Both the position numbers and the translations under genes were made by a program. Positions 1-64,000 of a stretch of DNA of 64,000 bases are shown here, piece after piece. The DNA lies in the NCBI GenBank assembly GCA_019359695.1, contig JAHHGV010000046.1, forward strand, positions 1 to 64,000. Direction: 5' to 3'. How positions within the stretch are numbered: the stretch's first letter is position 1; each line of letters starts with the position of its first letter. Source of the stretch: Brasilonema angustatum HA4187-MV1. GTDB lineage: Bacteria; Cyanobacteriota; Cyanobacteriia; Cyanobacteriales; Nostocaceae. The notes under the pieces were generated by a model. It was not told the origin of the DNA, did no database searches, and worked only from the letters and a program-made list of their open reading frames with translations.

Positions 1-105
1 GGTGGGCATCTCTCGACAAATGTTTCCGGATTTGTAATTCTACATCCATTGCTCTGCTTACCTTCCAGAGTTTTCTATCCATGATTCTTTTATTCAGAAT
101 ACCCG

Positions 106-204
106 GAAAGTGACAGAAGAGGGATATTTTTGGTTTCCGATCTTGCTTCTTCAATTACTGGTGCAGAGATTCTTGTTGATGGTGGACAGACTCCTGGAAT
201 ATGA
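106..204 (+). pseudogene. 3' remnant of a short-chain dehydrogenase (SDR)
   Basis: Only the end of a classical SDR is visible. The frame from about 124 to the TGA at 202-204 reads IFLVSDLASSITGAEILVDG followed by GQTPGI, the usual SDR C-terminus in which the conserved segment TG-x-x-x-x-VDGG precedes the stop. The preceding residues (PESDRR) degrade quickly, and the catalytic YxxxK and the N-terminal Rossmann glycines are absent. It is therefore a decayed 3' fragment, unless the rest of the gene lies out of frame left of the window. The identification rests on the C-terminal motif only. Confidence 0.55.
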
Positions 205-282
205 TTTGCAGTCGAATCTAGCTATATTTAGCAACGAGGGAGATATGAACGATCCATTTCATCAGAAAGAAGGTTGGAACCA

Positions 283-1509
283 ATGTCTCAAAATGGTGAA
301 GATACTCAGTTGGCTGCACAGTCAATTCCTTATGCTGAATTAGATCCACAACAACAAAAACAACGACTCCAAGAACTAGCGCTTGTTTTTTTTAAATTGG
401 GCGCGATCGCCTTTGGAGGTCCAGCAGCCCACATCGCAATGATGGATTCAGAAGTGGTGACTCGTCGCCAATGGTTGAGCCGCGAGAAGCTTTTAGATTT
501 GCTAGGTATAACCAACCTGATACCTGGTCCGAATTCTACCGAGTTGGCAATTCATATTGGGTATGAAAGAGCTGGATGGCTTGGACTGCTTATTGCTGGT
601 TCATGCTTCATTTTACCTGCTATGATCATTATTTGGATTTTGGCAGCCATTTATGCTCGCTACCAAACCATTCCTCAAGTTGAATGGTTACTCTATGGTA
701 TTAAACCCGTAATTATTGCCATCGTCGTACAAGCAGTGTGGCTGTTGGGTAAAAAAGCTATCAAGGATATTTCAACAACTCTTGCTGCAATAGCCGTAAT
801 TGTTGCCTTTTTTCTCAAGATGGATGAACTGCTGTTGCTACTGCTGGCTGGGCTAGGGGTAATGTTTTTAAAAAATCTGTGGCAGAAGAACAATAGAACA
901 TCAGCAGCTTGGCTACTACCTATTTCTTTAGTTATGGGACAGACAGGAGGTGCAGCAGTCGCTACTTCTGTAAGTTCGCTCCAGGTGTTTTTGTTCTTCT
1001 TGAAAATCGGCTCGGTGTTGTACGGTAGTGGCTATGTACTGTTAGCTTTCTTACAAAGAGAACTCGTAGAACAGAATCATTGGCTGACTTCTCAACAGCT
1101 TTTAGATGCGATCGCTATTGGTCAGTTTACACCAGGTCCAGTATTTACCACAGCGACTTTTCTTGGCTACTTATTGGCAGGTCATGCAGGAGCGATCGCC
1201 GCAACGATTGGTATCTTTTTGCCTGCCTTTGTTTTGGTATGGATTATTAACCCTTGGGTTCCTAAGCTACGTCAATCTTCTTGGGTGAGTAGTTTTTTAG
1301 ATGGAGTAAATGCAGCTTCTTTGGGACTGATGGCAGTAGTTACCTATACCTTGGGACGCGCTACAATTATAGATTGGTTGACTGTGGTATTGACACTCCT
1401 GAGTTTAATTGCTGTTTTTCGCTTCAAAATCAACTCAGCTTGGTTAGTTTTTGGGGGTGGATTCGTGGGATTTGTGGCACGATTTTTGAACGGTGCGATA
1501 CTTCAGTAA
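283..1509 (+). CDS. chrA: ChrA-family chromate/anion transporter
   Basis: A membrane protein of about 408 residues with the two homologous halves of long-chain CHR transporters. Each half carries a GGP or GSG loop followed by a PGP motif: GAIAFGGPAAH then NLIPGPNSTE in the first half, and KIGSVLYGSGYVLLAF then GQFTPGPVFTT in the second. Hydrophobic segments fill the rest. CHR proteins export chromate, and some family members respond to sulfate status because chromate and sulfate are structural analogues, which fits the sulfur-rich neighbourhood. The ATG at 283 follows AAGG and is preferred over an in-frame TTG at 274. It stands alone, with no ChrB-type regulator nearby. The family call is firm; the substrate is inferred. 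Confidence 0.85.
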   Translation: MSQNGEDTQLAAQSIPYAELDPQQQKQRLQELALVFFKLGAIAFGGPAAHIAMMDSEVVTRRQWLSREKLLDLLGITNLIPGPNSTELAIHIGYERAGWLGLLIAGSCFILPAMIIIWILAAIYARYQTIPQVEWLLYGIKPVIIAIVVQAVWLLGKKAIKDISTTLAAIAVIVAFFLKMDELLLLLLAGLGVMFLKNLWQKNNRTSAAWLLPISLVMGQTGGAAVATSVSSLQVFLFFLKIGSVLYGSGYVLLAFLQRELVEQNHWLTSQQLLDAIAIGQFTPGPVFTTATFLGYLLAGHAGAIAATIGIFLPAFVLVWIINPWVPKLRQSSWVSSFLDGVNAASLGLMAVVTYTLGRATIIDWLTVVLTLLSLIAVFRFKINSAWLVFGGGFVGFVARFLNGAILQ

Positions 1510-1593
1510 AGACTCTCCCACCTTGACAAAGTGGGATATCTAATGAACTCACCTTAACCAGAAAAATTTTGATTATTTATTTTAATTAATAAG

Positions 1594-2565
1594 ATGATTA
1601 GTGGAATTTTTGAGAACTGCATCGGGTCGAATGATATTGAGATTAGCCTAAAATATTGGGCTGAGTTTGGCTACCAAGAGGTCAAAAAGGGACAATTGGA
1701 AGCAGCGCAGGCAAAGTTGCTTTACGGTCATGCATCGAATTTGACATCGCTGAGATTGCAAAATGGTAACTCGTCGGAACACGGACTGGTACGGCTTATG
1801 TGGTGGTCAGAACCGCGTAACGAAGGTTTAGATAACACCTTACCCGTGGTGGTGGGTAGCCGTTGGTTCGCTTCTTTGACAAAAGATATTTACCAAGTAG
1901 CCGATGCTTTTACTGATGATAAATCTCACGGAGGAAACTGGATATATACTGAACCAATCCGCGCTATCGAAGGCATCGGCAATCAAGGAAAAAGCTTGTA
2001 TAACCGCTTTGTCGGAGTGCGGGAAATGTTTGTCATTGGTTCCCAGACGCGACAGGCGTTTTTCCAACGATACAACTATAATCGCCCTGGTTACGGCACG
2101 ATTGATCCGAGTTCCCCACTCTTGGTAAGCGAGGGAACTCACTCCAGTATAGTTACTGATGACCACACCTTAAGTTCTTTCTACACCGAAGTTTTTGGAC
2201 TTGTGCCAATGGAGTGGAATGGTAAGCAATCTGGTTATCAAAATCCTTCCACTCGTCAGACTTTGATGCTAGAAAAGGGACAAGAATTTTATCTTTCTGT
2301 TTTTTCTTCACCCAAAGCGATCGCCGGAGTTTTACAAGTCTACAGCCCGCTTTACCATACCCCGAATAAATCTGAATACGCGCAACCAGGTTCGCTGGGT
2401 TTGAGTTTATTTACTTATCGAGTTGAGGACATTTCTCAATTCCACGAGCGCGTTAGTGCCAGCAACGCTACGTCAGTGACTCCCATCGTGCCGAATGAGT
2501 TTGGGGAGCCTTCATTTGGTTTAGTGTCACCGGATAAGATACGCTGGGCGATCGTGGGTTATTAA
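1594..2565 (+). CDS. two-domain VOC (glyoxalase/dioxygenase-fold) protein
   Basis: A 323-residue protein with two vicinal-oxygen-chelate modules. The second begins near residue 180 with GTHSSIVTDDHTLSSFYTEV followed by FGL, the typical VOC opening (metal-ligand His, then a helix, then FGL). The N-terminal module opens with IGSNDIEISLKYWAEFGYQE. VOC enzymes include glyoxalases, extradiol dioxygenases and resistance proteins; nothing here fixes the substrate. The gene lies 84 bp after chrA and could share its transcript. Its stop overlaps by 3 bp the end of a convergent sulfite oxidase remnant. Fold assignment is fairly safe, function unknown. Confidence 0.65.
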   Translation: MISGIFENCIGSNDIEISLKYWAEFGYQEVKKGQLEAAQAKLLYGHASNLTSLRLQNGNSSEHGLVRLMWWSEPRNEGLDNTLPVVVGSRWFASLTKDIYQVADAFTDDKSHGGNWIYTEPIRAIEGIGNQGKSLYNRFVGVREMFVIGSQTRQAFFQRYNYNRPGYGTIDPSSPLLVSEGTHSSIVTDDHTLSSFYTEVFGLVPMEWNGKQSGYQNPSTRQTLMLEKGQEFYLSVFSSPKAIAGVLQVYSPLYHTPNKSEYAQPGSLGLSLFTYRVEDISQFHERVSASNATSVTPIVPNEFGEPSFGLVSPDKIRWAIVGY

Positions 2566-2936
2566 CTCTTGTTAATCCTAACTCGATGCCATGCGTTGTT
2601 CATGTAACCCTTGAAATTCCAAACTTGTTCAAGGTTTTGCTGTTGGGTGTTCCCTTGCGAGTCCCAAGCTCGGACAATTAATTCGGTTATATCTGATTGT
2701 AGTTGCAATTGGTGTTGCCAAAATTGCCACGTCCGGTGGTTGTGGTTTCTCTAGCAATTGTACTTGTACCCAGGTTGTACCCAAATCCAGTGATAATTCA
2801 ACTCTTTCAATTTGGCGATTGCCTACGGCAGAGCTACGCTTAACGCCGCCTGCGATTGCATAACCCTCTACTAAGATTAAATTGGTTGATAGGATCGCTT
2901 TGTCTGCGGGCTGACAAATGACCGCATTGGTGCTGT
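2562..2936 (-). pseudogene. sulfite oxidase-type molybdoenzyme, C-terminal remnant
   Basis: Read on the minus strand, one frame gives ILVEGYAIAGG, then RQIERVELSLDLGTTWVQ; after a frameshift near 2720 another gives TWQFWQHQLQLQ and LIVRAWDSQGN, then VWNFKGYMNNAWHRVRI and a stop. These are the signatures of the Mo-co oxidoreductase dimerisation domain of sulfite oxidase/SoxC-like enzymes. The molybdopterin domain with its Cys ligand is missing, so the gene is dead. Within it, about eight extra residues (VKRSSAVG) coincide with a dispersed repeat at 2815-2846. It is a lost sulfur-oxidation gene at the edge of an organosulfur region. Confidence 0.6.
2815..2846 (+). repeat. small dispersed repeat, copy 1
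   Basis: A 32-bp element with core TTGCCTACGGCAGAGCTACG, flanked by GCGA and CTTAACGC. The same sequence recurs at 4464-4495 and, inverted, at 11052-11083, with a diverged copy at 18722-18747. This copy lies in frame within the sulfite oxidase remnant. It resembles the very small mobile repeats known from Nostoc genomes; the family name cannot be assigned from sequence alone. Confidence 0.75.
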
Positions 2937-3055
2937 GTTAAATAGCTTTTGCTCTAGGATAATAAGGTCTGGCTGCTTTGTCATTGTTTAAAAGTTATAA
3001 GCGATTTTATGAGGGATTTTGCCAGACAAACAGACTCATAATTCACCAATTGAAG

Positions 3056-3772
3056 CTACAAACTCTGCTCTTTAGTTTGATTCGAAAACTTCCTCCCACT
3101 TCCATAGATAAAATAGTTTTCTGTCTCTTTTACATTAGCTTTAAAACCGACTTTTGTCAGCTTGTTTTGCAGTTCATCTAGCTGATAAAAAATTTTTACA
3201 ATTTGATATTCTTGACCATTATTTAACATCCGACTTATATATATACTGCCGGTATCATCAAGAATATGGTTGTTAGCCGTGGATGTAAGTTCAAAGCGCG
3301 AGTCAACAATAAAAACTTGTCCACCAACACGAACAGATTTATAGACTTTTGTTAAAAATGATTCTAGTAATTCTGGCGGTACATGAGATAACCAAAAGGA
3401 GAAAAATACTAAATCATATTCAGCATTGGGTTCCCAGGTAAATAAATCAATTTGGTGATATTTCACCTTGGGTGAATTTAACTTGCTGCGATTAATTTCA
3501 ATCACTTCTTGAGAAGCATCTATTGCAGTAATTTTCTTAGCAATCTTTAAAAGCTCTTGTGTCCAGATTCCCGTTCCACTGGCTAACTCTAAGATTTCCT
3601 CGGTTTGTCCAACTTGCTGTAAAGCCTGTCTAACAACATCTACTTCGTTGAACCAGCGCCCATTTACTTCCTCACCGCGATCATAACGACCAAGGCGATA
3701 GAACCATTCATCATATTCGTTGGCTCTGGCGCGATAGTAGGCAATTTGTTCTTGAATAATTTTATCTGTCAT
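3056..3772 (-). CDS. class I SAM-dependent methyltransferase
   Basis: A 238-residue Rossmann-fold methyltransferase. Motif I is ILELASGTGIWTQ (about residues 60-72), followed by an acidic residue at the end of strand 2 (ITAIDAS) and a motif II/III region YDLVFFSFWLSHVPPELLES. The substrate cannot be read from the sequence. It is a single gene, preceded on its promoter side by a pair of ATAC/GTAT half-sites (3821-3857) like those upstream of the SsuA gene at 20655, which suggests co-regulation with the organosulfur genes. Class call firm, substrate unknown. Confidence 0.8.
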   Translation of the reverse strand: MTDKIIQEQIAYYRARANEYDEWFYRLGRYDRGEEVNGRWFNEVDVVRQALQQVGQTEEILELASGTGIWTQELLKIAKKITAIDASQEVIEINRSKLNSPKVKYHQIDLFTWEPNAEYDLVFFSFWLSHVPPELLESFLTKVYKSVRVGGQVFIVDSRFELTSTANNHILDDTGSIYISRMLNNGQEYQIVKIFYQLDELQNKLTKVGFKANVKETENYFIYGSGRKFSNQTKEQSL

Positions 3773-3820
3773 TGTCCCTTTTGATCTGGTCTAGTCAAAA
3801 TTTTTATACATCTTAGCCAA

Positions 3821-3857
3821 AAAATACTGTAATCTTATATAAAATTAGTAGTATTAT
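3821..3857. promoter_or_regulatory. inverted ATAC/GTAT half-sites, 27-bp variant of the shared motif
   Basis: AAAATACTGTAA at 3821-3832 faces TAGTAGTATTAT at 3846-3857, about 50 bp upstream of the methyltransferase start at 3772. The ATAC to GTAT distance is 27 bp instead of the 24 bp seen at the stronger sites. The same arrangement, with the ATACTGTAA half next to the gene and an ATACTACT half distal, occurs at 20591-20627. Role inferred. Confidence 0.35.
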
Positions 3858-4002
3858 CTTAATAATTCCATAGCTTGCTTTCACAAAGCAACAGTTAACT
3901 GCATTTCTAGGCGATATCCTTAAGGAGAACCGCTAAGGGCGCGCAAGAGCGATGCTCATGCACTGCGCCTGAAGGCGATCGCCTAATTGTGTTCGTCAAT
4001 GT

Positions 4003-4317
4003 TATTATCTTGCTGCCAAATCTTTTGCCGAAGTTCATCCTGATACCTTAAAAAAAGTTTTGGAAGAGGTAAATAAAGTCAGTGAATGGGCAAAGAGTAA
4101 TCCAGCTGAAGTTGCTAAATTTCTCTCGCCTGTATTAGGTATTAATGCTGATATTTTAGAGATAGCAGAAAAGCGGCGTGATTATGGTGTACTTCCCATC
4201 GCCGATGAAGTCATTGCTAAACAGCAAGAGGTTGCTGATGCCTTCTACAAAATAAAATTGATACCGAAACAAATTAATGTCAAAGAAATAGTTTGGCAAG
4301 GTAATCGGAGAAATTAG
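4003..4317 (+). pseudogene. SsuA-like sulfonate-binding protein, C-terminal remnant
   Basis: An open frame of about 104 codons reads YYLAAKSFAEVHPDTLKKVL and on through EWAKSN, LSPVLGIN and YKIKLIPKQINV. It aligns closely with the last quarter of the SsuA-like protein at 20655-21755 (ATLSPVLGI, YELKLIPKQINV). Everything upstream is missing; the break lies next to a GC-rich stretch with GGCGATCGCC. The end is also altered, since the usual LSPEQYA is replaced by WQGNRRN. It is a 5'-truncated copy and cannot make a binding protein. Confidence 0.75.
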
Positions 4318-4400
4318 CAAGATAGATGATGGAATTTATTTTTGCATTTACTCTTAGACAAGCATTTCTAGAATAAGCCACTTTTAAAACTTTAAGCTGT

Positions 4401-4586
4401 TTGAGTGCATCAGCTTTAGCTCAAGCTGATGTACGCATAGCAATTGGTACTGGTATAGATATGGCGATTGCCTACGGCAGAACTATGCTTAACGTCGCCA
4501 GTGACGACATCACACTCATTTGGTGGGGATTTGCAAACCAATGGTATAAATATCTATTCTATGCAGCAATAAAAAACTTTTGTTAG
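4401..4586 (+). pseudogene. P1B-type metal ATPase remnant carrying a dispersed repeat
   Basis: The frame from 4401 reads SALAQADVRIAIGTGIDMAI, then AYGRTMLNVA, then SDDITLI. The first and last parts match the hinge region of heavy-metal P-type ATPases ([20 protein letters not shown] followed by ADITLI). The middle ten residues are encoded by the dispersed repeat at 4464-4495 and are foreign to the family. The phosphorylation loop and membrane segments are missing, so this is a short dead fragment; the sequence past about 4524 is not recognisable. Confidence 0.6.
4464..4495 (+). repeat. small dispersed repeat, copy 2
   Basis: Same orientation as copy 1 with a few substitutions (core TTGCCTACGGCAGAACTATG). 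It sits in frame inside the P-type ATPase remnant, adding about ten residues between GTGIDMAI and SDDITLI. Confidence 0.75.
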
Positions 4587-5975
4587 TATCGAGCTTTTGA
4601 GATTGGAAAAAAGCATTCGTACTCCTAAAAAAAACTGTTTGGGCAAGGATTTTATGCCTCTGGTAACAGCTTGCGTCTCATTACCCCAAAAAATCTCATA
4701 GACAAACGGTGCAAGCTGTTTCTATTATATGTAATGTTATTGATCAACTGAACCTAACCGCTACTGCTAACCTAGTAAAAAAACCTTATTGAATATCCTG
4801 ATTTCATATTTTTATTTTATGAAAAGTAATATTTTTTGTAATATTTATGACTAAATATCATATCGTACTGCATCGACCTATTGACCTTGAGAAAATTGCT
4901 ACCGAAGCCGAGAACAATAAATGCCCTAGGCATGTAATGTGGAGCTTAAAGCAAAGACTCAATGCCAGCATTTATACACCAGAAGGATATCAAGATTCTT
5001 TTGCGGACAAACTTCTTTCCAAAATAGCAGGTTCGCCAGAGCATTGGGCAATGGCACGTGCTTTATCATCTCGACTTGAATCGGATGACATAGTATTCTG
5101 CAATAGTGAGGTTGGAGGTATTCAAATAGCAACACTTTGTGGCGCGAAGCGCAGCCGCCCCAAAATTGCAGTGTTTTTTCACAATATTGATCGACCTCGT
5201 GGACGCTTAGCACTAAAGTTATTTAACTTGGCCAGCAAGATCGATTTGTTTTTAGCCTGTAGCCAGCGCCAAGTTACTTTTTTACGCGATTACCTAAATC
5301 TACCTGCATCTCGTGTTCATTTTGTTTGGGAGCAAACCGATCTCAAATTCTTTGCACCTAAGTCTGCCTCACCAAAGAAGTCGCGTCCAATGATCGCTAG
5401 TGTTGGTTTAGAACAACGTGATTACAGAAGTCTGGCAGCAGCAACAGCAAATCTAGATGTTGATGTGAAAATCAGCGGTTTCTCCAACGATGCACTTTTA
5501 CTAAAACGAGCTTTTCCTGAAGAATTACCACGAAATATGTCACGCCGATTTTACGAATGGCCGGACTTAGTGCAGCTATATCGGGATGCAGATATTATTG
5601 TGGTTAGCATCTTTGAAAATGGTTATGCTGCAGGAATACAGGCATTGATGGAGGCAATGGCGTGTAGGCGTCCTGTGATAGTTACTCGCACTCAGGGACT
5701 CGATCAATATATAGCAGAAACTGATGCGGTAATAATGGTTAAGCCAGAAAATGTTGAAGATTTAAAACAAGCGATCACTTATTTGTTGAATAACCCTCAA
5801 GAAGCTGATGCTCTAGCTGAACGTGGTTATCGTTTAGCTCTAAGTCGCCATGATAGTGACCAATACGTAAATTACATCACAAAAGAGCTTAAACAGCTTG
5901 AAGGTTGAGATTAATTTTTGAGTGGAACTTGAAGTTTTCGTGTATATTTTTTGAAACGCAGAGTTTTTCAGGATA
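4571..5975 (+). repeat. tandem duplication, unit 1
   Basis: The segment holding the glycosyltransferase at 4847 and about 275 bp of upstream DNA is repeated at 6113. Shared landmarks are GAGATTGG, the hairpin-like CTTGCCCAG/CTGGGCAAG region, CCCCAAAAAATCTCATAGAC and the entire gene. A short downstream piece (TTTTTGAAAC through CAGAGTTTTTCAGG, about 5945-5975) recurs after the second gene at 7611-7640. The repeat period is about 1.54 kb. Confidence 0.8.
4847..5908 (+). CDS. GT-B glycosyltransferase, tandem copy 1
   Basis: A 353-residue glycosyltransferase of GT4-like type. The C-terminal nucleotide-sugar domain is clear: FVWEQTDLKFFAP at the domain junction, DIIVVSIFENGYAAGIQALM followed by EAMACRRPVIVT (the E-x7-E donor-binding signature), and a C-terminal helix with ALAERGYRLALSRH. 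The N-terminal half has FHNIDRPRGRLALKLF and FLACSRRQVT-like acceptor-domain features. No membrane segment is seen, so it is probably cytosolic or peripheral. The acceptor and sugar are unknown. The next gene is a close duplicate, and no other glycan-synthesis gene is adjacent. The ATG at 4847 matches the start of the paralogue. Confidence 0.8.
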   Translation: MTKYHIVLHRPIDLEKIATEAENNKCPRHVMWSLKQRLNASIYTPEGYQDSFADKLLSKIAGSPEHWAMARALSSRLESDDIVFCNSEVGGIQIATLCGAKRSRPKIAVFFHNIDRPRGRLALKLFNLASKIDLFLACSQRQVTFLRDYLNLPASRVHFVWEQTDLKFFAPKSASPKKSRPMIASVGLEQRDYRSLAAATANLDVDVKISGFSNDALLLKRAFPEELPRNMSRRFYEWPDLVQLYRDADIIVVSIFENGYAAGIQALMEAMACRRPVIVTRTQGLDQYIAETDAVIMVKPENVEDLKQAITYLLNNPQEADALAERGYRLALSRHDSDQYVNYITKELKQLEG

Positions 5976-6112
5976 AAATCTTGGGTGTTGCAGAATAGAA
6001 ATATGAATTAGGGAGATTGCGCAAAGCAAGAGACGCGACTAGCGCGTATCCCTATGCAGTGTCAAGAGTGTGCATCATCTCATATCGCTTCTTTGACGAT
6101 AACTGGGAAGTG

Positions 6113-7640
6113 AAAAACTTTTCTTAGTATTGAGCATTTGAGATTGGGAAAAAACATTCTTGCCCAGAAAAAACTGTCTGGGCAAGAATTTTAGTAGACT
6201 TTGCTCTTAGTAACAGCTTCCCTTTCATTACCCCAAAAAATCTCATAGACAAACTGTGCAAGTTGTTTATATGATACGTAATGTTACTGGTTAACTGAAT
6301 CTAACTGCTACAGATGACTGAGTGGAAAAGCCTTGTTGAATATTCATCCTGGCTTAATCTTTTTCTTTCATGAAACTTAATATTGAGTGTAATATTTATG
6401 ACAAAATATCACATCGTATTGCATCACTCTATTGACCTTGAGAAGATTACTACCGAAGCCGAGAACAATAAACGTCCTAGGCATGTAATGTGGGCCTTAA
6501 AGCAAAGACTCAATGCCAGCGTTCATACACCAGAAGGATATCAAGGTTCTTTTGTGGACAAACTTCTTTCCAAAATAGCAGGTTCGCCAGAGTATTGGGC
6601 GATGGCACGTGCTTTATCATCTCGACTTAAATCGGATGACATAGTATTCTGCAATAGTGAGGCTGGAGGTATTCAAATAGCAACACTTTGTGGGTTTAAG
6701 CGCAACCGCCCCAAAATTGTAGTATTTTTTCACAATATTGATCGACCTCGTGGACGCTTAGCACTAAAGTTATTTAACTTGGCCAGCAAGATCGATTTGT
6801 TTTTAGCCTGTAGCAAGCACCAAGTTACTTTTTTACGCGATTACCTAAATCTACCTGCATCTCGTGTTCATTTTGTTTGGGAGCAAACCGATCTCAAATT
6901 CTTTGCACCTAAGTCTGCTTCACCTCAGAAGTCGCGTCCAATGATCGCTAGTGTTGGTTTAGAACAACGTGATTACAAAACTCTGGCAGCAGCAACAGCA
7001 AATCTAGATGTTGATGTGAAAATCAGCGGTTTCTCCAACGATGCACTTTTATTAAAACGAGCTTTTCCGGAAAAATTACCACGAAATATGTCACGCCGAT
7101 TTTATGAATGGCCGGAGTTAGTTCAGCTATATCGGGATGCAGATATTATTGTGATCAGCGTCTTTGAAAGTAATTGTGGTGCAGGAATACAGGCATTGAT
7201 GGAAGCAATGGCGTGTAGGCGTCCTGTGATAGTCACTCACACTCTTGGACTCGATCAATATATAGCAGAAACTGATGCGGTAATGATGGTTAAGCCAGAA
7301 GATGTTGAAGGCTTAAAACAAGCTATTACCTATTTGTTGAATAACCCTCAAGAAGCTGATGCTTTAGCTGAACGTGGTTATCAATTAGCTCTAAATCGGC
7401 ATAATAGTGACCACTACGTAAATTACATCACAAAAGAGCTTAAACAGTTTGAAGTTGAAAAACAAGTCAGAACTCAGGAGTCAGAAGCGATTAGTGGGGA
7501 GATTGTGACTGCACCACTAATCGAAGACCACGCTCATCAAGGATTCAGTACAGGACTCTGACGCCTCTACTGATTCGCTCTATGGCTGACGCCATAGAGC
7601 ACGCCATATGTCTTTTTGAAACACAGAGTTTTTCAGGGTT
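6113..7640 (+). repeat. tandem duplication, unit 2
   Basis: The second copy of the duplicated segment. It starts with GAGATTGGG near 6141 and contains a cleaner hairpin, CTTGCCCAG and CTGGGCAAG around the loop AAAAAACTGT (about 6160-6192). Homology in the gene runs to about 7452, where the reading frame diverges; the downstream TTTTTGAAACACAG piece reappears near 7611. The intervening 5976-6112 holds GC-rich palindromic repeat sequence and no gene. Confidence 0.8.
6398..7561 (+). CDS. GT-B glycosyltransferase, tandem copy 2 with altered C-terminus
   Basis: The paralogue of the preceding gene, nearly identical through most of its length (FHNIDRPRGRLALKLF, FVWEQTDLKFFAP, GAGIQALMEAMACRRPVIVT). 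Differences include ESNCGAG for ENGYAAG near the donor site. The last 35 or so residues (from EKQVRTQESE to the end) are unrelated to copy 1, which stops just after KQLEG, so the duplication breakpoint gave this copy a new tail. The ATG at 6398 corresponds to the start of copy 1; an upstream in-frame TTG at 6383 is less likely. Function as for copy 1; the two may now differ in acceptor or donor. Confidence 0.8.
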   Translation: MTKYHIVLHHSIDLEKITTEAENNKRPRHVMWALKQRLNASVHTPEGYQGSFVDKLLSKIAGSPEYWAMARALSSRLKSDDIVFCNSEAGGIQIATLCGFKRNRPKIVVFFHNIDRPRGRLALKLFNLASKIDLFLACSKHQVTFLRDYLNLPASRVHFVWEQTDLKFFAPKSASPQKSRPMIASVGLEQRDYKTLAAATANLDVDVKISGFSNDALLLKRAFPEKLPRNMSRRFYEWPELVQLYRDADIIVISVFESNCGAGIQALMEAMACRRPVIVTHTLGLDQYIAETDAVMMVKPEDVEGLKQAITYLLNNPQEADALAERGYQLALNRHNSDHYVNYITKELKQFEVEKQVRTQESEAISGEIVTAPLIEDHAHQGFSTGL

Positions 7641-7697
7641 AAATATCGGATCACTTCGACGCATCGACGCAAGCGGAAATGATATGATACGACACGA

Positions 7698-8765
7698 TTA
7701 AAGCCAAGCCCGCTCGTACTGAACAGGTGAAAATTTTTCCTGTCGCAGTTTTTTGGCAGCAGATAACGCCCAGTAAGGATTGCGTAGCATCTCTCGTCCT
7801 ATTAAAACAATATCTGCCTGACCTGTACGAATAATCTGATCCGCCTGTTCTGGAGATGTAATTAAACCGACAGCACCTGTGAGGATGTTTGCCTCGTGGC
7901 GGATTCTTGCGGCAAACTCAGTTTGATAACCAGGGCCAAAGGGAATTTTGGCGTTGGGTACAGAACCACCGCTAGAAGTATCAATTAAATCCACACCGAA
8001 GGAATTCAGTTTCTCTGCTAAGGCGATACTCTGCTCAATATCCCAGCCATTTTCTACCCAATCTGTTGCAGAAATTCTTACCCACAAGGGATAATCTGAT
8101 GGTAAGATTTCTCGCACCGCTTGAACGACTTCTCTTAGCAAACGAGTGCGATTTTCAAAACTACCGCCATATTCATCGTTGCGTTTGTTACTTAGAGGCG
8201 AGAGAAATTGGTGTAAGAGATAACCATGAGCCGCATGGATTTCAATGACTTTAAACCCAGCTTCTTGTGAACGTTGAGCCGCTTGTACGAAGTCATTTAT
8301 AATCTGTTGGATGCCTTCTGTGTTTAATACTTCCGGAATAGGGTGGTTTTCGCTAAAAGGAATAGCACTACTAGAAACTACAGGATCCCAACCACCGTTG
8401 GATGTGTCTAAAACTTCTCCTCCTTCCCAAGGTGGTGCAGTACTGGCTTTCCTACCAGCATGAGCAAGTTGAATACCTGCGATCGCCCCAAAGTTATGAA
8501 TTGCCCTAACAATTTTTGCCAATGGCTCAATATGCTCATCCAACCAGATACCCAAATCTTGGGGACTGATTCGTCCTCCTGGTTCGATGGCTGCGGCTTC
8601 AGTGAAAACTAAACCTGCACCACCAACAGCACGACTCGCTAGATGAATCAGATGCCAATCATTAGCATAACCATCTGTACTGGAATATTGACACATTGGC
8701 GAAACTGCGATGCGGTTGCGAAAAGTCACTGCGCCAATTGTTAGGGGTGTAAATAGATCTGTCAT
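7698..8765 (-). CDS. YqjM-type old yellow enzyme (NAD(P)H:flavin oxidoreductase)
   Basis: A 355-residue FMN-binding TIM-barrel ene-reductase. Features in order are VSPMCQYSS near residue 25 (the Cys typical of the YqjM/XenA subclass), HAGRKAS, IHAAHGYLLHQFLSPLSNKR, DEYGGSFENR, and the C-terminal phosphate-binding ADIVLIGREMLRNPYW. These enzymes reduce activated C=C bonds and some nitro compounds with NADPH in the cytosol. It is transcribed away from the upstream sulfur genes and appears monocistronic. The family is certain; the physiological substrate is not. Confidence 0.92.
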   Translation of the reverse strand: MTDLFTPLTIGAVTFRNRIAVSPMCQYSSTDGYANDWHLIHLASRAVGGAGLVFTEAAAIEPGGRISPQDLGIWLDEHIEPLAKIVRAIHNFGAIAGIQLAHAGRKASTAPPWEGGEVLDTSNGGWDPVVSSSAIPFSENHPIPEVLNTEGIQQIINDFVQAAQRSQEAGFKVIEIHAAHGYLLHQFLSPLSNKRNDEYGGSFENRTRLLREVVQAVREILPSDYPLWVRISATDWVENGWDIEQSIALAEKLNSFGVDLIDTSSGGSVPNAKIPFGPGYQTEFAARIRHEANILTGAVGLITSPEQADQIIRTGQADIVLIGREMLRNPYWALSAAKKLRQEKFSPVQYERAWL

Positions 8766-8926
8766 GGTAAGGATGAAATCTCACTAAATTGAGTCATGTG
8801 TGCGGGAACAGATTGCTCCTGAGAATTTATGTTGTCTGATCAAAACTTTAGGTGTCATCTAACTGCAGGACTGTTGTAGAGATTCTCTCATAGAATCGCT
8901 TGCTTAGAAGTCAACAATTAAGGAGT

Positions 8927-9091
8927 TCACCGAGGGTTAGGGTAGGATTGTGTGTGGTGCCATAAGCGGAGCTTAAAGCATAAAGGCTTATCGCGTATAT
9001 CTCTAGCAGTGGCAACAAACTCTCGTAAGTCAACACTATCCACAAACCATTGCTCTGCTTCTAAAGGTTTAAGAATGGTAGCGTCAGACAT
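8927..9091 (-). CDS. small ORF, 54 residues, unknown, possibly truncated
   Basis: In the gap between the OYE gene and the TauE/SafE gene, the minus strand holds a 54-codon ORF starting MSDATILKPLEAEQWFVDSV. The first 33 residues look protein-like. The rest coincides with an imperfect palindrome (ATAAGC and GCTTAT, 8960-8995), which suggests a repeat interrupted a longer gene. I do not recognise the family. It could be a chance ORF; the remainder of 8766-9266 shows nothing else. Confidence 0.25.
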   Translation of the reverse strand: MSDATILKPLEAEQWFVDSVDLREFVATARDIRDKPLCFKLRLWHHTQSYPNPR

Positions 9092-9266
9092 AGGATTTTA
9101 GATCGTTGATTGTAGATTTGGGCTTCAGACAGACGCGGGACACTCTGTTTGGTGTTCTAGCCGCACTTGTGCCAGTAAACAACGGTAATTCGATTAACTT
9201 TATGACTATTAATGGTTTAATAGTAACAATTCAGGCGATAATTGCTGATGACGAGTGATACTTTTT

Positions 9267-10043
9267 ATGACTGTTATCCAAATATTTATTCTGATTGGAG
9301 TTTTCTTGATAGCAAGCATTATCAGCGTCATTACTGGTAGTACTTCTCTAATTACCGTACCTATAATGTTTCAGGTTGGTATTGATCCGCGCACTGCTCT
9401 TGCTACTAATATGCTGGCATTAACCTTGATGAGCGTTGGTGGCACATTGCCTTTTCTTGGGAAAGGAGTGATTGATCGTCGTCGCTTACCACTACTGATA
9501 TTACTAACGCTCTTCGGTTCAATTTTGGGAGCATTACTTGTTTTTATTGTTCCGTCAAAATCAATACCGTTTATTATCTCTATCTCAATGATTGCAGTTG
9601 CTGTGTTTTCAATCGTCAACCGAGATGCCGGAATAGTGCCAATAGAGGGAGTGCCTTCACAAGTAGCAGAAATAACGGGATATGCGGCTACCTTCATATT
9701 TGGTATCTATGGAGGCTTTTTCAGTGGCGGCTATGTAACACTGCTGACAGCAGCCTACATAATGCTATTTCGCATGACATTTGTCCAGGCAATAGCTACT
9801 ACTAAACTCATCAATATATTTTCCTCACTTGTTGCTACCATAATTTTCATGATGCAGGGAATTGTGGATTACAAACTAGGCTTTATTCTTGGTATCGCTA
9901 TGTTCTTTGGTGGAATTATTGGAGCGCGTATTACACTCAGATTAAGTAACGCCTGGTTGAAACGTATCTATCTGACAGCAATAACTATTCTTGCCTTCGT
10001 AACACTCTATAAACAAGAGCAAAAAGCACCTCAAACAAACTAA
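9267..10043 (+). CDS. TauE/SafE-family sulfite/sulfonate-type exporter
   Basis: A 258-residue polytopic membrane protein. It has the hallmark duplicated architecture: ISVITGSTSLITVPIMFQVG with GIDPRTALATNMLAL in the first half, and FIFGIYGGFFSGGYVTLLTA with GMTFVQAIATTKLIN-like sequence in the second. TauE/SafE proteins are proposed to export sulfite, sulfoacetate or related anions released during sulfonate breakdown. That suits the many desulfonation genes here, because FMNH2- or 2-oxoglutarate-dependent desulfonation yields toxic sulfite. The ATG at 9267 is chosen over a GTG at 9255. The specific substrate is inferred from family and context. Confidence 0.85.
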   Translation: MTVIQIFILIGVFLIASIISVITGSTSLITVPIMFQVGIDPRTALATNMLALTLMSVGGTLPFLGKGVIDRRRLPLLILLTLFGSILGALLVFIVPSKSIPFIISISMIAVAVFSIVNRDAGIVPIEGVPSQVAEITGYAATFIFGIYGGFFSGGYVTLLTAAYIMLFRMTFVQAIATTKLINIFSSLVATIIFMMQGIVDYKLGFILGIAMFFGGIIGARITLRLSNAWLKRIYLTAITILAFVTLYKQEQKAPQTN

Positions 10044-10076
10044 CTATTAATGCGATTGAGTCTTTGTTAAAACTAC

Positions 10077-10190
10077 TCAGGGCGAGCGCAAAAAAATGAT
10101 AGTTACGATACCACTAGCAACAGAAGTCAATGCTCCACCTAACACAGCAGCGACGAAGAGAAAACAAGCTTGGGCACTGATCAAATTCAC
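10077..10190 (-). pseudogene. possible TauE/SafE N-terminal fragment
   Basis: A 37-codon minus-strand frame reads AQACFLFVAAVLGGALTSVA then SGIVTII, resembling the first membrane helix and glycine-rich loop of TauE/SafE proteins (VAGLLGGALNSVAGGG). It overlaps by 4 bp the end of the methyltransferase at 10187 and has no continuation. It may be a decayed second exporter opposite the intact one. The match is short and the call tentative. Confidence 0.3.
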
Positions 10191-10966
10191 TTCCTCGCAC
10201 ACAAAAAGCGATAACCGACATCAATTTCTGAGAAATTTCTGATTTCTCCATATTTCGCATTCCATTTTCCAGTTGACAAATCTTCTTTAAGTCTGATAAC
10301 TCCCTGTTCAACTTCATCTGCATCAGCTAAAGCCAAAGCTGATATATTCGCACGAACTTCCGGATTCAAATATATTTCTGGTCGTCTCCATCCAGATGCA
10401 GCAAACATATCTGTTAAATCATGGGGAAGTTTAAAAGTAGAAATTTCAACGCTTCTTTGGGTATGACTTTGAATGAGTTCAACAACATCGTTGATCGGTG
10501 GAAAAACACGAAAATCATAGTCACGATATACAGGAAAATAGTCAGCTATCCAAAGCTTTTCACAAAGTCGAGGGTCGAATGTCAGAAAAACTAATGCTCC
10601 TTTTTTCGTAATTCGATGCATTTCTCTAACTGCCTTGTGTAAATCAGAAAAATGATGTGTTGCTAAAATACAAATTACTCCATCGACAGATGCATTCGCC
10701 AAAGGAATATTTTCTGCATAACCAGCGAAATATTTTACCTGTGCATGTTCGACAGATTGAGAACGCATGACCGATGAAGGTTCGACAGCGTAAACTGAAT
10801 ATTCTCGTTCAGCGATCGCTCGACTATAACCTCCTGTACCAGCACCAATATCAGCAATAATACTTTTCTTTGGTAGGTTGAGTAAATCAATTAGAAAATT
10901 GACAATTCTCAGATCGGGAAGACGCGAATTAGAGTAGACTTTGCCAATGGAATTGTAGATAGTCAT
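10187..10966 (-). CDS. class I SAM-dependent methyltransferase (UbiE/Methyltransf_11 type)
   Basis: A 259-residue methyltransferase with motif I IADIGAGTGGYSRAIAE (about residues 37-53), an acidic strand-2 end (YAVEPSS), and post-I/II motifs AENIPLANASVDGVICILAT then HHF. The pattern is that of Methyltransf_11 enzymes acting on small molecules. Its start is 2 bp from the stop of the 2-hydroxyacid dehydrogenase upstream, so the two are probably one transcript with 10969-12950. The substrate is unknown; the coupling to 2-hydroxyacid dehydrogenases hints at small organic acid metabolism. Confidence 0.82.
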   Translation of the reverse strand: MTIYNSIGKVYSNSRLPDLRIVNFLIDLLNLPKKSIIADIGAGTGGYSRAIAEREYSVYAVEPSSVMRSQSVEHAQVKYFAGYAENIPLANASVDGVICILATHHFSDLHKAVREMHRITKKGALVFLTFDPRLCEKLWIADYFPVYRDYDFRVFPPINDVVELIQSHTQRSVEISTFKLPHDLTDMFAASGWRRPEIYLNPEVRANISALALADADEVEQGVIRLKEDLSTGKWNAKYGEIRNFSEIDVGYRFLCARK

Positions 10967-10968
10967 TA

Positions 10969-11943
10969 TTAGTAACCAGCATTTTTATCCACAACATTTC
11001 GCAGGGGCTTTCCGTGGCGATAGCGTGTTAAATTATCAAGAAAAAGTGCAAGCGTTAAGCGTAGCTCTGCCGTAGGCAATCGCTCTTTTACTTTGGATGA
11101 ATGAGCAGAACAGTGGGGTGTAATAAAAACATTCGGTAACGTCCAAAATGAACTTTCTGGTGGCAGTGGTTCCGTAAACACCGTATCTAAAGCTGCACCA
11201 GCAATCCAACTTTCCTGCAACGCTTTTAACAGTGCAGGTTCATCCACAATTTTGCCACGAGCAATATTTATCAAATAAGCATCGGCACGCATTGAGCGCA
11301 GTACTTCTGCATTAATCATGCCCTCGGTTTCCTTTGTCAAAGGTGTAGCAATAACTACGTATTCTGCTTCGTTTAGGAGTGCTTTCCACTCATTTGCACC
11401 CACCACTTTGTCAAAGTTTGGTAATGGTTGCGGGTGACGACGGCTTCCAAAAATCCGCATCCCAAAAGCTTTGGCACGGGCAGCAATTTCTTGCCCAATT
11501 CCGCCTGCACCGATAATTAATAATGTCTTATCTTGCAGTTCTTCAATTTGAAAACCTCTTTGCCATTGCTGTTGAGTTTGTAGCTTGTGCAAGCTTGGCA
11601 GTTGCTTAGCATAAGACAACATATAAGCAATGACAAATTCGGCAATGGGAATCGCATGAACTCCCGCACCGTTAGTCAGGATGATGTCACGTTCTAAGTA
11701 TTTTGGTGTCAGGACATTATTTACACCTGCATTCGGTGCATGATGCCAACGCAGTGCAGGTGCAGATTCTAAGACTTTATGCAAAGTTGTGGGTTTCAGA
11801 TAATAAAGCCAACTGAAGTAGACTTCGGCATCTGTAGCATCACCGTCCAGATTGCCATCAATATCTACCCGGACAAATGTTGTATCGCTAGGTAGATGCG
11901 GCTTAAGCTCATCAGCAGCTTCTATCGGTAGAATGAGTTTCAT
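10969..11943 (-). CDS. D-isomer-specific 2-hydroxyacid dehydrogenase, copy A, with in-frame repeat
   Basis: A 324-residue NAD(P)-dependent dehydrogenase that interconverts 2-oxo and D-2-hydroxy acids. The Rossmann motif LLIIGAGGIGQEIAARAKAF lies near residue 145, followed by INIARGKIVDEPALL (catalytic Arg), a Glu in TVFTEPLPP and the catalytic His in FITPHCSAH. A neighbouring paralogue (12003-12950) aligns along its whole length. Near the C-terminus this copy has LPTAELRLTLA where the paralogue has IVK, and these extra eight residues are encoded by the dispersed repeat at 11052-11083. The insertion is distal to the active site, so activity may persist. The 2-oxoacid is unknown. Confidence 0.9.
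   Translation of the reverse strand: MKLILPIEAADELKPHLPSDTTFVRVDIDGNLDGDATDAEVYFSWLYYLKPTTLHKVLESAPALRWHHAPNAGVNNVLTPKYLERDIILTNGAGVHAIPIAEFVIAYMLSYAKQLPSLHKLQTQQQWQRGFQIEELQDKTLLIIGAGGIGQEIAARAKAFGMRIFGSRRHPQPLPNFDKVVGANEWKALLNEAEYVVIATPLTKETEGMINAEVLRSMRADAYLINIARGKIVDEPALLKALQESWIAGAALDTVFTEPLPPESSFWTLPNVFITPHCSAHSSKVKERLPTAELRLTLALFLDNLTRYRHGKPLRNVVDKNAGY
11052..11083 (-). repeat. small dispersed repeat, copy 3 (in frame in a gene)
   Basis: Exact match to copy 1 (2815-2846) but inverted in the window. It lies inside the 2-hydroxyacid dehydrogenase gene and adds 24 bp relative to the adjacent paralogue. Because copy 1 is read in the opposite direction by its host gene, the element is open in more than one translation frame. 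Confidence 0.8.
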
Positions 11944-12002
11944 GATAATTGTTAATAGCCCGACGCCAAACGATATTAGTAGTCTAATTCAGCTTTCTTG
12001 CA

Positions 12003-12950
12003 TTAGTAACCTACATTTTTGTCCACAACGTTACGTAGTTTTTCTTTGTTCCGATAACTTGTCAAATTGTCGAGGAATAACTTCACAATGCGACTACGAA
12101 GTTGTGGTGTCAGTGCTGAACAATGAGGTGTGATGAATGCATTGGGCAAAGACCAAAAGGGACTTTCTGGTGGTAGTGGTTCTGATTCAAAAGTGTCTAA
12201 TCCAGCACCAGCAATCCAACCTTCACGTAAAGCAGTCAGTAAAGCATCTTGATCCACAATTGCACCACGAGCTATATTAATCAGATAGGCAGTGGGACGC
12301 ATTAACCGTAATGTCTCCGCATTAATCAAGCCTTTGGTTTCCGGTGTTAAAGGTGTGGCAATGACTATATAATCTGCTTCCGGAAGAAGTGCTTTCCATT
12401 CATTCGCACCGACTATTTTATCGAAATTCGCTAATGGTTCAGGATTTCGGCGACTACCCCAAATTTGCATTCCGAAAGCTTTAGCGCGCAGAGCAATTTC
12501 TTGACCAATATTTCCTGTTCCAATAAGAAGTAAAGTTTTTTTGTACAATTCCTGTAACTCTAACCACTTGTGCCAGTAGTGATTAGTTTGTAAATCTTGC
12601 AATTTCTGAACATTCTTGGCATGATAAAGCATGAAGTTCAGTACAAATTCCGCGATTGGAATAGCATGAACTCCTGAGCCATTGGTAAGAATGATATCGT
12701 GTGACAAAAATGTGGGTGTGAGAATATGATTCACACCGGAACTAGGTGTATGCTGCCAACGAATTGTAGGTGCTGCTGCTAAAACTTTGTGCAGGGTAGT
12801 ACTTTTCAACTTGAATCCGTTGAGATAAACTTCTGCTCCACTAGGATCACCATCAAAATTACCATCAGGATCTACACGTACAGATGTAATTTCTGAGGGT
12901 AACAATGGCTCAATATCATCAGCAAGTTCTACAGGTAAGATAATTTTCAT
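12003..12950 (-). CDS. D-isomer-specific 2-hydroxyacid dehydrogenase, copy B
   Basis: A 315-residue paralogue of the gene at 10969. It has the same motifs: LLLIGTGNIGQEIALRAKAF, INIARGAIVDQDALL, DTFESEPLPPESPFW and FITPHCSAL, with the shared C-terminal NVVDKN-x-GY. The start MKIILPVELAD at 12950 matches the paralogue's MKLILPIEAAD; an upstream TTG at 12959 is unlikely. The two genes are 59 bp apart on the same strand and arose by tandem duplication. They probably sit in one operon with the SsuA-like gene upstream (13027-14046), so the substrate may derive from a sulfonate carbon skeleton; that is inference. Confidence 0.9.
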   Translation of the reverse strand: MKIILPVELADDIEPLLPSEITSVRVDPDGNFDGDPSGAEVYLNGFKLKSTTLHKVLAAAPTIRWQHTPSSGVNHILTPTFLSHDIILTNGSGVHAIPIAEFVLNFMLYHAKNVQKLQDLQTNHYWHKWLELQELYKKTLLLIGTGNIGQEIALRAKAFGMQIWGSRRNPEPLANFDKIVGANEWKALLPEADYIVIATPLTPETKGLINAETLRLMRPTAYLINIARGAIVDQDALLTALREGWIAGAGLDTFESEPLPPESPFWSLPNAFITPHCSALTPQLRSRIVKLFLDNLTSYRNKEKLRNVVDKNVGY

Positions 12951-13026
12951 AACTGACAAAAAGTAATATTATCACACAAGAAAGTATAAAAATCCCTTGT
13001 GCCCTTTCTCTAATTAAAGTTCATTT

Positions 13027-14046
13027 TTACTGTTGTGGCACAATCCAATCATTCAACTTAAAATCAGAGTTAGCTAATTTCTGCGAGACTAAAAATTTCT
13101 TTGTACCTTCCAACAATTGCAATCCTCGAGTCGGGAAGGGTTCTTCCGGAAATTGTTCTACAGGGAAAGAAGCCTTGATCACATCAATTGGATATCCTGA
13201 AACCTCGGTATGAAACTTGTAGTAAGCTTCTGGATTCGCTTTGATATTTTTGACAGATGCTTGTTTAATCTGATTCCACTTTTGCGGAAAATCTGGATGT
13301 TTAGCTAAGAAAGCTTCTGTCGCAACAGTTACGCTGGTTCCTGGTAAGTCTGGGTGTTTGGTTGCTTCATCAATCACTGGATAGCCCTTTGATTTTAACA
13401 GTGGTCCTGTACCAGTTGCTGCTGCGATCGCTGCCACATCACCCCGTTCTAGTGCTGCTTGTGCTTCACTAGGTAGTAGATGAACCACAGTGACGCGATC
13501 GCTAAGACCGGACTTTTGCAATAATCCAATCAAGTAGCGATGTAAATATGACCCTTTTGAGGTGGCTACCTTTTGCCCCTTCAATTCAGCCAAGGAACGC
13601 GGTCCGTTTTTCTTCCCTATTAACCAAGCATTCATCCCGACTTGTTCTTGACCAATTAAGCGCGTAGGAATACCTTTTGCTTTGGCGACAAGTGCAGGTG
13701 TATCCCCATAAATACCTACATCAACTTCCCCCGCCACCAAGGCTTCATTCAAGTTGGGACCATTCGGAAAACTTACTGTTTTGACTTCTGCAATCCCTAA
13801 TTTTTGCAATTGGGGTAAGAGTTTACCTTGATGGATTGCCCAGCCTGTGGGTCCTGTGGGTACTTTGATCTGATTTACACTAATAAAACCCAAACGCAAG
13901 GTAGAAGTCTTAGCTGTGTCTGAGGTTTTGGGTTTAGGTACAGCTTGTGAAACCGTTTGACTGGAACTGCAAGCACTGCTGAATAATAGGAGGCAGCTTG
14001 CAGCTAGGGTAGAAAATTTCAGAAAAGATAGATGCTTAGTCATCAT
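13027..14046 (-). CDS. SsuA-like ABC transporter substrate-binding lipoprotein 1
   Basis: A 339-residue periplasmic-binding protein of the NMT1/SsuA class. A signal peptide ends in a lipobox (LLLFSSAC, Cys near residue 26). The mature protein has GPNLNEALVAGEVDVGIYGD followed by TPALVAK, ELKGQKVATSKGSYLHRYLI and a hinge region with LPSEAQAALERGDVAA. Compared with the other four in the window it is the most divergent, with GDTPALVAKAKG replacing GE[ST]PP-FAQAAG. It lacks its own permease or ATPase and may feed the transporter at 23199/27641. A terminator-like hairpin (14079-14102) separates it from the ferredoxin gene. Confidence 0.85.
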   Translation of the reverse strand: MMTKHLSFLKFSTLAASCLLLFSSACSSSQTVSQAVPKPKTSDTAKTSTLRLGFISVNQIKVPTGPTGWAIHQGKLLPQLQKLGIAEVKTVSFPNGPNLNEALVAGEVDVGIYGDTPALVAKAKGIPTRLIGQEQVGMNAWLIGKKNGPRSLAELKGQKVATSKGSYLHRYLIGLLQKSGLSDRVTVVHLLPSEAQAALERGDVAAIAAATGTGPLLKSKGYPVIDEATKHPDLPGTSVTVATEAFLAKHPDFPQKWNQIKQASVKNIKANPEAYYKFHTEVSGYPIDVIKASFPVEQFPEEPFPTRGLQLLEGTKKFLVSQKLANSDFKLNDWIVPQQ

Positions 14047-14078
14047 GACTGATGCAAGAAAAATTATTAAGAGAAAAA

Positions 14079-14102
14079 TCTGAGCGGAAGTTTCCGCTCA
14101 GA
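14079..14102 (-). terminator. Rho-independent-type terminator/attenuator
   Basis: A perfect 11-bp stem TCTGAGCGGAA with TTCCGCTCAGA around a GT loop, followed on the minus strand by TTTTTCTCTTAATAATTTTTC. It lies between the ferredoxin stop (14146) and the SsuA start (14046), so it can end the FAD-ferredoxin transcript or reduce read-through into ssuA. Confidence 0.65.
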
Positions 14103-14145
14103 AGCTTGAGAGTTCACTAAGGAAGATAAAACAGAAGCGAGAAAG

Positions 14146-14475
14146 CTATTTCAACTGCTTAAGTATTAAATGAGTTGAATCTTGTTTTGCTGTGTTAGTG
14201 CGATCGCGTCCCCAACCGATATTATTCCGGTAGCTGCCCAAAAGTCCAGTTTCTTTAAGTGATTTTTCGTCCACTGACTCCAGAGGTTCAACTTGCGGTG
14301 CTACATACAAAGCATCGACAGGACAATACAGTTCGCACATGAAACAGGTTTGACAATCACTTTGTCTAGCAATAATAGGTGGTGCATCTGGCACTTTGTC
14401 AAAGACGTTTGTCGGGCAAACGTTAACGCAAAGATTACATTCAATGCACCGCGACTCACTGACTAACTCAATCAT
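14146..14475 (-). CDS. 2x[4Fe-4S] ferredoxin-like electron carrier (AprB-like)
   Basis: A 109-residue protein with two [4Fe-4S] motifs, CIECNLCVNVCPTNVF near residues 11-26 and CQTCFMCELYCPVDALY near 42-58. The first eight Cys are all present. The tail of about 45 residues is not a known domain. It lies 95 bp downstream of the FAD protein gene, in the same order as an AprA/AprB or fumarate-reductase pair. The likely role is to pass electrons to or from that flavoprotein. Whether the pair works on a sulfur substrate is inferred from the SsuA gene that follows. Confidence 0.85.
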   Translation of the reverse strand: MIELVSESRCIECNLCVNVCPTNVFDKVPDAPPIIARQSDCQTCFMCELYCPVDALYVAPQVEPLESVDEKSLKETGLLGSYRNNIGWGRDRTNTAKQDSTHLILKQLK

Positions 14476-14570
14476 GTCGATTTTGGATTGGGGATAACAT
14501 CTTGGGAAAACCCGATTTGCAAAAGCCTCTTTGTTGACTTTCTTCTTTGCGTGAGTTTAAAATTCTGAGA

Positions 14571-16244
14571 TTATGCAGCAGCACCCACTTTGACTTTTGT
14601 CTGGTGTAGAGGTGTTGCTTTCACCCAGACTTGATCCAAACCACCACTCGTTAAATAGTGTTGTTGGTTCGCATCCATCTCTGGATAGTCTAGGTGTTTG
14701 TGCATACCGCGAGTCTCTTTACGTTGTAGGGCGCTGCTGTACATCCATCGGGCTGTGGCTACCATTGCAGCTGCTTCCCTCACCCGGACAATGTTGTGAG
14801 TGTCTACTTGACTAGTGCGAATCTCTTTCCAGAGGTGATTTAATCTGTGCAATGATTCTGTCAAGCCTTTTTCGTTGCGGAAATAATTGCGATCGTACGG
14901 GAAGACTTCAGCTTGGGTTGCTTGGATAACTTCTTCGGTGTTGATTTGATGAGCAGCACTGCAGGCGGGTTTCCCGCCGTAGGTGACTGACGAACCCGAA
15001 GGGTGTTGACTAGCATTTGTCAATCCCGCTTCACCGACTGCTTGAACAGAACGCTGTGTTCTCCACCCAGCAAACTTATGGGCATATTCAGCCGCAGATT
15101 TTCCAGCCCAGTATCCAGAAGATATCGCCCAAGCTGCATTGTGACTACCACCACCAGTAAACCCACCACAAATTAATTCTCGTGTGGCAGCATCGCCAGC
15201 CGCATAAAGTCCCTGAACTGATGTGGCGCAGGTAAAATCGACAATCCGAATGCCACCCGTACCACGTACTGTTCCTTCTAAACGCAAGGTAACAGGGAAG
15301 CGTTGGGTAAAGGGATCGATACCTGCGCGATCAAGAGGTAAGAAGAAATTAGGCTGTGCCTTCCGCATATGTGCCTGCATTTCTTCAGTCGCTTGATCCA
15401 AGATGGCGTAAACTGGTTGTGTCAACAGGGTTTGAGCAATAACTGAACGTCCTCGTTGGGAACCTGCACCAGGTATCGGTGTGCCATCTTCGTAAGTAAA
15501 AGTTGCCCAATTGTAAAACAGGGTTTTGGTGACAGAGGAAAAGGCGGGAGAGATGCCGTAGGCGTTGGAAAACTCCATTCCCGACATCTCAACACCCGCT
15601 TCTGCTGCCATTAGGTATCCATCCCCAGTCAACACATTGCAACCGAGTGCCTTGCTCAAAAAAGCACAGCCACCAGTCGCAATGATTACTCCACCTGCAC
15701 GCACAACCCATTGCTTGCCAGTCTGACGGTTAACCCCCGTTGCCCCAGCAACAGCACCTTCTGCATCTACCAATAGTTGCAAGGCGGGACTATGATCTAA
15801 TATTGTTACCCCCGCCCGTTTAATTTGCTTGCGCATCAAGCGCATATATTCGGGTCCCTGTAGACTGCGTCGATAGGGTTTTTGCTGTTGATCAACAGGA
15901 AAGGGATAACCCCACTTTGCTAATAGGTTGACGTTTGTGTAAGTTTGATTCAATACTTGCTGCATCCAGTCACGGTTGGAGAGAAATCCCCCCAAAGCTT
16001 CTCGACTCGCGATCGCAGCTTCTCTACTTTCGGGTTCTGGTGCTACATACCACACACCATTACCCGATGCTGCTGCACATCCACTGGTACCGCAGTAACC
16101 CTTATCTACCAAAACAACTCTCGCACCAGCAGATGCAGCACTCCAAGCAGCCCAAGTACCAGCCGGACCACCGCCAATAACTAGAACATCTGTCTGTAAA
16201 TTGGGATCAACATCAATATTAATAGTAGATGAACTCTGGGTCAT
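14571..16244 (-). CDS. FAD-dependent oxidoreductase of the AprA/fumarate reductase flavoprotein family
   Basis: A 557-residue flavoprotein. The N-terminal dinucleotide-binding motif is VLVIGGGPAGTWAAWSAASA followed by GARVVLVDKGYCG. Later come GVIIATGGCAF, GMEFSNAYG, and the FAD-closing GLYAAGDAATRE with CGGFTGGGSHNAAWA. The C-terminal helical domain starts near QINTEEVIQATQAEVFPYDR, as in AprA and SdhA. About 35 residues before it (VGEAGLTNASQHPSGSSVTY then GGKPACS) correspond to a GC-rich palindromic repeat and look inserted. The gene pairs with the ferredoxin downstream. Upstream lie the conserved 34-bp palindrome (16394-16427) and a Cys-rich upstream ORF. It has a good SD (GAGGCGAGG). The substrate is unknown. 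Confidence 0.85.
   Translation of the reverse strand: MTQSSSTINIDVDPNLQTDVLVIGGGPAGTWAAWSAASAGARVVLVDKGYCGTSGCAAASGNGVWYVAPEPESREAAIASREALGGFLSNRDWMQQVLNQTYTNVNLLAKWGYPFPVDQQQKPYRRSLQGPEYMRLMRKQIKRAGVTILDHSPALQLLVDAEGAVAGATGVNRQTGKQWVVRAGGVIIATGGCAFLSKALGCNVLTGDGYLMAAEAGVEMSGMEFSNAYGISPAFSSVTKTLFYNWATFTYEDGTPIPGAGSQRGRSVIAQTLLTQPVYAILDQATEEMQAHMRKAQPNFFLPLDRAGIDPFTQRFPVTLRLEGTVRGTGGIRIVDFTCATSVQGLYAAGDAATRELICGGFTGGGSHNAAWAISSGYWAGKSAAEYAHKFAGWRTQRSVQAVGEAGLTNASQHPSGSSVTYGGKPACSAAHQINTEEVIQATQAEVFPYDRNYFRNEKGLTESLHRLNHLWKEIRTSQVDTHNIVRVREAAAMVATARWMYSSALQRKETRGMHKHLDYPEMDANQQHYLTSGGLDQVWVKATPLHQTKVKVGAAA
14964..15003. repeat. GC-rich palindromic repeat inside the FAD protein gene
   Basis: The palindrome GGCGGG-TTT-CCCGCC at 14964-14978 is followed by CGAACCCGAAGGG at 14991-15003. 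The reverse complement CCCTTCGGGTTCG recurs in intergenic DNA at 50608-50620, followed there too by a CAGT-type sequence. The gene frame stays open through it. Confidence 0.55.
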
Positions 16245-16321
16245 TGAATTCCTCGCCTCAATATTCGCTTCTTACGTACCAGAGAAAAACTTGGACAATA
16301 ACACAATGAAAAAACTAATTG

Positions 16322-16381
16322 TTAAGAGCAATTATGGCAATAAGAACAACTTATTAACGTAAGTTTTGGTTGTACTAGCAT
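16322..16381 (-). CDS. Cys-rich upstream ORF (19 residues), possible leader peptide
   Basis: Minus-strand ORF MLVQPKLTLISCSYCHNCS, ending 77 bp before the FAD protein start. Three of its last eight residues are Cys. It begins only 12 bp after the 34-bp palindrome, and its ribosome-binding site is weak, so translation is uncertain. It is listed because a clearer Cys-leader ORF lies upstream of ssuB. Confidence 0.3.
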   Translation of the reverse strand: MLVQPKLTLISCSYCHNCS

Positions 16382-16393
16382 CTAGACTACCAT

Positions 16394-16427
16394 AAAATAC
16401 GGTTAATATGTCAGTTTACAGTATTTT
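16394..16427. promoter_or_regulatory. 34-bp palindromic operator candidate (FAD protein promoter)
   Basis: AAAATACGGTTA, a 10-bp spacer, then TTACAGTATTTT. The arms match at 10 of 12 positions and the ATAC to GTAT distance is 24 bp. The arrangement is the same as at 22829-22862 and 46560-46593. It is about 150 bp upstream of the FAD protein start. Confidence 0.6.
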
Positions 16428-16628
16428 ACTGTTTCTTAAGACTTGCACAATTTATTCAAAAAATCAAGGGTAGTTTTTATAAAACTTAAGAATCAGAATA
16501 TAAGGCTTGCTTTTCGAGTACTAATATGTGAATATGCAAGTGTGTTTAAGTTCAATCAGCAAAATCTCAAAAATTACCGTTTTTTTTCTAAATTTTGACG
16601 ATATAGGGGGCTTGCGATATTGCTTCAG

Positions 16629-16659
16629 TTTCAGTTGGGGTTTAAATCCCCAACTGAAA
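16629..16659. repeat. perfect 12-bp-stem hairpin
   Basis: TTTCAGTTGGGG and CCCCAACTGAAA around the loop TTTAAAT. It lies in the 523-bp gap between the aldo/keto reductase stop (16769) and the FAD gene promoter. No U-tract follows on either strand, so it is either a 3'-end stabiliser for the reductase transcript or a dispersed palindrome. The rest of the gap holds a short GC-rich repeat near 16720-16755 and the regulatory sequences listed. Confidence 0.6.
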
Positions 16660-16768
16660 ATGTCTTTTATTTTGAGAGAAGTCTGAGCGCCGGCTTCCGG
16701 CAATCAGAACTTCGGTGATTTTGAGATTGCGTCGCAACGCTGACGCAACGCTACGCGATTTTGAATTG

Positions 16769-17809
16769 TTAAGGGGCTGGATTGGGATAACGTGTATGAA
16801 CTGCATCTAACTCTGCTAAAATATCTTGGTTGAGAATTACATTCACGCTGTTAATATTTTCTTGTAGTTGTTGTAAGGATGTTGCACCAATAATTGTGCT
16901 ACTCACAAACCACCGACTCCGCACGAAAGCCAAAGCTAATTGTGTAGGCTGCAAATTATATTTTCTGGCAATTGATACATAAGCTGCTACAGCGTCATTT
17001 ACATTTGGTTTGAAATAGCGTTGTCCAAAACCTTGAAATAGAGACAATCGTGTATTTTCTGGTTTTTGATCGTCTGTGTACTTCCCAGATAACAAACCAA
17101 ATCCTAAAGGACTATAAGCTAGTAAGCCAACATTGGTATAACGAGAAACTTCTGCTAAAGCTGAATCAAATACACGATTAAGCAAGTTATAAGCGTTTTG
17201 AATGGAGATCACTTTGGGTAATCCTAGCTGTTTGGCAATATGAACAAACTCACTAACACCCCAAGGTGTCTCATTACTCAAGCCCAGATAGCGAATTTTA
17301 CCTGCTTTGATGACATCTGCAAATGCTTGTAATTGTTCGGCAATACTCACAGTTTCACGTTCCAAATCAGGTTTGTACTCTGTCTGCCCAAAGGTGGGAA
17401 CATAGCGTTCTGGCCAGTGAATTTGGTACAAATCTATATAATCTGTTTGTAATCGCTTCAGACTATCATCTACCGCTTGCTTAATGTTGTTGTGGTTAAT
17501 TTGGAGATTTCCTCCCCGCAGCCATTTAAAAGGACGACCGGGACCTGCAATTTTTGTGGCAATGATGAGTTGGTTCCGCTGCTGTTTTTTCAACCATTCG
17601 CCAATGTAAGCTTCCGTTTTTCCTTGAGTTTCTCCACGAGGCGGTACTGGATACATTTCCGCAGTATCAATAAAATTTATCCCTTGAGCAATAGCATAAT
17701 CTAACTGTTGATGCGCTTCCTCAATGGTATTCTGCTGTCCATAAGTCATGGTTCCCAGACAAATTTCAGAAACCTTGAGGTCACTCTCGCCAAGTTGGTT
17801 GTACTTCAT
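16769..17809 (-). CDS. aldo/keto reductase (Tas/YghZ-like)
   Basis: A 346-residue TIM-barrel NADPH-dependent reductase. It shows LGTMTYGQQNTIEEAHQQLD near residue 18, the catalytic Asp and Tyr in NFIDTAEMYPVPPRGETQGK, the Lys in IIATKIAGPGRP, and the His in DLYQIHWPERY. The C-terminal NADPH pocket includes STIIGATSLQQLQENI. The WPERYVPTFG insert and length match the Tas group of long AKRs. It is monocistronic, with a weak version of the shared palindrome upstream (17874-17907). The native carbonyl substrate is unknown. Confidence 0.9.
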   Translation of the reverse strand: MKYNQLGESDLKVSEICLGTMTYGQQNTIEEAHQQLDYAIAQGINFIDTAEMYPVPPRGETQGKTEAYIGEWLKKQQRNQLIIATKIAGPGRPFKWLRGGNLQINHNNIKQAVDDSLKRLQTDYIDLYQIHWPERYVPTFGQTEYKPDLERETVSIAEQLQAFADVIKAGKIRYLGLSNETPWGVSEFVHIAKQLGLPKVISIQNAYNLLNRVFDSALAEVSRYTNVGLLAYSPLGFGLLSGKYTDDQKPENTRLSLFQGFGQRYFKPNVNDAVAAYVSIARKYNLQPTQLALAFVRSRWFVSSTIIGATSLQQLQENINSVNVILNQDILAELDAVHTRYPNPAP

Positions 17810-17873
17810 ATTCTTGAACTAATTATCTTGATTACTTTTAGCAAAAAAACGTAACAAAACGAAACTTGGACTA

Positions 17874-17907
17874 AATATACAGTAAGCTTACCGATTAACC
17901 GGAGTTA
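17874..17907. promoter_or_regulatory. degenerate copy of the 34-bp palindrome
   Basis: AATATACAGTAA, 10-bp spacer, then TAACCGGAGTTA. The left arm and the AACCG of the right arm fit and the spacing is right, but GTAT has become GGAG. It lies about 65 bp upstream of the aldo/keto reductase start. Weak on its own. Confidence 0.3.
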
Positions 17908-18478
17908 ATATCTCAAAAATGGATATTACCAGATATTCATTTCGGAAACAAGCTTAGATGACTAATTTTCAATTATAGATCAAATGTAGCTAAAAATACT
18001 CACTATATACAGTTTTTCTCAAAGACTGCTATCTAGTAAGATAATCAACATTAATTCAACCAAATTACCGTATTTTTTCAATAAGGTAATTTGGTTATTG
18101 CCATAGAGTTATTTTCTCTTACCTAGTTTCGTCGCTAGGAGGGGAAAGTTTTGATGATGTGTTGAGGATTTTCCAGATACAAAGCTGGAGTCATTTTGTG
18201 GTGGGCTTACTTCAGGCATGCTACGCGAAGCCCGACAGGGCCTAGGCGGCTATGCCATCATTTTTTATGAGTAGCAAGCGTACAAGATAAATTATGACTC
18301 CTAAATTCGCTTCTGTAAGTGCTCATTGCTGGCTTTGTTCTTTTAAATTGATACCTTTCTAGCGAAGTTATTACTAAGTCCTTTTGACTATTTAGCAGAA
18401 GCATTGTATCAAGTGATTCTGCCAATTTTCTCTATGAATTTAGAGTAAATTCATTCACTTTTTAGGTTGAGGAGTGTC

Positions 18479-20512
18479 ATGTCGAAATTTCGTTGGAATT
18501 CTAGATGGATACTATTTTTGATTTCGCTGCTAGATATGCAGATCGTCTTAGTTCTTAATCCTGCAAAAAGTTGGGCAGATACACCTGAATATTCTTCATC
18601 TACCGATTCATCAATGTCATCTGCCGTGAGGAGTACTGCGATGGTCCCAAGGGGACCCGCCCAAAGGGGGTTAAGCGTTTGCGTAGCGCGCCCTATGCCT
18701 GCGGCACGGCTACGCCTATCGGCGCTAGCTCTACCGAAGGTAATCGCTCCTGAGCAATATAAAGGGTCTGTTCTCCAAAGCAGCAATTCTGTAATGGATC
18801 GCTTTACGCTGATCTCACAAGTACCCTCATCAGTGCCCTCACTGTCACCTATTTCTGTCCCTGCTAACCCTTCACCAGGCGATGCAGGGGTCACTCCAAA
18901 GACTTCTGTCTCTGAACTATCGGATGGGAAGCGATCGCCTACTTCTGTCCCTGCTAACCCTGCACTCAAGAATGATTCGTCGAAGCTACCAAACCGCGAT
19001 GTAACAATAGGGCAGGTTAACTCTGTCTCCCAGCTATCTGATGTGAAACCCACCGACTGGGCATTTCAGGCATTGCAATCGTTAGTAGAACGGTATGGTG
19101 TGATTGCGGGTTATCCTGACCAGACCTTTCGGGGTAATCGGGCAATGAGCCGTTACGAGTTTGCCGCAGGGCTGAATGCAGCACTAAATCGAATTAGTGA
19201 GCTACTTGCTGCCGGAACAAGCGATCTGGTCAGAAAAGAGGACTTAGTTACCCTGCAAACACTACAAAATCAATTTGGAGCAGAACTGGCACAACTACGG
19301 GGACGAGTAGATGCGCTAGAGGTACAGACAGCAAACCTTGAACAACGTCAGTTTTCCACCACAACTAAACTCACAGGTGAAGTTGAGACTGTTATTGGGG
19401 GAGTTCTGACGGGCAATAACGTCGTCACCAAGAGACCTGCAGCTCATGTCATCACATTTCAAGACCGGGTTCGTCTACTTTTAAACACCAGTTTTACCGG
19501 CACTGATCAACTACGGGTGACACTTCAAGCTGGAAATATTACCCCTATAGGAGGAACAAGAAGTGGATTACTCGGAACCACTGACGGGAGAACTTCTGAT
19601 AATGCTAGTCCTGTTTATCCAAACAATGACGTTTATATCTCTGGACTTCGTTATCAGTTTAAACCTTTTAAAAGTACCCAAGTCAACATTTTTCCCCAGT
19701 CCGATGGAGCTTTTGAGATCGGCTTGAGTGGTCCTATCAATCCATATTTTGAAGGATCTGCTGCTAATGCGATCTCACGATATGCACGGCGGAATATGGT
19801 CTATGATTATGGAGATACTGGTCCGGGAATTGCGATACTCCAGCAATTCGGTAAACAGTGGCAATTAGGGTTAGCGTACACCGCCATAAATGGTGATAAT
19901 CCTACACCTAACAATGGCTTATTTTCAGGCAGGTATGTAGCTCTGGGACAGTTATCATACTCCACCCCCAGTCAAGATTTTCGGGTGGCTTTAACTTACG
20001 CCAATACCTACAGCCCACCGAACACCATAGGTCAAACTGGGACAAACTTCGGTCCAGTAATCGGGAGTAACCTGGCAAACAGTACCGTGGCTGGAAGGGG
20101 AACTGTAGGTAATCTTTACGGCATACAAGCTTTGTATAAAATTAGTCCCAAGTTTGCAGTCAATGGGTGGGTAGGTTATTCAGCACACCGCTATCTGGGA
20201 GTCGGAGATGGTCAGGCCTGGGACTGGGCGGTAGGACTGGCATTCCCTGATCTTTTTAAAAAAGGTAGTTTAGGCGGTCTTTTCGTCGGTATGGAGCCGA
20301 AACTGACTGCCTTGAGTAAGAATGTAGATTTGGGAGCAGGTCTTGGACAAGTGGACAAGGATACGTCCCTACACGTTGAGGCATTTTACCAATATCAAAT
20401 CAACGATTATATTGCGATTACGCCAGGTTTAATCTGGATTACTGCACCGGACTCTAATGCCGACAATCCTGGTAGTGTAGTTGGTTGGCTACGTACCACC
20501 TTCAAGTTTTAA
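18479..20512 (+). CDS. SLH-OprB family outer-membrane porin
   Basis: A 677-residue cyanobacterial porin. It has a signal peptide (ILFLISLLDMQIVLVLNPAK, then SWAD), a low-complexity linker rich in Ser and Pro, an SLH domain near residues 180-237 (VSQLSDVKPTDWAFQALQSL, then GVIAGYPDQTFRGNRAMSRY), a short coiled coil, and an OprB beta-barrel from about 300 to the C-terminal Phe (WLRTTFKF). SLH binds the cell wall while the barrel gives solute passage, here plausibly for sulfonates or anions. The ATG at 18479 follows GAGGAG and is preferred over TTG at 18467. A block of GC-rich repeats (18641-18747) lies in frame in the N-terminal linker. A SsuA gene follows. Confidence 0.9.
   Translation: MSKFRWNSRWILFLISLLDMQIVLVLNPAKSWADTPEYSSSTDSSMSSAVRSTAMVPRGPAQRGLSVCVARPMPAARLRLSALALPKVIAPEQYKGSVLQSSNSVMDRFTLISQVPSSVPSLSPISVPANPSPGDAGVTPKTSVSELSDGKRSPTSVPANPALKNDSSKLPNRDVTIGQVNSVSQLSDVKPTDWAFQALQSLVERYGVIAGYPDQTFRGNRAMSRYEFAAGLNAALNRISELLAAGTSDLVRKEDLVTLQTLQNQFGAELAQLRGRVDALEVQTANLEQRQFSTTTKLTGEVETVIGGVLTGNNVVTKRPAAHVITFQDRVRLLLNTSFTGTDQLRVTLQAGNITPIGGTRSGLLGTTDGRTSDNASPVYPNNDVYISGLRYQFKPFKSTQVNIFPQSDGAFEIGLSGPINPYFEGSAANAISRYARRNMVYDYGDTGPGIAILQQFGKQWQLGLAYTAINGDNPTPNNGLFSGRYVALGQLSYSTPSQDFRVALTYANTYSPPNTIGQTGTNFGPVIGSNLANSTVAGRGTVGNLYGIQALYKISPKFAVNGWVGYSAHRYLGVGDGQAWDWAVGLAFPDLFKKGSLGGLFVGMEPKLTALSKNVDLGAGLGQVDKDTSLHVEAFYQYQINDYIAITPGLIWITAPDSNADNPGSVVGWLRTTFKF
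18641..18747 (+). repeat. composite GC-rich repeat block within the porin gene
   Basis: The block contains CCCAAGGGGACCCG and GCGTTTGCGTAGCGCGCC, and ends at 18722-18747 with an inverted, diverged copy of the small dispersed repeat (GCGCTAGCTCTACCGAAGG). It encodes Arg/Ala/Leu-rich residues (GPAQRGLSVCVARPMPAARL) unlike the Ser/Pro linker on either side, while keeping the porin frame open. Confidence 0.6.
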
Positions 20513-20590
20513 CCTTAAAAAACTAGACCTTTAGTTTCTAGCCAACAGAACGGGCTAGGGACTAGAGACCAGGGGCTAAAGAAAAAAGCT

Positions 20591-20627
20591 CTTATACTAC
20601 TTTAAATCGATAAAATTACAGTATAAT
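20591..20627. promoter_or_regulatory. inverted ATAC/GTAT half-sites, 27-bp variant, upstream of ssuA
   Basis: CTTATACTACTT at 20591-20602 faces TTACAGTATAAT at 20616-20627, ending 27 bp before the SsuA start codon. The ATAC to GTAT distance is 27 bp. The gene-proximal half reads ATACTGTAA on the complementary strand and the distal half ATACTACT, mirroring the site at 3821-3857. Confidence 0.35.
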
Positions 20628-20654
20628 TTAAAATCTTACGATAGGTAAATTCTG

Positions 20655-21755
20655 ATGATTAGCTCAATTTATCAGCAATTTATGACAGCGTTGAAGAGAT
20701 TCGGAGTATTCCAATTTGCGAAGAAAAACAAACTACTACCGGTTATACCTATTCCCGTCGCTGGGGCTTTTTTCACTGGCTTATGCCTCAGCGTTTTATT
20801 TGCCGCTTGCACAGCCAACAATGCAAGCAATACTACTGCTGTATCTACTAATAATTCAACTCAAGCCAAAGCATCAGTAGTCAGGTTTGGCTATCAAAAA
20901 TCAGCAATTCTCCTCAAGAGTAAAGGAGTATTAGAAAAGCGTTTTCAACCTCAAGGAGTATCTGTACAGTGGATTGAATTTCCGGCAGGACCTCAACTTT
21001 TAGAGGCAATGAATGTAGGCAGTATTGACTTTGGACATACTGGAGAATCACCGCCAGTTTTTGCCCAAGCAGCAGGAGCCTCATTAACCTATATTGCTGG
21101 AATTGCACCTAATCCAGCCGGTCAAGCTATTCTTGTTCCCAAAAATTCTCCGATCAAAACAGTAACTGACCTAAAAGGTAAAAAGGTTGCTTTTCAAAAA
21201 GGTTCTAGCGCTCATTATCTACTTTTACAAATTTTAGAAAAATTTGGTTTGAAATACAGTGATATTCAACCTGTATCTCTACCACCTGCTGATGCACGTG
21301 CTGCATTAGTCAAGGGAAGTTTGGATGCTTGGGTAATTTGGGATCCATTTTATGCTGCGGCACAAAAATCTATAAATGCTCGTGTTTTAATTGATGGCAC
21401 AGGAATCAACAAACAGGGAGGATATTATCTAGCTAGTCGCAAGTTTGCTACAAATAATCCAGAAACAATTAAAGCAATATTAGAAGAAATTAAAAATCTT
21501 GAATCTTGGTCAGATCAACATCGGAATGAAGTTGCAGCAACACTTTCACCTGTCTTAGGAATTGATTTAGAAACCATGAAAATCGCAACACAGCGAAAAA
21601 TTTTTGGTGTTGTACCAATTGATGAAAATCTCATTGCTTTACAGCAGAAAGTCGCTGATAAATTCTATGAGTTAAAATTGATTCCCAAACAAATTAATGT
21701 TAGAGAAGCAATACTGTCACCAGAGCAATATGCTGCTTTTTCACCGAAAGTATAA
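20655..21755 (+). CDS. SsuA-like ABC transporter substrate-binding lipoprotein 2
   Basis: A 366-residue aliphatic-sulfonate-type binding protein. A long N-terminus leads to a lipobox (SVLFAAC, Cys near residue 54). The mature part shows GPQLLEAMNVGSIDFGHTGE then SPPVFAQAAGA, DLKGKKVAFQKGSSAHYLLL, and the interlobe AWVIWDPFYAA. These features define the SsuA/TauA class, which binds sulfonates or sulfate esters in the periplasm. It is the intact relative of the remnant at 4003-4317. It is followed by a hairpin (21770-21800) and a nitroreductase gene. Confidence 0.9.
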   Translation: MISSIYQQFMTALKRFGVFQFAKKNKLLPVIPIPVAGAFFTGLCLSVLFAACTANNASNTTAVSTNNSTQAKASVVRFGYQKSAILLKSKGVLEKRFQPQGVSVQWIEFPAGPQLLEAMNVGSIDFGHTGESPPVFAQAAGASLTYIAGIAPNPAGQAILVPKNSPIKTVTDLKGKKVAFQKGSSAHYLLLQILEKFGLKYSDIQPVSLPPADARAALVKGSLDAWVIWDPFYAAAQKSINARVLIDGTGINKQGGYYLASRKFATNNPETIKAILEEIKNLESWSDQHRNEVAATLSPVLGIDLETMKIATQRKIFGVVPIDENLIALQQKVADKFYELKLIPKQINVREAILSPEQYAAFSPKV

Positions 21756-21769
21756 TTTGGTTAGAACAA

Positions 21770-21800
21770 GATTCCCAACTTCTTAGAAAAGTCGGGAATC
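21770..21800. repeat. dispersed hairpin GATTCCC/GGGAATC, copy 1
   Basis: GATTCCCAACTTCT, a short loop, then AGAAAAGTCGGGAATC. Related hairpins occur at 40249-40282 and 48536-48564. All are in intergenic DNA, here just downstream of ssuA. It may stabilise transcript 3' ends. Confidence 0.6.
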
Positions 21801-21838
21801 AGGGACTGATCTGGATCTTTGATTACTGACAACACATT

Positions 21839-22675
21839 ATGACCAATTTTACCGAATTGCTTAATCATCGTTACGGCGATACGCCGCCCCAAAGGGGCAC
21901 TGTCAATACAGATATGCCTGGGAATGACTGTATCAGTTCTCTTTTATCTCACCGTTCGATTCGTGCTTACTTGCCTAACACTTTACCACCAGGAACTCTA
22001 GAAACGCTAGTCGCAGCGGCGCAGTCAGCGTCTACTTCCTCGAATCTCCAAACATGGAGTGTAGTAGCGGTAGAAGATGCAAACCGCAAGCAAAAGCTAT
22101 CACTATTAGCTAATAATCAAGCGCATATTCGATCTTGTCCGCTGTATCTGGTGTGGTTGGCAGATTTAGCCAGACTCACCCACATCGCAGAAAGTCGCGG
22201 ATTACCCCATCAGGGTTTAGATTATCTGGAAATGTTCCTGATGGCGGCGATTGATGCAGCGTTGGCGGCTCAAAATGCGGTGGTAGCGGCGGAGTCTTTT
22301 GGTTTGGGAACGGTGTATATTGGTGCGATGCGTAACCATCCAGAAGCTGTTGCGGAGGTTTTGGACTTACCACCCCATGTATTTGCAGTTTTTGGATTAT
22401 GTGTCGGTTATGCCGACAGCACTGTAGAGACAGCGATTAAACCACGCTTACCTCAGCGGGCTGTTTTGCACAGAGAGACTTATAAATTAACACAACAGGA
22501 TGAGTCAATTACTTTTTATAACCAGGTGATGAAAGCCTTCTACAACTCCCAGCAAATGAATGTTACTGGTGATTGGACAGAGCATTCTGCTAAACGAGTG
22601 GCGTTTGCTGAGTCTTTATCGGGACGCGATCGCTTGCGAGAAGCTTTAAAAAATTTGGGGTTTGAATTGCGTTGA
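21839..22675 (+). CDS. NADPH-dependent nitroreductase/flavin reductase (NfsA-FRP type)
   Basis: A 278-residue FMN-binding nitroreductase-fold protein. SHRSIRAYLP near residue 40 is the FMN-phosphate-binding motif; AAQSASTSSNLQTWSVVAVE follows; later AAQNAVVAAESFGLGTVYIG and GLCVGYAD (FMN and dimer interface) are clear. FRP-type members can supply FMNH2 to two-component monooxygenases. That would serve the DszC/SfnB-like and LLM monooxygenases of the region, but no coupling is shown. Residues 14-28 (GDTPPQRGTVNTD) come from a GC-rich palindromic stretch, perhaps a repeat insertion. Confidence 0.87.
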   Translation: MTNFTELLNHRYGDTPPQRGTVNTDMPGNDCISSLLSHRSIRAYLPNTLPPGTLETLVAAAQSASTSSNLQTWSVVAVEDANRKQKLSLLANNQAHIRSCPLYLVWLADLARLTHIAESRGLPHQGLDYLEMFLMAAIDAALAAQNAVVAAESFGLGTVYIGAMRNHPEAVAEVLDLPPHVFAVFGLCVGYADSTVETAIKPRLPQRAVLHRETYKLTQQDESITFYNQVMKAFYNSQQMNVTGDWTEHSAKRVAFAESLSGRDRLREALKNLGFELR

Positions 22676-22828
22676 TTATTAACATTGATAGTGGGTTTTC
22701 CAAAGCTATCAGTATATAACGTGCGTTTATCCAGACAAGCGCGGAATGCCAACATCAATCGTAGTTTGGCATTTTTTTATAAAAAGATACTTGCCTTTTT
22801 CGGCTGAGTGTGTGAGACTACTATAAAT

Positions 22829-22862
22829 AAAATACTGTTTCTTTACCTTTAAACCGTATTTT
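22829..22862. promoter_or_regulatory. 34-bp palindromic operator candidate (ssuB promoter), best copy
   Basis: AAAATACTGTTT, a 10-bp spacer, then AAACCGTATTTT; the arms match at 11 of 12 positions. It lies 112 bp upstream of the Cys-leader ORF and 337 bp upstream of ssuB. Sites with the same half-sites and spacing occur at 16394 and 46560. Confidence 0.65.
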
Positions 22863-22910
22863 AAAAACCAAACATCAATTAATAGACAATTACTGGGCAG
22901 GTATCCCATG

Positions 22911-22952
22911 TAAGTGTCTTCTGTGAAAAGGTTTTGAGATTATAGACACTTA
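22911..22952. promoter_or_regulatory. TAAGTGTC/GACACTTA inverted repeat before the leader ORF
   Basis: TAAGTGTC at 22911-22918 and GACACTTA at 22945-22952 are separated by 26 bp and end just before the AAAAAAGGAG ribosome-binding region. It could form a stem in the leader RNA or be an operator; it may also be chance. Confidence 0.25.
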
Positions 22953-22973
22953 ATCAAAAAAGGAGCGAAAACA

Positions 22974-23009
22974 ATGTCAATTCAAAAGTGTTGTTGTGAT
23001 CTTGGCTGA
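22974..23009 (+). CDS. 11-residue Cys-leader peptide upstream of ssuB
   Basis: The ORF MSIQKCCCDLG begins 4-8 bp after a strong AGGAGCG ribosome-binding site and ends at TGA (23007-23009). Three consecutive UGU codons make it a candidate sensor of Cys-tRNA supply. It lies 189 bp before ssuB in a leader with direct repeats (TTCTGATACGRGG at about 23130 and 23165) that could form alternative structures. Cys-rich leader peptides regulating sulfur genes are known in other bacteria; no homologue is claimed here. The gap 22676-23198 holds no other gene. Confidence 0.5.
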   Translation: MSIQKCCCDLG

Positions 23010-23198
23010 TGACATTCTTTTTCGGATGGTTAACTCAAGTAACTAGTCTTGATGAACGCATGTAGCGGAGCAAAGCCAGAATTACTACATTGAACAGACC
23101 ATATAAATGTATTTTAGCTGGTATTTCTTTTCTGATACGAGGTTTCTCTAGCCAATAGAGGCAGTTCTGATACGGGGTCGAAAAAGCGAGGTTTTGCG

Positions 23199-24071
23199 AT
23201 GAAATCTGAAAAACGTGGAATGCATTTAAAACTCGAAGGGTTACGAAAATCCTTTGGGAATAAAATAGTTTTGCAAGAAATTGACTTAGATATTCAGCCG
23301 GGGGAATTTGTCGCCATCGTCGGTCGGAGTGGATGTGGTAAAAGTACGATGCTGCGCCTAGTTGCTGGACTAGATGCTCCGAGTGGAGGTAGCGTTTTGT
23401 TAGATGACAACTTTTCAGGTCATCGTATTAACCCAAGTATCCGAATGATGTTCCAGGATGCGCGATTACTACCTTGGCAGCGGGTACTAGCAAATGTGGA
23501 GTTAGGCTTAGTAGGTTCTAACTCAAAGGTGTATGCACGGCAAACGGCTTTGCAAGTCTTGCATGCTGTGGGGCTGGAAGACCGGGCAAATGAATGGCCC
23601 GCCGTCCTTTCTGGTGGACAACGCCAACGGGTCGCATTAGCAAGAGCGCTAGCAAGTCAACCTGCTTTGTTGCTGCTTGATGAACCGTTGGGAGCCTTGG
23701 ATGCACTAACGCGGATTGAAATGCAGCAATTACTTGAGAAACTATGGCAAGAGCAAGGATTTACTGCATTGCTGATTACCCATGATGTGGAAGAAGCCGT
23801 TGTGCTAGCAGACCGAGTGGTATTAATAGAAAACGGTCAAATTGGCTTAGATTTGCAGATTAATCTTCCACGTCCACGAGTTAGAGGAGATGTGCTACTT
23901 GCTCTGACAGTGGAGAAGATTTTACACCGGGTGATGGGTAAGCAAGAGCGCGAGGCGCAAGCAGGGATCCACCCAAGGGGCGATCGCCTGCATGAGTTGG
24001 AACCACAACATTCATCTTTCTTGAATTCACCTACTGCAGAAATTCCAAAACATTTGGAGAAAGTTTTGTGA
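23199..24071 (+). CDS. ssuB: sulfonate ABC transporter ATP-binding protein
   Basis: A 290-residue ATPase of the SsuB/TauB class. Walker A is GRSGCGKST at residues 42-50, the Q-loop [11 protein letters not shown] near 88, signature [15 protein letters not shown] near 137, Walker [13 protein letters not shown] near 158, and the H-loop [25 protein letters not shown] is typical of the nitrate/sulfonate/taurine group. It has a GAGG ribosome-binding site 8 bp before the ATG. It is the only importer ATPase in the window and the natural partner of the permease at 27641 and of the SsuA-like proteins. The last 40 residues are an unconserved tail. Confidence 0.92.
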
Positions 24072-24172
24072 CTATCTCGCCTAGGACTTGCAGTTCTAGG
24101 CGAGATATAACTCAAGAAATATTAATTAACAACTACCAACTCACAAAAATCAGAAAAGGATAAAATATACGA

Positions 24173-25357
24173 ATGGTGCAACTATTAGTTAAAGAATCAA
24201 AAGATTGGATAGGAATTGCATCCTCTATTTTACAAGAACTCTCCAACACGGGAGTTGAACGTGATCTCAAAGCAGGAATTCCAGATTTAGAAATACAAAG
24301 ACTGCGTGAAAGTGGTTTACTTCCCCTAGTCGTACCAAAAGTCTATGGTGGTGCTGACGGAACTTGGATAGAAGCTTTAAAAATTGTCAAAGAACTATCT
24401 CAAGCTGATGGTTCCATTGGGCAATTGTACGGCAATCATCTAAATTTAACTGCTTTGGGTCATGTTTCTGGAACTCCAGAACAAAAAGAGAGATATTATC
24501 GAGAAACTGCCCAGAATAATTTATTTTGGGCAAACGCTATCAACACGCGAGATACGCGCCTGAAAATTAGCCCAGACGGTGAAAATTTCCGCGTTAATGG
24601 CGTTAAAAGCTTTGGTACTGGTATTGCTTCCGCCGATTTACGGGTATTTTCAGCCGTGCAAGATGGTGTAGAATTTCCTTTATTATTTGTCATTCCCAAA
24701 GATAGATCTGGTGTAGTATCTAATCAGGATTGGGATAATATTGGGCAACGACGAACCGACAGCAACACGTTTACATTTGACAATGTTTTAGTGAAGAAAG
24801 ATGAAATTTTGGGATATCCTCATCCTCCTGATAGTGCTTTTGGTACATTTCTGGGAATTATCGCTCAACTGACAAAAACCTATGTGTATTTAGGAATAGC
24901 TCAAGGAGCATTTATAGCCGCCAAACAATACACTACAACTCTTACTAAGCCTTGGATTACATCAGGCGTAGATAGTGCAACAAAAGATCCTTATATCCTG
25001 CATCACTACGGTGAATTGTGGGTAGAATTAGAAGCTGCTATTTTATTAGCTGACCAAGCCGTTGTGAAAGTACAACAAGCTTGGGAAAAAGATATTAAGC
25101 TGACTACTGAAGAAAGAGGAGAAGTGGCGATCGCTGTTTTCTCAGCCAAAGCATTTGCCAGCAAAACTGGATTAAATATAACTAACCGAATTTTTGAAGT
25201 CATGGGAACTCGGTCAACTGCTACTAAATATGGTTTTGACCGTTACTGGCGGGATTTACGCACTTTCACACTTCATGACCCCATTGATTACAAATTCAAA
25301 GATATCGGAAATTGGGTACTTAACCAAGAATTTCCACTTGTTACTCAATACTCCTAA
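24173..25357 (+). CDS. acyl-CoA dehydrogenase-fold FMN-dependent monooxygenase (DszC/SfnB-like)
   Basis: A 394-residue protein of the acyl-CoA dehydrogenase fold. It has LRESGLLPLVVPKVYGGADG in the N-terminal helical domain, LFWANAINTRDTRLKISPDG followed by FRVNGVKSFGTG in the middle beta domain, and a C-terminal four-helix domain ending in FEVMGTRSTATKYGFDRYWR with DLRTFTLHDP. This last signature, RDLRTFTLHDP, is that of DszC/SfnB-type flavin monooxygenases acting on sulfides, sulfones or dibenzothiophene rather than of CoA-ester dehydrogenases. It follows ssuB by 101 bp and precedes the next SsuA gene, so a role in releasing sulfur from an imported organosulfur compound is likely. It needs reduced FMN from a partner reductase. 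Confidence 0.85.
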   Translation: MVQLLVKESKDWIGIASSILQELSNTGVERDLKAGIPDLEIQRLRESGLLPLVVPKVYGGADGTWIEALKIVKELSQADGSIGQLYGNHLNLTALGHVSGTPEQKERYYRETAQNNLFWANAINTRDTRLKISPDGENFRVNGVKSFGTGIASADLRVFSAVQDGVEFPLLFVIPKDRSGVVSNQDWDNIGQRRTDSNTFTFDNVLVKKDEILGYPHPPDSAFGTFLGIIAQLTKTYVYLGIAQGAFIAAKQYTTTLTKPWITSGVDSATKDPYILHHYGELWVELEAAILLADQAVVKVQQAWEKDIKLTTEERGEVAIAVFSAKAFASKTGLNITNRIFEVMGTRSTATKYGFDRYWRDLRTFTLHDPIDYKFKDIGNWVLNQEFPLVTQYS

Positions 25358-25413
25358 ATAACAAGTTTTAGCTTTTAAGTTTTGCCTTAGTTATCCTCTG
25401 ATATGGCAAATTT

Positions 25414-25438
25414 ATAAGGTGGGTAATCCCCACCTTAT
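25414..25438. terminator. 10-bp-stem hairpin after the DszC/SfnB-like gene
   Basis: ATAAGGTGGG and CCCACCTTAT around the loop TAATC, 57 bp after the stop codon. No U-tract follows, so termination would be partial or the hairpin may protect the 3' end. The rest of the 278-bp gap contains a GGCGAT/GCGATCGCC palindromic stretch. Confidence 0.45.
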
Positions 25439-25635
25439 TACCTCAATAATAATCAAAAAAAATCACTAATTAATACTTGGCATTTAGGCGATGCCTAAAG
25501 GTAAACCAGAAGGAACAGCGGTAACGTCGTCCATGCGATCGCCTCTACTTAGCACTACTTTCTATAAAGCGGTACTAACCTTCCTATTCTTTGTAATTAT
25601 TGTAATCATCTCAATGGAAAAAGGTGAGGTAATTA

Positions 25636-26736
25636 ATGCATTTGAAAGATAAGTTTGAATTCTGGAAACATCAACGTATTACTCGTCGTTCAGCGTTATT
25701 TGCCCTTGGCTATAGTTTAGTGTTATCTAGTACACTGTTCAGTTGCAGTACACCAGAGAATAATACTCAAAAACAGGCCGCCTCATCTACATCTAATACA
25801 GTCAATACAGCTAGCAGTAGCACCAATAAAGTAGTAAGAATTGTACGTTCTAAACAACTTACTGCACTGGCAGTTTTAGAAAAGCAAGGCAATCTCGAAA
25901 AAAGGTTAGAATTCCTAGGATATAAAGTAGAATGGCCTGAATTTGTTGCTGGACCACAACAATTAGAAGCCTTTAATGCAAACGGGCTTGACATTGCCTT
26001 AACCGCTGAATCACCCCCTGTATTTGCCCAAGCAGCTGGGACACCCCTTGTTTACTTGGCTGCTAATTCCACTGATGGTAAATCAATTTCGCTTTTAGTT
26101 CCTGTCAACTCTACAGTGAAAAGTGTCAAAGATTTAAAAGGTAAAAAAGTTGCTTTTCAAAAAGCATCTATTGGTCATTACCTTCTACTCAAAGCTTTAG
26201 AAAAAGAAGGACTAAAACTCACTGATGTGCAGTCAGTTTACCTAACACCTCCAGATGCAAATGTGGCATTCAGTCAAGGCAAAGTGGATGCCTGGTTTAT
26301 CTGGGAGCCATTTGTAACCAGAAATGAGCAAAAGAAAATCGGTCGTGTTCTGATAGATGGTAGTAATGGTTTGCGGGATAGTAACAACTTTTTCTCTACA
26401 ACACGCAAGTTTTATCAGGAAAATCCACAAGTGATTAAAGTATTTTTGGAGGAACTACAGAAAGCACAAGTTTGGTCAAAAAATCACCCAAAAGAAATTG
26501 CACAATTACTTGCTCCAATAACTCAATTAGATCCTCCTATATTAGAGAAAATGCATAGTAAGTATGATTTTGCATTGGAACCAATCAATGAGAAAATCAT
26601 TACAAAGCAACAACAAGTGGCAGACAAATGGTACAGCCAGGGACTGATACCCAAAAAGGTGAATGTCAGAGACGACTTTTTGTTACCTGAAGAATATACC
26701 AAAATCACACCTCAAGAAGTCCTAGCTAAACAGTAG
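25636..26736 (+). CDS. SsuA-like ABC transporter substrate-binding lipoprotein 3
   Basis: A 366-residue sulfonate-type binding protein. The N-terminus has TRRSALFALG followed by a lipobox (STLFSC, Cys near residue 38); the RR pair gives it a Tat-like look. Mature features are GPQQLEAFNANGLDIALTAE then SPPVFAQAAGT, DLKGKKVAFQKASIGHYLLL and AWFIWEPFVTR. It is close to lipoprotein 2. A GAGGT ribosome-binding site precedes the ATG. It lies between the monooxygenase and the methyltransferase-permease pair, and so is the most likely dedicated partner of SsuB and SsuC. Confidence 0.9.
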   Translation: MHLKDKFEFWKHQRITRRSALFALGYSLVLSSTLFSCSTPENNTQKQAASSTSNTVNTASSSTNKVVRIVRSKQLTALAVLEKQGNLEKRLEFLGYKVEWPEFVAGPQQLEAFNANGLDIALTAESPPVFAQAAGTPLVYLAANSTDGKSISLLVPVNSTVKSVKDLKGKKVAFQKASIGHYLLLKALEKEGLKLTDVQSVYLTPPDANVAFSQGKVDAWFIWEPFVTRNEQKKIGRVLIDGSNGLRDSNNFFSTTRKFYQENPQVIKVFLEELQKAQVWSKNHPKEIAQLLAPITQLDPPILEKMHSKYDFALEPINEKIITKQQQVADKWYSQGLIPKKVNVRDDFLLPEEYTKITPQEVLAKQ

Positions 26737-26767
26737 CTATCTTTATAAATTTTGAATCTTCGTACAT

Positions 26768-27580
26768 ATGACCACAATTCCTATTTATGATCCAACTTTA
26801 TTTAAAGGCGCAGCTTGGTACTATGCCCGCTATAGACCCCAGTATCCGCCTGTTTTGTTTGATTTGCTGACAGAGAAATTTCAATTGGATGGTCAAGGAA
26901 GACTGCTGGACTTAGGGTGTGGTGCAGGGTTGATTGCGATTCCTCTGCGCGATCGCTTTCAAGAAGTCATAGGTTTAGATCCCGATCCAGATATGCTTCA
27001 ACAAGCACAACAACAAGCAGCAGCAGCGGGAGCAACAAATATTAGTTGGGTACAAGAACGAGCAGAAAACATTTCTCCTGCTGCTGGTAAATTTAAATTA
27101 GTGACTATTGGTAGGGCTTTTCACTGGATGCAGCGAGAATTGGTACTAGAACGCATATACAATCTACTTTCTGATGATGGTGGTGTTGCTATTATCAAAA
27201 CTTACGAAGACCCTTGGAATAGTGAGCATCCGTGGAAAAAAACAGCAATTTCAGTTGTCAAACGTTGGTTAGGTGAACAGCGTCGCACAGGTCAGAATGG
27301 TAACGGTGTATGGCAACCTTTAGCAGTTTCTCATGAAGAAATTTTGGCTAAATCAGCCTTCCCACGTCAAGCAAATTTTGAAGTCAAATATAAAAAATAT
27401 TGGACAATTGATACCTACATTGGCTATCTCTATTCTACAGCTTTTTGTCTTCCTTCTTTTATTGGAGAAAACCGCCATAAATTTGAGGCTGATTTAAAAG
27501 AATCTCTTCTACAGGTTGAACCTTCAGGAACATTTACAGAAGAGTTACCTATTAGTGTTATTGCTAGTTGGAAAAGTTAG
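26768..27580 (+). CDS. class I SAM-dependent methyltransferase
   Basis: A 270-residue methyltransferase starting 31 bp after the SsuA gene. Motif I is LLDLGCGAGLIAIPL near residue 44; the strand-2 acidic residue is in VIGLDPDPDM; post motifs include WVQERAENISPAAGKFKLVT and IGRAFHWMQ. The pattern is that of the trans-aconitate methyltransferase-like group. It lies within the sulfonate import operon, so an S- or carboxyl-methylation of an imported compound is conceivable, but the substrate is unknown. Confidence 0.83.
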   Translation: MTTIPIYDPTLFKGAAWYYARYRPQYPPVLFDLLTEKFQLDGQGRLLDLGCGAGLIAIPLRDRFQEVIGLDPDPDMLQQAQQQAAAAGATNISWVQERAENISPAAGKFKLVTIGRAFHWMQRELVLERIYNLLSDDGGVAIIKTYEDPWNSEHPWKKTAISVVKRWLGEQRRTGQNGNGVWQPLAVSHEEILAKSAFPRQANFEVKYKKYWTIDTYIGYLYSTAFCLPSFIGENRHKFEADLKESLLQVEPSGTFTEELPISVIASWKS

Positions 27581-27640
27581 TTTCTCAAAACAATTTTTAG
27601 TAGGTTAGTAAAACTTAAGTCACAAAATTAACATTATCCT

Positions 27641-28489
27641 ATGAAAATTATCTCTTCTACTCAGAATAAATTACCATCAAATCAGACAATAAAAAAACAT
27701 AAATTTAAATCAAAAATTTTAAAAAATCGCCAAGTTCAGTCTTTGATTCCTTGGTTAGTACCTATACTCATAATTGTGTTTTGGCAGTTATTTTCTTCTA
27801 TAGGCTTAATTCCAACCCGGATTTTACCTTCGCCTTTAAGTGTTGTCGGTGCTGCTATTAATTTAACAAAGACAGGCGAACTATTTAGAAATATCAGCAT
27901 TAGTGCCACAAGAGCAATTTCGGGATTTTTACTTGGTGGAAGTATTGGGTTTCTCTTGGGTTTACTCAATGGAATCTCTCCCACTGCGGAAAAGTTATTA
28001 GATACTTCTATTCAAATGCTACGTAATATTCCTAATTTAGCATTAATTCCTTTGGTCATTTTGTGGTTTGGTATTGGTGATGAAGCTAGATTATTTCTTG
28101 TCTCTTTGGGTGTTATGTTTCCCATTTATTTAAATACTTTTCATGGAATTCGTAGTGTCGATCCAGGATTAATTGAGATGGGAAAAGTCTATGGCTTAAG
28201 TACCTGGGGTTTATTCTGGCGAATTATTCTTCCTGGGGCATTGTCCTCTATTTTGGTGGGTGTCCGTTTTTCTTTAGGTATCATGTGGTTGACACTCATT
28301 GTTGCTGAGACAATAGCCGCTGATTCTGGTATTGGTTACATGGCAATGAACGCCAGAGAATTTATGCAAACAGATGTTGTTGTATTGAGCATTTTGCTAT
28401 ATGCCTTGTTCGGTAAATTAGCAGATGTTATCGCTAGAGCCTTGGAAAATTACTGGTTGCAATGGAATCCTAATTATTCTAGATCTTAG
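27641..28489 (+). CDS. ssuC: sulfonate ABC transporter permease
   Basis: A 282-residue inner-membrane permease with about six helices. The EAA loop is EMGKVYGLSTWGLFWRIILP followed by GALSSILVGVRFSLG, and IPNLALIPLVILWFGIGDEA and TIAADSGIGYMAMNAREFMQ are typical of the SsuC/TauC/NrtB group. It is 60 bp downstream of the methyltransferase and ends the operon at a strong terminator. It is the only importer permease in the window. Confidence 0.92.
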   Translation: MKIISSTQNKLPSNQTIKKHKFKSKILKNRQVQSLIPWLVPILIIVFWQLFSSIGLIPTRILPSPLSVVGAAINLTKTGELFRNISISATRAISGFLLGGSIGFLLGLLNGISPTAEKLLDTSIQMLRNIPNLALIPLVILWFGIGDEARLFLVSLGVMFPIYLNTFHGIRSVDPGLIEMGKVYGLSTWGLFWRIILPGALSSILVGVRFSLGIMWLTLIVAETIAADSGIGYMAMNAREFMQTDVVVLSILLYALFGKLADVIARALENYWLQWNPNYSRS

Positions 28490-28503
28490 ATAACGTGATA
28501 AAC

Positions 28504-28546
28504 AAGCTCCGCGACTTCGAGCGAAAAGTCGCGGAGCTTTGTTTTT
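28504..28546. terminator. bidirectional Rho-independent terminator
   Basis: A perfect 14-bp stem AAGCTCCGCGACTT and AAGTCGCGGAGCTT with an 8-base loop, then TGTTTTT. It lies between the convergent ssuC and the persulfide dioxygenase fusion gene, and upstream A-rich sequence (AAACA on the complementary reading) would serve the other strand. Confidence 0.85.
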
Positions 28547-28569
28547 CAAATTTGATAGTCCAATGCAAC

Positions 28570-30699
28570 TCAAACTTTGCCACCATGTTGATTTGCAGGT
28601 ACAGCTTCTGACATTTTTTTAGGATAGGGCAGGTTCAAGTTATCCATTAACACCATGAACTGGCTGCGGCTGTGTCCAGCAAATCGGGGATTCCAGCGCT
28701 TTTCTTCACCAATCGTAGACACTGTTTGTCCCTGGTAGTCGTGACCAGGATATACCAAGGTATCATCTGGTAAGGTGAATAGCTTCTGGGTAACAGCGTC
28801 ATACAGCAATCCAGCATCACCGCTTTGGAAGTCGGTACGACCGCAGCCCCGGATAAATAGCGCATCTCCGGTTAACAAGTGAGTATTATTAACCAGGTAA
28901 GCCATATGAGTGTCGGTGTGTCCAGGAGTCGCGATCGCCTGAATTTGTACATTGCCTATATGTAGCATCTTTCCATCGGCAATATAGCTGTCTGCACAAG
29001 TCGTCTGGGCATTCTCAGGCATGATACTTAGACAACCTGTTAGACCCTTAAGTTGTCTTGTCCCAGTGATGTGATCAGCATGGATGTGAGTTTCCAGACA
29101 GTAGCGCAGGGTTAGCCCCAATTCTCGTAATATTTGAATGTCACGTTCAAATTGCTCTGATACAGGATCTACCAGAATAGCTTCTTTGGTTTGTGGATCG
29201 GCAATCAAGTATGTGTAGGTACTCGACTCTTTATCAAACAGTTGACGAAATAGCATGGCTGGTTTTGGAGCAAACCAATTTTCAATAACAGCATAAGGTA
29301 TAGGACTCAGAGATTTCAGTAAATCTTGTGCCAAATTCGCGGCTTGAACACGAATTTCCGGCACAGCAGTAGTTTCCCAAAGATTGCCCTTGCGCGGTGT
29401 CCCTAGTGTATACAGTAGTTCAGAAGCTTTCCCATCTGCATCCAGCAGCGCACCATTGACAGCAGTGTCAATTCCTATTGATAGAACATTAGGACGAATC
29501 AGGCGTTGTTCTTGAAGGCTGGCGAGTAATGGATGCTGTAAAGAGCGATAATTACAGTTTGAGCCTGTGCAGTTAATAATTCGGTTAACCTCTAAAACAA
29601 TCTTTGCCTGTGTTTCTCGTTCCCTAATAGTCACAGTTAATTTATTATCAAACTGCTGACAAGTTTGAATCCGTCCTGCATAGTAGCTTAGTTGACCAGA
29701 TTCCTCCGCAGCATCCAGCACATCAGCAATTTCCGGGGCAATTAGGTGGCGGTGAACTTCCCAATAAGCCTTAATGTGGCGTAGAAATCTTTTTTGTTCT
29801 TTTAAGGGGAGTATTTGCCAAATTTCTTGAGTAACCGGACGAAGTGCATCGATAACTGCCCGCCAGTCAAGTCCATGATCATCCGCTGTTCGCACTTGCT
29901 GACGTACTAAATGCAGGAGTTCTCGTGCAGTTTTTGGTGCAGTCTCTAAATCAATAAATGTGGGATAAGGAATTGTTGATTTGTGACTACACGGCTTCAA
30001 TCCATGACGAGAAACTGCATGGATTTTTCCTTGAAATCCTTTGGCGTGCAAGGCAACAACAGCATCTACCATCGTCAGCCCGCTTCCAATCAACAGAATA
30101 GAATCTTCTGGGTTTAAGTCGGCGATCGCCTGACTCGACCAAGCATCTCTAATATTGTCATTGTGGTTTTCCACACACGCAACTGGTTTTGGTAGAGATG
30201 CGGGGAAATTACCCAACGCCAGCACAGCCTTTTGAACGTACAAAGACTCACCGCTACTCAGTTTGACGATGACATTATCGCTTTTGTTTTCAATGGCGAT
30301 TGCTTCATCGACAATTCGCTCTAACATTACATAAGCTGGGGCGTTTGCCTCTGCTTCGGTCAAAGTCGCCTGCACATAATCCCCATAAACCTTACGTGGA
30401 ACGAAGGTGGACGCCTTCACCTCTTCATGTCCGTTTCTATACAACCAGTTCAAAAAGTGATTTGGTTCATCAGGAAATGCGCTCATTTTACCTGCTGGAA
30501 CGTTAAGCAAATGACATTCAACTGGGGTACCGTAAGCAACTCCTCTGCCCACTTCTTGATTGCGTTCAATTAACTTAATGAACAGTGGCATGGTTGCTTT
30601 TCGCATAATATTTGCTGCCACCAGAGAACCACTTAAGCCGCCACCAATGATAGCAATCGCAGAAGGAGAAATAGTTAAATTCATCATACAGTTATTCAT
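28570..30699 (-). CDS. FAD/NAD(P)-binding enzyme fused to ETHE1-type persulfide dioxygenase
   Basis: A 709-residue fusion. Residues 1 to about 460 form an FAD/NAD(P)-binding module (IAIIGGGLSGSLVAANIMRK, GRGVAYGTPVECHLLNVPAG, SILLIGSGLTMVDAVVAL). Residues about 475-700 are a metallo-beta-lactamase domain of the ETHE1 persulfide dioxygenase group, with THIHADH at 537-543, TPGHTD (His594), TGDALFIRGCGRTDF (Asp612) and YPGHDYQG (His653). ETHE1 oxidises glutathione persulfide to sulfite. The N-terminal module may generate or reduce a sulfur intermediate, so the fusion could channel sulfane sulfur. Both halves look intact. Starts at 30699, 30687 or 30684 are possible. The joint function is inferred. 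Confidence 0.85.
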   Translation of the reverse strand: MNNCMMNLTISPSAIAIIGGGLSGSLVAANIMRKATMPLFIKLIERNQEVGRGVAYGTPVECHLLNVPAGKMSAFPDEPNHFLNWLYRNGHEEVKASTFVPRKVYGDYVQATLTEAEANAPAYVMLERIVDEAIAIENKSDNVIVKLSSGESLYVQKAVLALGNFPASLPKPVACVENHNDNIRDAWSSQAIADLNPEDSILLIGSGLTMVDAVVALHAKGFQGKIHAVSRHGLKPCSHKSTIPYPTFIDLETAPKTARELLHLVRQQVRTADDHGLDWRAVIDALRPVTQEIWQILPLKEQKRFLRHIKAYWEVHRHLIAPEIADVLDAAEESGQLSYYAGRIQTCQQFDNKLTVTIRERETQAKIVLEVNRIINCTGSNCNYRSLQHPLLASLQEQRLIRPNVLSIGIDTAVNGALLDADGKASELLYTLGTPRKGNLWETTAVPEIRVQAANLAQDLLKSLSPIPYAVIENWFAPKPAMLFRQLFDKESSTYTYLIADPQTKEAILVDPVSEQFERDIQILRELGLTLRYCLETHIHADHITGTRQLKGLTGCLSIMPENAQTTCADSYIADGKMLHIGNVQIQAIATPGHTDTHMAYLVNNTHLLTGDALFIRGCGRTDFQSGDAGLLYDAVTQKLFTLPDDTLVYPGHDYQGQTVSTIGEEKRWNPRFAGHSRSQFMVLMDNLNLPYPKKMSEAVPANQHGGKV

Positions 30700-31481
30700 A
30701 GGATGTAAGACTTACTTATTGATATAAGTTATGTTGCTGAGTTCAACAATTTCTGATTTATCGAAACTCAGTCAAGCTTAGAGATATATGCTTATTTTTC
30801 TTTAATCAGTGTCAGCAAAATCAACTTCTATAGTTTGGGAATAGGAACATCAAACAAGCTAGTCAAATATATGAACTATGCTGTTTGCTGTATATCTACA
30901 ATTTTATAACAGATAAATACTTTTGTGTATTTGTTTGGCACAACACATCTGAAATTATTTTAATCTCCACTTCTACAGGGGAAAAACAGGGAATTAAATT
31001 TGAGTTTCTGATCTCGCAATTTTCGACAATATCAGACAAAAAACAACTGAGACTAGATAAGCCTTTTGGGCTTTTACATAGCTTAAATTCGACAAATTCG
31101 ATGTAAATATTGTGGTTTTCAAAAAATCCTTGAGCTACTCCTCCAGAATAGAAAAATTACCTATTGCATTGTCAAAAAATTCTGACATATAGCAAGCAAT
31201 TTCATATTTAAAAATAAAAAATACTTTTGATAAACGTAGACCCAAGAATATTGCATGAACAGATAGAAATACGATATGCAGAAAAATAAAGTGTATTATG
31301 TGAGACGCTCATTCAAAGACCCGCGTGTCGCTTTGCAACGAGCGCGTCTTTAGGTGATCGCACCCTCATGACAAGATAAAAAGCCGACTTTTCTAAAAAT
31401 AGGCTCTTGACTTCCACATAATACATGAGACACTAATAATTAGATAACCTAAATATACCACTGAGGAAGTGCATTCTACTC
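30700..31481. other. 782-bp AT-rich intergenic region between divergent transcripts
   Basis: No convincing gene is present; a 73-codon frame at 30885-31106 has no recognisable features. CTGAGTT and AACTCAG near 30735-30767 can pair. GTGTATTATGTG (31291-31302) and CACATAATACAT (31415-31426) form an inverted repeat with about 112 bp between, enclosing a GC-rich palindromic stretch (GACGCTC, AGCGCGTC). These may be a small palindromic element or the promoter region of the efflux operon. Confidence 0.4.
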
Positions 31482-32336
31482 GTGACGAAACTGACGCGAA
31501 AAACCGATCGCTTGGAAATGCCTGCCAGCTTTCCAAAATCGGTCATATTGGAAACTCAGGAACTCACGCGCTGCTTTAACAAGTTCACCGCTGTTGATAC
31601 CCTGAATATCTCTGTCACATCTGGAGAAGTATTTGGCTTGCTAGGTCCGAATGGGGCAGGCAAAAGTACAGTCATTAAGATGTTGACAACGCTGCTACCG
31701 CCAAGTGCTGGACGGGCAACTATAGCTGGCTATGATGTAACTCATCAGCAAGGTGCTGTCAGAAGAGTCATCGGCTATGTACCCCAAGCTCTTTCTGCTG
31801 ATGGCAGTCTTACAGGCTATGAAAATCTTTTAATCTTTGCCAAACTGTACGATATTCCCTCTAAACAACGCAGAGAGCGCATTCATGACGTGTTGGCGTT
31901 TATGGGTTTGGAACAAGCAAGCGATCGCCTGGTGAGAAATTACTCTGGTGGCATGATTCGCAAGCTAGAAATTGCCCAATCCATCTTGCATCGACCGCAG
32001 ATTATGTTTCTTGATGAGCCAACAGTCGGACTCGATCCAGTTGCTCGCAGCCAGGTATGGAATCTCATGGAAGAACTTCGTGCAGATTACGGCACAACCA
32101 TATTTTTAACAACCCATTTTTTAGAAGAAGCTGATAGTTTGTGTAACCGCGTAGCAATTATGAATCGGGGTAAAGTGATTGCTACTGGGACACCCAACGA
32201 TTTAAAAACTGCCTTAGGAAAACCAAACACCACCTTGGATGATGTCTTTATTCACTATACAGGGGACGAATTAACGTCAGGAGTTAGTTATCGTGACACA
32301 GCAAAAACCAGACGTAATGCTCGACGGTTGGGTTGA
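31482..32336 (+). CDS. DrrA-type ABC exporter ATP-binding protein
   Basis: A 284-residue ATPase of the daunorubicin-resistance (DrrA) group. Walker A GLLGPNGAGKST is near residue 50, signature YSGGMIRKLEIAQSIL near 165, Walker B IMFLDEPTVGLDP near 180 and H-loop TTHFLEEADSL near 210. The C-terminus TTLDDVFIHYTG is the DrrA tail that docks the permease. The GTG at 31482 follows GAGGAAG; an ATG at 31518 is the alternative. It overlaps the permease gene by 44 bp and heads a four-gene efflux operon (31482-34863). Confidence 0.88.
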   Translation: MTKLTRKTDRLEMPASFPKSVILETQELTRCFNKFTAVDTLNISVTSGEVFGLLGPNGAGKSTVIKMLTTLLPPSAGRATIAGYDVTHQQGAVRRVIGYVPQALSADGSLTGYENLLIFAKLYDIPSKQRRERIHDVLAFMGLEQASDRLVRNYSGGMIRKLEIAQSILHRPQIMFLDEPTVGLDPVARSQVWNLMEELRADYGTTIFLTTHFLEEADSLCNRVAIMNRGKVIATGTPNDLKTALGKPNTTLDDVFIHYTGDELTSGVSYRDTAKTRRNARRLG

Positions 32337-33147
32337 ACCACGACTCAATCGGCGAGAAAGTTTTATTTATGCGATCGCACAATTAGTTAGCAAAACTCTT
32401 GTCTTAGCTGAACTAGAAGTCCGCAAACTCCGCCACGATCCAAGCGATTTGCTCATCCGAGGTGTACAGCCTGCATTATGGCTGTTAGTCTTTGGGCAAG
32501 TTTTCACCCGAACTCGCGCTATTCCTACAGGGAACTTATCTTATTTAGACTTTATGGCTCCCGGTATTCTCGCTCAAAGCGTTCTGTTTGTGGCAATTTT
32601 CACTGGTGGTATGACACTGATTTGGGAGCGAGATTTAGGAATTGTCCAGAAATTGCTCGCTAGTCCCGTACCCCGTGTGGCGATGGTGTTGGGTAAAGCC
32701 GTCGGTTGTGGAGTACGGTGCTTGCCACAAATAGTCATTATTTACGGATTGGTGCTATTGTTAGGTGTCAAGGTTAATCTCAATTTCTTAGCTTTACTCC
32801 AAGTACTGGTAATTGTGCTTTTAGGGGCAGCTTGTTTTTGTGTTTTTTCACTGATCATTGGTTGTCTGGTAAAAAGCCGAGAAAGGTTTACAGGAATTGG
32901 ACAACTAATAACTATGCCGTTGTTTTTTGCCAGTAATGCCATCTATCCCATCTCCCTGATGCCAAAATGGTTGCAGATAATTTCCCACATCAATCCCTTG
33001 ACTTATCAAGTTGATGCTTTACGGGGTACAATGCTAATAAATGGCTCCAGTCTCTATGGATTTGGTCTGGATTGTGCAATTCTCTTGCTAACATTAATAA
33101 GCTTGACTATCATCTGTGGACGACTTTATCCACGGGTAGCGATGTAA
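32293..33147 (+). CDS. ABC-2 type export permease (DrrB-like)
   Basis: A 284-residue membrane protein with an N-terminal cytoplasmic segment and about six helices. Landmarks are PALWLLVFGQVFTRTRAIPT, LDFMAPGILAQSVLF, the elbow helix GMTLIWERDLGIVQKLLASP, and the C-terminal FFASNAIYPISLMPKWLQII with NPLTYQVDALRG. These define ABC-2/DrrB permeases, which export drugs or lipids with a DrrA partner. The GTG start at 32293 overlaps the ATPase gene; an ATG at 32317 is possible. The cargo is unknown. Confidence 0.88.
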   Translation: MTQQKPDVMLDGWVEPRLNRRESFIYAIAQLVSKTLVLAELEVRKLRHDPSDLLIRGVQPALWLLVFGQVFTRTRAIPTGNLSYLDFMAPGILAQSVLFVAIFTGGMTLIWERDLGIVQKLLASPVPRVAMVLGKAVGCGVRCLPQIVIIYGLVLLLGVKVNLNFLALLQVLVIVLLGAACFCVFSLIIGCLVKSRERFTGIGQLITMPLFFASNAIYPISLMPKWLQIISHINPLTYQVDALRGTMLINGSSLYGFGLDCAILLLTLISLTIICGRLYPRVAM

Positions 33148-33167
33148 TCAGGAGAAAAAACAGTCCT

Positions 33168-33629
33168 ATGAAGCTCGGTAAACCCTCTGAAGAATGTGCC
33201 GTTAAGGTAATGGATACGATTCCATTGGTGATGCGGTTTATCCGAGCGGATATGCGTGAGAACAGTGTCGCGTCTCTATCTATACCGCAGTTACGGGCGA
33301 TGCTATTTATCAAACGCAATCCTGGAACCTCTGTTTCGGAAGTTGCAGAACATTTAGGTGTCACTTGTGCTACCGTATCCACAACGACAGAACGGTTAGT
33401 ACAACGTAATTTTATCGAACGCACCGACCATCCCCAAGAGCGGCGGCGGGTGGTTCTCAATCTCACGGATGAGGGCAAGCACCATCTTGAGCAAACCCTC
33501 GCCCAAACTCGCGCTCATATTGCAGACTTGCTAGAAGGTCTGACAGAAGAGGAAATTGCACATATTGAAGAAGGGTTGACTCTACTAAAACATGTCTTCG
33601 ACCGATCCGAAGTTAAAAAAGCTCCTTAA
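33168..33629 (+). CDS. MarR-family transcriptional regulator
   Basis: A 153-residue winged-helix regulator. LRAMLFIKRNPGTSVSEVAE, HLGVTCATVSTTTERLVQRN and the wing RTDHPQERRRVVLNLTDEGK are typical MarR features, ending in a dimerisation helix. The ATG at 33168 follows AGGAG by a proper spacing and is preferred to an upstream frame within the permease gene. It sits between the ABC exporter and the MFS gene, overlapping the latter by 38 bp. It probably represses its own operon and releases it on binding a small ligand. It is the only clear transcription factor in the window. Confidence 0.9.
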   Translation: MKLGKPSEECAVKVMDTIPLVMRFIRADMRENSVASLSIPQLRAMLFIKRNPGTSVSEVAEHLGVTCATVSTTTERLVQRNFIERTDHPQERRRVVLNLTDEGKHHLEQTLAQTRAHIADLLEGLTEEEIAHIEEGLTLLKHVFDRSEVKKAP

Positions 33630-34863
33630 AGCTGAGGCTGTAAAACATGATCCCTTTGCAGCCTTGAGGTTTCGAGACTATCGATTATTTATGATTGGGC
33701 GCGTACTTTTGTTTACGGGTTCACAAATGCAGACTGTGGCAATTGGCTGGGAACTCTACGAGCGTACTGGTTCAGCGCTGGCGTTAGGTGGAGTTGGGCT
33801 GGCGCAAGTCCTGCCCATGATAGCCTTAACTTTGATTGCTGGACACGTAGCAGATCGCCGCAATCGCAAACACACTACTCTACTCTCAATCATGCTGCTA
33901 GTCGTTTGCTCGCTGGCTTTGGCAGTTGTTTCCTATAGTAAAGGCGCAATAGTTTTAGTTTATACTTGCTTGTTCTTTACAGGTGTCGCTAGGGCGTTCT
34001 TGAAGCCTGCCAGCGATGCGTTAATGTGGCATTTAATACCTACGACTGCTTTTACTAATGCTGCCACTTGGAATAGTACTAGCTTTCAGCTCGCAACAGT
34101 CATTGGACCAAGTTTGGGAGGATTTGGGATTGCAGCTTTGGGAAGTGCCACAGGGGTATATGTGTTGGCGGCGATCGCATCAATTTTATGTTTTGCATTC
34201 ACAGCCACGATTAAAGAACAAAAGACCACCTTTGCCAAGGAACCAATTTCGTTAAAAGCACTAGCTGCTGGTGCTGAGTTTGTCTGGCAGAATCAGGTAA
34301 TCTTAGCAGCAATTACTCTAGATATGTTTGCCGTCTTGTTGGGAGGTGCAGTTGCACTACTACCCATCTTTGCCAAGGATATCTTGCATGTCGGTCCAGT
34401 GGAGTTGGGGTATCTACAGGCAGCACATTCGATTGGCGCACTAATTATGGCGGTACTTCTAGCGCATCTGCCACCTTTACGCAAAGCAGGACCAGCTTTA
34501 CTGTGGTCTGTGGTGGGCTTTGGTGTGGTCACGATAATTTTTGGGTTGTCTCGTTTGTTTTGGCTGTCACTGCTGATGTTGGCATTGAGTGGCGCACTAG
34601 ACAGTATTAGCGTTGTCATTCGCCATACTTTAGTTCAAATTCGGACACCTGACTATTTACGCGGTCGAGTGGCTGCCATCAACAGCGTCTTTATCAGTGC
34701 CTCTAATGAGTTGGGAGGATTTGAATCAGGTTTGACTGCTGCTTTGTTTGGTCCAGTCATGTCTGTGGTAGGTGGTGGAATTGGGACGATTGTCGTAGTA
34801 ATGGCGGTGGCTGCGATTTGGCCAGGGATTCGGAAGTTGGGGGCGTTGCATGAGTATGAGTAG
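33592..34863 (+). CDS. MFS exporter (EntS-like)
   Basis: A 423-residue major facilitator with twelve predicted helices. It has RFRDYRLFMIGRVLLFTGSQ near the start, the loop 2-3 signature GHVADRRNRK, and LVQIRTPDYLRGRVAAINSV in the second half, a combination typical of the EntS/MFS_3 group. It overlaps the MarR gene and closes the efflux operon, so the operon pairs an ABC exporter with a second, proton-driven pump. The substrate is unknown. Confidence 0.88.
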   Translation: MSSTDPKLKKLLKAEAVKHDPFAALRFRDYRLFMIGRVLLFTGSQMQTVAIGWELYERTGSALALGGVGLAQVLPMIALTLIAGHVADRRNRKHTTLLSIMLLVVCSLALAVVSYSKGAIVLVYTCLFFTGVARAFLKPASDALMWHLIPTTAFTNAATWNSTSFQLATVIGPSLGGFGIAALGSATGVYVLAAIASILCFAFTATIKEQKTTFAKEPISLKALAAGAEFVWQNQVILAAITLDMFAVLLGGAVALLPIFAKDILHVGPVELGYLQAAHSIGALIMAVLLAHLPPLRKAGPALLWSVVGFGVVTIIFGLSRLFWLSLLMLALSGALDSISVVIRHTLVQIRTPDYLRGRVAAINSVFISASNELGGFESGLTAALFGPVMSVVGGGIGTIVVVMAVAAIWPGIRKLGALHEYE

Positions 34864-34969
34864 TTAGTTTAAGAGTTTTATTATGTTTTTACAGCAATTT
34901 TTGGGATTGATTAAAAATATGTAGAATAATGAGATCAATTTCAGTCAACCTTTAATTGAGGTTTAAAAC

Positions 34970-35218
34970 ATGGATGTAATTCATGTTCATGAAGCGCAAC
35001 AACATCTTGATGCTGTTATTAACAAGAGCGTAGAATCTCATACGCCAGTAATGATCGCTGGTGATGAAAATCAAGCTGTACTTGTTGCTCTTGATGATTG
35101 GAACGCCATTCAGGAAACATTACATTTACTTCAAATACCTGGTATGCGGGAGGATATCCTTGAAGGAATGCGTACCCCTATTGAAGAATGTGCAACAAAA
35201 GAGGAACTTGATTGGTAA
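34970..35218 (+). CDS. Phd/YefM-type antitoxin
   Basis: An 82-residue protein. The N-terminal HVHEAQQHLDAVINKSVESH, TPVMIAGDENQAVLVALDDW and NAIQETLHLL match the DNA-binding fold of YefM/Phd antitoxins; the acidic C-terminus would bind toxin. The stop overlaps the toxin start as TAATG, the usual coupling in these pairs. The toxin is broken, so the antitoxin now stands alone and may act only as an autorepressor or anti-addiction factor. Confidence 0.82.
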   Translation: MDVIHVHEAQQHLDAVINKSVESHTPVMIAGDENQAVLVALDDWNAIQETLHLLQIPGMREDILEGMRTPIEECATKEELDW

Positions 35219-35479
35219 TGTGGGAGTTACGCTTTACCAAACGAGCGCAGAAAGATGCAAAAAAGTTAGCCGCAGCAGGACTCAAGCCTAAAGCAGAAGA
35301 GTTGCTTGCAATACTGGAGCAAAATCCCTATGAAAATCCTCCTTCATACGAAAAATTAAAAGGAGATTTACAAGGTGCATATTCAAGGGAGGATTAATAT
35401 CCAGCATGGGCTTGTATATGAAGTAATTGAATAAGAAAGGGTAGTGAAAATCTTAACTATGTGGACTCACTATGAGTAA
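35218..35479 (+). pseudogene. Txe/YoeB-like toxin, frameshifted and with a premature stop
   Basis: The frame starts MWELRFTKRAQKDAKKLAAA, then EELLAILEQNPYENPPSYEK and LKGDLQGAYSR, as in Txe/YoeB mRNA endonucleases. After AYSR an extra G shifts the frame, giving ED and a stop at 35397. In the +1 frame the family sequence continues as INIQHGLVYEVIE, then a TAA in place of a Glu codon, then ERVVKILTMWTHYE and a stop at 35479. Two separate lesions make inactivity very likely and a simple sequencing error unlikely. Confidence 0.8.
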
Positions 35480-35563
35480 ATGATTAGAGTTAATGTCCAA
35501 TGATGATAATATTGACTTTAAGGTTTGACTTAGTTCAAGGTCACCTAAAATTTGAATAAACTA

Positions 35564-36886
35564 TTAATTGCCCTCGCATCTAAGTTTAATAATTATATTT
35601 ATAAGTTCTTCTATCGTCATGATTTTACCGTAATAGTTATCAGAAATATCAATATCAAATTCTCCCTCGATAAATATTATCAGTTCTGCTCCATCTAAAA
35701 CATCCATTCCTAATGAATTATCAGGAGCATCATATCTTTCCGAATATTCACGGGTAGAGAAACTACCCCAAAAGCCTGAACTGATAGGTTTTAAACTAGT
35801 ATAGTCTCCTAAAAATACTGTCGATTCAAGCGTGATATTGTCTAAAGGAACATCGCACAAGCCTGAAAGATACTGCTGTAAATCTATAAACATATTTTCA
35901 TGTTGTAAAATTTTCTTATTAGGAAGTATAAGCTCTGATTTATTATTTTTAGTTTTTTCTAGCTCATTTACACTTTCTAAACTCTCTGTTTTATTTAGAT
36001 TTATCAAACATTCTGAGTACTGCAAATAATCAGTCTGTTTTAAAGCGAATTCAGTAAGCTCTTGACTAACTTTAATTTTTAATTCATCCCCATAAATCAC
36101 CAATTTTCTTTGTAAATAAGTTAATTTACCATACTTCAGTTCTGCGGCTTTTTTAAGGTTATAGTCTTTCTCAGCTTGTGCAATCTCAGCATTAATGGTA
36201 TCAATGGTATATTGCAATTCTGCCAAAGGATTAAATTCTTTTTCGTATTTTCCTGCGATAACAAGTGCTGCTTTAATTTCAAATTGCTCACACTTGGCAA
36301 TATCAATTATGCGATTAATTTTATTTGCATCCTTCAGTACAGAAAAACTGACTTTATCTTCGACTTTTTTTGCTGTTTCTTCAATCCAATTTAGAATATT
36401 CCAGGCATGGATGTATTGTTGAACGTATTTTAAACTTAAAGCACTTCCAATAGCTTTCATCAGTGAATCATAGAATTTCTGCCCAAGCTTTGCTATGATT
36501 TTCTCTGAAGTTACGCTGGGGTGACGTAAATATAGCTGGATAACAGCATAATAAGCGGCTACACGTGCAGATGCACGAACATGAATCTCGAAACTCTTCA
36601 CTGAAAAATTAACCCCAGGGGTACTTTCTTGTAAAGTATTTGTACAGACATAGATCAATGTTTCTATATCTGCACCTAATTTACTAATAAATCCACTATG
36701 ATAAAGTTCGGTTGCTTGCTGTAATGTTGGGACATACTCCTCTTGAGCCAAACGCTTGCCTAAGTCACAACCAAATTCGTAAGCTGATTTATCGTCAAGA
36801 TACTCCAAATTTTCGGTGTCTAAAAATAATGGGCGAATAGCGTTGAGTAAATCAATAAGTTCGTCAAGCTTTTTTGTTATTTCCAT
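35564..36886 (-). CDS. unknown protein with ClpB middle-domain-like segment and ACP-like C-terminus
   Basis: A 440-residue protein I do not recognise as a whole. Residues about 1-215 are mostly helical and unassigned. Residues about 222-263 (INAEIAQAEKDYNLKKAAEL, KYGKLTYLQRKL) closely resemble the coiled-coil middle domain of ClpB, but no AAA+ ATPase domain is present. Residues about 325-435 look like an acyl carrier protein: LCDVPLDNITLEST, a 30-residue insert, then LGMDVLDGAELIIFIEGEFD and IDI. The phosphopantetheine Ser of the usual DSL motif is Val (DVL). It is therefore not a normal carrier. Monocistronic, AT-rich. Function unknown. Confidence 0.75.
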   Translation of the reverse strand: MEITKKLDELIDLLNAIRPLFLDTENLEYLDDKSAYEFGCDLGKRLAQEEYVPTLQQATELYHSGFISKLGADIETLIYVCTNTLQESTPGVNFSVKSFEIHVRASARVAAYYAVIQLYLRHPSVTSEKIIAKLGQKFYDSLMKAIGSALSLKYVQQYIHAWNILNWIEETAKKVEDKVSFSVLKDANKINRIIDIAKCEQFEIKAALVIAGKYEKEFNPLAELQYTIDTINAEIAQAEKDYNLKKAAELKYGKLTYLQRKLVIYGDELKIKVSQELTEFALKQTDYLQYSECLINLNKTESLESVNELEKTKNNKSELILPNKKILQHENMFIDLQQYLSGLCDVPLDNITLESTVFLGDYTSLKPISSGFWGSFSTREYSERYDAPDNSLGMDVLDGAELIIFIEGEFDIDISDNYYGKIMTIEELINIIIKLRCEGN

Positions 36887-37205
36887 AAATCAACTCTCCA
36901 ATACAATTACTACGTGAGTACAAGTAGTTTAGCTTATGTTTAACAGTATATTCACGTAAAATAAGTATATTGTAGCAACTAGTTGGATTAATGTAAGCCA
37001 GACTTTAGGCTGGATAGAGTAAAGCAAAACCCAACACCCAAAAGTTTTAATTAACATCGCATCTCATCGCTGGAAATTCCCCTTTAGTACTTCGGACGAA
37101 AAGAGCGATCACACTCCGACAAATATTCCAAACTACTCTACCTTAATGTATGTCATAATTACTGCTAAAAGCTACTGTATGCCGACCAATTTAACGTAAC
37201 TTTGT
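36887..37205. other. 319-bp intergenic region between divergent genes
   Basis: Divergent promoter region of the ClpB-M/ACP-like gene and the aminotransferase gene. No gene, clear hairpin or copy of the shared palindrome is seen. A single CTACTGTAT half-site lies at 37173-37181. Confidence 0.3.
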
Positions 37206-38417
37206 ATGAGTGAAGAAATAAACTTGACTCCCACAGTCAAGCAGAAAATTTCTCAGAAGGCAAACCAGTTCACAGAATCAGTCATTCGAGAAATGACTAG
37301 AGTTGCATTACAATATGGTGCGGTGAATCTGGCGCAAGGATTTCCTGATTTTCCTTGTCCTGATGAATTAAAGCGGGCAGCTTGCCAAGCAATAGAGGAA
37401 GACGTTAACCAATACGCGATCACTTGGGGAGATAAACCTTTCCGTCACGCTATAGCAGAGAAAGTCAAGTGGTATCTGGGTTTAGACATAGATCCTGAAC
37501 GACAAATCACCGTCACCTGTGGTTCGACAGAAGCAATGGCTGCTGTAATGCTAGCAACTCTGAATCCGGGTGATGAAGTGATTGTATTTGAGCCATATTA
37601 CGAAAACTATGGTCCCGATGCAGTTTTGGCTGGTGCAATTCCTCGTTATGTGTCGCTGCATCCGCCTGAGTGGACATTTGATGAAACAGAACTACGTCAG
37701 GCGTTTAATGAACGCACAAAAGCCATTATCATTAACACACCCCATAACCCAACAGGTAAAGTCTTTACTGGTGAAGAACTCACCCTAATTGCTGAACTTT
37801 GTCAGAAGTGGGATGTCTTGGCATTCACAGATGAAATCTACGAACACATTCTTTATGACAAAACGCAGCATATTGCAATGGCGACTCTGCCAGGAATGTC
37901 TGAGAGAACTATCACTATCAATGGTCTTTCCAAAACCTACAGTGTCACTGGTTGGCGAGTTGGTTACATCCTAGCAAATTCAGAATTAACAGGAGCAATT
38001 CGCAAAGTTCATGATTTTCTCACCGTTGGCGCACCTGCACCCTTGCAAAGGGCTGGAGTCGCGGCGATGCAACTTCCTGTTAGCTACTATGAGGAATTGG
38101 CAAAGCTTTACCACCAAAAGCGAGACGATATTCTGCGGATTTTGGATGCAGTGGGAATTCCCTATTTTATTCCAAAAGGAGCTTACTACGTGTTTGCTGA
38201 CATCTCATCTTTTGGTTACAAAAATGATCTAAAATTTACTGAGTATTTAATCAAAGAAATTGGTGTTGCCGTAGTTCCGGGTTCCAGCTTTTTCTCGCAA
38301 TCAGAGGCGGGTAAAAATTTTATTAGATTTTGTTTTAGTAAGAAACCAGAGACTTTGGCAAAGGCAGGAGAGCGGTTGTTGAAATTAGAATCAACTCTAC
38401 AAACGGCATCGTTGTGA
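37206..38417 (+). CDS. PLP-dependent aminotransferase (YbdL/KAT-like)
   Basis: A 403-residue fold-type I aminotransferase. AVNLAQGFPDFPCPDELKRA is the opening typical of the kynurenine/glutamine transaminase K and YbdL (methionine aminotransferase) group. Further on are NTPHNPTGKVF (substrate carboxylate and PLP contacts), DEIYEHILYD (PLP-contacting Asp and Tyr), the Schiff-base Lys243 in GLSKTYSVTGWRVGY, and the C-terminal Arg in NFIRFCFSKK. Methionine or another sulfur-containing amino acid is a fair guess given the group and the region, but unproven. It is monocistronic. Confidence 0.9.
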   Translation: MSEEINLTPTVKQKISQKANQFTESVIREMTRVALQYGAVNLAQGFPDFPCPDELKRAACQAIEEDVNQYAITWGDKPFRHAIAEKVKWYLGLDIDPERQITVTCGSTEAMAAVMLATLNPGDEVIVFEPYYENYGPDAVLAGAIPRYVSLHPPEWTFDETELRQAFNERTKAIIINTPHNPTGKVFTGEELTLIAELCQKWDVLAFTDEIYEHILYDKTQHIAMATLPGMSERTITINGLSKTYSVTGWRVGYILANSELTGAIRKVHDFLTVGAPAPLQRAGVAAMQLPVSYYEELAKLYHQKRDDILRILDAVGIPYFIPKGAYYVFADISSFGYKNDLKFTEYLIKEIGVAVVPGSSFFSQSEAGKNFIRFCFSKKPETLAKAGERLLKLESTLQTASL

Positions 38418-38441
38418 CAAACATAACTTACACTTTCTCTG

Positions 38442-38621
38442 CCTCATGAAATTCTCCAACACATTATGGAAGCCAGTGATACCCGTCAAGCTGACTTAGT
38501 AGGGATTATCGGTTCTTCCGGTGTAGTGTCTGAGGTTGTGAATGGTAAGCGTTCGATTAGCAAAGCACAAGCGAAAGCACTTGGTGATTATTTCAAGGTG
38601 TCACCTAGTCTGTTTATTTGA
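38442..38621 (+). pseudogene. HigA-like HTH antitoxin, C-terminal remnant
   Basis: A 59-codon frame reads PHEILQHIMEASDTRQADLV, then IIGSSGVVSEVVNGKRSISK, AQAKALGDYFKVSPSLFI and a stop. This is the helix-turn-helix half of HigA-type antitoxins. The N-terminal third and any toxin are missing; upstream sequence is the end of the aminotransferase gene. A second toxin-antitoxin relic within 3.5 kb of the first. Confidence 0.7.
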
Positions 38622-38653
38622 GCCTTCAACATCCAAAAACACCTGTAAAGCCC

Positions 38654-38714
38654 TTAGCTGGACTGGTTGTCGAAATTAAGATACGCTACTACTGTTTTAC
38701 AAACGTCCAGCTAA
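38654..38714. repeat. 10-bp perfect inverted repeat with 41-bp loop
   Basis: TTAGCTGGAC and GTCCAGCTAA. It lies between the HigA remnant and the LLM monooxygenase gene. A small hairpin (AGCCAG, CTGGCT) follows at 38724-38744. These are probably a small palindromic element; the rest of 38622-38843 shows nothing. Confidence 0.4.
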
Positions 38715-38843
38715 CAAAACAAAAGCCAGAAATTTATCCTGGCTCATTACGAAATAGACAAACGGAAAATTAAAGATTTCAAACCCTTGTCTTGCGGGTT
38801 TTGTATGTATAGCCGCACCTGTGGCAAGTACAACATACCAGAA

Positions 38844-40232
38844 CTAGACTGCCACCTGCTCACGAGAAGCCGCAGCTGTGCTAAACTTATTCGCTGGACG
38901 AGGTAATCCGAGATTCTCGCGCAGGGTTCGCCCTTCGTACTCAGTCCGGAATAATTCGCGGCGTTGCAGTTCGGGAATCACCAGTTCTACAAACTCATCC
39001 AAACCACCTGGTAAATAGGGTGGCATAATATTGAAACCATCTGCGCCGCCGTTGACAAACCAGTCTTCAAGCTGATCGGCAATCTGTTGCGGTGTTCCTA
39101 ATATTGTTCGATGTCCCCGCGCACCAGCGATCGCCAAATACAACTCCCGAATAGTTAAATTCTCTCTTTGGGCGAGGTCGGTTACAAGTTTCAAGCGACT
39201 TTTTGCAAGTTCAGTGTCTGGCAAATCCGGCAGGGGACCATCCAGAGGGTAGCCGGATAAATCGACTCCACCCACCAACCCTGAGAGTAAACCCAATCCA
39301 ACCTGCGGATGGATTAACTCTTGAAGCTGCTCATATTTGTCCTTCGCTTCCTGGGAAGTCCTGCCAATGACTGGGAACACACCTGGCATAATCTTGAGAT
39401 GGTCGGGAGAACGTCCGTATTTAGCCAGTTTTCCCTTCACACCTGCATAAAAAGCTTGGGCTTCCGCAAGCGTTTGCTGGGCGGTAAAAATCACCTCCGC
39501 TGTCTGTGCTGCAAGTTCCTGCCCGTCATCGGAAGACCCAGCTTGAATGATCACCGGATACCCTTGGATTGGACGTGCTACATTCAACGGACCGCGTACC
39601 GAAAAATGCTCGCCCTTGTGGTTGGGAATATGCAGCTTGTCAGGATCGAAGTAAATCCCTGACTCCTTATCGCGTAAAAAGGCATCGTCTTCCCAACTAT
39701 CCCAAAGCGCTGTTACCACATCGACAAACTCTTTGGCACGCTCATAGCGCAGCGTATGCTCCATGTGCTTTTCACGACTGAAGTTTTGCGCTTCCGCAAT
39801 AGTTGCGGAGGTGACGAGATTCCATCCGGCGCGACCACCGCTAAGATAATCTAATGAAGCAAACTTGCGGGCGAGGTGAAAAGGTTCGTTGTATGTAGTT
39901 GATACCGTCGCCGTCAACCCAATGCGTTCGGTTACTACAGACAGAGCTGATAATAAAGTGAGGGGTTCAAAGTGTACAACCGACGTACGGCTCAAAGCCT
40001 CAGTTCCTTTACCGCGATCGCGCACAGCTACACCATCGGCAAAGAAGATCATGTCAAATTTTCCTCGTTCTGCCGTCTGCGCGATTTGCTTAAAATGCTG
40101 GAAGTTCAAACCGCCATCTGCTCGCGCATCTGGGTGTCGCCACGCTGCAACATGATGACCAGAACTCATCAAGAATGCACCCAGTCTCAGTTGCTTTTTT
40201 TTCTTACTCATTTTTTCTATCTTCAACTGCAT
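38844..40232 (-). CDS. LLM-class flavin monooxygenase (NtaA/SnaA/DszA type)
   Basis: A 462-residue bacterial-luciferase-like monooxygenase. It begins LRLGAFLMSSGHHVAAWRHP and DARADGGLNFQHF, the signature of the NtaA/SnaA/DszA branch, with later GGRAGWNLVTSATIAEAQNF, AGSSDDGQELAAQTAEVIFT and GTPQQIADQLEDWFVNGGAD. These enzymes use FMNH2 and O2 to cleave C-S or C-N bonds in the cytosol and need a separate FMN reductase. It ends the minus-strand block that begins with the amidohydrolase and includes SsuA and TauD homologues, so C-S cleavage is the likely role. Starts at 40232 (MQLKIEK) and 40211 (MSKKKKQ) are both possible. Confidence 0.9.
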   Translation of the reverse strand: MQLKIEKMSKKKKQLRLGAFLMSSGHHVAAWRHPDARADGGLNFQHFKQIAQTAERGKFDMIFFADGVAVRDRGKGTEALSRTSVVHFEPLTLLSALSVVTERIGLTATVSTTYNEPFHLARKFASLDYLSGGRAGWNLVTSATIAEAQNFSREKHMEHTLRYERAKEFVDVVTALWDSWEDDAFLRDKESGIYFDPDKLHIPNHKGEHFSVRGPLNVARPIQGYPVIIQAGSSDDGQELAAQTAEVIFTAQQTLAEAQAFYAGVKGKLAKYGRSPDHLKIMPGVFPVIGRTSQEAKDKYEQLQELIHPQVGLGLLSGLVGGVDLSGYPLDGPLPDLPDTELAKSRLKLVTDLAQRENLTIRELYLAIAGARGHRTILGTPQQIADQLEDWFVNGGADGFNIMPPYLPGGLDEFVELVIPELQRRELFRTEYEGRTLRENLGLPRPANKFSTAAASREQVAV

Positions 40233-40248
40233 ATACTAAAGGGCTGCA

Positions 40249-40282
40249 AGATCCCCAACAACTTTTGTGAAGTCGGGGATCT
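40249..40282. repeat. dispersed hairpin, copy 2 (AGATCCCC/GGGGATCT)
   Basis: AGATCCCCAACAACTT, a short loop, then GAAGTCGGGGATCT. It is between the TauD and LLM genes of the same operon, where it could alter relative expression by processing. It is related to copies at 21770 and 48536. Confidence 0.6.
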
Positions 40283-40303
40283 GACCAACCTAACCTTTGA
40301 TAC

Positions 40304-41215
40304 TCAAGCGGTGACTAAAGTGGGGATATATGTAGAAGAGTTCCCCTTTATTGCCTCACTATGTTTGCCATCGATACCAACTGGAGTATCGCCGACGATA
40401 GTCACTCGCTGAACATGACGGGGCTGGTTGCCGTAATCGTAAATTGCATAATGTTGAGTGGCGCGGTTATCCCAGAATGCCACGTCACCAACTTGCCAAC
40501 GCCAACGAACTGTATTTTCCGGACGTGTCACATATGACTGCAACAGTCGGAGAATGTCGTCCGATTCAGTCGTTGATAGTCCCTTGATCTGGCGAACGAA
40601 ACCACCAATGAATAGTATGCGCTCCCCAGACTCAGGATGGACGCGCACTACTGGATGCAGAGTTTCGTATACAGTTGATGTGAAGACTTTCCGGTAAGCC
40701 TTAGTCTCTTCAGAAAGGTCTACTGCGGCTTCTGCATAGTCATAGGCATTACTATGTACAGCCCAAAGTTCGTCAGCGAGATTACGTAGATGTATTGGTA
40801 AATTTTGGTATGCAGCAACCGTATTTGCCCAGATAGTATCGCCTCCAGCTGGGGGAATAACAAGCGTCCGTAAAATAGAGCCGAGTGGCGGGCGGTCTAC
40901 AAATGTGACATCAGTATGCCAGTTGTTCGCACGGGTGGCGGTTCGACCGTAATTCAGGTCAAGGACTTCTGGGTGTCCTGGGAACGATGGTACTGTGGGG
41001 TGAGCCGTGGTAACTTCACCAAATCGACGAGCAAAGGCGACTTGACCGTTAGCATCAAGTTGCTGATTACGGAAGAAGATTACCTTGTATTGAACTAGGG
41101 TTTTGCGAATATCGCTGATGATATCGTCGCTGAGGTTAGCGCTGAGGTCAACACCGACTATTTCCGCACCGATGCGTCCGGCGACTGGTAGAAGATCAAA
41201 GTTTTTAGAACTCAT
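40304..41215 (-). CDS. tauD: TauD/TfdA-type Fe(II)/2-oxoglutarate dioxygenase
   Basis: A 303-residue dioxygenase. The iron-binding facial triad is visible: His100 and Asp102 in NNWHTDVTF and the distal His255 in RATQHYAIYDY, with the 2-oxoglutarate-binding Arg in PRHVQRVTI. GAEIVGVDLS and FFRNQQLDANGQVAFARRFG are typical of the family. TauD-type enzymes hydroxylate the carbon next to the sulfonate and so release sulfite; related members act on sulfate esters. The exact substrate is open. The start MSSKNF at 41215 fits the family better than an upstream ATG at 41251. Confidence 0.9.
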   Translation of the reverse strand: MSSKNFDLLPVAGRIGAEIVGVDLSANLSDDIISDIRKTLVQYKVIFFRNQQLDANGQVAFARRFGEVTTAHPTVPSFPGHPEVLDLNYGRTATRANNWHTDVTFVDRPPLGSILRTLVIPPAGGDTIWANTVAAYQNLPIHLRNLADELWAVHSNAYDYAEAAVDLSEETKAYRKVFTSTVYETLHPVVRVHPESGERILFIGGFVRQIKGLSTTESDDILRLLQSYVTRPENTVRWRWQVGDVAFWDNRATQHYAIYDYGNQPRHVQRVTIVGDTPVGIDGKHSEAIKGNSSTYIPTLVTA

Positions 41216-41422
41216 GTGTTTGTATCTCCGGTGATGGTTATAGTTTGTCATTTGTCAATAGCAAAGGATACTGAAGAAATGACGGTCAAGATAGTTATGT
41301 AAGACTTACGCACTCGTCATGAAAAAACGAAGCACGTCCCTTGCGCGTCTTTGCGATTGAGAAGCAAAGAGGTTAACAAGAGTTTTTGCGTGAGTTTTGT
41401 TATGTTTAGTTGCACTCACTTA

Positions 41423-42640
41423 TTAATAGAGTGATGCCAACACTTTATCGGCAGCTGCCCGGAATGCTGTGGCAGCACCGGCGCTCATATCGCGGGGCGC
41501 ACAGATGCGATTCCTTACATAGGCGAGTGTTATGGCTCCAACAGCAGCTACAATCGGATCGATACCTTCCTTGCCACCCGTGCGTCCACCCGGTAAGGGT
41601 GCGCCATTTCCATTGATCAGATACTCTGCCAGCAGTCTGAGGTGCAGATCAACCGCTTCTTTAACGGCTGAAGTGTCGCCATCTATCGCCAATGCTTGCA
41701 CCCCGGAGTTTTTTAGGATGTCTCCAATCGCAACTTCCCGATTATCACTCAGTCTCTCTGCGGCTTCTGCCCGATATTGAATGGACTGGCTGTCTGCTGG
41801 GGAAAGAGGCAATGGATTCCCTACAGGTTCTAAGCCAAATCTGCGACGCACGAGTAAATTGTTGGTAATATTATCCGATTTGACGCGGTGATAGGCGGGA
41901 CGCTGGTTGATTGCCTCAAACCAAGTGTTAATGCGAGGGAACCGCGCATTTCCCTTGATGTGATATCCCCGGTACACGGGTAAGTTAGCCGCAAATCGGT
42001 CTAGATGTGGGCTATATATAATGTCTACTAGGCTAAAAGTTGACACAAAATAAGAACCAGGATATTTAGCCAAGGCTTCCTCAAGCTCGTCTAATTTAGC
42101 TTCAATCGCTGCCTGTAAAGAAGCTAACTCGTCATATTCCGCAGTGCTTGCCCTCAAGAATTTGTGGGCAGCACTTAGAAAACCGCCGGTTTCGGCATCC
42201 TCAATTAGCTGTTTTGCAACAGCGTTTTCCTCTGGATCAACAGGAAGCAGGGATGAGCCAAATCGTTCTTCTAAAGCGTATAAAATGTCTTTGGACTCAT
42301 AGACTAATTCGCCCTCAATTTTTGCGGCAGGGACAAGCGCTGTGGGAACTAGGTCGGTGTACCATTTGGGCTTGTGCGTCAAATCGATAAACTCCGTTTC
42401 AAACGGAATTTCCTTTTCTTCTAAGGCAAACCAAACCCTTTCGCAGAAGGGACACCAGGAGTTGGTATCCCGGTAGAGCAACACGGGCGGTGCTGTATCT
42501 GGAGGCAGTTTATGGAGACTGCTAGGGATGGGAGCGGTAGAAGGCGACTGTCCCGGTCTACGTACCCGTCGAGCGGATGTATTTTTTTGGGCAACCTCAA
42601 ACAGTTGTTCCCAACTGGATACTGTGTTCTGAATCGACAT
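41423..42640 (-). CDS. GST-fold protein with CPFC motif and long C-terminal extension
   Basis: A 405-residue protein. Residues about 50-130 form a thioredoxin-like GST N-domain with CPFC at 63-66 (NSWCPFCERVWFALEEKEIP), then TALVPAAKIEGELVYESKDI. The helical C-domain follows to about residue 235. Residues about 240-405 are an extension not seen in ordinary GSTs of 200-250 residues. The CPFC centre suggests thiol-transferase or glutathionyl-reductase chemistry rather than simple conjugation. It lies inside the organosulfur operon, between the methyltransferase and the TauD gene, which suggests handling of a glutathione adduct or mixed disulfide. Confidence 0.82.
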   Translation of the reverse strand: MSIQNTVSSWEQLFEVAQKNTSARRVRRPGQSPSTAPIPSSLHKLPPDTAPPVLLYRDTNSWCPFCERVWFALEEKEIPFETEFIDLTHKPKWYTDLVPTALVPAAKIEGELVYESKDILYALEERFGSSLLPVDPEENAVAKQLIEDAETGGFLSAAHKFLRASTAEYDELASLQAAIEAKLDELEEALAKYPGSYFVSTFSLVDIIYSPHLDRFAANLPVYRGYHIKGNARFPRINTWFEAINQRPAYHRVKSDNITNNLLVRRRFGLEPVGNPLPLSPADSQSIQYRAEAAERLSDNREVAIGDILKNSGVQALAIDGDTSAVKEAVDLHLRLLAEYLINGNGAPLPGGRTGGKEGIDPIVAAVGAITLAYVRNRICAPRDMSAGAATAFRAAADKVLASLY

Positions 42641-42678
42641 ATTTCACCTTTTAAGTCTGATTAAGTTAATCTACTTAG

Positions 42679-43347
42679 TTAGGAAAATAGTATTTTATAC
42701 TTATCTGGAAGACCAGAAAACACAAATAAATTTAGGTCTTTCGGTAAAGGCAATCCTTCCCCGTGGTAACGATGAATACCTACTCCCATATCTCCTGTAA
42801 GAGTAAGCCGAAAGTTAACTTCCTCAAAATCAGCATCGCGGAAAACTTTGCGGACAGTTTCTGAGTGGGGAACACCGTTTGAATGACCACGAGTCCAGAT
42901 GATGAAGGAGCCTTTTTTAGATAAGAAAGGAAGGTTCCCAATCAATCGTTTAAGTTCTGCTTCGTCAGACAGATTGCCAAATATGCCACAAACAATTACT
43001 ATGTCTGCTGGCACTGCTCCTGTATAGTTAGAGGAATCAGTCGCATCGCCATTAATAAACTCAAGTTGCTTTGACAAACCTGCTGATTCTATAGCTGCTC
43101 GTCCCCGTTCAAACAGTTGCGGGTTTAGTTCAACGAGTCGTGCATATACATCCTTTGCGCGAGGATGGCTATAGAGCGTCGAGAGTAAATCTCGTCCATC
43201 ACCTGCACAGAGGCTGACTACACGAATTATTCCTGGGTTAGACGCATCAATCGCACTCCTAATGTATTCCTGAACGATTTGCAGTCGCTGCTGCAATTTT
43301 GGGTCTGTATTGTATAGATCGTGCCATTCAAACCAATCTTTAGGCAT
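42679..43347 (-). CDS. SAM-dependent methyltransferase-like protein
   Basis: A 222-residue Rossmann-fold protein. IIRVVSLCAGDGRDLLSTLY near residue 38 serves as motif I, RLVELNPQLFERGRAAIESA gives the acidic strand-2 end, INGDATDSSNYTGAVPADIV follows, and PFLSKKGSFIIWTRGHS the later strands. It is 19 bp downstream of the SsuA gene and in the same operon. Whether it methylates a thiol, a carboxylate or something else is unknown. Confidence 0.75.
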   Translation of the reverse strand: MPKDWFEWHDLYNTDPKLQQRLQIVQEYIRSAIDASNPGIIRVVSLCAGDGRDLLSTLYSHPRAKDVYARLVELNPQLFERGRAAIESAGLSKQLEFINGDATDSSNYTGAVPADIVIVCGIFGNLSDEAELKRLIGNLPFLSKKGSFIIWTRGHSNGVPHSETVRKVFRDADFEEVNFRLTLTGDMGVGIHRYHGEGLPLPKDLNLFVFSGLPDKYKILFS

Positions 43348-43365
43348 AATCAGCGCTCCTTTATA

Positions 43366-44430
43366 TTATTTTTGACTGATTGTTGGCGGAGTAATTGCTG
43401 CGTATTGTTCAGGTGTTAGCATGGCTTCCTCAACATTGAGAGGTTTGGGAAGCAAGCCATTTTTATAGAAGTAATCTACAACTCGCTGTTGTTTCTTAAT
43501 TAAGTCAGGAGAAATGGCTGTCAATCCATAGCCGCGACGGCTGATTACCAAGTCCATGACATCAGGAGGTAGTTTCTGATACGGTGCGATTAGCTTTGCG
43601 GTTTCTTGGGGATGTGCTTCGGCCCAGCGCTCGATTTTATCCATCTCCTCAATGACTATCCGCAGCAATTCGGGATTGTCAATTGCAAACTGCTTTCCGG
43701 CTATATAATATCCACCAGGTGAATCAAGCCCTTCGGCATTCTTAATCACTCGTGCTTTACCCAATTTTTCCGCTCGGGCTAGATGGGGATCGCCAGTTAC
43801 CCAAACGGGAATTTTGCCTGACAAAAACGCACTACTAGCTTCTACGTTGGGTATACTCTGGACTTGAATATCGCTATATTTCAAACCCGCATCTTCCAAA
43901 GCTCTAAGAATGAAATAGTGAGAGGCAGAAGCTTTTTGGAAGACTACTTTTTGCCCTTTGATGTCTTTGATGTTTTTGATAGGAGAATCCGGCGGGACAG
44001 CGATCGCACTTTTTCTACCGTCACTTCGTTTACCAACAATATAAACGATCTGAGCGCCAGCTGCTTGAGCGAAGATGGGGGGAGTTTCCCCCACAGAACC
44101 CAAATCTATTTTGCCGACATTCATCGCTTCCATCAACTGCGGACCTTGGGCAAATTGCCCCCATTCCACCTTGATACCCAAGGGTTCCAGACGCTTTTCC
44201 AATACTTTTGTTACCCTAACCAAATCGCCAGCTTGTTGATACCCCATGCGGAGAACTTTGGTCTTAATTCCAGATGTCTTGGTGTCTGATACTTGGTTAG
44301 CAGGAGATTGGTTTTGTTGCGTGCAACTGACTAACGTCAACGAAGTTGCTAGAGTTAACAATCCTGGCACTAAAAGCAGCGTAAAGCGGCGAAAGATTTT
44401 GAGAGACTGAGGTTTGACTACAGCAACCAT
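43366..44430 (-). CDS. SsuA-like ABC transporter substrate-binding lipoprotein 4
   Basis: A 354-residue sulfonate-type binding protein. The signal peptide ends in a lipobox (LTLVSC, Cys near residue 35). Mature features are GPQLMEAMNVGKIDLGSVGE then TPPIFAQAAGA, DIKGQKVVFQKASASHYFIL, VWVTGDPHLARAEKL and a C-terminal LTPEQYAAI. The GE-T-PP variant groups it with lipoprotein 5 (48870) rather than 2 and 3 (GE-S-PP). The ATG at 44430 is preferred over an upstream TTG at 44460. It lacks its own permease and must borrow one. Confidence 0.9.
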   Translation of the reverse strand: MVAVVKPQSLKIFRRFTLLLVPGLLTLATSLTLVSCTQQNQSPANQVSDTKTSGIKTKVLRMGYQQAGDLVRVTKVLEKRLEPLGIKVEWGQFAQGPQLMEAMNVGKIDLGSVGETPPIFAQAAGAQIVYIVGKRSDGRKSAIAVPPDSPIKNIKDIKGQKVVFQKASASHYFILRALEDAGLKYSDIQVQSIPNVEASSAFLSGKIPVWVTGDPHLARAEKLGKARVIKNAEGLDSPGGYYIAGKQFAIDNPELLRIVIEEMDKIERWAEAHPQETAKLIAPYQKLPPDVMDLVISRRGYGLTAISPDLIKKQQRVVDYFYKNGLLPKPLNVEEAMLTPEQYAAITPPTISQK

Positions 44431-44616
44431 AGGTTTTTTCTTAATCAATAAGTGTTGCAACCATCAATGGAGACTCCGAATATGAGGTAACTTTTAGGGG
44501 GCATGGAAAACAATTGATCAAGGCAAAACTCAAAATTTTAAGAAAGAGTCAGGTGGACAATGCCCACCCAAACCCAAGTAGCCCTAATCGTTGTCAAATC
44601 AAATAAATTTGCTCTC

Positions 44617-46101
44617 TTAGCGACCAACACTCACCAGATATTCTTGAGCTTCTTTCTCAATTAGCGTACCCTTGAAGAAGTCACGATTGAGACTGGTGTA
44701 CAATTCCAAAGGATGGATAGATAAGAAGTAACGCAAGTCTTCTTCGCTGAGAATGCCACGTTCCACAAAGCTATAAGCGTTGGAGGTGACAGCTGTGATA
44801 TCTGGCACATCCCAGTGACCGGAATCGGAACCCAAGAAGGCTTTTACTCTGTCACCAAATGGATTCGCTTTTTGATGGAAGGCATAGGCAACGCGGGTGT
44901 CGTCTGATTCTGTGCCAAAGTAGAAGTGATTTAGGAAGCGATCGCGCACATCTTCCGGTTTTGTAATTCCAGCTTCTGCAAATTCATTGAGATCACCTGG
45001 ATCTTCCGGTGCAAAGTATTTTCCGTGGAAGCCTAAACCACTACCAATTTCCTCAAAGCGATCGCTCAATTCTGCTCCACCATAACGAGCGAACAGTTCG
45101 CGCAATTCTTCCTTATTTACGTTCCCTGGATGATTGTTCTGTAAAATTTCCGGATTGCGAGTTTCCCAGTACCATATGATATCAGTATAAAGACTTGCGC
45201 CCCAAGCAGAACCACCTTCTAGGAAAGCAAACTTCAAGGTAGGGAAACGGCGGGTAACACCACCAAAAAACAGTGCTTTGCAGAAGGCTTCACCCGCTGA
45301 GGCAAAGTGTCCAATATGATTGTATTGGTAATTAGAAATCGAGCGGCGAGCAGTCCAACCCATACCAGAAGCATGGGTAGTCGGGACAACTTTCAATTCC
45401 ACACACTTTGCCCAGAAGGGATCGTAATCATAAGCGCTATCCAAGGCAAAGGTATCAATCCAGGTTGCTTCCCGTTGCACTTCTTCAGGATATTTCTCAA
45501 AGCCAGGAATAACGCGGGTGACGTAACCAGGAATTTGAATCGCTTTGAGTCCCAGTTCTTTAACTGCATATTCTAATTCCTCAATTCCTTCTTGGGGTGT
45601 ATTTAGAGGAATTGTGGCAATAGGAGTGAGGCGATCACTATAAGCACGGAATATATCTGCATGATAAAGGTTCGCCGCACGGCAAACAGCCCGCCGCATT
45701 TCTTCGTTCTTGATTTGCGGTGCTAGCGTTGCCAAATTCGGATACAGCACAGCAAAGTCTGTCCCCGCTTCTTGTAACCGTTCATGCAGCAGCTTTGGCA
45801 GGCTGATAGTTGCCAGATTTAACGTGTCCTTAGTAGGACGACCCCAGAAGGGAGGACGAGCTGTACGATAAGTACGGCGTTCTTCCCAAGTTTGCTGGAA
45901 CCAACGATAACGTCCAGCACCAGGTAGATGCGATCGGAAGCTATCGGCAATCTTAGAACCACCCACTTGAGCTAAATAATCGAGAAAGGCTGGCTCAAAT
46001 TCCTGGGTATGGACATCAGTATCAATGATGGGGTAACCTAGTTGCTCCCGAATCTGTGCTGATCGAGACTTCTTTGTGGGACGTTCAAGCGCAATTGTCA
46101 T
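44617..46101 (-). CDS. amidohydrolase-family (Amidohydro_2) enzyme, copy A
   Basis: A 494-residue TIM-barrel metal-dependent hydrolase or decarboxylase of the ACMSD-like group. YPIIDTDVHTQEF near residue 23 carries the D-x-H metal motif; further ligands lie in VVPTTHASGMGW and GHFASAGEAF; the C-terminal FLGSDSGHWDVPDIT supplies the metal-binding Asp. Members decarboxylate aromatic acids or hydrolyse ring compounds. It heads the organosulfur minus-strand block and has a paralogue at 61819-63357 that heads another. Upstream lie an ORF of 33 codons and a degenerate shared palindrome (46355-46388). The substrate is unknown. Confidence 0.85.
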   Translation of the reverse strand: MTIALERPTKKSRSAQIREQLGYPIIDTDVHTQEFEPAFLDYLAQVGGSKIADSFRSHLPGAGRYRWFQQTWEERRTYRTARPPFWGRPTKDTLNLATISLPKLLHERLQEAGTDFAVLYPNLATLAPQIKNEEMRRAVCRAANLYHADIFRAYSDRLTPIATIPLNTPQEGIEELEYAVKELGLKAIQIPGYVTRVIPGFEKYPEEVQREATWIDTFALDSAYDYDPFWAKCVELKVVPTTHASGMGWTARRSISNYQYNHIGHFASAGEAFCKALFFGGVTRRFPTLKFAFLEGGSAWGASLYTDIIWYWETRNPEILQNNHPGNVNKEELRELFARYGGAELSDRFEEIGSGLGFHGKYFAPEDPGDLNEFAEAGITKPEDVRDRFLNHFYFGTESDDTRVAYAFHQKANPFGDRVKAFLGSDSGHWDVPDITAVTSNAYSFVERGILSEEDLRYFLSIHPLELYTSLNRDFFKGTLIEKEAQEYLVSVGR

Positions 46102-46117
46102 GATAATTTCTCCACAG

Positions 46118-46219
46118 TTATGTCACTCGTTGACTTTCACAAGTCGTAAACCCTGACGAAAATCGAGCTTCATGATCGAGCAAAAATTGAAAATCTGGCA
46201 TGGGATAACTTTTTACCAT
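46118..46219 (-). CDS. 33-residue upstream ORF before amidohydrolase A
   Basis: An ORF beginning MVKSYPMPDFQFLLDHEARF ends 16 bp before the amidohydrolase start codon, inside its 5' leader. No Shine-Dalgarno sequence is evident, and only one Cys is encoded. It could be a leader peptide or a chance frame. Confidence 0.25.
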   Translation of the reverse strand: MVKSYPMPDFQFLLDHEARFSSGFTTCESQRVT

Positions 46220-46354
46220 GCCTGTATATACTCAGAGGATTTTCTGGAGGAAAATTCAATGCTGTTTTTGTGCCAGCAATACCCGGAAAAAAACGGGCGT
46301 TGCTAGATTGCTCAAAGTGTCTGAGTGATTGCTCTGTGCAATACTTGCACAGAA

Positions 46355-46388
46355 AAAATACTGTTTGTCTACCAAACTATCGGATTTT
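46355..46388. promoter_or_regulatory. degenerate 34-bp palindrome upstream of amidohydrolase A
   Basis: AAAATACTGTTT, the same left arm as the ssuB site, a 10-bp spacer, then CTATCGGATTTT. Spacing matches exactly; the right arm keeps C, G, A and TTTT but lacks GTAT. It is about 255 bp upstream of the amidohydrolase. Confidence 0.4.
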
Positions 46389-46559
46389 TATTGATCAGTA
46401 GTATGACACACCAAGAGCGACAAGACAAGTCTTTAGTAAACAAACTATACGTTAATCTAAGTTTTTGGTTTGCTAACTTTTAGATAAAATAAATAAAAAC
46501 CCAAGAAGGCTTTCATTACTTTTATCAGGTAATCTCTATTTGGAATACACTATCAGTGT

Positions 46560-46593
46560 ATAATACTGTAATTAGATCGATATACCGTATTAT
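46560..46593. promoter_or_regulatory. 34-bp palindromic operator candidate (GST/CmcJ/SsuA promoter)
   Basis: ATAATACTGTAA, a 10-bp spacer, then ATACCGTATTAT; the arms match at 10 of 12 positions with ATAC to GTAT 24 bp apart. It lies 183 bp upstream of the GST gene and about 460 bp from the divergent amidohydrolase gene. The remaining divergent region 46220-46775 holds no recognised gene. Confidence 0.6.
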
Positions 46594-46775
46594 AGAGCTT
46601 GGCTGGTGTAGATACCTGCCAGGGAAAATTCTAAATTTCCATAGATAAATTCGGGAGGCGTTGCAATCCTAATAAGCAAATTCTCACAATATCTCTGAGT
46701 AATAATACTTCGCGTTACCCCACACTTGAGCGCAACTTCATAAGATAAGCACAATATTTACTAGGATTGCATTCC

Positions 46776-47429
46776 ATGAGCAACATAGAACTTTACTTCG
46801 CTAAAGGCTCTACCTTCTCCCAACGAACTCGTGTTGTTTTGCTGGAAAAAGGAATTGACTTTACTCCGATTGAAATTGACTTACAGAACAAACCGGATAA
46901 GTTTACACAGATTTCTCGCTATGGCAAAGTCCCAGCCATCAAACATGGGGATATTGAGATATATGAGTCTGCCATCACCAATGAGTATCTAGATGAAGTC
47001 TTCCCGGAACCACCTCTATTGCCCCACGATCCGGGAGCGAAAGCGATCGCCCGTATCTGGATCGACTACGCCAACACTCGCCTTGTACCTGCTTTTAATA
47101 AATTCCTACGGGGTAAAGATAGCACTGAACAGGAACAGGGACGAAGAGAGTTCCTAGAATCTCTCTTATATATAGAGCAAGAAGGATTAGGCAAGCTATC
47201 CGGTGATGGTCAGTACTGGTTAGGGGATAAACTGAGTTTAGTTGATATCAGCTTTTATCCTTGGTTTGAACGCTTGCCCCTTTTGGAACACTTCCGTAAA
47301 TTCACACTACCAGCAGAAACAGCTCGCTTGCAGCAATGGTGGAATAAACTGCGCGATCGCCAATCAATTCGGGAAGTTGAAAATCCCGTCAGCTATTATT
47401 ATAGAGCGATTTACCAAGATTCTCGGTGA
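46776..47429 (+). CDS. glutathione S-transferase family protein
   Basis: A 217-residue GST. The N-domain has [20 protein letters not shown] (Ser-type active site), [20 protein letters not shown] and the glutathione-binding [16 protein letters not shown]. The C-domain shows [20 protein letters not shown], the GST folding motif. It opens the plus-strand block GST, CmcJ-like, SsuA, so glutathione conjugation or removal during breakdown of a sulfur compound is plausible. The ATG at 46776 is preferred to a TTG at 46767. Confidence 0.88.
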
Positions 47430-47519
47430 ACCCACAGCAGTGGGTGCTGCTCAAAAGTAGGGCAATGCTTTCTTACAGCGTGGTTTGTCACCAAAACATT
47501 GAACACAAGGATGCAACCT

Positions 47520-48377
47520 ATGAGCCTATCCAGCCCAATTTTATCTAAACCCGTCTTAGAGGATTTGCCTTATGTTGAGGCAGTTCTCAATTACCTGACT
47601 CCAATGGCAGAGAAGCCTGTTAACTACACCTACGAACCACCACCAGGTGTTCCAAGACAGAACGGAGTATACGAGGCGCACAAGCTGCCGATTCGCAATG
47701 CTAGAGCGATTGCACAAGATTTATCCTTAGAGCGAGAGGGCTTTGCTTACGCCGCCCACAAAAGCGCCGTCCGCGACTTTTACGATGAGGACGAGGTACG
47801 TCGCGTCTACTACCCAGAAGCCGAAAAACTTTTGGCAGATGTGACGGGCGCAAAAAAGGTATTGGTGTTCGATCACAACGTTCGTAATATTGAGCGGGCG
47901 AAGCAGGGTGCAAAGGAGCCAGTAAAGCGGGTACACAACGACTTCACCGCCAAGTCCGGTTATAGTCGCGCCCGTGCTGTGCTGACAGCATTTGGTACAG
48001 ATGACGCTGACGAGCTTCTGCAGCATCGGTTCAGCGTTGTCAACGTCTGGCGACCGATTGCTAAACCAGTGCAAGAGTCTCCATTGGCAGTGTGTGATGC
48101 GCAAAGCATAGCGCCCCAAGACTTGGTAGCTGGCGACCTCGTATACCGTGATCGCGTTGGCGAGACTTACGCGATTACATACAACCCGACGCACCGCTGG
48201 TTCTACTTTCCGCAATTGCAACCGAACGAGGCGCTATTTATCAAGTGCTTCGATTCTGCGGAGGATGGACGGGCGCGGTTTGCCGCCCACACTGCGTTCG
48301 ACGACCCGACAAGCCCGCCGGACGCCCCACCGCGCCAGAGTATTGAACTGCGGGCGTTAGTTTTTTATGCCAACTAG
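47520..48377 (+). CDS. CmcJ/NvfI-family oxygenase
   Basis: A 285-residue protein of the CmcJ/NvfI family (2-oxoglutarate/Fe-type hydroxylases and desaturases). Landmarks are EAHKLPIRNARA, RDFYDEDEVRRVYYPEAEKL, VLVFDHNVRNIERAKQGAKE followed by PVKRVHNDFTAKSG, where HND gives the H-x-D iron ligands, then VVNVWRPI and QLQPNEALFIKCFDSA with HTAF, the distal His region. The start at 47520 follows AAGGA; 47511 is possible. The gene is GC-richer than its neighbours, suggesting transfer. The substrate is unknown; an oxidative step on a sulfur compound is inferred from context. Confidence 0.8.
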   Translation: MSLSSPILSKPVLEDLPYVEAVLNYLTPMAEKPVNYTYEPPPGVPRQNGVYEAHKLPIRNARAIAQDLSLEREGFAYAAHKSAVRDFYDEDEVRRVYYPEAEKLLADVTGAKKVLVFDHNVRNIERAKQGAKEPVKRVHNDFTAKSGYSRARAVLTAFGTDDADELLQHRFSVVNVWRPIAKPVQESPLAVCDAQSIAPQDLVAGDLVYRDRVGETYAITYNPTHRWFYFPQLQPNEALFIKCFDSAEDGRARFAAHTAFDDPTSPPDAPPRQSIELRALVFYAN

Positions 48378-48535
48378 TACTCGATCACAGCAACTTTGAT
48401 GGGTTAAAAACGAACTGCCAAAGCGCCAAGAACGCAAAGGAAGAGAAAGAAGAATAAATATAAAAATGTGTTTACCCCGCAAAGTTGTTGTGGTTAACTC
48501 TAGCAGTTTGTGTGATTAATTTTGAGGGGTTGCAA

Positions 48536-48564
48536 GATTCCCGACTTCACAGAAGTCGGGAATC
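48536..48564. repeat. dispersed hairpin, copy 3 (GATTCCCGACTTC)
   Basis: GATTCCCGACTTC, loop of three, then GAAGTCGGGAATC; a perfect 13-bp stem. It is in the 492-bp gap between the CmcJ-like gene and the SsuA gene. Confidence 0.65.
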
Positions 48565-48750
48565 TGATTATTCATAACCTCTCACAACTAATGAAACAAA
48601 CCACTAGTGCTGTATAAGTGAGCGCTAGTCAGATTGTTATAAGTAGACCTCTCCATAGTGCAATTTGTTAAGCGTAACAGCTTAACTTTTGCTGGTAGCC
48701 GTCCTTTTTAAGCACCTTCAGCAGGTCTAAAAATTTCACTCTTCAACAAA

Positions 48751-48853
48751 CTAGTACAGTGCGGCGTAAGTTTAGATAGGGTTATACTGCCAAACGCTTC
48801 CCCTTAAAAGTCCATATTTACACCCTAACCGAATTTACGCTTTGGAGTACTAG
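48751..48853. mobile_element. 103-bp MITE-like palindromic element
   Basis: Ends CTAGTAC (48751-48757) and GTACTAG (48847-48853) are perfect inverted repeats. Inside them GCGTAA faces TTACGC, and GGGTTA faces CCTAACC. It has no coding capacity. It ends 17 bp before the SsuA start codon, so it probably supplies the leader of that gene. Confidence 0.5.
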
Positions 48854-48869
48854 AAGAAATACAATACCG

Positions 48870-49910
48870 ATGAAAATATCATTCCTTGCACAACGTCGCA
48901 CTGCATTAAAGCGCCTTGTCCAATATACAGTGGTGGGATTGTTTGCACTATCAACTGCCTTGGCTGTTAGTTTTGTGCAAAGCACCCAAGCCCAAACCAC
49001 ACCAAGATTTAAATCCACAGTAATTAATTTGGCTTATCAAACCTCTGGGGATATAGTCAAAGCCAAAAAAGTTGTAGAGCCACGTTTCAAGGCATTGGGT
49101 GTTACTGTGAATTGGATTGGACCATTCCCCGCTGGACCGCAACTCATAGAAGCGATGAATGCAGGTAGGGTTGATATCGGTACTGTGGGAGAGACACCAC
49201 CAATATTTGCCCAAGCTGCGGGGATAACAGAAGTCGTTTATATTGCTGCACGCAGACCCAGCAAAGGTCTGAACCAAGGCATTGTGGTGAGAGATAATTC
49301 TCCTATTAAGAAACTATCGGATATTAAAGGTAAGAAAGTAGCTTTTCAAAGAGGATCGAATGCACATTATTTATTAGCAAAAGCTTTAAAAGAGGTGGGC
49401 TTAAAAATCGCTGATGTTCAAGTCCTTGGTCTGACTCCATCTGAAGCCCGCGATGCTTTTATTCAGAACAAAGTTGAGGTTTGGGTAGGAGGGGATCCCT
49501 TTTTAGCTCTTGTAGAAAAAAGCATTCCTATTCGCAATCTCAGAAATGCCGGAGGGATTAATACTCTAGGTGGATTTTATATTGCTAGGCGTGAATTTAT
49601 CACTCAAAATCCCGAATTGACGCGAGTGTTTTTAGAGGAAGCAGACAAGGTGGGAGAATGGGCTGATCAAAACCCAAGCGAAGCTGCCAAACTTCTTGCT
49701 CCTGAGTTGAAAATTGACCAATCTGTTTTAGAAACAGTCGCACGTCGAACCGTTCGTCGATTAAGAAAACTGACACCTTCCATCATTGCCGAACAACAAC
49801 AAGTTGCTGACTTTTATTTCCAAGAAAAAATCATCCCTCGCAAGGTAGATATTAAGGGGGCTGTCCCAACTCAACTATTGCAAGCCATTACACCTGGGAG
49901 GCTCAATTAG
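48870..49910 (+). CDS. SsuA-like ABC transporter substrate-binding protein 5
   Basis: A 346-residue sulfonate-type binding protein. Unlike the other four it lacks a lipobox and has a cleavable signal peptide (LFALSTALAVSFVQSTQAQT). Mature features are GPQLIEAMNAGRVDIGTVGE, TPPIFAQAAG, DIKGKKVAFQRGSNAHYLLA and VWVGGDPFLALVEK. In a Gram-negative envelope it would be a soluble periplasmic protein. It closes the GST and CmcJ block and has no adjacent permease or ATPase. Confidence 0.9.
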   Translation: MKISFLAQRRTALKRLVQYTVVGLFALSTALAVSFVQSTQAQTTPRFKSTVINLAYQTSGDIVKAKKVVEPRFKALGVTVNWIGPFPAGPQLIEAMNAGRVDIGTVGETPPIFAQAAGITEVVYIAARRPSKGLNQGIVVRDNSPIKKLSDIKGKKVAFQRGSNAHYLLAKALKEVGLKIADVQVLGLTPSEARDAFIQNKVEVWVGGDPFLALVEKSIPIRNLRNAGGINTLGGFYIARREFITQNPELTRVFLEEADKVGEWADQNPSEAAKLLAPELKIDQSVLETVARRTVRRLRKLTPSIIAEQQQVADFYFQEKIIPRKVDIKGAVPTQLLQAITPGRLN

Positions 49911-50073
49911 TTTTTAAATCTGAATGTATTTGTAGTTGACGATATAAAGACTTTACAGCGTTTTTCAATTGATTTCATTCCTTCACTCTCTGTCTCAAAC
50001 GTACTCTAATAAGCTGAAAATTGCTGTAAAGTGCGTTTGCCGTATTTAATATAGATACGCGTTGTATTGCCTA

Positions 50074-50502
50074 ATGAAAATGCAAAACATCAACTTGATT
50101 GTCAGACCGTATCAAGAGCAAGATGAGGAACAAGTTATCAAGTTGTGGCATTGCTGCTGTTTAGTTGTGCCTTGGAATGATCCCAAACGTGATATTTGGC
50201 TCAAGTTGCTCTTTCAGCCAGAATTATTTCTGGTTGGTCTGATTGATTCTCAAGTAGTTGCTACCATCATGGCAGGATATGAAGGTCATCGCGGTTGGCT
50301 TAACTACTTAGCCGTAGAGCCAAACCATCAACGGCAGGGTATAGGTCGGTATATGGTAGAAGAAGCGATCGCTAAACTCAAAGATTTAAATTGTCTCAAA
50401 ATTAACTTACAGATACGCACATCCAACACAGCCGTTATCGAGTTTTACAAGCGCCTTGGTTTCAAAATGGATGATGTTGTTAGTATGGGTAAGCGGCTAT
50501 AA
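50074..50502 (+). CDS. GNAT-family N-acetyltransferase (YpeA-like)
   Basis: A 142-residue acetyltransferase. The acetyl-CoA pyrophosphate-binding signature EPNHQRQGIGRYMVEEAIAK is near residue 88, with MAGYEGHRGWLNYLAV before it and a C-terminal FYKRLGFKMDD after. This is the YpeA pattern. The acceptor is unknown. The ATG at 50074 is used rather than a TTG at 50062. Confidence 0.85.
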   Translation: MKMQNINLIVRPYQEQDEEQVIKLWHCCCLVVPWNDPKRDIWLKLLFQPELFLVGLIDSQVVATIMAGYEGHRGWLNYLAVEPNHQRQGIGRYMVEEAIAKLKDLNCLKINLQIRTSNTAVIEFYKRLGFKMDDVVSMGKRL

Positions 50503-51121
50503 AAAACTAAGACACTGCAACGCCAAATTTGTTAATTAACCGCAGAGAATATATAGGACTCCTATTTGATTTTTGAAAAAAACTCCGTACACCTTTATTC
50601 CTTCTTCCCCTTCGGGTTCGCCAGTCCCCCATCGTGACGGAGACCGCCAAGACGGGGGCTGGTCTCACCTGTTGCCTGTTGCCTGTTGCCTGTCTCCACG
50701 AGTGATTCAGATATCAAATCGGATTGCTATATCCCTCTTCTGTCACTTTCCGGGTGAGCAATCTCTGGAAGGCTTATCAGGCAAACAATACAAGCTATCC
50801 TATTAGAAAAAAATGGGTGTGGTCTTTATTATTAGAAAAAAATTGTGCGATCCCTTACCAAATAAAAGCTCTAGAATTCAAAAATGGTAAATGTTTTCGG
50901 AGAGTGACAGAACAGGGATATAGCAATTCTAAATCATTTGTAAAACTCTCTGTTTTCCTCCTCTGTGTTCTGGTGGATCTGTGCGGTTTATTCACGCTTA
51001 GTTTATTTTACAAATCAGATAAGACTGCTATAGAAAAAAGATGTTAACAGATAAGCGATTAGAATTATCATATAATTATTAGTTAACCTAATTGTTAGCA
51101 TCACACATTAAAACTCCCCTC
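50503..51121. repeat. intergenic region with heptamer repeat and GC-rich palindrome
   Basis: CCTGTTG is repeated 3.7 times at 50668-50693, a short tandem heptamer of the kind common in heterocystous cyanobacteria. Just before it, CCCTTCGGGTTCGCCAGTC (50608-50625) and the imperfect palindrome CCAGTCCCCC with GGGGGCTGG lie at 50621-50662. The remainder is AT-rich and holds no convincing gene. Confidence 0.55.
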
Positions 51122-52393
51122 ATGAAAATTTGGAATAGACAACTAGGCGATCGCGTAAGTAATATCACTTACCACTATTTACCTGCCTTGCGTTGGCGTA
51201 ATTTTCGCCTGTTTTTTGGGGGACAGTTACTATCAATGTCTGGGACATTTATGACCCAGCAATTAACTATTCCTTGGCTGGTATACGATTTAACTAAATC
51301 GGCTTGGTTGTTGGGAGTTGCAGGCTTTGTACAATTTTTACCTACGTTATTAGTGATTCCGTTTTCGGGCGTATTGTCTGATCGCTGGAGTCGTCGTGAT
51401 TTATTAATGCTAGTGCAGATATTGGGAATTAGCGTTTCCCTGGCATTAACGATTCTTACCTTTAGGAATTCGATGACGTTTCCCATCCTATTGGTACTGA
51501 GTGTTCTCAATGGTTTTCTCAAGGGATTAGATATGCCCGTGCGTCATACAATCGTCACCGAAACCGTAGACGATCGCGCCGATTGGAGTAATGCGATCGC
51601 CTTGAATTCAGTGATGTTAAGTTCCTCGCTGGTATTGGGGCCCGCTATGGGCGGGATTTTGATTGCGACGCTAGGGGTGAAATATTGTTTTCTCTACGAT
51701 ACCCTCAGCTATATTCCTGCCATTTTTACCCTGCTAGCAATGCGGCTGAAAGTCAGACCGATGCAGACTCTTACGAGCCTTAGTGATACTTTGCTGAAAT
51801 TGCGGGAGGGCTTTGAATATGTCTCTAAATTCCAGCCGATTAGAGCAATTTTATTAATGCTGGCCTTAGAGGGTTTAGTCGGGATGTCTCATGTCGCGCT
51901 CATGCCCGTCTTCGCGGCTAAGATTTTAAATGGGGATGCAACTACGATGGCTCACCTCAGCACCTCAGCACCGATTGGATCGTTGCTTGCTTGTTTGTAT
52001 CTGAGTGTCAGGCGAGGGATTGCGGGCTTAGAGCGTTTGATTGTAGTCGCTCAAGTCTTGATCGGGATAAGTTTGATGTCCTTTTCACTATCGCGTCAAG
52101 TTGGGCTATCCATAATCATACTGGTGTTTACAGGTTGCTTTACCATCCTACAGATGACGAGTAGTAATATGATTATCCAAACGCTAGTTGCCGAGGATAA
52201 GCGCGGACGGGTAATGAGTTTTTATGCCCTAGCAATGGTGGGTACAATGCCCTTTGGGAATTTGTTAGCTGGAACTTTGGCAGATAATTTTGGTGCGACT
52301 AATGCCTTGATTGTCTGTGGTAGTCTGAGTATCTTAGGTGGGCTATGGTTCTGTGCACAATTACCAGCAGTGAGCCGTTGGATTGATCGCTAA
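51122..52393 (+). CDS. MFS exporter (EntS-like)
   Basis: A 423-residue major facilitator with twelve predicted helices. It has LRWRNFRLFFGGQLLSMSGT, GVLSDRWSRRDLLM (loop 2-3 signature) and TLVAEDKRGRVMSFYALAMV in the second half, the same pattern as the MFS gene at 33592 but only distantly similar to it. The ATG at 51122 is chosen over TTG at 51092. It is convergent with the symporter gene. The cargo is unknown. Confidence 0.87.
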   Translation: MKIWNRQLGDRVSNITYHYLPALRWRNFRLFFGGQLLSMSGTFMTQQLTIPWLVYDLTKSAWLLGVAGFVQFLPTLLVIPFSGVLSDRWSRRDLLMLVQILGISVSLALTILTFRNSMTFPILLVLSVLNGFLKGLDMPVRHTIVTETVDDRADWSNAIALNSVMLSSSLVLGPAMGGILIATLGVKYCFLYDTLSYIPAIFTLLAMRLKVRPMQTLTSLSDTLLKLREGFEYVSKFQPIRAILLMLALEGLVGMSHVALMPVFAAKILNGDATTMAHLSTSAPIGSLLACLYLSVRRGIAGLERLIVVAQVLIGISLMSFSLSRQVGLSIIILVFTGCFTILQMTSSNMIIQTLVAEDKRGRVMSFYALAMVGTMPFGNLLAGTLADNFGATNALIVCGSLSILGGLWFCAQLPAVSRWIDR

Positions 52394-52466
52394 ATTCCTC
52401 TCGTCAAGGCACTTTGCTTGGTATGTTACGCTTGCTTATTCTTTTGAGTTTTACACTCAATTTATG

Positions 52467-53342
52467 TCAAGATACTTTTACCTGTTCTACCTCTTTCTTC
52501 TGTACTTGGTCTATTTCTGGTAACTTTTGCCCTAAAATAATCACTATTCCCATCATTAATAAACTCGTTACCATAATGATGCTCACCACATTTGGATCAT
52601 CGAAATTACTCGTACCTATTAATAAGGCTGCGGCAAAATTGCGTTGAGCAGTTCCTACTCCTAAAACTCTTTGGGTATCAATACCAGGACCGCCTAAAAG
52701 ATAACCGACACTAAAGGAGAACACAATAAAAATAGCACAAACAAGGATGACACCAGTTTTCAATAAAATAATAATCTCGTTGAAGTGTACTATCAGCCTG
52801 ACTACTAAACCTAAAAGCAATCCAAAATTAGATATTTTGAAAGTAATTGGTTGAAGATTAAAAGCGATTGCCTCATATTTTGCCTTAATTAATAATCCAA
52901 TTCCCAACGGTATTAACATCAGAAATATTAATGGTTTGGCAATATCCCAAGAGTTGACTTGTACACCTTGTAAAACTAATGGTAGTACGAGCGGCATATA
53001 AAAGATTGTACCAAACATTAACAACATCATCAGTCCTGCAGAAAAGGCTAAATTTCCCTTAACTATTTGGGCAAGTTTTGGTAAAGCTGGAGGACCAGAT
53101 GCCAATGCCATGATCAGCAAACCATCTTTCACAGGTTCGTTAAGAGGTATTATTTGCAGCAATAAATACACAAAAAGTGGTACTAGGACAAAATTTGTCA
53201 GCAGCGAGAAAATCACCAAGCGGATATTACAAAGAGGTTGCCAAATCTGCTGTACAGTTAACTTTAAACCTGTGCCAAACATCGTGGCTACAACAAACGC
53301 TAGGAATGCTAATTTGTCAAGGATTGGGATAATTTCGTTCAT
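52467..53342 (-). CDS. bile acid:sodium symporter family (BASS/ACR3-like) transporter
   Basis: A 291-residue membrane protein with about ten helices. KLAFLAFVVATMFGTGLKLT begins the family; ASGPPALPKLAQIVKGNLAF is the first crossing region and GTAQRNFAAALLIGTSNFDD the second (the conserved Q-R-N/G-x-A motif). BASS transporters move organic anions, including sulfated steroids, with sodium. It is the gene just downstream of the arylsulfatase, so uptake or export of a sulfate ester or its product is plausible. The ATG at 53342 is preferred to TTG at 53396. Confidence 0.83.
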   Translation of the reverse strand: MNEIIPILDKLAFLAFVVATMFGTGLKLTVQQIWQPLCNIRLVIFSLLTNFVLVPLFVYLLLQIIPLNEPVKDGLLIMALASGPPALPKLAQIVKGNLAFSAGLMMLLMFGTIFYMPLVLPLVLQGVQVNSWDIAKPLIFLMLIPLGIGLLIKAKYEAIAFNLQPITFKISNFGLLLGLVVRLIVHFNEIIILLKTGVILVCAIFIVFSFSVGYLLGGPGIDTQRVLGVGTAQRNFAAALLIGTSNFDDPNVVSIIMVTSLLMMGIVIILGQKLPEIDQVQKKEVEQVKVS

Positions 53343-53410
53343 AAATTTTTGAGGAGACGCCCTGTTAAAAGTAATAATTTTGTTAGTGATGAACAATTAC
53401 GAAGTATAGA

Positions 53411-53428
53411 GGCAATTCATGAATTGCC
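53411..53428. repeat. 18-bp perfect palindrome between sulfatase and symporter
   Basis: GGCAATTCATGAATTGCC. It lies 11 bp after the arylsulfatase stop, upstream of the symporter gene. It can form a hairpin and may mark a processing or regulatory site. Confidence 0.45.
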
Positions 53429-53438
53429 CCTACATTTT

Positions 53439-55802
53439 TTAATTCAAATTCAGGGTAACTTTCTGTAAATTACCTGTGAATGCAAACGGTACTTGATAAG
53501 TTTCAACCACAGGAGTACCTGTATCTCGACCAACATCGAAGGTTTCATCTAAAGCCAAGCGATAGGGTACAGTTTTTTCAATTCGACCTGAAGCTACCTG
53601 TTGCTCATTGATAAATAACTTCCCAGTTCCTCCTGCACCAACTTCACCACCGTCGTAATCAAAATCAAATCGGATTGTTGATTTACCTGGGGATAATTTT
53701 TGAGGAGATTGAATAATATAACGTTGTGCATTAACAAAGTTGTAGACATATGTTAATTTGCTATCTTCAAGGAAAAAGCCCCAACCAGCAAAACGTCCCC
53801 CTTGGGTTAGTAGCACACCTTCAGCACCACTTTCTGGAATCTCTACATTAGCCGTGATGCTAAAGGATCTATTTTTCAGACTTGGTGCGCTACCTTCTGG
53901 GATAGGTTCTACACCAGGATAGTAAGTAAAAGTTGTGCGCCCTGAGGCTGGAGAGGGGCGACGACTGACATCAAACCGTTCAGAGACGCGATCGTCTAAT
54001 GGTAAAACTTGATATTGACGTGCTTGTGACAAAAACAAGTTTTGCAGTTTTTCCAGTTTCTCTGGATTTTCAGCCGCTAGGTTATTGGCTTCACTGAAAT
54101 CTTCCTCAATGTTATACAGTTCCCAAGGATCTTGTTGGAAGTCAGCATTGATTGTACCCTGCCAAGGTAATCGAGGATGACGAGCGGCGGCTACCCATCC
54201 GTGATCATAAATAGCCCGGTTGCCGAACATCTCGAAATACTGGGTTTGACGATGGGAAGGCTGATCAGAATTATCAAAGGTGTAGACTAAGCTAGTACCT
54301 TCAAGTTTCTGTTGCTTCACCCCGTTAACTTCAGTAGGTACAGTAATTCCCGCAGCCTCTAAAATTGTGGGGGTAATATCAATGACATGATGGAATTGAT
54401 TCCGTATTCCACCACGATCTTTAATTCGATTACCCCAAGTAACGATCAAGGGATTACGAGTACCACCAAAGTGAGAGGCGATTTGTTTTGTCCATTGAAA
54501 AGGGGTAGCGCCTGCCCATGCCCAGGCTGCATGATAATGATTAAAGGTTTTGGGACTGCCTAAGTCGTTCAAGTCAGCCAGCAGTTGCTCTCGGCTTTCG
54601 GGTACTTTATTGAAAACTTTTAATTCATTGACGCTACCTGCTAAACCGCCTTCTGCACTGGCACCATTATCACCGACGATGTAGAAGATTAGGGTGTTGT
54701 CCAATTCACCAATTTGGTCAATCGCATTAATCAATCTTCCGACTTCAAAGTCGGTATGCGCTAAAAATCCCGCAAATACTTCCATTTCATGGCCATAGAT
54801 TCTTTGGTCTTCTTTGGATAAGGAATCCCAAGCTGGCAGTTCTTTGGGACGCGATGTAAGCTGGGCATTAGCGGGAATTACACCCAGTTGTTTTTGACGG
54901 GCAAAAGTTTGTTCTCGTAATTTATCCCACCCTTGATCAAATTTGCCTTTATACTTGTCAATCGAGGCTTTGGGGGCGTGGTGGGGCGCATGAGTAGCAC
55001 CGGTAGCTAAATAGGTAAATATTGGTTTGTCAGGAGCTATAGACTGTTGAGAATGAATCCAGGCGATCGCACGATCTACTATATCTGGAGTCAAATGGTA
55101 ATCAGGGTTATTAATTGGTGGTGCAACCCGCTGAGTATTTTCTACTAAAGCTGGACTCCATTGATTAGTATCACCACCTAAAAAACCGTAAAAATACTCA
55201 AATCCTAAGCCTGTTGGCCAACGGTCAAAAGGACCTGCGGCGCTAGTTTCATAATCTGGTGTGTTGTGCCATTTACCGAAAGCGGCAGTGTTATAACCAT
55301 TTTGCCGCAATACTTCTGCTACAGTGGCAGCACTCTTAGGTAAGATAGTTGTGTAACCGGGAAAACCTGTTGCTAATTCCTCAACTACTCCTGTACCTAC
55401 TGAATGATGATTGCGTCCAGTCAATAAAGCTGCTCGTGTAGGTGAACAAAGGGCTGTGGTATGGAATTGGTTGTAACGCAATCCTTTTTCAGCCAAGCGA
55501 GTTAAATTTGGAGTTTCTACAGGTCCACCAAAGGTACTCGCTTGCCCAAAGCCCACATCATCCAGTAGCACTAGCAGAACATTCGGGGCTTTTTCTGGAG
55601 CGGTGATTGGGGCGGGAAAATCTGGTGTTGACTCAGGGTAAGTGATGCCAATTTTACCCCGGAAGGATGGTTGGGGAATAGGCAATACCTTTGCTGTATC
55701 TGCTAAGGCAGGGCTAGTAATCGTTAATAAGCTGATGACAAGAGATACTGCGATGCCTGCGGCGAGCCGAGCGAGCGCCCGTCGTAAAGTTAAACGTAAC
55801 AT
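53439..55802 (-). CDS. secreted arylsulfatase (type I, formylglycine-dependent)
   Basis: A 787-residue sulfatase. A signal peptide ends near residue 34 (ITSPALA). Metal-binding Asp81 and Asp82 are in [12 protein letters not shown]. The maturation motif CSPTR begins at Cys119 ([17 protein letters not shown]), which is converted to formylglycine. Further on are GKWHN, the metal-binding region [14 protein letters not shown], and a C-terminal beta-rich domain of about 200 residues. It hydrolyses sulfate esters in the periplasm or outside the cell, giving sulfate. The long form resembles PAS-type arylsulfatases. No maturation enzyme is in the window. Confidence 0.92.
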
Positions 55803-55930
55803 ATATCCAATTACCTATGACTATTAGACTGTCAACCAGAAATTGAGGGGTTGGTATAGTTTGTAATCAGCGCTGAAGGGCTTACTACGAACCTATCAAA
55901 GGAACATTGACAAAGTACTATTCTTCGGGT

Positions 55931-57811
55931 TCAAATCGATCCTGTTTGTAGATCGGATAGATTCTGATTGCTAGCTTCTACAGGTAAGAATCCACCTGCC
56001 TGCATTTTCCATAACCTGTAATAAGCCCCGTTACGTGCGAGGAGTTTGATGTGGGTACCATCCTCAACAATGCGACCTTGGTCGAACACCAAAATGCGGT
56101 CTAGATGGGCGATGGTGGACAAGCGATGAGCTACTACAATCACCGTTTTTCCGTGCATCGCTAAATCTAGGGTATCTTGGATCGCTTTTTCAGTGATGGA
56201 ATCGAGACTAGAGGTAGCTTCATCTAAGATCAGGATTGGTGCGTCTTTGAGGATTACCCGCGCGATCGCAATGCGTTGTCTCTGCCCACCGGACAGTTTC
56301 ACACCGCGTTCGCCCACCAGAGAATGATAACCCTCTCTCATCGGCACGATAAAATCATGAGCATAAGCCTTACGTGCTGCTTCCTTCACTTCTTCATCAC
56401 TTGCTTCCACTCGCCCGTAACGAATATTTTCCAGTAACGTGCGATGGAATAGAGACGGATCTTGAGGAATCAAGCTGATTTGGGCGTGTAGGGCATCCTG
56501 AGTCATGTCTCGAATATCTACCCCATCAATGAGAATCTGTCCAGATTGTGGGTCGAACAAACGCAAAATCAAATTGACAAAAGTGGATTTTCCAGAGCCG
56601 GAAAAGCCAACCAACCCCACACGCTGTCCAGGTGGGATGGTGACACAAAGGTTATGGAATACTTTTTTCTCAGGTGAGTAGTTGAAATTTACTCCCCGAA
56701 ACTCAATGCGTCCTTGGGTGATTGAGTGGGCGATCGCTTGCTCCCGATCAATTAACTCGTGGGGTTGAACAATGGTGAAGACACCATTAGCGACATTGCC
56801 GATATGTTCAAAGAATTCTAGAAAGCGTTTACTTAAATTACGGGCTTCACTGATGATCAACAGCGATAGACTGGTTGCCACCACGAAGTCAGCAGCAGCG
56901 ATCTTTCCTTGACTCCAGAGGGAGAGTGAGTAATACAGAGTGCCAATTTTCAAAATCGCTGCTGAAATAAACTGAAACCAGCGGATTCGCTCCGAGTGCC
57001 AGTTAGATATTCTTACTTCTTTGAGTTCGCGCCCTAATTGCTCATTCAAATAGCGTCGTTCAAAACCCAAGCGAGCAAACAGTCTGCTACTGATGATATT
57101 TGTTACTGTATCTACGATGATGCCAGTTGTTTCACTTCTGGCGGCTGCGGCTTTTCGGGAGTAAATTCGGCAGCGAGTTGCTAACCAGAACGAAATACTG
57201 ACGAATAGAACTGCCCACACTCCCACGAATGCAGCAAGCGGAGGATAGGTGCGATACAGTAAAGTTGTAGCAACGGTATATACGATAATTACTGGCATAA
57301 ACTCAGTAATCAGCATTTGCATTGTCTGGGTTACACCCAAAGAAGATTCGCTAATCCGATGTGCCAAAGCCCCAGCAAAACTGCTGCTCAGGTAGCGATG
57401 GGAATGCTGTTGCAAGTAGGCATATAGACACCGGACTATGTGCTGGCGGTGAATTGGGTGACGGATAGTTTGCAAGAGTCCAGATGATCGCCCGAATACC
57501 ACTTCACCCACACTCAAGGCGATGAACAGCATTACTGGTTGGCTCACAGCATCAAAAATATGTTTGCTGTCGCCCGCCCGTTGCGTCACGCTGCGGATGA
57601 TCCCGCCAATGGCATAGGGCAACATAATGCCACAAGTTGCGTGTACTATCTCCAGGAGCGCCATTGCCACATACCACCAGCGAAACTGATTGACAAAATA
57701 GCAAATAAACATGAATGGAGTCGGTGGTAAGTTGGGTGCATTGGCAGCACGTTGAAAGGATTGAGATGAACGAGGACGTTTAATTAAAGAACGGCGATCG
57801 CGTCGAATCAC
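55931..57811 (-). CDS. ABC exporter with fused membrane and ATPase domains (MsbA-like)
   Basis: A 626-residue half-transporter. The N-terminal six-helix domain starts after a basic tail of about 35 residues (ICYFVNQFRWWYVAMALLEI). The ATPase domain has Walker A VGFSGSGKST near residue 405, signature [16 protein letters not shown] near 507, Walker B ILILDEATSSLD near 525 and H-loop VIVVAHRLSTIAHLDR. It forms homodimers that export lipids, peptides or drugs. Its start overlaps the stop of the GNAT gene as ATGA, so the two are translationally coupled. The cargo is unknown. Confidence 0.9.
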   Translation of the reverse strand: MIRRDRRSLIKRPRSSQSFQRAANAPNLPPTPFMFICYFVNQFRWWYVAMALLEIVHATCGIMLPYAIGGIIRSVTQRAGDSKHIFDAVSQPVMLFIALSVGEVVFGRSSGLLQTIRHPIHRQHIVRCLYAYLQQHSHRYLSSSFAGALAHRISESSLGVTQTMQMLITEFMPVIIVYTVATTLLYRTYPPLAAFVGVWAVLFVSISFWLATRCRIYSRKAAAARSETTGIIVDTVTNIISSRLFARLGFERRYLNEQLGRELKEVRISNWHSERIRWFQFISAAILKIGTLYYSLSLWSQGKIAAADFVVATSLSLLIISEARNLSKRFLEFFEHIGNVANGVFTIVQPHELIDREQAIAHSITQGRIEFRGVNFNYSPEKKVFHNLCVTIPPGQRVGLVGFSGSGKSTFVNLILRLFDPQSGQILIDGVDIRDMTQDALHAQISLIPQDPSLFHRTLLENIRYGRVEASDEEVKEAARKAYAHDFIVPMREGYHSLVGERGVKLSGGQRQRIAIARVILKDAPILILDEATSSLDSITEKAIQDTLDLAMHGKTVIVVAHRLSTIAHLDRILVFDQGRIVEDGTHIKLLARNGAYYRLWKMQAGGFLPVEASNQNLSDLQTGSI

Positions 57812-58248
57812 TTCAGCTTCTCCCTAACATCTGGCAACCGACGTATTAGAATGACATTCATTCCTCTGGAAATGTAGTTATTAAATCGCTTACGCAATAA
57901 GTCTGGAACCTCAATCAGTAAAACTTCTTGAAACCCTACTTGTTGATAGAACGATTTCAAATGCTGCCACGGAATACAGTAACAAACTTGATCGGCAAGT
58001 TGCTCGGTACAAGCTTGAAGTAGCTGCGTGCCAACACCCTGACGCTGAAACGGAGCTAAAACCTGCATTCCCCGAAGCACAAAGAACCCAGTATTTGGAC
58101 ACAAACGTACTGCACCAACAATTCTCTCCTCCAATTGAGCAATAAATATTAAGGCTTCCTCACTCAGATCACCACCATAACCACACTGATTGTAAAAAGC
58201 TTTAATGCTTTGAGCATCATACAATTTTGCTTGGCTAATTTTTAGCAT
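57808..58248 (-). CDS. GNAT-family N-acetyltransferase
   Basis: A 146-residue acetyltransferase. RGMQVLAPFQRQGVGTQLLQ with ACTEQL is the acetyl-CoA-binding motif; FYQQVGFQEVL is the C-terminal element. It may modify a small molecule subsequently exported by the coupled ABC transporter, or act in self-protection. The substrate is unknown. Confidence 0.85.
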   Translation of the reverse strand: MLKISQAKLYDAQSIKAFYNQCGYGGDLSEEALIFIAQLEERIVGAVRLCPNTGFFVLRGMQVLAPFQRQGVGTQLLQACTEQLADQVCYCIPWQHLKSFYQQVGFQEVLLIEVPDLLRKRFNNYISRGMNVILIRRLPDVREKLK

Positions 58249-58279
58249 ATCGCTCTATAAAATTGCTGGGTTAGCAATC

Positions 58280-59278
58280 TTAGCGCACAGCATCTCCCCT
58301 GCGATATTCAACGGTGATGTCGTCTAGCTTTTGTTTCAAACTGTTATCGAGTTTTACTTCCACTGCTTTGAGGGTGTCCGCAAGTTGTTCTGGGCGGCTA
58401 GCGCCAATAATCGGGGCAGTGATAATCGGATTAGCCAGCACCCAAGCTACTGCTAGGATGGTGAGGGACAATCCAGCCAAATCTGCTACTGTGCGTAATT
58501 CCTCAACAGTATTAAACTCGCGATCGTGCCAATAACGTTCTTGATAACGTTCTGCGGCTGCACCCAAGGTAAAACGAGTTCCTGTAGTGGGGCCTTGAGC
58601 GAGATTGTGCTTACCAGTGAGCAGACCTCCCGCCAACGGATTGTAGGGAATTACACCAAGCCCTTCTTCTTGCGCTAGGGGCAACAGTTCTCGCTCAATT
58701 TCGCGGAACAACAAATTGTAGCGGGGCTGAATCGAGACAAAGCGAGTTAGATTACGAACATCGGCGCGACCTAAAGCGCGGCTGAGTCGGTAAGCTAAGA
58801 AGTTGGAAACCCCAATGTAGCGTGCTTTACCAGCCCGAACTATCGTGTCCAGTGCTTCTAAGGTCTCATCCAGAGGGGTTGAGGCATCATCAGAGTGCAA
58901 TTGATACAAATCAACATAATCAGTTCCCAGTCGTCTCAGAGAAGCATTGATCGCATCTAAAATATGTTTGCGCGAAGCACCCTGATCCCAAGGTGCAGGG
59001 CCAACCTTGCCTATAGCCTTGGTGGCAAGTATAAAATGTTCGCGTTTGCCTTTGAGCCAGCGCCCAATGATTTCTTCGGTACGTCCGGCTGTGGCAATTC
59101 CGCCGCCCAGAGGATAAACGTCGGCTGTATCTAGAAAGTTAATTCCTGCATCAGCAGCAGTGTCAAGAATCTGCCTAGAAGTTTCTTCATCTGTCTGCAA
59201 TCCGAAGGTCATTGTACCGAGAGAGAGACGGGAAACGCTCAATCCAGTTTTACCGAGCTTAGTTGTTGGTAACGTCAT
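58280..59278 (-). CDS. aldo/keto reductase
   Basis: A 332-residue NADPH-dependent reductase. It shows LSLGTMTFGLQTDEETSRQI, the catalytic Asp and Tyr in NFLDTADVYPLGGG, the Lys in FILATKAIGKVG, the His in DLYQLHSDDAST, and the cofactor-binding APIIGASRPEQLADTLKAVE. It is about 32 bp upstream of the GNAT gene and in the same strand block as the esterase and FAD monooxygenase. It is only distantly similar to the AKR at 16769. The substrate is unknown. Confidence 0.9.
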   Translation of the reverse strand: MTLPTTKLGKTGLSVSRLSLGTMTFGLQTDEETSRQILDTAADAGINFLDTADVYPLGGGIATAGRTEEIIGRWLKGKREHFILATKAIGKVGPAPWDQGASRKHILDAINASLRRLGTDYVDLYQLHSDDASTPLDETLEALDTIVRAGKARYIGVSNFLAYRLSRALGRADVRNLTRFVSIQPRYNLLFREIERELLPLAQEEGLGVIPYNPLAGGLLTGKHNLAQGPTTGTRFTLGAAAERYQERYWHDREFNTVEELRTVADLAGLSLTILAVAWVLANPIITAPIIGASRPEQLADTLKAVEVKLDNSLKQKLDDITVEYRRGDAVR

Positions 59279-59406
59279 GGAAGTGTTTGTTGTTGTTGAT
59301 TGAAAAAGCAGAATTTAGAAACACAGACTGTGACGTGCGTTGCACCCCGCTTCTCTACGAGAGGCTACGCCGTTTTCATTCCCGAAGTGCTGTACGCTAA
59401 CGCAGA

Positions 59407-59532
59407 TTAGTCAGGCTGTATTGCCTTACCCCACCAAACTCGTTTAAACGGCTTGCCCGTTTGCTCGTGCAATATTTCGTAATGTTTTAGTTCTACATCT
59501 TTCCAGTCAGATAACAGTAAGACATAAGGCAT
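59407..59532 (-). CDS. small protein of 41 residues, translationally coupled to the esterase
   Basis: A 41-codon ORF starts MPYVLLLSDWKDVELKHYEI and ends FKRVWWGKAIQPD. Its ATG overlaps the esterase TGA by one base (TGATG), a classic coupling arrangement. The composition is protein-like (many Trp, Lys, Glu; no low complexity). I do not recognise a family. The location suggests it is co-expressed with the esterase gene. Confidence 0.5.
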   Translation of the reverse strand: MPYVLLLSDWKDVELKHYEILHEQTGKPFKRVWWGKAIQPD

Positions 59533-60188
59533 CAGACAACTAAAGGGACGTTACGACGGCTCTGTGAAACTAGCCATTGTTGCAATTTCGGGTCACTGTA
59601 AACTTCATCGGCAATAAAATGATCGCCTTCAGGGAATACTGTAAAGTCCACTGTTCCCCCCAGTCCGCGCAAGGTAGCGACAATCTGCTCTGTATCCTCA
59701 ATCGGCAGTTTTTCGTCCTTGCCACCTTGGAATATTTGGATGGGAATTTCTTTGAGCGCAGCTAGTTGGGTTTCTTCTAATGTCTTGGGGACACGACCGG
59801 AAACTGCTACCAAACCAGCAAAGCGTCCAGGATGGGAAGCGGCGATATGCCAAGCCCCAGCCGTACCTAAGCTGAACCCAGACAAAATCACACGGGATGG
59901 ATCGATGGGCTGGGAGGCGATCAATTTATCCAGTAAAGCAATCACATCTGATTCTCGCTCTACCCAAGTCTGTCCTTCAGGAAGTTGGGGGGCTGCAAAG
60001 ACATAAGGTAATGGATCTGACACATCCACTAAACGAGGTAAACCCCATTTGAGCAACACATTTAGATCATTGCCGCGATCGCGTGCTCCATGCAAAAACA
60101 GCACAAGGGGCGCGGGTTTGCTGCCAGTGTCAGAGACAGGTGAGAAAAGATAAGGCAAGGAACCATTGCTGATATGTTGGACGGGCAT
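59532..60188 (-). CDS. alpha/beta hydrolase (phospholipase/carboxylesterase type)
   Basis: A 218-residue hydrolase. LVLFLHGARDRGNDLNVLLK gives the oxyanion-hole HG, VILSGFSLGTAGAWHIAASH the nucleophile Ser in G-F-S-L-G, IFQGGKDEKLPIEDTEQIVA the catalytic Asp, and FPEGDHF the His. It probably hydrolyses esters of small substrates in the cytosol. The ATG at 60188 begins MPVQHISNG; the longer frame to 60254 begins in intergenic sequence and is rejected. It lies between the FAD monooxygenase and the coupled small ORF. Confidence 0.87.
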   Translation of the reverse strand: MPVQHISNGSLPYLFSPVSDTGSKPAPLVLFLHGARDRGNDLNVLLKWGLPRLVDVSDPLPYVFAAPQLPEGQTWVERESDVIALLDKLIASQPIDPSRVILSGFSLGTAGAWHIAASHPGRFAGLVAVSGRVPKTLEETQLAALKEIPIQIFQGGKDEKLPIEDTEQIVATLRGLGGTVDFTVFPEGDHFIADEVYSDPKLQQWLVSQSRRNVPLVV

Positions 60189-60325
60189 AGTTGTAACTCC
60201 TAAATAATTTGGTAATGGGTTTCGACTGCGCTCAGCCGAACGGGCATGGGGCATTTGTCATTAGTTATTTCTCCTCTGCTCCCTGCCCCCTGCTTCTTTA
60301 AAGTCCCCAGTTCCTCTGGGCAGAC

Positions 60326-61762
60326 TCAGCTGACCGCAGCTTTGGCTGGCTGTTTCCACACTGCTGCTGCGTACAGTGACTCTTCAAAGTCCGGTGCGAT
60401 GTCGCTGGTGATGCGTGCCTCGTGCTGCTCCCAGTCGCTGAAAAACAAATCGTGGCTGATGCGCGACACTATGGCAGGCACGTCGCGGCGAATGCTAGGT
60501 ACGTCACCAATTGGCAGACCGAAACTGACGAAACCAGCAGGATTAAAGACGTGAATGTCTTTCAGGTAGGGCGCAGTACCTGGTACTTTCTCTAGGTATT
60601 CGTGGGCACTGCCGAGGTAGGGGTGCGTTCCCAAATCGTCGTCGCGCTGGTCGGCTGGTGGTTTGTAGCGATCGCGCCAAAGTGCAATATACTGGGCAAA
60701 GTCGGCTAGTTCAGGGCGCTCTGTCGGGTCAACAAAGTAACCAGTGCCAGCGATCGCAAAATCAAACTCGAAAATATCGTCGTTCACCTGGGCAACGATA
60801 CGCCCGTCCTTTTCCTGCGCCGATTTCCAAGGTGCAGACAGGTGCAAGTGGAAGTTGGGGAAGGCGATCGCTCGCTCAATTGCGTCCGGTGGTGGTGTAG
60901 AGCCTGCCTGCCGAAAGCGCCAAGCTTGGAACCAGCGAGCCTCATCAGGCAGTTGTGGATAATTGTAGTAAGCACCAGGATACCCACGCACTCGAATTAC
61001 TGGCAGAGAAGCGATCGCCGAGCGCCGTGCGAACAGGTGTACTGCCCTCGCTCCCGATTCCAGCGCCACCCCAGCTGCGTCGAAAGCTGAAGCCGCCGCA
61101 CCCAACACTGCTACAGTCTTACCGCGCAGTGCTTCAAAATCAATGACATCGGCGGTATGTGCATACAGCGTGCGTGGTAAGTCAGTCAGTACTGGCGGTA
61201 TGTATGGACCACCAGTGCCAGCAACGCCGTTGGCAAAGATAATCTTGCGCGTAGTCTCCACCTGCGCGACACCGTTCACCTCAAGGTGCAGGCGAAAGAA
61301 ACCCTCGGCTGGCTCGATCCGCACCAACTTCGTCCGGTAACGAACTGAGATGCCGAGAAACTGCCGATACCAGATGAGGTACTCTGCCCACGCCAACCGA
61401 GGGATACGATCAATAGCCGCGTAAGCCTCAGCACCGTGCCGCGCCTCGTACCAAGTTTGGAACGACAGTGCTGGGATGCCCAGTTCAGGACCGGGCAGGT
61501 TCTTCGGTGTGCGGAGCTTTTTCATCCGCGCTCGCGTCAGCCACACGCCAGAATTGCCCTCGTCCTCTGCGGCATCGATTACCGTCACGCGACCGATGCC
61601 AGCACGCCGTAGCGCAAATGCAAAAGTACTACCGCTGCCGCTACCACCTACTATCGTGACGTTGTGGTTGATACTTGGGCTATCGGGCACCCAGTCATCG
61701 GGATCGGGTTCGAGTAGGCGCAGTGCCTCGCGGGCACTGGTATCGGGATCAGTTGTCGTCAT
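60326..61762 (-). CDS. FAD-dependent NAD(P)-binding monooxygenase-like protein
   Basis: A 478-residue flavoprotein. The FAD motif VTIVGGSGSGSTFAFALRRA is near residue 35, and a second nucleotide-binding motif VAVLGAAASAFDAAGVALES near 215. Intermediate landmarks are KLRTPKNLPGPELGIPALSF, then FANGVAGTGGPYIPPVL, and FDFAIAGTGYFVDPTER. The layout is that of Baeyer-Villiger/N-hydroxylating-type monooxygenases. Codon use is GC-richer than in surrounding genes, with dense GC-rich minus- and plus-strand frames, which suggests acquisition from a GC-rich donor. It follows amidohydrolase B by 57 bp. Substrate unknown. Confidence 0.83.
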   Translation of the reverse strand: MTTTDPDTSAREALRLLEPDPDDWVPDSPSINHNVTIVGGSGSGSTFAFALRRAGIGRVTVIDAAEDEGNSGVWLTRARMKKLRTPKNLPGPELGIPALSFQTWYEARHGAEAYAAIDRIPRLAWAEYLIWYRQFLGISVRYRTKLVRIEPAEGFFRLHLEVNGVAQVETTRKIIFANGVAGTGGPYIPPVLTDLPRTLYAHTADVIDFEALRGKTVAVLGAAASAFDAAGVALESGARAVHLFARRSAIASLPVIRVRGYPGAYYNYPQLPDEARWFQAWRFRQAGSTPPPDAIERAIAFPNFHLHLSAPWKSAQEKDGRIVAQVNDDIFEFDFAIAGTGYFVDPTERPELADFAQYIALWRDRYKPPADQRDDDLGTHPYLGSAHEYLEKVPGTAPYLKDIHVFNPAGFVSFGLPIGDVPSIRRDVPAIVSRISHDLFFSDWEQHEARITSDIAPDFEESLYAAAVWKQPAKAAVS

Positions 61763-61818
61763 GTTAGTCTCCCAGACTAAATCGAGGTTTTACCGAGATG
61801 AGTGGTTGGTAAAGACAT

Positions 61819-63357
61819 TTATGCTACCACCAGATTCTTGTCCACTTGTTGAGATTCGATGTTACCTACCTTGGATTCAATCGCCGTACCTTTGAAGAAA
61901 TCGGGGTTGGCTTCGGTATAAAACTTGTAGGGATTAGCGAAGACATAGGACTTGAAGTCGGCTTCGGTCAGGACGCCTTCTTTCACAAGATCCCAGCTTT
62001 CAGCTAGTGGGGCGGTGAGATCGGGCACATCCCAATGACCAACATCGGAGGAATAGATCGCGTTGATCTTGACACCCAACGGATTGGCTTTGTCGTTGAA
62101 TGCTGCTGCTATAGTGCGATCGTCAGACTCAGAACCAAAGAAGAAATTGTTCACCCAGCGATCGCGAATGTCCTCAATTGTTTCAATGCCAGCAGCCGCA
62201 AAATCTTCCAGTTCGCTACCAATCGGCTGACGGCTATAACGGATGAAGGAAGATCCCAGTACACTCTTGACCAATTCCTCTTTGTTAAGAGAATGCCCTT
62301 GAGTGATTTCGCCACCGAAGCGTTCAAACAACTCGAACAACTCCGAAGCATTAGTGAGGTCTGGGTTGTAGTTTTGCAGTGCCTTGATATTGCGCTTGGA
62401 GAAGCGATCCACCAAATGAACGTAGACGTGGGCACCCCAATCTGCACCACCTTCGAGCATCCCGACGCGCAACTGTGGAAAACGCTTGGTCACACCACCG
62501 AAGAACAGCGCCTTGGCAAATGCTTGCGAGCCATCCGCGAAGTGACCAATATGGTTGTTCATGTAGTTACTGGTGGAAGAGCGTCCAGTCCACCCCTGAC
62601 TGCCGTAATGAGTGGTGACGGGTACGCCCAGTTCGACGACCTTAGCCCAGAAGGGATCGTAGTCGTATTCACTATCTAGTCCGTAAAAGTCGATATAAGA
62701 AGCATGTTTGGCTATTCCAGGGAATTGAGCGGCTGGATACTTATCAGCGATCGCCTTAATTGGTCGTTTCACGCCACCAACGATATTAACCACTTTCAAT
62801 CCCAATGTTTTTACGGCAAACTCTAGCTCCTCAATAGCTTCTTGCGGAGTTGTCGTAGGGATGCCAGCTACCGGTGTCAGGCGATCGCTATATTTACGGT
62901 AGATATCAGCATGATAGTGATTAATCGCACGTTGCAGTGCCTGACGGTTCTCTTGACTTGCTCCAGCCGGTGCCAGGACATTGTTCGGAAACAACACAGA
63001 ATAGTCCGATCCCTGCTCCGCCTGACGCTCATAAAACAGTTCAGGGAGGGTGTAAGTAGCGAGATCCAAAGTGTTGCGGGTGACTCTAGCCCACCAAGGC
63101 GATCGAATTGTGCGGTTGTAATGACGTTCTTCTGGAGTTTGTTGATACCAGTCTTTACCGCCACTCTTGGAGTTGAGACGGGAAGATTCCGCATGGCGTA
63201 ATTCATCCACGAGTTTTGCGCCACCGTAATTAGCGATGTAATCCTCAAGAGCCGGGGTGAAATCATTGGTGTGAACGTCGGTGTCGATGACCGGATAATC
63301 AAGGGTTGCTCTAACTGCGGCGGAGGGCGATGTCTTTAATCGGCTATATTCAGTCAT
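61819..63357 (-). CDS. amidohydrolase-family (Amidohydro_2) enzyme, copy B
   Basis: A 512-residue paralogue of the gene at 44617. The metal motif is in YPVIDTDVHTNDFTPALEDY; GVPVTTHYGSQGWTGRSSTS, GHFADGSQAFAKALFFGGVT and YSSDVGHWDVPDLTAP match the corresponding segments of copy A. It heads the block with the FAD monooxygenase, esterase and aldo/keto reductase. Only a single half-site (TTATACCGTTT at 63416) of the shared palindrome lies upstream. The substrate is unknown, and the two copies probably act on related compounds. Confidence 0.85.
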   Translation of the reverse strand: MTEYSRLKTSPSAAVRATLDYPVIDTDVHTNDFTPALEDYIANYGGAKLVDELRHAESSRLNSKSGGKDWYQQTPEERHYNRTIRSPWWARVTRNTLDLATYTLPELFYERQAEQGSDYSVLFPNNVLAPAGASQENRQALQRAINHYHADIYRKYSDRLTPVAGIPTTTPQEAIEELEFAVKTLGLKVVNIVGGVKRPIKAIADKYPAAQFPGIAKHASYIDFYGLDSEYDYDPFWAKVVELGVPVTTHYGSQGWTGRSSTSNYMNNHIGHFADGSQAFAKALFFGGVTKRFPQLRVGMLEGGADWGAHVYVHLVDRFSKRNIKALQNYNPDLTNASELFELFERFGGEITQGHSLNKEELVKSVLGSSFIRYSRQPIGSELEDFAAAGIETIEDIRDRWVNNFFFGSESDDRTIAAAFNDKANPLGVKINAIYSSDVGHWDVPDLTAPLAESWDLVKEGVLTEADFKSYVFANPYKFYTEANPDFFKGTAIESKVGNIESQQVDKNLVVA

Positions 63358-63507
63358 GTTTTTTCCTTCAAAAAATCATCGGTTTTTGCTAACGGGAATA
63401 TTTGCGCTCAAGACTTATACCGTTTCTCCAAAAACTGGCGACATAAGATCCCCCCCAACCCACGCGCTTGTGCTACAAGTCGGGAAACCCGCTGTTAGCA
63501 CCTGGCT

Positions 63508-63835
63508 CCCCTTGGCAAGGGCAGGGCTGTTTCATTCCCTCAAAGGCTCATCATGTCAAGGGTTAATCTTAGCCATCGCTCCTTATTTCCTGGAGAAAAA
63601 TTGAATTTTCTGGGTTCTAATGTAGGTTTTCTATAACTTACAGCGGTTTTCATATGAATAGACCACAAATCGTAGGGTGGGCATTGCTCACAAAAGCCTA
63701 CGTGATAGACATTTGAGATATTGGTGAGCAATGCCCACCTTACAGAAAACCGCTGTATGTCCCAAAAATTATCGCGCTACATATTGACAAATCCTTCCTC
63801 CTTAACGAATGAAACAGCCCTGCTTTGGCAAGGGG
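63508..63835. repeat. 328-bp nested inverted repeats at the right end
   Basis: Outer arms (63508-63537 and 63807-63835) share CCCCTTG, GCAGGGCTGTTTCATTC and its complement with a few mismatches. They enclose an inner element (63640-63756). No coding sequence is recognised here or in 63836-64000. Confidence 0.55.
63640..63756. mobile_element. 117-bp MITE-like inner palindrome
   Basis: Perfect ends ACAGCGGTTTTC (63640-63651) and GAAAACCGCTGT (63745-63756). Inside, GTGGGCATTGCTCAC (63677-63691) faces GTGAGCAATGCCCAC (63724-63738). It is non-coding and typical of short palindromic miniature elements. Confidence 0.6.
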
Positions 63836-64000
63836 GGCACGGGGGGATCGGATTTGTGGCAACAACAAGGAGAATTGGTATTAGATATTAGGTGGCGAAC
63901 ACTACCCAAAATCAAAGCACACGACATTGAATGCAGATATCATTAGGCAAAACCTCACGTTACTAATTGTGCAAAGGTTACTCTCGGAATTTTAAATCTG

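Follow-up and report, generated by a model that had tools for sequence, protein, structure and literature searches.

A 34-bp palindrome found ahead of sulfur-type genes in Brasilonema angustatum HA4187-MV1 very probably serves as the place where a sulfur regulator docks in this cyanobacterial family, which would thereby control genes that acquire sulfur, from organic compounds among other sources. On the reading we think probable, it is the operator of a sulfur and cysteine regulon and is bound by a CymR-type repressor of the Rrf2 family, here called Rrf2A, encoded outside the window (the whole stretch of 64,000 nt that was analysed). An operator for a sulfur regulator had already been proposed in a sequence-only reading of this DNA, and is supported here by conserved sites upstream of sulfur-type genes and at the start of rrf2A. 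Genomes, loci and contigs are abbreviated G, L and C below, with G000 standing for the B. angustatum HA4187-MV1 genome itself.

The palindrome is real, and a position matrix recovered all five of the window sites named in that reading. Allowing up to three mismatches, the full 34-bp pattern occurs in the window only at 22829 (no mismatches) and 16394 (one); none of 100 shuffled windows contained two such matches. The 28-bp core, again with up to three mismatches, has nine matches against a shuffle mean of 3.02 (sd 1.62, largest 8, n = 100), so that the set is above chance, yet a lone three-mismatch copy means little against this background. Two matrices were used. The first was trained on 26 organosulfur sites, four of them from the window; it places ten window positions at 11.3 or higher, against 5.5 for the best of 20 dinucleotide shuffles. 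The second, which draws on both half-sites and makes the weaker copies convincing, was trained on 16 sites, all from other genera, and gives nine window sites scores of 16.4–38.5 and the tenth, at 31266, a score of 9.4. Among 100 dinucleotide-shuffled windows the best scores on this matrix average 1.0; four reach 8, and one reaches 18.6, which exceeds the three weakest of the nine sites (18043, 3821, and 37169). The ten positions, without assigned strand, are as follows, with the 26-site score given first and the other-genera score second:

22829–22862: the 34-bp palindrome, an exact match to the pattern (34.2; 27.4)
16394–16427: site (41.8; 38.5)
46560–46593: site (37.2; 34.4)
46355–46388: weaker site (26.6; 19.0)
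17874–17907: weaker site (27.0; 25.6)
20594–20627: site that the sequence-only reading did not have (25.1; 26.7)
18043–18076: weak site (18.0; 18.4, below the best shuffle)
3821–3854: weak site (20.8; 16.5, below the best shuffle)
37169–37202: weak site (14.1; 16.4, below the best shuffle)
31266–31299: borderline site (11.3; 9.4, in a range where four of 100 shuffles reach at least 8)

The consensus is about AAAATACNGTAAATCGATNNATTTACNGTATTTT, with a partly conserved centre, about ATCGAT, that had been missed. The ATAC and GTAT half-sites originally described are exact at 22829, but the right half is CCGGAG at 17874 and CGGAT at 46355. The claim that half-site centres lie 22 bp apart depends on how the half-sites are drawn; TACNGTA-like cores are, by arithmetic, centred 19 bp apart. 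Loose patterns have limited use at the genome scale. For the 28-bp pattern with three mismatches there are 524 forward matches genome-wide and 727 for the reversed control, which makes it uninformative, and for the 34-bp pattern with three mismatches there are 11 places in the B. angustatum genome versus four for the reversed control, so a lone match of that quality is weak. Realigned site flanks gave no clear promoter position, and the −10-like strings found are part of the motif itself. By eye, a string CTTGC/ATTTTTT...TGTG recurs before sites in gene orientation (for example at 22790–22828 and in L050, L060, and L061), and may be part of a promoter.

By Pfam, the window sites precede genes for SsuA/B/C-like transport, flavin enzymes, a glutathione transferase (GST), an amidohydrolase, a methyltransferase, and an aminotransferase. 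Two of these genes are referred to repeatedly:

14571–16244, minus strand: FAD-binding oxidoreductase (Pfam FAD_binding_2), downstream of the 16394 site
23199–24071, plus strand: ABC transporter ATPase, SsuB-like (Pfam ABC_tran; the name SsuB comes from the sequence-only reading)

The 22829 site is 337 bp before the ssuB frame, the first long gene downstream of it, and ssuB is also preceded by a site in L046, L047, and L050 (same genus) and in L061. The 16394 site is 150 bp before the FAD oxidoreductase, which is followed by ferredoxin and SsuA-like genes. Downstream of 46560 are the GST (46767, plus), a frame at 47499 (plus), and an SsuA-like gene (48870, plus), while 46355 precedes the amidohydrolase (44617–46101, minus) and heads a minus-strand gene run. 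The 17874 site is 65 bp before an aldo/keto reductase (16769–17809, minus) whose orthologue is likewise preceded in L046, L047, and L054, and the 20594 site is 28 bp before an SsuA-like gene (20655–21755, plus), with a counterpart in L047 at 10079. Among the weak sites, 18043 precedes an OprB porin (18467–20512, plus) and has counterparts in the same-genus loci L046 and L047; 3821 is 49 bp before the methyltransferase (3056–3772, minus), whose L061 orthologue has a site at 15862; and 37169 ends 4 bp before the aminotransferase (37206–38417, plus). The borderline site lies between 30699 (minus) and 31482 (plus). Two frames inside the sulfur cluster, 35564–36886 (minus) and 47499–48377 (plus), have no Pfam match. 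Just past the window there is a further site, on contig C8 at 66317 (L064:6315), at a TauD-like gene.

Between the 22829 site and ssuB there is also a short frame:

22974–23009, plus strand: possible leader peptide MSIQKCCCDLG, 11 codons with three consecutive Cys codons and a good ribosome site

It is near-identical in L046 and L047, of the same genus, and nothing like it is among the frames listed for L050, L060, and L061. It could be a cysteine-codon leader peptide, as an uncertain part of the system; a leader-peptide mechanism for ssuB was set aside, as the frame turns up in just three close genomes.

Across the B. angustatum genome, a sequence-only motif model with a threshold of E ≤ 0.05 picks out 14 distinct places. 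Contig C8 holds seven of them, including 66317 beyond the window. One, C81:103582, lies between cysE and an Rrf2 gene; two on C61 and two on C21 are beside genes like the SsuA, FAD, ferredoxin, luciferase-type, and acyl-CoA-dehydrogenase-type genes of the window; C11:33101 precedes a NIL-domain gene; and C57:240166 is flanked by two frames with no Pfam match. Judging by gene resemblance, 12 of the 14 appear to have sulfur-type genes around them. Raising the limit to E 1 adds seven weaker places, among them one on C56, where another SBP_bac_11 solute-binding protein gene begins 16 bp after it, one on C82 beside a TauE-type exporter, and C83:119615, near a sulfate-binding protein gene; those on C89 (upstream of a Na/Pi-cotransporter gene) and C60 (inside a gene) have no obvious sulfur tie. 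The stretches around two loose-pattern matches, C56:72191 and C57:229718, have no blast match to window proteins. The regulon looks wider than organosulfur, also taking in sulfate-binding protein, cysE, TauE-type exporter, and NIL-domain genes. Beyond transport and cysE, two regulator genes carry the site, the Rrf2 gene and a gene for a Crp-type protein, CysR.

The pattern extends well beyond this genome. With at most one mismatch allowed, a widened version occurs in 15 of 59 genomes (B. angustatum included), and its reversed control in none of the 59. In loci of other genera, sites are found before orthologues of window genes. These loci had been chosen by motif, and a test free of that bias was therefore made on homologues of the FAD oxidoreductase gene, found in the same 59 genomes by protein search alone (25 genes in 14 genomes). 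They were scored with a matrix that left out FAD-upstream sites, a site being a score of at least 10 within 500 bp. Sixteen of the 25 have a site upstream and none has one downstream; in 50 shuffles per gene, none reached 10. Among genes of 70–100% identity, 12 of 15 (the B. angustatum gene included) have a site no more than 500 bp upstream. The nine genes without one are those of G031 and G010 and seven further copies of 50–74% identity, and two of the upstream sites are more than 400 bp away. Sites are thus conserved upstream of orthologues, the point on which the sequence-only reading had staked its operator. With the motif model at E ≤ 0.05, matches are found in 41 of the 59 genomes and in 175 of 192 genomes of the family (B. 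angustatum in both).

Several loci stand apart. In G006 a perfect match (C35:9436–9469, L048) precedes a fasciclin-domain gene with no obvious sulfur tie. L055 (G032:C437) has strong sites close to short frames that match the Cys/Met-metabolism and PALP (cysteine-synthase-type) families; G032 has neither Rrf2A nor CysR at the cut-offs used, and these sites are possibly a decaying remnant of the regulon. A FosX-type hydrolase-like gene (L061:9075–9539, minus) lies among the organosulfur genes of G009.

The candidate binder is encoded elsewhere in the genome:

G000, contig C81, 103617–104081, plus strand: Rrf2A gene, outside the window; the site at 103582–103615 ends one base before it

The rrf2A gene starts with TTG (103617) just after that single base, and an in-frame ATG overlaps the end of the site. 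The 26-site matrix was not trained on rrf2A sites, yet finds them. A tree of 69 Rrf2 proteins comprises an A clade of 29 rows, a sister B clade of 18, a C clade of 14, and eight rows from other families. With a score of at least 8 counted as a site, 27 of the 29 A-clade rows have one upstream; the remaining two come from elsewhere in the order, outside the family, so all 27 in-family rows have it, often at the start codon. None of the 18 B rows has an upstream site, nor do the eight further rows. In the C clade, for which 330 bp were examined, four of 14 have a site, three of these at least 251 bp away and near divergent neighbours. The sequence-only reading had guessed at a regulator of LysR or Rrf2 type encoded outside the window. 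With a site abutting an Rrf2 gene and present in every in-family A-clade member, the Rrf2 guess is the better supported; no LysR-family member was found in Pfam and NCBIfam scans of selected site neighbours.

Gene neighborhoods add a link to cysteine synthesis. In L106, L110, and L231 a PALP/CysK-type gene comes after rrf2A, and in L105, L231, and L044 cysE is divergent from rrf2A; in B. angustatum, cysE alone was recognised next to rrf2A, with no cysK there. The rrf2B gene sits in an OprB-rrf2-cysK run. The B. angustatum cysK beside rrf2B (G000:C80, L152:3775–4698) is in two separate frames, from a broken gene or an assembly error, and an intact CysK partner was therefore not located in this genome.

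A block AACCGGAGTATACT or a close variant is found upstream of rrf2B in 11 of 12 genomes (L147, L149, L150, L151, L152, L154, L156, L158, L163, L165, and L166). In the alignment it reads like AAACCCCAGTGGAGAACCGGAGTATACT, with a variant in L151, and is absent in L160. It resembles the half-site AACNGTAGTATA before rrf2A, a likeness that, at the level of sequence, fits a shared family specificity, and the sister Rrf2 may use the block as its operator.

CymR of Bacillus subtilis and Staphylococcus aureus, also of the Rrf2 family, is the master repressor of cysteine metabolism and works with CysK. Rrf2A shares several features with it: an Rrf2 domain (PF02082, 120.2 bits against a cut-off of 30; TIGR00738, 111.7 against 73.3), an isoleucine tail, sulfur and cysteine genes as candidate targets, and linkage to cysK or cysE in several genera. 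It matches the solved B. subtilis CymR structure 2y75 with E 2.6e-17 and aligns with the NCBIfam CymR model (NF047409) up to the last position. That model's cut-off of 195 bits is not reached by any of three A-clade proteins (94.4 for the B. angustatum Rrf2A, 90.7, and 111.1), and Rrf2A is not filed as a CymR because of its 94.4 bits. In contrast to CymR, the proposed Rrf2A regulon includes SsuA/B/C-like genes, flavin enzymes, and OprB porins, and there are three Rrf2 paralogue groups in one cyanobacterial family. The C-terminus MYYI, in sequence like a CysK-binding tail, was found in all 32 Rrf2 proteins aligned, of A, B, and C types, and therefore does not single out Rrf2A. CysE ends in DGAGI in all five proteins examined. 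IscR, NsrR, and RirA belong to the same superfamily, as the TIGR00738 score above cut-off indicates; Rrf2A differs from them in having one cysteine, and the genes that bear sites serve sulfur acquisition rather than iron-sulfur assembly or NO. Each of three Rrf2A proteins examined has a single Cys and lacks the three-Cys Fe-S ligand set, while one B copy has three and one C copy four. CymR with CysK is described as a repressor of cysteine genes (PMC2869319), CysK as stabilising CymR on DNA (PMC12895370, PMC4961446), and a C-terminal isoleucine as the anchor of partners in CysK (PMC12895370).

From these parallels a mechanism can be proposed. Rrf2A would sit on the site probably as two dimers, since the site is a wide palindrome, and would repress while sulfur is plentiful; repression is preferred to activation because a site lies at the rrf2A start codon, promoter placement having given no position. 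By analogy with Bacillus CymR, CysK would grip the C-terminal isoleucine of Rrf2A and steady it on DNA. Under sulfur shortage, O-acetylserine would rise, CysK would let go, and Rrf2A would leave the DNA, allowing expression of transporters, monooxygenases, cysE, and rrf2A itself. CysE, with its DGAGI end, could compete with Rrf2A for CysK, and CysR would be a regulated second-tier factor. The scheme in full is offered tentatively, as less likely than not: within this family, a duplicated CymR-like Rrf2 with its own wide two-dimer operator would have come to master a large sulfur-scavenging regulon, CysK would do the sensing, and Rrf2A and CysE would compete with their isoleucine tails for the CysK active site.

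The other regulator with sites at its gene has to be weighed as the binder:

G000, contig C83, 125450–126031, minus strand: CysR, Crp/Fnr family, outside the window, beside sulfate ABC transporter genes

CysR of Synechococcus elongatus PCC 7942 is a Crp-family regulator of sulfate assimilation. The gene here resembles it in family and in its position beside sulfate transporter genes, and has the palindrome before it in many genera, in 11 of 15 loci read; no binding site, binding motif, or palindrome is named in the one CysR paper searched. CysR matches PF13545 and PF00325, with PF00027 at 25.8 bits, below its cut-off of 27.5. Its gene adjoins cysA and is near cysT and cysW in several genomes, with a sulfate-binding protein also among the neighbours. 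The 11 sites (score at least 8; L099–L107, L109, and L111) are just before or at the cysR start; L097, L098, L108, and L110 have none, and the best score in the cysR-cysA gap of B. angustatum itself is just 5.0, which counts against CysR as the binder. So does the spacing: NtcA, a Crp-family factor, has sites of the form GTA-N8-TAC, and the palindrome does not appear to have this spacing. A second Crp-type paralogue (G000:C83:128314–128820; L113, L114, and L115) is about 50% identical to CysR; its neighbour is an OprB porin, and its upstream region lacks a site.

The 192 family genomes were used to compare how the two genes track the sites, with presence called at E-value cut-offs of 1e-47 for Rrf2A and 1e-60 for CysR. 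No more than 36 candidates were scored in any genome, which makes the high match counts minimum values, and a palindromic site usually contributes twice, once per strand. Both genes are present in 121 genomes, with a median of 24 matches and at least eight in 108. Three have Rrf2A without CysR at the cut-off (22, 6, and 2 matches), 22 have CysR without a strong Rrf2A (median 7), bringing CysR to 143 of the 192, and 46 have neither (median 2). Spearman correlations with site number are 0.70 for Rrf2A and 0.67 for CysR; both track the sites, so the choice between them cannot be made from presence data alone. Genomes with no match at all number 0 of 124 with Rrf2A and 3 of the 22 with CysR but no strong Rrf2A. 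In the 22-match genome, G161, rrf2A-cysK has cysE divergent from it, and CysR is missing at the cut-off.

Of the 68 genomes without a strong Rrf2A match, 10 that bear sites were checked. In five (G015, G059, G104, G122, and G170) a divergent A-clade copy is present and has a site. The other five, G066 (20 matches), G089 (14), G149 (10), G008 (10), and G010 (9), have no A-clade copy among their matches at E 1e-20; all of these except G008 have CysR at the cut-off. Binding of the palindrome by Rrf2A is inferred only, because half of the site-bearing genomes checked lack its clade. Four of the five CysR-only genomes with at least 20 matches (G104, G170, G122, and G015, the exception being G066) have the divergent A-clade Rrf2 with a site, close to cysR in three of the four. 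Where rrf2A diverges from cysR or cysE, some sites fall in the gap between the two genes and could belong to either. That CysR is itself the binder, as a sulfur-starvation activator with rrf2A among its targets, was an earlier idea weakened by the Rrf2A results; the four genomes with sites and CysR but no A-clade Rrf2 speak for it, G161 and the three CysR genomes without matches against it, and we consider it unlikely, if the most credible of the alternatives.

Less likely still is a different regulator, or binding by several Rrf2 paralogues (B or C type) whose specificities overlap, with Rrf2A and CysR as mere members of the regulon. G008 has strong sites with neither protein at the cut-offs, G066 has sites without Rrf2A, and the B and C proteins are 40–54% identical to the Rrf2A query with a similar DNA-binding region; against this, B-type genes have no upstream site in any of their rows, and matches are few where Rrf2A and CysR are both absent. 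A promoter-like or dispersed element recurring by chance near these genes is unlikely given the conservation tests, to the point that we give it almost no weight: AT-rich strings at site edges do resemble −10 hexamers, but sites lie upstream of 16 of the 25 FAD genes and downstream of none, just five of 135 are well inside genes (in loci mostly picked for having sites), and flanking columns hold at most 0.49 bits of information while the motif is conserved across genera.

Repression by Rrf2A through the palindrome is the reading we hold most likely. In the open-licence literature, neither a CymR-like regulator nor this motif in cyanobacteria appeared in titles or the beginnings of abstracts among the matches listed. 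For the control of sulfur in filamentous cyanobacteria, the analysis names a candidate repressor and offers an operator that can be tested, and the sites suggest which of the uncharacterised cluster enzymes serve sulfur acquisition. Nostoc punctiforme is described as requiring an alkane sulfonate monooxygenase in order to colonise feathermoss (PMC7784912); control of such genes by a switch could therefore matter for a nitrogen-fixing symbiosis. If the full scheme is true, cysteine-synthase assembly would be linked directly with the uptake of organosulfur, and the genes concerned would include some of possible relevance to plant symbiosis.
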